12,463 nucleotides of DNA. Origin: an uncultured Collinsella sp. (GTDB taxonomy: Bacteria > Actinomycetota > Coriobacteriia > Coriobacteriales > Coriobacteriaceae). Location of the stretch: assembly GCA_900555355.1 (NCBI GenBank), contig USKV01000020.1, positions 1-12,463 on the forward strand. The letters run 5' to 3'. Made by a program: the position numbers and the translations under genes. Positions 1 through 12,463 of the stretch are shown one piece after another (the first letter of the stretch is position 1; each line of letters opens with the position of its first letter). Under the pieces are notes generated by a model that saw only the letters and a list, made by a program, of their open reading frames with translations, was not told the DNA's origin and did no database searches.

Positions 1-817
1 CCTCGCGCGCTCGGTCGAACATATCGTCCGTAAACACGCGCAAGCTGCCCGCAACATGGGCCTCCCCCGCCACCGCATTGCAGACGGTGCCTGCCTGCAG
101 CAGGCCGAACTTACCAATGCAGGGCTCGTCGGCACCCAGCTCATCCATGAGCTCGCGCTCGGAAACTAAGAACTTGGCCGCCGCCAGCGCGGCATCGTGC
201 GATTCGTTTACGGGAACGCCGTAGGTCTTGGCGATATGGATGCTCGTGCCATGGATATGAATGTGCGTCTCGCTTGAGCGCGCCAGCAGCGGACCGGAAC
301 AGCTCGCCAACGTGCCGGCGGGCAGATCGGGCCACACATGGAAGCCGAAGATGCGATCCGCCCCGTAGCGCTCGAACACGCCGCTCTCGCACACCGTCTT
401 GGCACCACCAGTCGTCTCCTCGGCCGGCTGAAACACAAAAAGTACGTTGCGCTTGATGGCGCCCGGCTGCTCACGAATCGTGCGATCGACATACGTCGCG
501 GCGGCAAGCACCATGGCCATGTGACCGTCGTGACCGCACGCATGCATCTTACCGGGATGCGTCGAGGCAAAGGCCGCGCCCGTTGCCTCCGCGATGGGCA
601 GGGCGTCCATGTCGGCGCGAATCGCCGTGGCATGCGCGGCGCCCGTGCCGGCATCGAAGAAAGCGCAGACGCAGCTGGGGCACGGATGGGTCACCTCGCA
701 GGCGAGCGGAGCGAGCACGCCCTCGATATAGGCAATGGTTTGCGGAAGATCGAAGTCGAGCTCCGGAATGCGATGCAGGTCGCGCCGATAGCGACGAAGT
801 TCTTGGAGCTCGGTCAT
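1..817 (-). CDS. M20 family amidohydrolase / N-acyl-amino-acid deacetylase (partial, C-terminus missing)
   Basis: The frame opens at an ATG (815-817) preceded by AAAGGA with 6 nt spacing, and stays open for 272 codons to the window edge, so roughly the last 100 residues are missing. M20 (IAA-amino acid hydrolase, hippurate hydrolase, N-acetyl-DAP deacetylase) signatures are present: RRDLHRIPEL near residue 12, AIRADMDALPI at 65-75, the metal motif MHACGHDGH at 91-99 (Cys94, His96), QPAEE at 130-134 and GFHVWPDLPAGT at 158-169. The lid-domain GGHAA motif is replaced by TSIHIAK (191-197), with His194 in the expected position. The family are dinuclear-metal cytosolic enzymes that remove acyl groups from N-acyl amino acids. 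It lies divergent from a DAP operon containing dapH, so N-acetyl-L,L-DAP deacetylase is an attractive role, but substrate cannot be read from sequence; hippurate or peptide-derived substrates are equally possible. Family call firm, substrate uncertain. Confidence 0.9.
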   Translation of the reverse strand, partial: MTELQELRRYRRDLHRIPELDFDLPQTIAYIEGVLAPLACEVTHPCPSCVCAFFDAGTGAAHATAIRADMDALPIAEATGAAFASTHPGKMHACGHDGHMAMVLAAATYVDRTIREQPGAIKRNVLFVFQPAEETTGGAKTVCESGVFERYGADRIFGFHVWPDLPAGTLASCSGPLLARSSETHIHIHGTSIHIAKTYGVPVNESHDAALAAAKFLVSERELMDELGADEPCIGKFGLLQAGTVCNAVAGEAHVAGSLRVFTDDMFDRARE

Positions 818-851
818 AAAGGTTCCTTTCATGGGGGGGCATATCCATTCA

Positions 852-863
852 CACAATATTGTG
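852..863. promoter_or_regulatory. 12-bp perfect palindrome, possible operator
   Basis: CACAATATTGTG is a perfect 12-bp palindrome about 35 bp upstream of the M20 start codon. On the minus strand a possible -10 (TATGCT, complement of 891-896) would put a transcription start near 884, so the palindrome would lie about 20-30 nt inside the transcript, a plausible repressor position. No matching -35 box is clear. Its role is an inference from symmetry and position. Confidence 0.3.
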
Positions 864-931
864 ACGCAGGATTGTGGCACCCTTGTTTCTAGCATATCCC
901 TGCATTTTTTAAACGTTATATACGAATACTC

Positions 932-960
932 TTGTTTGGTAAAGTGCAACGTGATAGGGT
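932..960 (+). promoter_or_regulatory. putative promoter of the lysine riboswitch/DAP operon
   Basis: TTGTTT (932-937) is separated by 17 nt from TAGGGT (955-960), a housekeeping-sigma-like arrangement with an actinobacterial-style -10. Transcription would start near 966-968, only a few bases before the first strand of the riboswitch aptamer at 972. That placement is the main support, because the -35 and -10 matches are only moderate. Confidence 0.55.
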
Positions 961-971
961 CTTTACCACTT

Positions 972-1128
972 GATAGAGGCGCGGGCACGAAGAGCCGCGG
1001 GCGAGCCGGCAGGCTTTGACCCCGTGGGGAGGCGAAACCCGCCGAACTGGGTTTTTCGGGCACGAACAGCCTGGTGGGCCTGCGGGAAACACCCGCAGGA
1101 CTGTCTGCAGCAATGCGGGAGCGCTATC
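972..1128 (+). ncRNA. lysine riboswitch (L box) aptamer
   Basis: The region matches the lysine-riboswitch pattern of the Bacillus subtilis lysC leader. P1 is GATAG (972-976) with CTATC (1124-1128), followed by the conserved AGAGGCGC. The core GGGGAGGCG..GCCGAAC (about 1026-1046) parallels GGGGAGCG..GCCGAAG. A perfect hairpin CCTGCGGG-AAACA-CCCGCAGG (1079-1099) fits P4, and CTGCA with a GCAA tetraloop and TGCGG (1105-1118) fits P5. The closing GGGAGCGCTATC corresponds to GGAGGGCTATC. It lies between a likely promoter and lysA, the expected context. Lysine binding should stabilise P1 and lower expression of the downstream operon. The pairings were read by eye, without a covariance-model search. 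Confidence 0.93.
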
Positions 1129-1189
1129 CGGACATTGGGTCCACGCTATGCGGATTCGATGCGCAGATGGCGCCGTCTGGATAGCGAGG
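1122..1189 (+). promoter_or_regulatory. riboswitch expression platform (probably translational)
   Basis: The 3' strand of P1 continues as CGCTATCCGGAC (1122-1133), which can pair with GTCTGGATAGCG (1175-1186) over 12 bp with one G-U. A second CGCTAT lies at 1144-1149; CCACGCTAT (1141-1149) can instead pair with ATAGCGAGG (1181-1189) with one A-A mismatch, covering the GAGG (1186-1189) that precedes the ATG at 1200. A hairpin CAGATG-GCGC-CGTCTG (1164-1179) fits inside the second structure and competes with the first. The simplest reading: without lysine the first pairing leaves the ribosome-binding site open; with lysine P1 holds 1124-1128 and the second pairing hides it. No U-tract follows any hairpin, so intrinsic termination is unlikely. 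Confidence 0.6.
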
Positions 1190-1199
1190 TTTACGGGAC

Positions 1200-3509
1200 A
1201 TGGCATTGACCCCCAACGAGGCATATGCGGCCAAGCAGCCGTTTGTGGACAAGGAGACACTCGAGCATATCGTCAAGCAGTTCCCCACGCCGTTTCATCT
1301 ATACGACGAGGCAGGCATCCGCCGCAACATGCAAGAAGTGCGCGACGCCTTTGCATGGAACCCGGGCTTTAAGGAATACTTTGCCGTCAAGGCCAACCCC
1401 AACCCGGCGCTCATCTCCATTCTCAACGAATACGGCTGCGGCTGCGATTGCTCGAGCTATACCGAGCTTATGATCGCCCGCTCACTGGGTATCACGGGAC
1501 ACGACATCATGTTCTCGTCCAACGACACGCCGGCGGCGGACTTTGCCCTTGCGGATAAACTGGGCGCCATCGTCAACTTTGACGACATCAGCCACATCGA
1601 GTTCTTTGAGCGCGTTGCGGGGCCCATCCCCAAGACGGTCAGCTGCCGCTTTAATCCAGGCGGTCTGTTCCAGCTCTCCAACGGCATCATGGACAACCCG
1701 GGCGACTCCAAATATGGCATGACCACCGAGCAGCTCTTTGAGGCCTTCCGCATACTCAAGGCCAAGGGCGCCGAGAATTTTGGCATCCATGCCTTCCTTG
1801 CCAGTAACACCGTCACTAACGACTACTATCCCAAACTCGCACGCATCCTCTTTAAACTTGCCGTGCGCCTGGAGCGCGAGACCGGCGCACATGTCGCCTT
1901 TATCAATCTGTCCGGCGGCGTCGGTATCCCCTATCTGCCCGAGCAGCAGGCTAACGACATCCACGCCATCGGCGAGGGCGTACACGCAGCCTACGACGAG
2001 ATTCTGGTCCCCGCTGGCATGGGCGATGTGGCCATCTGCACCGAGATGGGTCGCTTTATGATGGGCCCCTACGGCTGCTTGGTCACCAAGGCCATCCACG
2101 AGAAGCAGATCTACAAGGACTATATCGGTGTCGATGCAAGTGCCGTCGATTTGATTCGCCCTGCCATGTATGGCGCCTACCACCACATTACGGTGATGGG
2201 TCAGCCGGACGGTCCCGATAAAACCGCAGCCCCCGTCACGAACACGTACGACATCACGGGCAATCTGTGCGAGAACAATGACAAGTTCGCCATCGACCGC
2301 GAGCTTCCGCATATCGACATGGGCGACCTGCTCGTGATTCACGACACCGGCGCGCATGGCCACTCTATGGGCTACAACTACAACGGCCGCCTGCGCTCCG
2401 CCGAGGTCCTGCTGCGCCCCGATGGCTCGGCAGACCTCATTCGTCGCGCCGAGCGCCCGGGCGATTACTTTGCCACGCTCGACGTGCTGCCGAGCGGCCG
2501 AGAGCTGCTGGCCAAGTCGCGCGCCGAAAGTGCCCGCCGTCGCGCCCAAGACGAGCGCCTGGCCGTCGCCGCCCAATGGAACAAACGCATCCAGGTCGCG
2601 GAAGCGAAGGAGAAGAACATGGACATCCGCAATCTCGAGGGCTCAATCGTCGCCCTTGTTACGCCATTTAAAAAGGACGGCAGTGTCGACTTTGACGCAC
2701 TCGAGCGCCTTATCGATTTCCACCTGCAAAACGGCACCGACGCCATCCTCACCCTGGGCACCACCGGCGAGAGCGCCACGATGACCGATGACGAGGACAA
2801 CTCCGTTGTCGCCGCCGTGGTCAAGCAGGTTGCAGGACGCGTCCCCGTCATTGCCGGCTCGGGCTCCAACTCCACGCAAACCATGCTCACCAAGTCACTC
2901 ACCTACCAGGGCTTGGGCGCCGATGGCCTGCTGCTCATTACCCCCTACTACAACAAGTCCAATGAAGAGGGTATCTATCAGCACTTTAAGACCGTCGCCG
3001 ATGCTGTGGACATCCCCTGCATCCTGTACAACATCCCCGGCCGCTGCGGCTGCGGCATCAGCGAGCGCAACGTAGAGCGCTTGGCCGCGCACCCCAACAT
3101 CATGGGTATTAAGGAAGCCTCGGGCAACGTCGCCTACGCGGCCAAGATTGCCCACCTGCTGTCCGACGACTTCCGCATGTACTCGGGCGAGGACGCGCTC
3201 ACCGTGCCGCTCATGAGCCTGGGCGCCTCGGGCACCATCAGCGTGTGGGCCGACGTTCAGCCGCAGCTCGTGCATGACATGTGCCGCGCCTATCTGGACG
3301 GTGACGTGGCACGTGCCCGCGATATCCAAATTGCCGGTCAGCCGCTCATCAACGCCCTCTTTAGTGAGGTCAATCCCATCCCCGTTAAGGAAGCGCTCGC
3401 TCAGATGGGTATGATCGAGGCAAACTACCGCATGCCGCTATGCCCCATGGCAGACGACACGCGCGCTGCACTTACCGATGCTCTGAAGGGAGCTGGTCTG
3501 CTTGATTAA
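1200..3509 (+). CDS. lysA-dapA: LysA-DapA fusion: DAP decarboxylase joined to 4-hydroxy-tetrahydrodipicolinate synthase
   Basis: One uninterrupted 769-codon frame encodes two cytosolic enzymes. Residues 1 to about 428 are DAP decarboxylase (meso-DAP to lysine + CO2; PLP, fold type III): Lys64 in FAVKANPNP, HAFLASN at 197-203, the glycine loop GGVGIPY at 239-245, EMGR at 282-285 and CENND with Cys357. The sequence resembles the Clostridia-type LysA of about 420 residues. Residues 431-473 form a charged Ala/Arg/Glu/Lys-rich, probably helical linker. Residues 474-769 (296 aa, the normal DapA length) condense pyruvate and aspartate semialdehyde: TTGES at 521-525, TPYYNK at 581-586, Tyr610, Arg615 and Schiff-base Lys638 in GIKEASG. 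The start ATG is preceded by GAGG with 10 nt spacing under riboswitch control. The first and last lysine-branch enzymes would thus be one polypeptide. However, a strong internal Shine-Dalgarno precedes Met474, so free DapA is probably also made. A lost lysA stop codon or a sequencing error are the alternatives. Confidence 0.92.
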   Translation: MALTPNEAYAAKQPFVDKETLEHIVKQFPTPFHLYDEAGIRRNMQEVRDAFAWNPGFKEYFAVKANPNPALISILNEYGCGCDCSSYTELMIARSLGITGHDIMFSSNDTPAADFALADKLGAIVNFDDISHIEFFERVAGPIPKTVSCRFNPGGLFQLSNGIMDNPGDSKYGMTTEQLFEAFRILKAKGAENFGIHAFLASNTVTNDYYPKLARILFKLAVRLERETGAHVAFINLSGGVGIPYLPEQQANDIHAIGEGVHAAYDEILVPAGMGDVAICTEMGRFMMGPYGCLVTKAIHEKQIYKDYIGVDASAVDLIRPAMYGAYHHITVMGQPDGPDKTAAPVTNTYDITGNLCENNDKFAIDRELPHIDMGDLLVIHDTGAHGHSMGYNYNGRLRSAEVLLRPDGSADLIRRAERPGDYFATLDVLPSGRELLAKSRAESARRRAQDERLAVAAQWNKRIQVAEAKEKNMDIRNLEGSIVALVTPFKKDGSVDFDALERLIDFHLQNGTDAILTLGTTGESATMTDDEDNSVVAAVVKQVAGRVPVIAGSGSNSTQTMLTKSLTYQGLGADGLLLITPYYNKSNEEGIYQHFKTVADAVDIPCILYNIPGRCGCGISERNVERLAAHPNIMGIKEASGNVAYAAKIAHLLSDDFRMYSGEDALTVPLMSLGASGTISVWADVQPQLVHDMCRAYLDGDVARARDIQIAGQPLINALFSEVNPIPVKEALAQMGMIEANYRMPLCPMADDTRAALTDALKGAGLLD
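2607..2612 (+). promoter_or_regulatory. internal Shine-Dalgarno for dapA
   Basis: AAGGAG lies 6 nt before the ATG at 2619-2621, inside the coding frame of the linker where it reads Lys-Glu (residues 470-471). Sequence and spacing are near ideal, better than those of the upstream lysA start. This suggests the DapA part can be translated on its own even though no stop codon separates it from LysA. Confidence 0.7.
2619..3509 (+). CDS. dapA: 4-hydroxy-tetrahydrodipicolinate synthase, DapA part of the fusion (internal start)
   Basis: This is the 296-residue product expected from the internal ATG, in the same frame as the upstream LysA. It begins MDIRNLEGSIVALVTPF, aligning with the normal DapA N-terminus, and carries the complete catalytic set: Thr-Thr in GTTGES, the paired tyrosines in TPYYNK, Tyr and Arg in LYNIPGRCG and the Schiff-base lysine in GIKEASG. 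It catalyses the committed step of the DAP pathway and family members are usually tetramers. Compared with E. coli DapA, the allosteric lysine-site residues His53, His56 and Glu84 appear as Asp, Asp and Thr while Asn80 is kept, so lysine feedback on the enzyme may be weak. It is listed separately because the ribosome-binding site supports an independent product; the same codons also form the C-terminal half of the 1200-3509 frame. Confidence 0.75.
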   Translation: MDIRNLEGSIVALVTPFKKDGSVDFDALERLIDFHLQNGTDAILTLGTTGESATMTDDEDNSVVAAVVKQVAGRVPVIAGSGSNSTQTMLTKSLTYQGLGADGLLLITPYYNKSNEEGIYQHFKTVADAVDIPCILYNIPGRCGCGISERNVERLAAHPNIMGIKEASGNVAYAAKIAHLLSDDFRMYSGEDALTVPLMSLGASGTISVWADVQPQLVHDMCRAYLDGDVARARDIQIAGQPLINALFSEVNPIPVKEALAQMGMIEANYRMPLCPMADDTRAALTDALKGAGLLD

Positions 3510-4242
3510 GACTGTCATTATGGGAACGGGCCGCATGGGCTCGCTCATCCGCACTACCGCCGAGGACGTTGTCGACGCCGCCGGTCAGCCCGTTTTTGAT
3601 ATCGTCGCCCAGATCGGTTTTGACCTGTCCGAGCTCGAGAGCGCACCGGCAGCCGACGTCATCATCGACTTCTCGAACGTCGTAACCTTCGATGCCGTTG
3701 TCGCCTATGTCGAGCGCACGGGCACCGCACTCGTTTCCGGCACCACGGGCTATACGCCCGAGCAGATGGACCGCCTGCGCGAGCTGGGTCAGAACGTCCG
3801 CGTCATGCACTCCGGCAATTACTCCATCGGCATCGCAGCCCTGCGCCATCTAGTGGCCCAGGCCACGCGTGAGCTGCCCGGCTTTGACTGTGAGATTGTC
3901 GAGACTCACCACAACCAAAAGGTCGACGCCCCCAGCGGCACCGCCAAGCTGCTGCTCGACGCCGTAGTCGAGGCCGAACCCGAGGCAGGCTACCACCCCG
4001 TCTACGGACGCGAGGGCATGTGCGGCGTGCGCGACTCCAAGGAAATCGGCATGCACTCGCTGCGCGGCGGCACCGTCGCCGGCGTGCACGAGGTAAGCTT
4101 CTTTGGCCAGGACGAGGAGGTCACACTCACACACCGTGCCACGAGCCGTCAGATCTTTGTCAACGGCGCCTTGGCAACCGCGCAGAAGCTCGTCACCCGC
4201 GAACCCGGCTTCTATACGTTCGACCAGGTCATGTTTGCCTAA
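3502..4242 (+). CDS. dapB: 4-hydroxy-tetrahydrodipicolinate reductase DapB
   Basis: The 246-residue enzyme reduces the DapA product to tetrahydrodipicolinate with NAD(P)H. The N-terminal Rossmann motif MGTGRMG is at residues 7-13, SGTTGYTPEQ at 79-88, and the family signature ETHHNQKVDAPSGTA at 134-148 contains the catalytic His-His pair and Lys140. Length and C-terminus (GALATAQKLV..PGFYTFDQVMF) are normal. The start is chosen as TTG at 3502 because IKTVIMGTGRMG fits the family N-terminus and AAGGGAG lies 9 nt upstream. TTG is a weak start codon and overlaps the dapA stop (TTGATTAA, 8 nt shared), which suggests translational coupling to dapA. Third gene function of the riboswitch-controlled operon. 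Confidence 0.97.
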   Translation: MIKTVIMGTGRMGSLIRTTAEDVVDAAGQPVFDIVAQIGFDLSELESAPAADVIIDFSNVVTFDAVVAYVERTGTALVSGTTGYTPEQMDRLRELGQNVRVMHSGNYSIGIAALRHLVAQATRELPGFDCEIVETHHNQKVDAPSGTAKLLLDAVVEAEPEAGYHPVYGREGMCGVRDSKEIGMHSLRGGTVAGVHEVSFFGQDEEVTLTHRATSRQIFVNGALATAQKLVTREPGFYTFDQVMFA

Positions 4243-4281
4243 CCAGGTATCAACCGAATCCACCCAAAGGAGAGATAGCAA

Positions 4282-5001
4282 ATGAGCAACGCAGCCGAGA
4301 TGGATGCACAGGAGATTATCAACTACATCGCCACCGCGCCTAAAAAGACGCCCGTCAAGCTGCATGTGCGCGAGAAGCCCGGCATGAAGGTTGCCTGGGG
4401 CGACGCACATGTCTACGGCGGCCGTCGTGGCAAGACCGTCTTTGGCGACTGGGATGAGCTCAAGGCCATCCTCGATGCCAATGCCGACTCCATCGACTAC
4501 TACGATGTGGAGAACGACTGTCGCAACTCCGCCGTCCCCATGCTCGACCTTAAGGGCATCAATGCCCGCATCGAGCCGGGCGCGATCATCCGCGACCGCG
4601 TCGAGATCGGCGACCGCGCCGTCATCATGATGGGCGCCATCATCAACATCGGCTCCGTCATTGGCGAAGGCTCCATGATCGACATGGGCGCCGTGCTAGG
4701 CGGCCGCGCCACCGTGGGTAAGAACTGCCACATCGGCGCCGGCACCGTGTTGGCAGGCGTCGTTGAGCCCGCGAGCGCCACGCCTGTCATCATCGAGGAC
4801 GATGTCATGATTGGCGCCAACGCCGTGGTCCTGGAGGGCGTGCGCGTGGGCAAGGGCGCCGTCGTGGCTGCCGGTGCCGTATGCGTCGAGGACGTCCCCG
4901 CCGGCGCCGTCGTGGCCGGTGTCCCCGCCCGCGTCATCAAGATGCGCGATGAGAAGACCGACAGCAAGACCGGTCTCGAAGAGGGCTTACGTCAACTTTA
5001 A
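4282..5001 (+). CDS. dapH: tetrahydrodipicolinate N-acetyltransferase DapH
   Basis: The 239-residue protein transfers acetyl from acetyl-CoA to the open form of tetrahydrodipicolinate. It closely follows Bacillus DapH along its length: [10 protein letters not shown] at the N-terminus, [16 protein letters not shown] near residues 76-91, [10 protein letters not shown], then left-handed beta-helix hexapeptide repeats ([59 protein letters not shown]) and the EGLRQL C-terminus. Its similarity to DapH rather than to succinyl-transferring DapD indicates the acetylase variant of the pathway. AAAGGAG lies 9 nt before the ATG and the gene starts 39 nt after dapB. It ends the operon, followed by terminators. 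The products need an N-acetyl-L,L-DAP aminotransferase and a deacetylase, for which the window has candidates at 8687-9850 and 1-817. Confidence 0.97.
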
Positions 5002-5006
5002 TAGTT

Positions 5007-5031
5007 ACGCGGTTTTGACAAACCGCGTTTT
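5007..5031 (+). terminator. possible intrinsic terminator after dapH
   Basis: ACGCGGTTT (5007-5015), loop TGAC and AAACCGCGT (5020-5028) form a perfect 9-bp stem ending in TTTT. It starts 6 nt after the dapH stop. The U-tract is short, so it is probably the weaker of two terminators here. Confidence 0.65.
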
Positions 5032-5082
5032 CGCTGACGTATGCCCAACCTGCGGCGCAATGTCAGCAACCAAGCCGAAAAC

Positions 5083-5123
5083 AAAAAAGGCCGAAGTCCC
5101 GAAGGGCTTCGGCCTTTGTTTTT
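5083..5123. terminator. bidirectional intrinsic terminator between dapH and the convergent NA37 gene
   Basis: AAAGGCCGAAG (5086-5096) pairs with CTTCGGCCTTT (5107-5117), and the stem continues through CCC-GAA-GGG at its tip. An A-run (5083-5088) on the left and a T-rich tract (TTTGTTTTT, 5115-5123) on the right give U-tracts in both directions. It lies between convergent genes, as expected for a shared terminator. Confidence 0.92.
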
Positions 5124-5143
5124 CTGCAACGTCCAAGCACAGC

Positions 5144-6148
5144 TTATCGATTCTCAATACTTCCGATGTTCTTGAGCTCGATAGAGATGAGGCCGTTGGG
5201 TTCGTTGACGAACTCGATGTACTCGGAGTTCGAACCCATCTCGGCCGGGAAGCTGATCTCGATACCCGTGTCGGTACGGATCTTATGATTGCGCACCGCC
5301 GCGCGTTCGACCTGCTTGCGCTCCACGGGCACACGCTCAGGCACCTTCTCCTCGGTCAGTGCCGCGCGCACGCTCTCCTTGATAACCGGTTCGTCCTCAA
5401 AGACCTCATCGACGATATCCCAAGGCGGCAGCTCCTCGTCATCCTCAACCTTCTCGGCAACGGCGGCTTTGACCTTAGCGAGCGCTACAGCCGTGTTGGC
5501 GCCGTGCTCCTCGGCGACTTCCTCGACCACACGCGTCACGGTGTCGATGACCTCCTTGCCTGATACGCCCGTTTCGCACTGCAGCAGGCCATCGGGGATA
5601 AGCATACGGTCCTCGCCGGCAATCTTGCGCTTCTTGTCCACGTAGCCGATCTCCATGGTACTCGCGCGCACAATGGCATAGCTCGGCACCTTTTGCGAGG
5701 GGTTCGGCAGGATGGCGTAGTGGCGCGCGATGTCGTTGCGCACCTCCCCCTCCTCGCGGCCCACTTCGTGCATAAAAGCCTGCTTGGAGCCCAGCAGCAT
5801 CACGGCAAACCAGCGGGCATCCTCATCGTCGTCAAAGTCCGCCACAAGCACGTCGGTGGACTCGGCTTTCTCAGCCTTGGTGAGTTCGGAAGAGATGAAC
5901 TCCGCAATCTGCTGAGACAGGTCCACGAACTCACGCTCACCAAAGAAATAGCCCTTGAGCTCGCCGCCGAATGCGGAGTTCTCGGCAAACGTGGCGCGTT
6001 TATTGTCGGCCGAGGTGCGTGCGCGGCGCAGATGCGTGGTCACGAAGTTGCGCACGGTACGGCTCTCGATATCGAGCTCTCGCTGGCTCATGACGTTGAC
6101 GGCAGAGTCAAAGTCCAGGATATGCAGAATCGCGTGATTGATTTTCAT
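5144..6148 (-). CDS. nucleoid-associated protein, NA37/NdpA family
   Basis: The 334-residue product begins MKINHAILHILDF, typical of the 37-kDa nucleoid-associated family (NdpA/YejK). Further family-like blocks are the arginine-rich HLRRARTSADNKRA (about 36-49), DLSQQIAEFI, VLVADFDDDEDARWFAVMLLGSKQAFMHEV and VRNDIARHYAILPNPSQKV. Members bind the nucleoid; their molecular role is poorly defined. The C-terminal third is rich in Glu and Lys. The start is taken as the ATG at 6148; an in-frame ATG at 6157 would add MPY, but 6148 has GGAA upstream at usable distance and gives the family N-terminus. It converges on the DAP operon and shares its terminator. A minus-strand -10-like TATACT (complement of 6187-6192) lies about 40 nt upstream, without a clear -35. 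Family assignment is confident, cellular role unknown. Confidence 0.88.
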   Translation of the reverse strand: MKINHAILHILDFDSAVNVMSQRELDIESRTVRNFVTTHLRRARTSADNKRATFAENSAFGGELKGYFFGEREFVDLSQQIAEFISSELTKAEKAESTDVLVADFDDDEDARWFAVMLLGSKQAFMHEVGREEGEVRNDIARHYAILPNPSQKVPSYAIVRASTMEIGYVDKKRKIAGEDRMLIPDGLLQCETGVSGKEVIDTVTRVVEEVAEEHGANTAVALAKVKAAVAEKVEDDEELPPWDIVDEVFEDEPVIKESVRAALTEEKVPERVPVERKQVERAAVRNHKIRTDTGIEISFPAEMGSNSEYIEFVNEPNGLISIELKNIGSIENR

Positions 6149-6225
6149 ATACGGCATTCCGTTCTAGATCGATTTCGGCACGAACCAGTATAGCGGTCGA
6201 GCCTGCCCCAGGTGCATCGAAGATC

Positions 6226-6256
6226 GGCGCATCGGGGACAGGTTGCTTTGCGCCAA
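6226..6256. repeat. 31-nt dyad repeat, copy A (3' side of the DUF2974 gene)
   Basis: GGCGCA (6226-6231) and TGCGCC (6249-6254) bracket a 17-nt centre containing GGGG.CAGGTT.CTT. The unit matches 7439-7469 at 26 of 31 positions by eye. It ends 4 nt from the stop codon of the DUF2974 gene. No U-tract follows on either strand, so it is not a standard terminator. Confidence 0.75.
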
Positions 6257-6259
6257 TGG

Positions 6260-7420
6260 TTAGCGCAGGAGCTCGGACTGCCAAGCCTCGAGCTGTTCTG
6301 CCAAACTCTTGCCGGCAGCGGGCATGTCGATCTGAGGGCGTTTGGGCAGCAATGCGCATTTAAGGATTGCCACGATGGTCTGCGAGACAAAGCGTCGCGT
6401 ATCCTTGTCAAAGCCTTGCGCAGCCTGGAGCATCACGGGCAGGCTCTCGCGCAGATTCCCAGCGATATCCGCAAACCGCTCAGCACCCGTAGCCTCAAAC
6501 ACGGAGAACAACGCATCTACAAAACGCTCGCGCTCGCTAGGCGACACTGTAAGCAGCATCTCGCGAATGGAGCCATCAACGTATCGAGCACCGGCGGACA
6601 GGCGCTCACAGTATACGAAGTCGCAGCCATCAACCACCCAGCTAAAGGGATTGTGCTGCAGCAGGCTGAACTCGGCGCTCTCAACGATGGCATAGTCCTC
6701 TTGTGTCTCGAACATCATGCCGAAGATCGACGACCGAGGTAGCGTCTTGTCGATTCGACCGGAAAGATCGGCAAAGGCGTTGCCGTTCAGAAACTCCTCG
6801 ACGAACCCTGGACCATCATGGGAATACGCCCGTTCGATTCGTTCACGGGCAACATCGGAGCACATCGCTGCACCGTACACCGCAAGGTTTCCACCCTTGG
6901 AATGACCCCCGCACAAAAGCGGCCCGCCAATCGCATCCGCCGCCTCGTCCACATAACGTGCCGCGGATTCCTGGGCCGGCACAGGACACCGGAACGCCAT
7001 GTTAAAGTCCTCTTTCCAGCCCACAATCGTGCTGTCGGTCCCCCGGAAGGAAAGATAACTAAACCCCGCCGGAAACCGGAACGCCATGGCTGCAAACTGC
7101 TCTGTCGCCACCACATCGCTCACGGCACGATAGCCGCAAACGTTCACGCCACGGTAGCGAGGGCTTGCCGCCACGGCCTCCAGCAAGGCCCTGCTCCCCT
7201 CTGGGTTCCACAAGTCGTCAATCATGTCCCGGTAGCACTCGGCACGCAGCAGCTCGCGTACGTCTAGGCCCTGCCAGTTCGTCAGCTCCGCCATATCACC
7301 CGGCAAACGCAAATAGGACAACCACGCAAAGACGAGGCTATCCACCGCGCAGAACGGCCGCTCCTCAAACGGATCAAACGCCGTCTGGGCATAGGTCAAA
7401 AAATTAGGCGAATCCGACAT
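6260..7420 (-). CDS. DUF2974 (Mbeg1-like) alpha/beta-hydrolase-fold protein
   Basis: The 386-residue protein has the DUF2974/Mbeg1-like pattern: an N-terminal block around DSLVFAWLSYL (27-37), a lipase-class-3-like FRGTDSTIVGWKEDFN (125-140), the nucleophile elbow CGGHSKGGNLA (170-180) with Ser174, and SHDGPGF (200-206), which may supply the acid. The rest, ending RPQIDMPAAGKSLAEQLEAW, carries no motif I recognise. No signal peptide or membrane span is apparent, so it is probably cytosolic. The substrate is unknown; lipase or esterase activity is an inference from motifs. GGGAGG lies just before the ATG at 7418-7420. The gene sits between the ldh terminator and the NA37 gene, all on the same strand, and is bracketed by two copies of a 31-nt dyad repeat. 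Confidence 0.9.
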   Translation of the reverse strand: MSDSPNFLTYAQTAFDPFEERPFCAVDSLVFAWLSYLRLPGDMAELTNWQGLDVRELLRAECYRDMIDDLWNPEGSRALLEAVAASPRYRGVNVCGYRAVSDVVATEQFAAMAFRFPAGFSYLSFRGTDSTIVGWKEDFNMAFRCPVPAQESAARYVDEAADAIGGPLLCGGHSKGGNLAVYGAAMCSDVARERIERAYSHDGPGFVEEFLNGNAFADLSGRIDKTLPRSSIFGMMFETQEDYAIVESAEFSLLQHNPFSWVVDGCDFVYCERLSAGARYVDGSIREMLLTVSPSERERFVDALFSVFEATGAERFADIAGNLRESLPVMLQAAQGFDKDTRRFVSQTIVAILKCALLPKRPQIDMPAAGKSLAEQLEAWQSELLR

Positions 7421-7438
7421 GGCCCTCCCATCAACTAT

Positions 7439-7469
7439 GGTGCATTGGGGTCAGGTTACTTTGCACCAA
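7439..7469. repeat. 31-nt dyad repeat, copy B (5' side of the DUF2974 gene)
   Basis: GGTGCA (7439-7444) and TGCACC (7462-7467) bracket a 17-nt centre with GGGG.CAGGTT.CTT. It is in the same orientation as copy A at 6226-6256, and one stem base pair differs by a paired change (T-A here, C-G in copy A). Its right end meets the A-run that forms the U-tract of the ldh terminator, and its left end is 18 bp from the DUF2974 start codon. Confidence 0.75.
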
Positions 7470-7503
7470 AAAGGCGCCCGGGCCGTGTGGACCCGGACGC
7501 CTT
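7468..7503 (-). terminator. intrinsic terminator of ldh
   Basis: AAGGCG-C-CCGGG (7471-7482) pairs with CCCGG-A-CGCCTT (7492-7503) around a 9-nt loop, with one C-A mismatch. On the minus strand the stem is followed by TTTTT (complement of 7468-7472). It begins 32 nt after the ldh stop codon. Confidence 0.9.
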
Positions 7504-7534
7504 CATTGTAGCTTTTCGCTCTAGCGAGCTTGAT

Positions 7535-8485
7535 TTAGCAGGAGAAATCGACGCTGTCGATGATGTCCTTGAGGGCCTTGGCGGAGACGGTGAGCTCATG
7601 CTGCTCGTCATCGTTCAGCGGCACGGGGACGCGGCAGACAACGCCGTCGCGGCCAACGACGGTCGGCATGGAGATGGCAAGATCGGACAGGCCATACTCG
7701 CCCACCATGAGCGAAGAGACAGGCAGAACGGTCTGCTCATCGCGCATGACGGCGGTGCAGATGCGCTTGACGGCCATGGCGACGCCATAGTAGGTGGCGT
7801 GCTTCTTCTCGATGATGGTGTAGGCGGAGTTCTTGACGTCCTCAGCGATGCGCTTCTCGGCAGCCTCATGCTCCAGGTGGCCGTGAAGCTCACAGAAGGT
7901 GTTCAGCGGAACGCCGGCAACCTGAGCGCTGGACCAAGCGACAAACTCGGAGTCGCCGTGCTCGCCCATGACATAGGCCTGGACATCGCGCGGGTCAACC
8001 TCGACGTGGGCACCAAGCATCTGCTGCAGGCGGCCGGTGTCGAGCACGGTGCCGGAACCGATGACGTGGCCCTCGGGCAGGCCGGACATCTTGATGGCGG
8101 CGTAGGTCAGAACATCGACCGGGTTGGAGACGATGAGCAGAATGCCGTCGAAGCCGGACTTCTTAATCTCGGGGATAATGGACTTAAAGATGCTGACGTT
8201 CTTGTTGACCAGGTCCAGGCGGGTCTCACCGGGCTTCTGGGCAGCGCCAGCGGTGACGACGATCATGGCGGCGTCGGCGACATCGGAATAATCGCCGGCG
8301 TAAATCTTCATCGGCTCGGCAAACGTCATACCGTGCGCGATATCCAAGGCCTCACCCTCGGCGCGGTTCTTGTCCACGTCGATGAGGACCATCTCGGAGA
8401 ACAGACCACTCTGCATCAGCGCGAACGCCGAAGACGAACCGACGAAACCGCAGCCGACGATAGCGACCTTCTTCTCGTTAACCAT
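7535..8485 (-). CDS. ldh: L-lactate dehydrogenase
   Basis: The 316-residue enzyme interconverts pyruvate and L-lactate with NADH/NAD+, regenerating NAD+ in fermentation. Visible features: GCGFVG Rossmann loop at 11-16, Asp36 binding the NAD ribose, AQKPGETR at 82-89 with Gln83 at the lactate-specificity position (Arg in malate dehydrogenases) and Arg89, SGTVLDTGRLQ with Arg152, and the active-site GEHGDSE with His177. The start is the ATG at 8485 (MVNEKKVAIVGCG) with GGGAG 6 nt upstream; extending the frame to 8563 would add 26 residues unlike the family. The WSHA motif that carries the fructose-1,6-bisphosphate-binding histidine in many Gram-positive LDHs is WSSA here, so activation by this sugar phosphate may be reduced. 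The gene has its own terminator and probably its own promoter. Confidence 0.96.
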   Translation of the reverse strand: MVNEKKVAIVGCGFVGSSSAFALMQSGLFSEMVLIDVDKNRAEGEALDIAHGMTFAEPMKIYAGDYSDVADAAMIVVTAGAAQKPGETRLDLVNKNVSIFKSIIPEIKKSGFDGILLIVSNPVDVLTYAAIKMSGLPEGHVIGSGTVLDTGRLQQMLGAHVEVDPRDVQAYVMGEHGDSEFVAWSSAQVAGVPLNTFCELHGHLEHEAAEKRIAEDVKNSAYTIIEKKHATYYGVAMAVKRICTAVMRDEQTVLPVSSLMVGEYGLSDLAISMPTVVGRDGVVCRVPVPLNDDEQHELTVSAKALKDIIDSVDFSC

Positions 8486-8510
8486 TAGAAACTCCCATCT
8501 CTCTCCACAA

Positions 8511-8543
8511 ACAAGCCGCCCGGGAACGACCCGAGCGGCTTGT
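8511..8543 (-). other. strong hairpin in the ldh 5' leader
   Basis: ACAAGCCGC (8511-8519) pairs perfectly with GCGGCTTGT (8535-8543); after one mismatch CGGG pairs with CCCG (8521-8524/8530-8533) around an AACGA loop. On the minus strand the stem is followed by TTTGTGG, then the ldh ribosome-binding site. It may be the terminator of the upstream aminotransferase (144 nt beyond its stop) or a leader or stabilising hairpin of ldh. The U-tract is weak. The rest of 8486-8686 has no gene; a -10-like CATAAT on the minus strand (complement of about 8576-8581) could belong to an ldh promoter. Confidence 0.55.
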
Positions 8544-8686
8544 CGTAATCCCAATACATCCAATCGGGACTTTGATTATGCTCCTATTCGCAGCCAAAAA
8601 TCGACCGTTTACCGAAATTGTCTGCAGGATTCGTAAAATAACTGCACGAAATCGGTTTCGAGCTATTGACGTGTCGAAATAGGTCT

Positions 8687-9850
8687 CTAATACAGGCCCG
8701 CCTCGCGAATGGCCTCGACAGCCAAAGCGATCTGGTCGGGCGGTAAGACCAGTGCCATACGCACGTGCCCCTCGCCCGAAGGACCAAAGCTCGCGCCCGG
8801 CGTCACCACAACGCCGGCCTTCTCCATGAGCTCCTCGCAAAACGCCATGGAATCGGTGCGACCACCGGGAAGCTTGGCCCACACAAACATAGAGCCATGC
8901 GCGTTGGGACGCTCCCAGCCCAGGCCCTCAAGACCGTCGCACAGGGCATCGCGGCGCTCCTGGTACTTCAGACGCTGCGCCTCGACCTCATCGCGCGGAC
9001 CGTTCAGGCAGGCGATGGCAGCCTTCTGGATCGGGAAGAACATACCAAAGTCGATCTGGCCGCGCAGCTTGGCAAAGGCCGAGACCACATCCTCGCGACC
9101 GACCAAAAAGCCGATGCGGGCACCGGTGACGTTAAACGACTTAGAGAGCGAGAAGAACTCCACGCCCACCTCAAGCGCACCGGGATACTGCAAGAAGCTG
9201 CCGCCGGGCTCGCCGTCAAACACGATGTCGGAGTACGCGTTGTCATGAACGATCAACAGATCATGCTCGCGGGCAAAGGCGATAATCTCCTCGTAGACCT
9301 CGGGCGTGCCCACCGAGCCCACCGGGTTGGCGGGCAGCGACACGATCATGTACTTGGCACGGTCGGCCACCTCGGGATCGATGCCCGCCACATAGGGCAG
9401 GTAATTATGCTCGGCAACCAGCGGATAGTATTCGAGCTTGGCATCGGCAATCTTGGCACCCGCCTCAAAGACCGGGTAGCACGGATCGGGAACCAAAATG
9501 GTGTCACCCGGATCGAGCAGGGCCAGGCCCAAATGGCCCACGCCCTCCTGCGTGCCGTTGCACGACTGCACCATAGACGGCGTAATGCCCGAAACGCCAA
9601 AGCGACGCTCATAGTAATCGCACACGGCCTGCTTGAGTTCGGGCAGGTCGCGCAGGGCATACTTCCACATCTCGGGATCTTGGGCTGCCTGCGTGAGTGC
9701 TTCGACCACGTGGTCGTACGGCTTAAAGTCGGGCGTGCCCACGCTCATGTTGTAAATGGTCTTGCCCTGAGCCTTCAGCGCGAGAAGCTTGTTGTTGAGC
9801 GAGGCGAAGACCTCCGCGCCAAAGCGGTCGAGACGCTGCGATGCCTGCAT
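8687..9850 (-). CDS. PLP-dependent aminotransferase, class I/II (LL-DAP-aminotransferase-like)
   Basis: The 387-residue fold-type-I enzyme starts at the ATG at 9848-9850 (MQASQRLDRFGAEVF) with AAAGGTGG upstream; a longer frame to 9940 would run through the terminator hairpin and is rejected. Motifs: NMSVGTPDFKP (34-44), CNGTQEGVGHLGLALLDPGD (97-116), PDPCYPVFEAGA (121-132), Asn175 in LPANPVG, HDNAYSDIVFDG (202-213), the Schiff-base Lys237 in SLSKSFNVTGARIGF and Arg364 in GHVRMAL. It resembles clostridial enzymes often named LL-DAP aminotransferase. Because the organism has dapH, a true DapL making LL-DAP directly would be redundant; a role as N-acetyl-L,L-DAP aminotransferase (the step PatA performs in Bacillus) is possible, as is alanine or aromatic transamination. 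The neighbours nadE and ldh do not indicate the substrate. Family firm, substrate open. Confidence 0.92.
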   Translation of the reverse strand: MQASQRLDRFGAEVFASLNNKLLALKAQGKTIYNMSVGTPDFKPYDHVVEALTQAAQDPEMWKYALRDLPELKQAVCDYYERRFGVSGITPSMVQSCNGTQEGVGHLGLALLDPGDTILVPDPCYPVFEAGAKIADAKLEYYPLVAEHNYLPYVAGIDPEVADRAKYMIVSLPANPVGSVGTPEVYEEIIAFAREHDLLIVHDNAYSDIVFDGEPGGSFLQYPGALEVGVEFFSLSKSFNVTGARIGFLVGREDVVSAFAKLRGQIDFGMFFPIQKAAIACLNGPRDEVEAQRLKYQERRDALCDGLEGLGWERPNAHGSMFVWAKLPGGRTDSMAFCEELMEKAGVVVTPGASFGPSGEGHVRMALVLPPDQIALAVEAIREAGLY

Positions 9851-9869
9851 GGTGCCACCTTTCGATATG

Positions 9870-9900
9870 AAAAACGCGGCGCTCAGACAAGAGCGCCGCG
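9870..9900 (-). terminator. terminator-like hairpin between nadE and the aminotransferase
   Basis: CGCGGCGCTC (9875-9884), loop AGACAA and GAGCGCCGCG (9891-9900) form a perfect 10-bp GC-rich stem followed on the minus strand by TTTTT (complement of 9870-9874). It is a textbook intrinsic terminator for nadE, but it ends only 20 nt upstream of the aminotransferase ATG, close to its ribosome-binding site, so it may also act as an attenuator for that gene. Confidence 0.85.
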
Positions 9901-9902
9901 CG

Positions 9903-9949
9903 ATACGGGCCATCAGATTGCAAAAGTGTAACGCTTGCAACCCCCGTAT
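9903..9949 (-). promoter_or_regulatory. promoter/leader region of the aminotransferase with repeated TTGCAA boxes
   Basis: This short gap after the nadE stop holds two palindromic TTGCAA boxes (9918-9923 and 9935-9940). ATACGGG (9903-9909) and CCCGTAT (9943-9949) form a 7-bp inverted repeat enclosing them. On the minus strand TTGCAA, 17 nt and TCTGAT could serve as -35 and -10, with the start just before the terminator-like hairpin. The promoter call is weak; the repeats are plain in the sequence. Confidence 0.35.
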
Positions 9950-9968
9950 TGGTTCAATTTAGCCAACC

Positions 9969-11948
9969 TTAGTCAATCGGATTGAGCGCGTCGATCTGCG
10001 CAAGCCACAAACGTGAGCTGGCGTCACTCGGCATACGCCAATCGCCGCGCGGGCTGAGCGTCACCGAGCCCACCTTGGGACCATCGGGCAGGCAGCTGCG
10101 CTTAAACTGTTGGGCAAAGAAGCGACGATAGAACGTACGCAACCACGTGTGGACGGTCTTGGCGTCGTAGACGCCCTCGAAGCTCTTGAGCGCCATGCGG
10201 TAGATCTTGCCCGGCTCAAAGCCAAAACGCAGCAGATAGTAGAGGAAGTAGTCGTGCAGCTCGTACGGGCCCACCAAATCCTCGGTCTTCTGTGCAATCT
10301 CGCCGTCGCCCGTGGGCGGCAGAAGCTCGGGGGACACCGGCGTATCGAGGATATCGAGCAAGACCTCGGCAATGCGCCCGCCAAAGACATCGGCGGCATA
10401 GCGCACCAGATGGCGCACAAGCGTCTTGGGCACGCTCGCGTTGACGGCGTACATGCTCATGTGGTCGCCGTTATAGGTAGCCCAGCCGAGCGCCAGCTCC
10501 GACAGGTCGCCCGTGCCGATGACAAAACCGCCAGCCTGGTTGGCCAAATCCATCAGAATCTGCGTACGCTCGCGCGCCTGGCTGTTCTCGTAGGTCACGT
10601 CCTGAACTGCCGGGTCGTGCTCAATGTCCTTGAAGTGCTGCTCCACAGCCGCGTGGATCGAAACCTCGCGGAAGCTCACACCCAGGTCGCGGGCAAGCGA
10701 CTCGGCATTGGACTTGGTGCGGTGCGTGGTGCCAAAGCCGGGCATGGAGACCGCCGTGATACCCGTGCGCGGCAGCCCCAGCGCATCGAAGGCACGCACG
10801 GTCACAAGCAGAGCCAGCGTGGAGTCCAAGCCACCCGAAAGGCCGATGACCGCAGCCTTGGTACCTGTGTGGGCAAGGCGGGTCTTGAGGCCCGCAGTCT
10901 GCAGATTGAGGATGGTCTCGCAACGCTCGGCCAGGTCGCCATGGTCGGCCGGCACAAAGGGCGCGCGCGGGAAAACGCGGTCGATATCGCAGGCATCGCG
11001 CAGGACAGGTTCTTCGGCCAGCACGCCCTCAAACGAGAACTCGACGGTCACGGCCTCCGGCGCATCGTCCGAGCGCGTCCATGTCGTCGAGCGACGGCGC
11101 TCGGCAACCAGACGGTCGAGGTCAACATCGGCAACCGCCATATCGCAGGTAAGGAGCTTCGTCGCCGCCAGCTTAGAGCCGTTTTCGTAGACGAGGTTCT
11201 CGCCCGCAAAGACCATATCGGTCGTGGACTCGCCCTCGCTCGCGTCTGCATAGGCATAGGCACAGTAGAGGCGCGCACTCTGATTGGAGATGAGGCTGCG
11301 GCGATAGTCTGCCTTACCGATAATCTCGTCCGAGGCCGACGGGTTGAGGATCACCGTCGCACCAGCAAGCGCCATCTCGGTCGAAGGGGGCGCCGGCACC
11401 CACAGATCCTCGCAGACCTCAACGCCCAGCACCATATCCTCGGCACCTTCATCACAGCAGCGGTAGACAAGCCCCGAACCCAGCGGAACCGGACCCTGAC
11501 CGGCAAATTCAACCCACACGGGATCCGCAGGCGACGGAGCAAACCAGCGACGCTCATAGAACTCGCCATAGTTGGGCAGATACTTCTTGGCCGTGAGGCC
11601 CAAAAGCTCGCCCGCGCAGCACACGGCGGCACAGTTGTAGATATTCTCGGCAACCGCAACGGGAAGACCGATGGTAAAGACGATCGGCAGCTCACGGGTT
11701 TCATCGAGGATATGCACCAGAGCAGCCTCGCAGGCATGCAGCAGTGTGCGATTATGGAACAGATCGGCCGCGGTATAGCCAGTCAGATTAAGCTCGGGCA
11801 ACACCAACGCGCGAACGCCACGCCCGGCAGCATCGCGAACAGCCGCCAGCGCAACCTCGGCATTGCCCTCGACATCGGCCACGCGAATCCGCGGCGAGGC
11901 CGCCGCCACACGCAAAAAGCCATCAGACTGAGAAAGGTGAAGATTCAT
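9969..11948 (-). CDS. nadE: glutamine-dependent NAD+ synthetase
   Basis: The 659-residue bifunctional enzyme converts deamido-NAD+ to NAD+ using ATP, with ammonia released from glutamine. The N-terminal nitrilase-type glutaminase carries Glu52 in LPELNLTGY, Lys in TAKKYLPNYGEFYE (119-132) and nucleophile Cys179 in GVEVCEDLWVP. The C-terminal synthetase has the PP-loop GLSGGLDSTLALL (369-381), and further on GTGDLSELALGWATYNGDHMSMYAVNASVPKTLVR. Length and order match the long actinobacterial/M. tuberculosis-type NadE. The ATG at 11946-11948 has GGGAG 7 nt upstream, and a minus-strand -10-like TACAAT (complement of 11997-12002) precedes it without a convincing -35. A strong hairpin with U-tract follows. 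The gene is divergent from the small gene at 12152. NAD supply links loosely to the nearby NADH-dependent ldh, but no operon is implied. Confidence 0.97.
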   Translation of the reverse strand: MNLHLSQSDGFLRVAAASPRIRVADVEGNAEVALAAVRDAAGRGVRALVLPELNLTGYTAADLFHNRTLLHACEAALVHILDETRELPIVFTIGLPVAVAENIYNCAAVCCAGELLGLTAKKYLPNYGEFYERRWFAPSPADPVWVEFAGQGPVPLGSGLVYRCCDEGAEDMVLGVEVCEDLWVPAPPSTEMALAGATVILNPSASDEIIGKADYRRSLISNQSARLYCAYAYADASEGESTTDMVFAGENLVYENGSKLAATKLLTCDMAVADVDLDRLVAERRRSTTWTRSDDAPEAVTVEFSFEGVLAEEPVLRDACDIDRVFPRAPFVPADHGDLAERCETILNLQTAGLKTRLAHTGTKAAVIGLSGGLDSTLALLVTVRAFDALGLPRTGITAVSMPGFGTTHRTKSNAESLARDLGVSFREVSIHAAVEQHFKDIEHDPAVQDVTYENSQARERTQILMDLANQAGGFVIGTGDLSELALGWATYNGDHMSMYAVNASVPKTLVRHLVRYAADVFGGRIAEVLLDILDTPVSPELLPPTGDGEIAQKTEDLVGPYELHDYFLYYLLRFGFEPGKIYRMALKSFEGVYDAKTVHTWLRTFYRRFFAQQFKRSCLPDGPKVGSVTLSPRGDWRMPSDASSRLWLAQIDALNPID

Positions 11949-12029
11949 AAGAATGCTCCCGTGCGTAAACGCTATTCAACACAATTAGCAAGCCCTATTG
12001 TAGTTCAACCGCCGGGCGCAACCGCATCC

Positions 12030-12042
12030 CACCAACTTGGTG
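12030..12042. promoter_or_regulatory. inverted repeat in the nadE/12152 divergent region
   Basis: CACCAA-C-TTGGTG is a perfect 6+6 inverted repeat with one central base, lying between the divergent nadE and 12152 genes. A second palindrome GGGTACCC lies at about 12098-12105. Such sites in a divergent promoter region can be operators, but short palindromes also arise by chance. No regulator gene is adjacent. Confidence 0.25.
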
Positions 12043-12151
12043 AGCTATTGATGAGTTGATGGTATCTGTTAAATGTCACGTACGATTCACATCTGGTGGG
12101 TACCCTGATGGCTACACGAAACGAAGCAGATTTACACCGGGAGGACCCCGT

Positions 12152-12463
12152 ATGACAACCAAGTACACCGACGCGCCGCGCACGCGCGTCATGACGCCGG
12201 CATCGCTCAACAACGGCGTGCACGAGAACCATTCCATCGGACAGACCATGGCCATCGCGCCCAAAAAGGGTCTGTTTGACGACATTTCCATTCCCCAGAT
12301 CATCGCCGGCGCCGCAGCTGCCGCCACGAGCGTGGCGCTTGCTTCAAAGATCGGCATTGCCGGCTCGGTGATTGGTGCCGCTGTGAGCTCAGTCATCACT
12401 GTTGTGTCCTCGCAGGTCTATCGCCACTTTATCTCCGCCAGCGAGGACACAACAGTGATGACT
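12152..12463 (+). CDS. unrecognised small protein with a hydrophobic segment (partial, runs off the right edge)
   Basis: The start is the ATG at 12152 with an excellent ribosome-binding site (GGGAGGA at 12139-12145). The frame is open for 104 codons with no stop before the window ends. Residues 1-42 are polar (MTTKYTDAPRTRVMTP..). Residues 48-85 are Ala/Gly/Ser/Val/Ile-rich (IPQIIAGAAAAATSVALASK, then IGIAGSVIGAAVSSVITVV), giving one or two glycine-zipper-like helices that may enter the membrane; then SQVYRHF resumes polar sequence. I do not recognise a named family; similar unannotated proteins occur in actinobacteria as far as I recall. The last eight residues are encoded by the right arm of a 23-bp inverted repeat and may not be genuine. 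It is divergent from nadE. Confidence 0.7.
   Translation, partial: MTTKYTDAPRTRVMTPASLNNGVHENHSIGQTMAIAPKKGLFDDISIPQIIAGAAAAATSVALASKIGIAGSVIGAAVSSVITVVSSQVYRHFISASEDTTVMT
12391..12463. repeat. perfect 23-bp inverted repeat ending at the window edge
   Basis: Bases 12391-12413 and 12441-12463 are exact reverse complements over 23 bp, separated by 27 bp. The right arm stops at the last base, so the repeat may continue outside. Both arms lie in the coding frame of the 12152 gene. It could be a fold-back or assembly artefact at a contig end, or the edge of a real inverted repeat. Confidence 0.95.

Follow-up and report, generated by a model that had tools for sequence, protein, structure and literature searches.

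A LysA-DapA fusion gene in one clade of Collinsella, with a probable internal start for free DapA

The window analyzed here, a stretch of 12,463 nucleotides from an uncultured Collinsella sp., a member of a genus of gut bacteria, contains a gene that encodes LysA and DapA as a single chain. LysA acts last and DapA first in the lysine branch, and their two steps are not consecutive. The LysA-DapA fusion is real and clade-wide; both enzymes are of an ordinary kind and it is their joining which is unusual. The reading that we favor, with a probability of roughly 65%, is that an old riboswitch-controlled operon lost the lysA stop codon and kept the dapA start, such that the gene would encode a predicted 84-kDa bifunctional protein and probably free DapA in addition. 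The starting point would have been the riboswitch-controlled lysA-dapA-dapB-dapD operon of Coriobacteriales, from which the lysA stop codon would have been lost in the ancestor of one Collinsella clade. Ribosomes loading at the lysA start would then read through a linker of 43 residues into dapA, giving the two-enzyme protein, and the former dapA start (AAGGAG, 6 nt, ATG) would stay inside the gene and probably yield a free DapA of 32 kDa.

The fused gene, its two enzymes and the linker

The fusion gene occupies 1200..3509 on the forward strand as a single open frame with zero internal stops, starting with ATG and running for 769 codons to a TAA, with a computed mass of ~83.7 kDa for the product. 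Pfam profiles recover complete domains on both sides of the junction, i.e., PF02784 (residues 39-288) and PF00278 (290-384) in the LysA part (residues 1-430; 1200..2489, forward strand) and PF00701 (479-763) in the DapA part (2619..3509, forward strand), which is also the probable frame of free DapA (296 aa, computed mass ~31.6 kDa). The observation in the initial annotation that no stop separates a complete LysA from a complete DapA is thereby upheld.

The LysA part exceeds the gathering thresholds of both its Pfam models (PF02784, 95.4 bits against 23.4; PF00278, 63.5 bits against 23). When the fusion protein is compared with the NCBIfam models, the score for TIGR01048 (lysA) is 268.9 bits and lies below the curated cut-off of 297.9, even though this is the top-scoring model for the LysA part. 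Across the best segment this part is 67-73% identical to proteins from records of Lachnospiraceae and other Clostridia, and it aligns over most of its length with the solved DAP decarboxylases 2yxx and 2p3e. K64 in its AVKAN motif, which we take to be the PLP-site lysine of DAP decarboxylases, matches the same motif in both of these, and its LCE and RPA.Y motifs, presumably substrate and cofactor motifs, likewise align with them, the second chain carrying ICE and RPSIY. Since the TIGR01048 score falls short of the cut-off, the label LysA rests on homology taken together with context, the latter being provided by the lysine operon and the lysine riboswitch. The DapA part passes the curated cut-off of TIGR00674 (dapA; 206.15 bits) both within the fusion (335 bits) and by itself (339 bits). 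Alignment to DapA of E. coli K-12 shows that K161, which we assume to be the Schiff-base lysine, and T44, T45, Y107, Y133 and R138, which we assume to be catalytic, are all kept.

Between the two enzymes lies the linker (residues 431-473; 2490..2618, forward strand), which had been described at the outset as a charged segment of 40-odd residues; it has 43 residues, 40% of them D, E, K or R, and is under coding constraint. This was assessed in the window and 21 Collinsella genomes with pairwise nucleotide identities of 0.907-0.999. The gene is 2310 nt long and the linker 129 nt long in 22/22 sequences; however, the dapB-dapD spacer of 39 nt is equally constant in length in 21/21 genomes, and the lack of linker indels is therefore weak evidence. 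In codons 428-472 of the 22 sequences, 15, 4 and 28 sites are variable at positions 1, 2 and 3, respectively. The excess at third positions (28/45 versus 19/90 at first and second positions) has a Fisher p of 6e-6, or 8e-7 without the row L034 considered below, these p values serving as guides given that the sequences are related. The same codons show a pS of 0.22 and a pN of 0.025 (pN/pS 0.11), beside a pS of 0.24 for LysA and 0.21 for DapA and a pN/pS of 0.05 and 0.035, respectively. This pattern of variation is that of coding DNA, which argues that the linker is translated and that its reading frame is under purifying selection. An AlphaFold2 model of the whole fusion, built on an alignment of 28 rows that included the probable chimera P0044, has a mean pLDDT of 61.7 and a pTM of 0.53, with 22/30 of the C-terminal ten-residue blocks, which make up the DapA part, below a pLDDT of 60. 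It draws the linker as a single helix spanning 431-471, at block pLDDT values of 45-59, and the linker may be helical.

Distribution and origin of the fusion

A full-length match to residues 1-769, at 97-98% identity, is present in 21 of 43 Collinsella genomes, and 20 of these 21 are open; the nearest genome compared (G001) shares 36% of sampled words with the window assembly. LysA and DapA are encoded by separate genes in 12 of the 43, and the two are adjacent in all 12. In the other 10 neither LysA nor DapA is matched at E <= 1e-80, one of these genomes being only 72% complete; they are possible lysine auxotrophs, and the lysine pathway may therefore be dispensable in the genus. The fusion is also found in 12 named records (L038-L049) labeled Collinsella aerofaciens, Collinsella sp. 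or uncultured Collinsella, which may duplicate some of the 21 genomes, L042 coinciding in position with G030.

A search across the order covered 395 genomes, 183 of them with a match at E <= 1e-100. Among the matches listed, at least 56 span the two enzymes, and all but the 20 open ones hold at least one stop. Fusions reported as two rows were also considered through the listed LysA rows that lack a spanning match; 15 such rows have an open-frame value of at least 700, four of which were known from their junctions and 11 of which were examined separately. The LysA frame ends in a stop in 11/11, and does so before DapA in the 10 with DapA inside the stretch. The separate-gene junctions (25 loci) carry stops together with spacers that differ in length, and at several of them both genes share the same frame. 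The question posed at the outset, whether the linker and the absence of a stop are conserved across Coriobacteriia, can be answered with yes within one Collinsella clade, where 20/21 genomes keep both, and not beyond it, no further fusion being found among the matches listed for the 395 genomes of the order.

Two sets of observations lie outside this main distribution. First, G124 and G125, which belong to another family (f5) of the same order, match as closely as relatives from the genus itself: G125 has a match from 4 to 768 at 79%, interrupted by a TAG and a TAA, and G124 matches at 81% for LysA and 73% for DapA. This closeness across families suggests horizontal transfer of the operon. Second, the stretch L139 (G003:C5) contains, as second copies, a decayed dapA at about 2698-3147 on the reverse strand (66% identity to residues 469-636, with one TAG) and a decayed lysA at 6055-6393 on the reverse strand (57% to residues 346-454). 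These flank a regulator-like ORF of 951 aa near a glycoside-hydrolase-like ORF, both named by eye, and matches resembling the decayed copies also occur in G011:C2.

In a quick tree built from LysA and DapA together (52 rows), a single branch separates all 24 fused rows from the rest (SH-aLRT 99, computed with no bootstrap), which implies 1 change as against a mean of 17.5 after shuffling. The fusion also occurs in P0012 and P0017, divergent metagenome proteins of 770 aa with identities of 88 and 86%, respectively; their linker is one residue longer and differs in its middle, and the end WNKR[IV].[IV]A..KEKNM is kept in all. A further 14 fusion-like proteins (P0013-P0016 and P0018-P0027) were left out of the counts and trees as probable metagenome chimeras; in each of the 10 inspected by eye (all except P0019 and P0022-P0024) a Lachnospiraceae-like N-terminal LysA precedes an aerofaciens-type remainder, and P0027 is foreign at its end too. 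P0028 (568 aa, with a gap around the junction) and the chimera-like P0124 were left unused, and P0011 (723 aa) lay outside the inspected set. Cluster sizes (P0001, 44,670 members; P0031, 353; P0122, 423) are not taken as allele frequencies, since the clusters may hold contig-end pieces and frame errors.

The alternative offered in the initial annotation, a stop loss in what were originally two genes, agrees well with the adjacent separate genes of the 12 other Collinsella genomes that have both. It also fits the published gene order in Coriobacteriales, which is lysA-dapA-dapB-dapD in Slackia heliotrinireducens and lysA-dapA-dapB in Atopobium parvulum, in both cases as an operon under a lysine riboswitch (PMC5584792). 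Given this separate-gene order under riboswitch control, the fusion is best seen as a stop loss in an old operon.

A stop between residues 430 and 473 in closely related strains had been named as a finding that would refute the fusion, and one such stop does exist. In G059 (row L034 of the tree, where it was counted as fused; stretch L140) LysA occupies 2794-4110 and is ended after 438 aa by a TAG at codon 439, behind which an intact dapA frame of 296 aa (4213-5103) follows its own Shine-Dalgarno, the dapB and dapD frames being intact too. This is the sole case in 21 and it sits inside the fused clade, beside L031; judging by this position, the TAG seems to have arisen secondarily or to stem from faulty assembly. 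Should the TAG be real and DapA be produced, translation of dapA would have to begin independently in G059.

These data bear on an alternative that we regard as possible but rather unlikely, namely that the stop loss was near-neutral, with fused and split states interchanging and the domains working independently either way. The TAG of G059 would be in keeping with such interchange, and so would three metagenome proteins in which contig ends or errors are possible: P0035 stops one residue short of WNKRI in a linker of the P0017 type, and the other two, P0030 and P0031, go out of frame within the linker. A LysA tree, which is a rough guide as it contains eight probable chimeras (P0034, P0036, P0037, P0043, P0044, P0046, P0049 and P0050, all judged by eye to have an aerofaciens start and a foreign end), groups P0035 with P0017 and sets the LysA-only proteins P0038, P0039, P0041 and P0048 near P0012 and P0017. 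These neighbors, which also favor interchange, may be later splits, products of a second gain or pieces of truncated contigs, and consequently a history of one gain that was never lost is not established. Against such interchange stand the open state of all but one of the fused-clade genomes of the genus and the low pN/pS of the linker.

The internal dapA start

The AAGGAG that had been noted 6 nt before the DapA methionine is confirmed at 2607..2612 on the forward strand; the ATG at 2619 is codon 474, the arrangement spans 2607-2621, and both its Shine-Dalgarno and its ATG are invariant in 22/22 sequences. As background we used 400 kb of G001 in 20 stretches, one of them picked to contain the fusion gene. 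In its 272 ORFs of at least 150 aa, the 1502 internal in-frame ATGs include three with AAGGAG upstream at a distance of 4-10 nt, the fusion site among them, and the motif precedes the first start codon in 20/272, a figure that is low, the first start often not being the true one. Judged by these sequence features, free DapA of 32 kDa is probably produced from the internal start. Synonymous conservation at the Shine-Dalgarno is ordinary: its invariant run is 10 nt long, whereas 22 further runs in the fusion gene are longer and one is of equal length, and at conserved Lys and Glu positions the codon itself does not vary at 10/26 and 14/33, respectively. The folding of 2570-2660 is ordinary as well (z 0.11).

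It is unlikely, in our estimate, that only the fused protein is made and that the AAGGAG is a fossil start whose Lys-Glu-Lys codons persist because this end of the linker is needed as protein. Such a reading would account for the amino-acid constraint on the linker, for the similar last 15 residues of the linker in P0012 and P0017, the two divergent fusions, and for the unremarkable synonymous conservation at the motif. However, a motif of this kind is rare before internal in-frame ATGs, and the reading sits poorly with G059, where the dapA frame and its Shine-Dalgarno are kept behind the stop, unless that stop arose recently or reflects faulty assembly. The last alternative, that faulty assembly or sequencing erased a stop, has a negligible probability and can be set aside: probable chimeras do exist among the metagenome proteins, but nothing of the kind was found for the fusion gene itself, which has the same linker length in 21 other assemblies, shows third-position variation and is stop-free in 20 other Collinsella genomes, including the single-contig G001, as well as in the 12 named records, which may duplicate some of these 20 genomes.

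Returning to the favored reading of a fusion with a retained dapA start, DAP decarboxylases are usually dimers and DapA is usually a tetramer, and by analogy the fused and free DapA subunits could co-assemble as mixed tetramers.

Lysine control and known systems

A lysine riboswitch aptamer (RF00168), to which the initial annotation made no reference, is located upstream of the fusion gene at 966..1134 on the forward strand (Rfam 76 bits, gathering threshold 30, E 8.9e-19), and is recovered in 18/20 scanned loci, both fused and separate, L036 and L037 being the misses. In the window it overlaps the 5' end of a divergent ORF (2..1063, reverse strand), as listed from a GTG. Folding places a strong hairpin in the leader directly before the lysA start, and terminator-like sites are absent between 900 and 3700; this combination fits, and suggests, translational control by the riboswitch.

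Downstream, dapB (3502..4242, forward strand; TIGR00036 178.8 bits, cut-off 122) appears to start with a TTG that is preceded by AAGGGAG, and overlaps the end of the fusion gene by 8 nt (3502-3509), the TTG start and the 246 codons recurring in 21/21 related genomes. It is followed by a dapD of the tetrahydrodipicolinate N-acetyltransferase type (4282..5001, forward strand; TIGR03532 343.6 bits, cut-off 231.75). Elsewhere in the window, an aminotransferase at 8690-9940 on the reverse strand is closest to the LL-diaminopimelate aminotransferase models at scores below their cut-offs (best 413 versus 545 bits), and an amidohydrolase at 5-925 on the reverse strand lies above its subfamily cut-off (167 versus 154 bits). 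Together with the acetyl-type DapD these two could complete an acetylase-type DAP route.

The lysine-binding site of E. coli DapA, which we take to comprise S48, A49, H53, H56, N80, E84 and Y106, is not matched in the DapA part of the fusion: S48, A49, N80 and Y106 are kept, whereas the other three residues are substituted (H53D, H56D and E84T). A protein need not carry this site to count as DapA. Direct lysine feedback of the E. coli kind on the DapA part appears unlikely from this comparison, and the three changes point to lysine control that probably acts via the riboswitch and not via the enzyme. A more elaborate and doubtful proposal is that the riboswitch governs the lysA start and the internal dapA start escapes it, in which case lysine would set how much DapA is tethered relative to free and thereby also the kinds of mixed LysA-DapA assemblies.

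Taken together, the riboswitch and the kept internal start make it plausible, and easy to test, that the gene yields two products, and separate-gene relatives as well as one apparently split relative are available as comparisons. Whether the joining of the non-consecutive last and first enzymes of the branch is of consequence is directly testable, as are the keeping of the internal start after fusion and the co-assembly of fused and free subunits. A LysA-DapA fusion is undescribed in the titles and abstract openings of the open-licence literature searched. It resembles the Ask-LysA fusion of Xanthomonadaceae in that LysA is joined to an early enzyme of the lysine pathway; the rationale published for the latter is co-location and faster feedback (PMC1885841), and the changed lysine site of DapA weakens the feedback element of this rationale for the LysA-DapA fusion. 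In Ask-LysA the partner is aspartokinase and the LysA half is C-terminal (positions 500-859 of the profile PRK08961), whereas the fusion described here carries LysA at its N-terminus, joined to DapA. In line with this difference, PRK08961 scores 175 bits against the fusion, with a cut-off of 802, through its LysA half only (500-859), and Pfam detects no aspartokinase domain in the fusion. The lysA-dapA-dapB(-dapD) operon of Coriobacteriales, as given in PMC5584792, has the same gene order and a lysine riboswitch, but lysA and dapA are separate there. Finally, stand-alone DapA and LysA have the same complete domains, the same DapA catalytic residues and the same AVKAN motif as the two parts of the fusion, which here form one chain.
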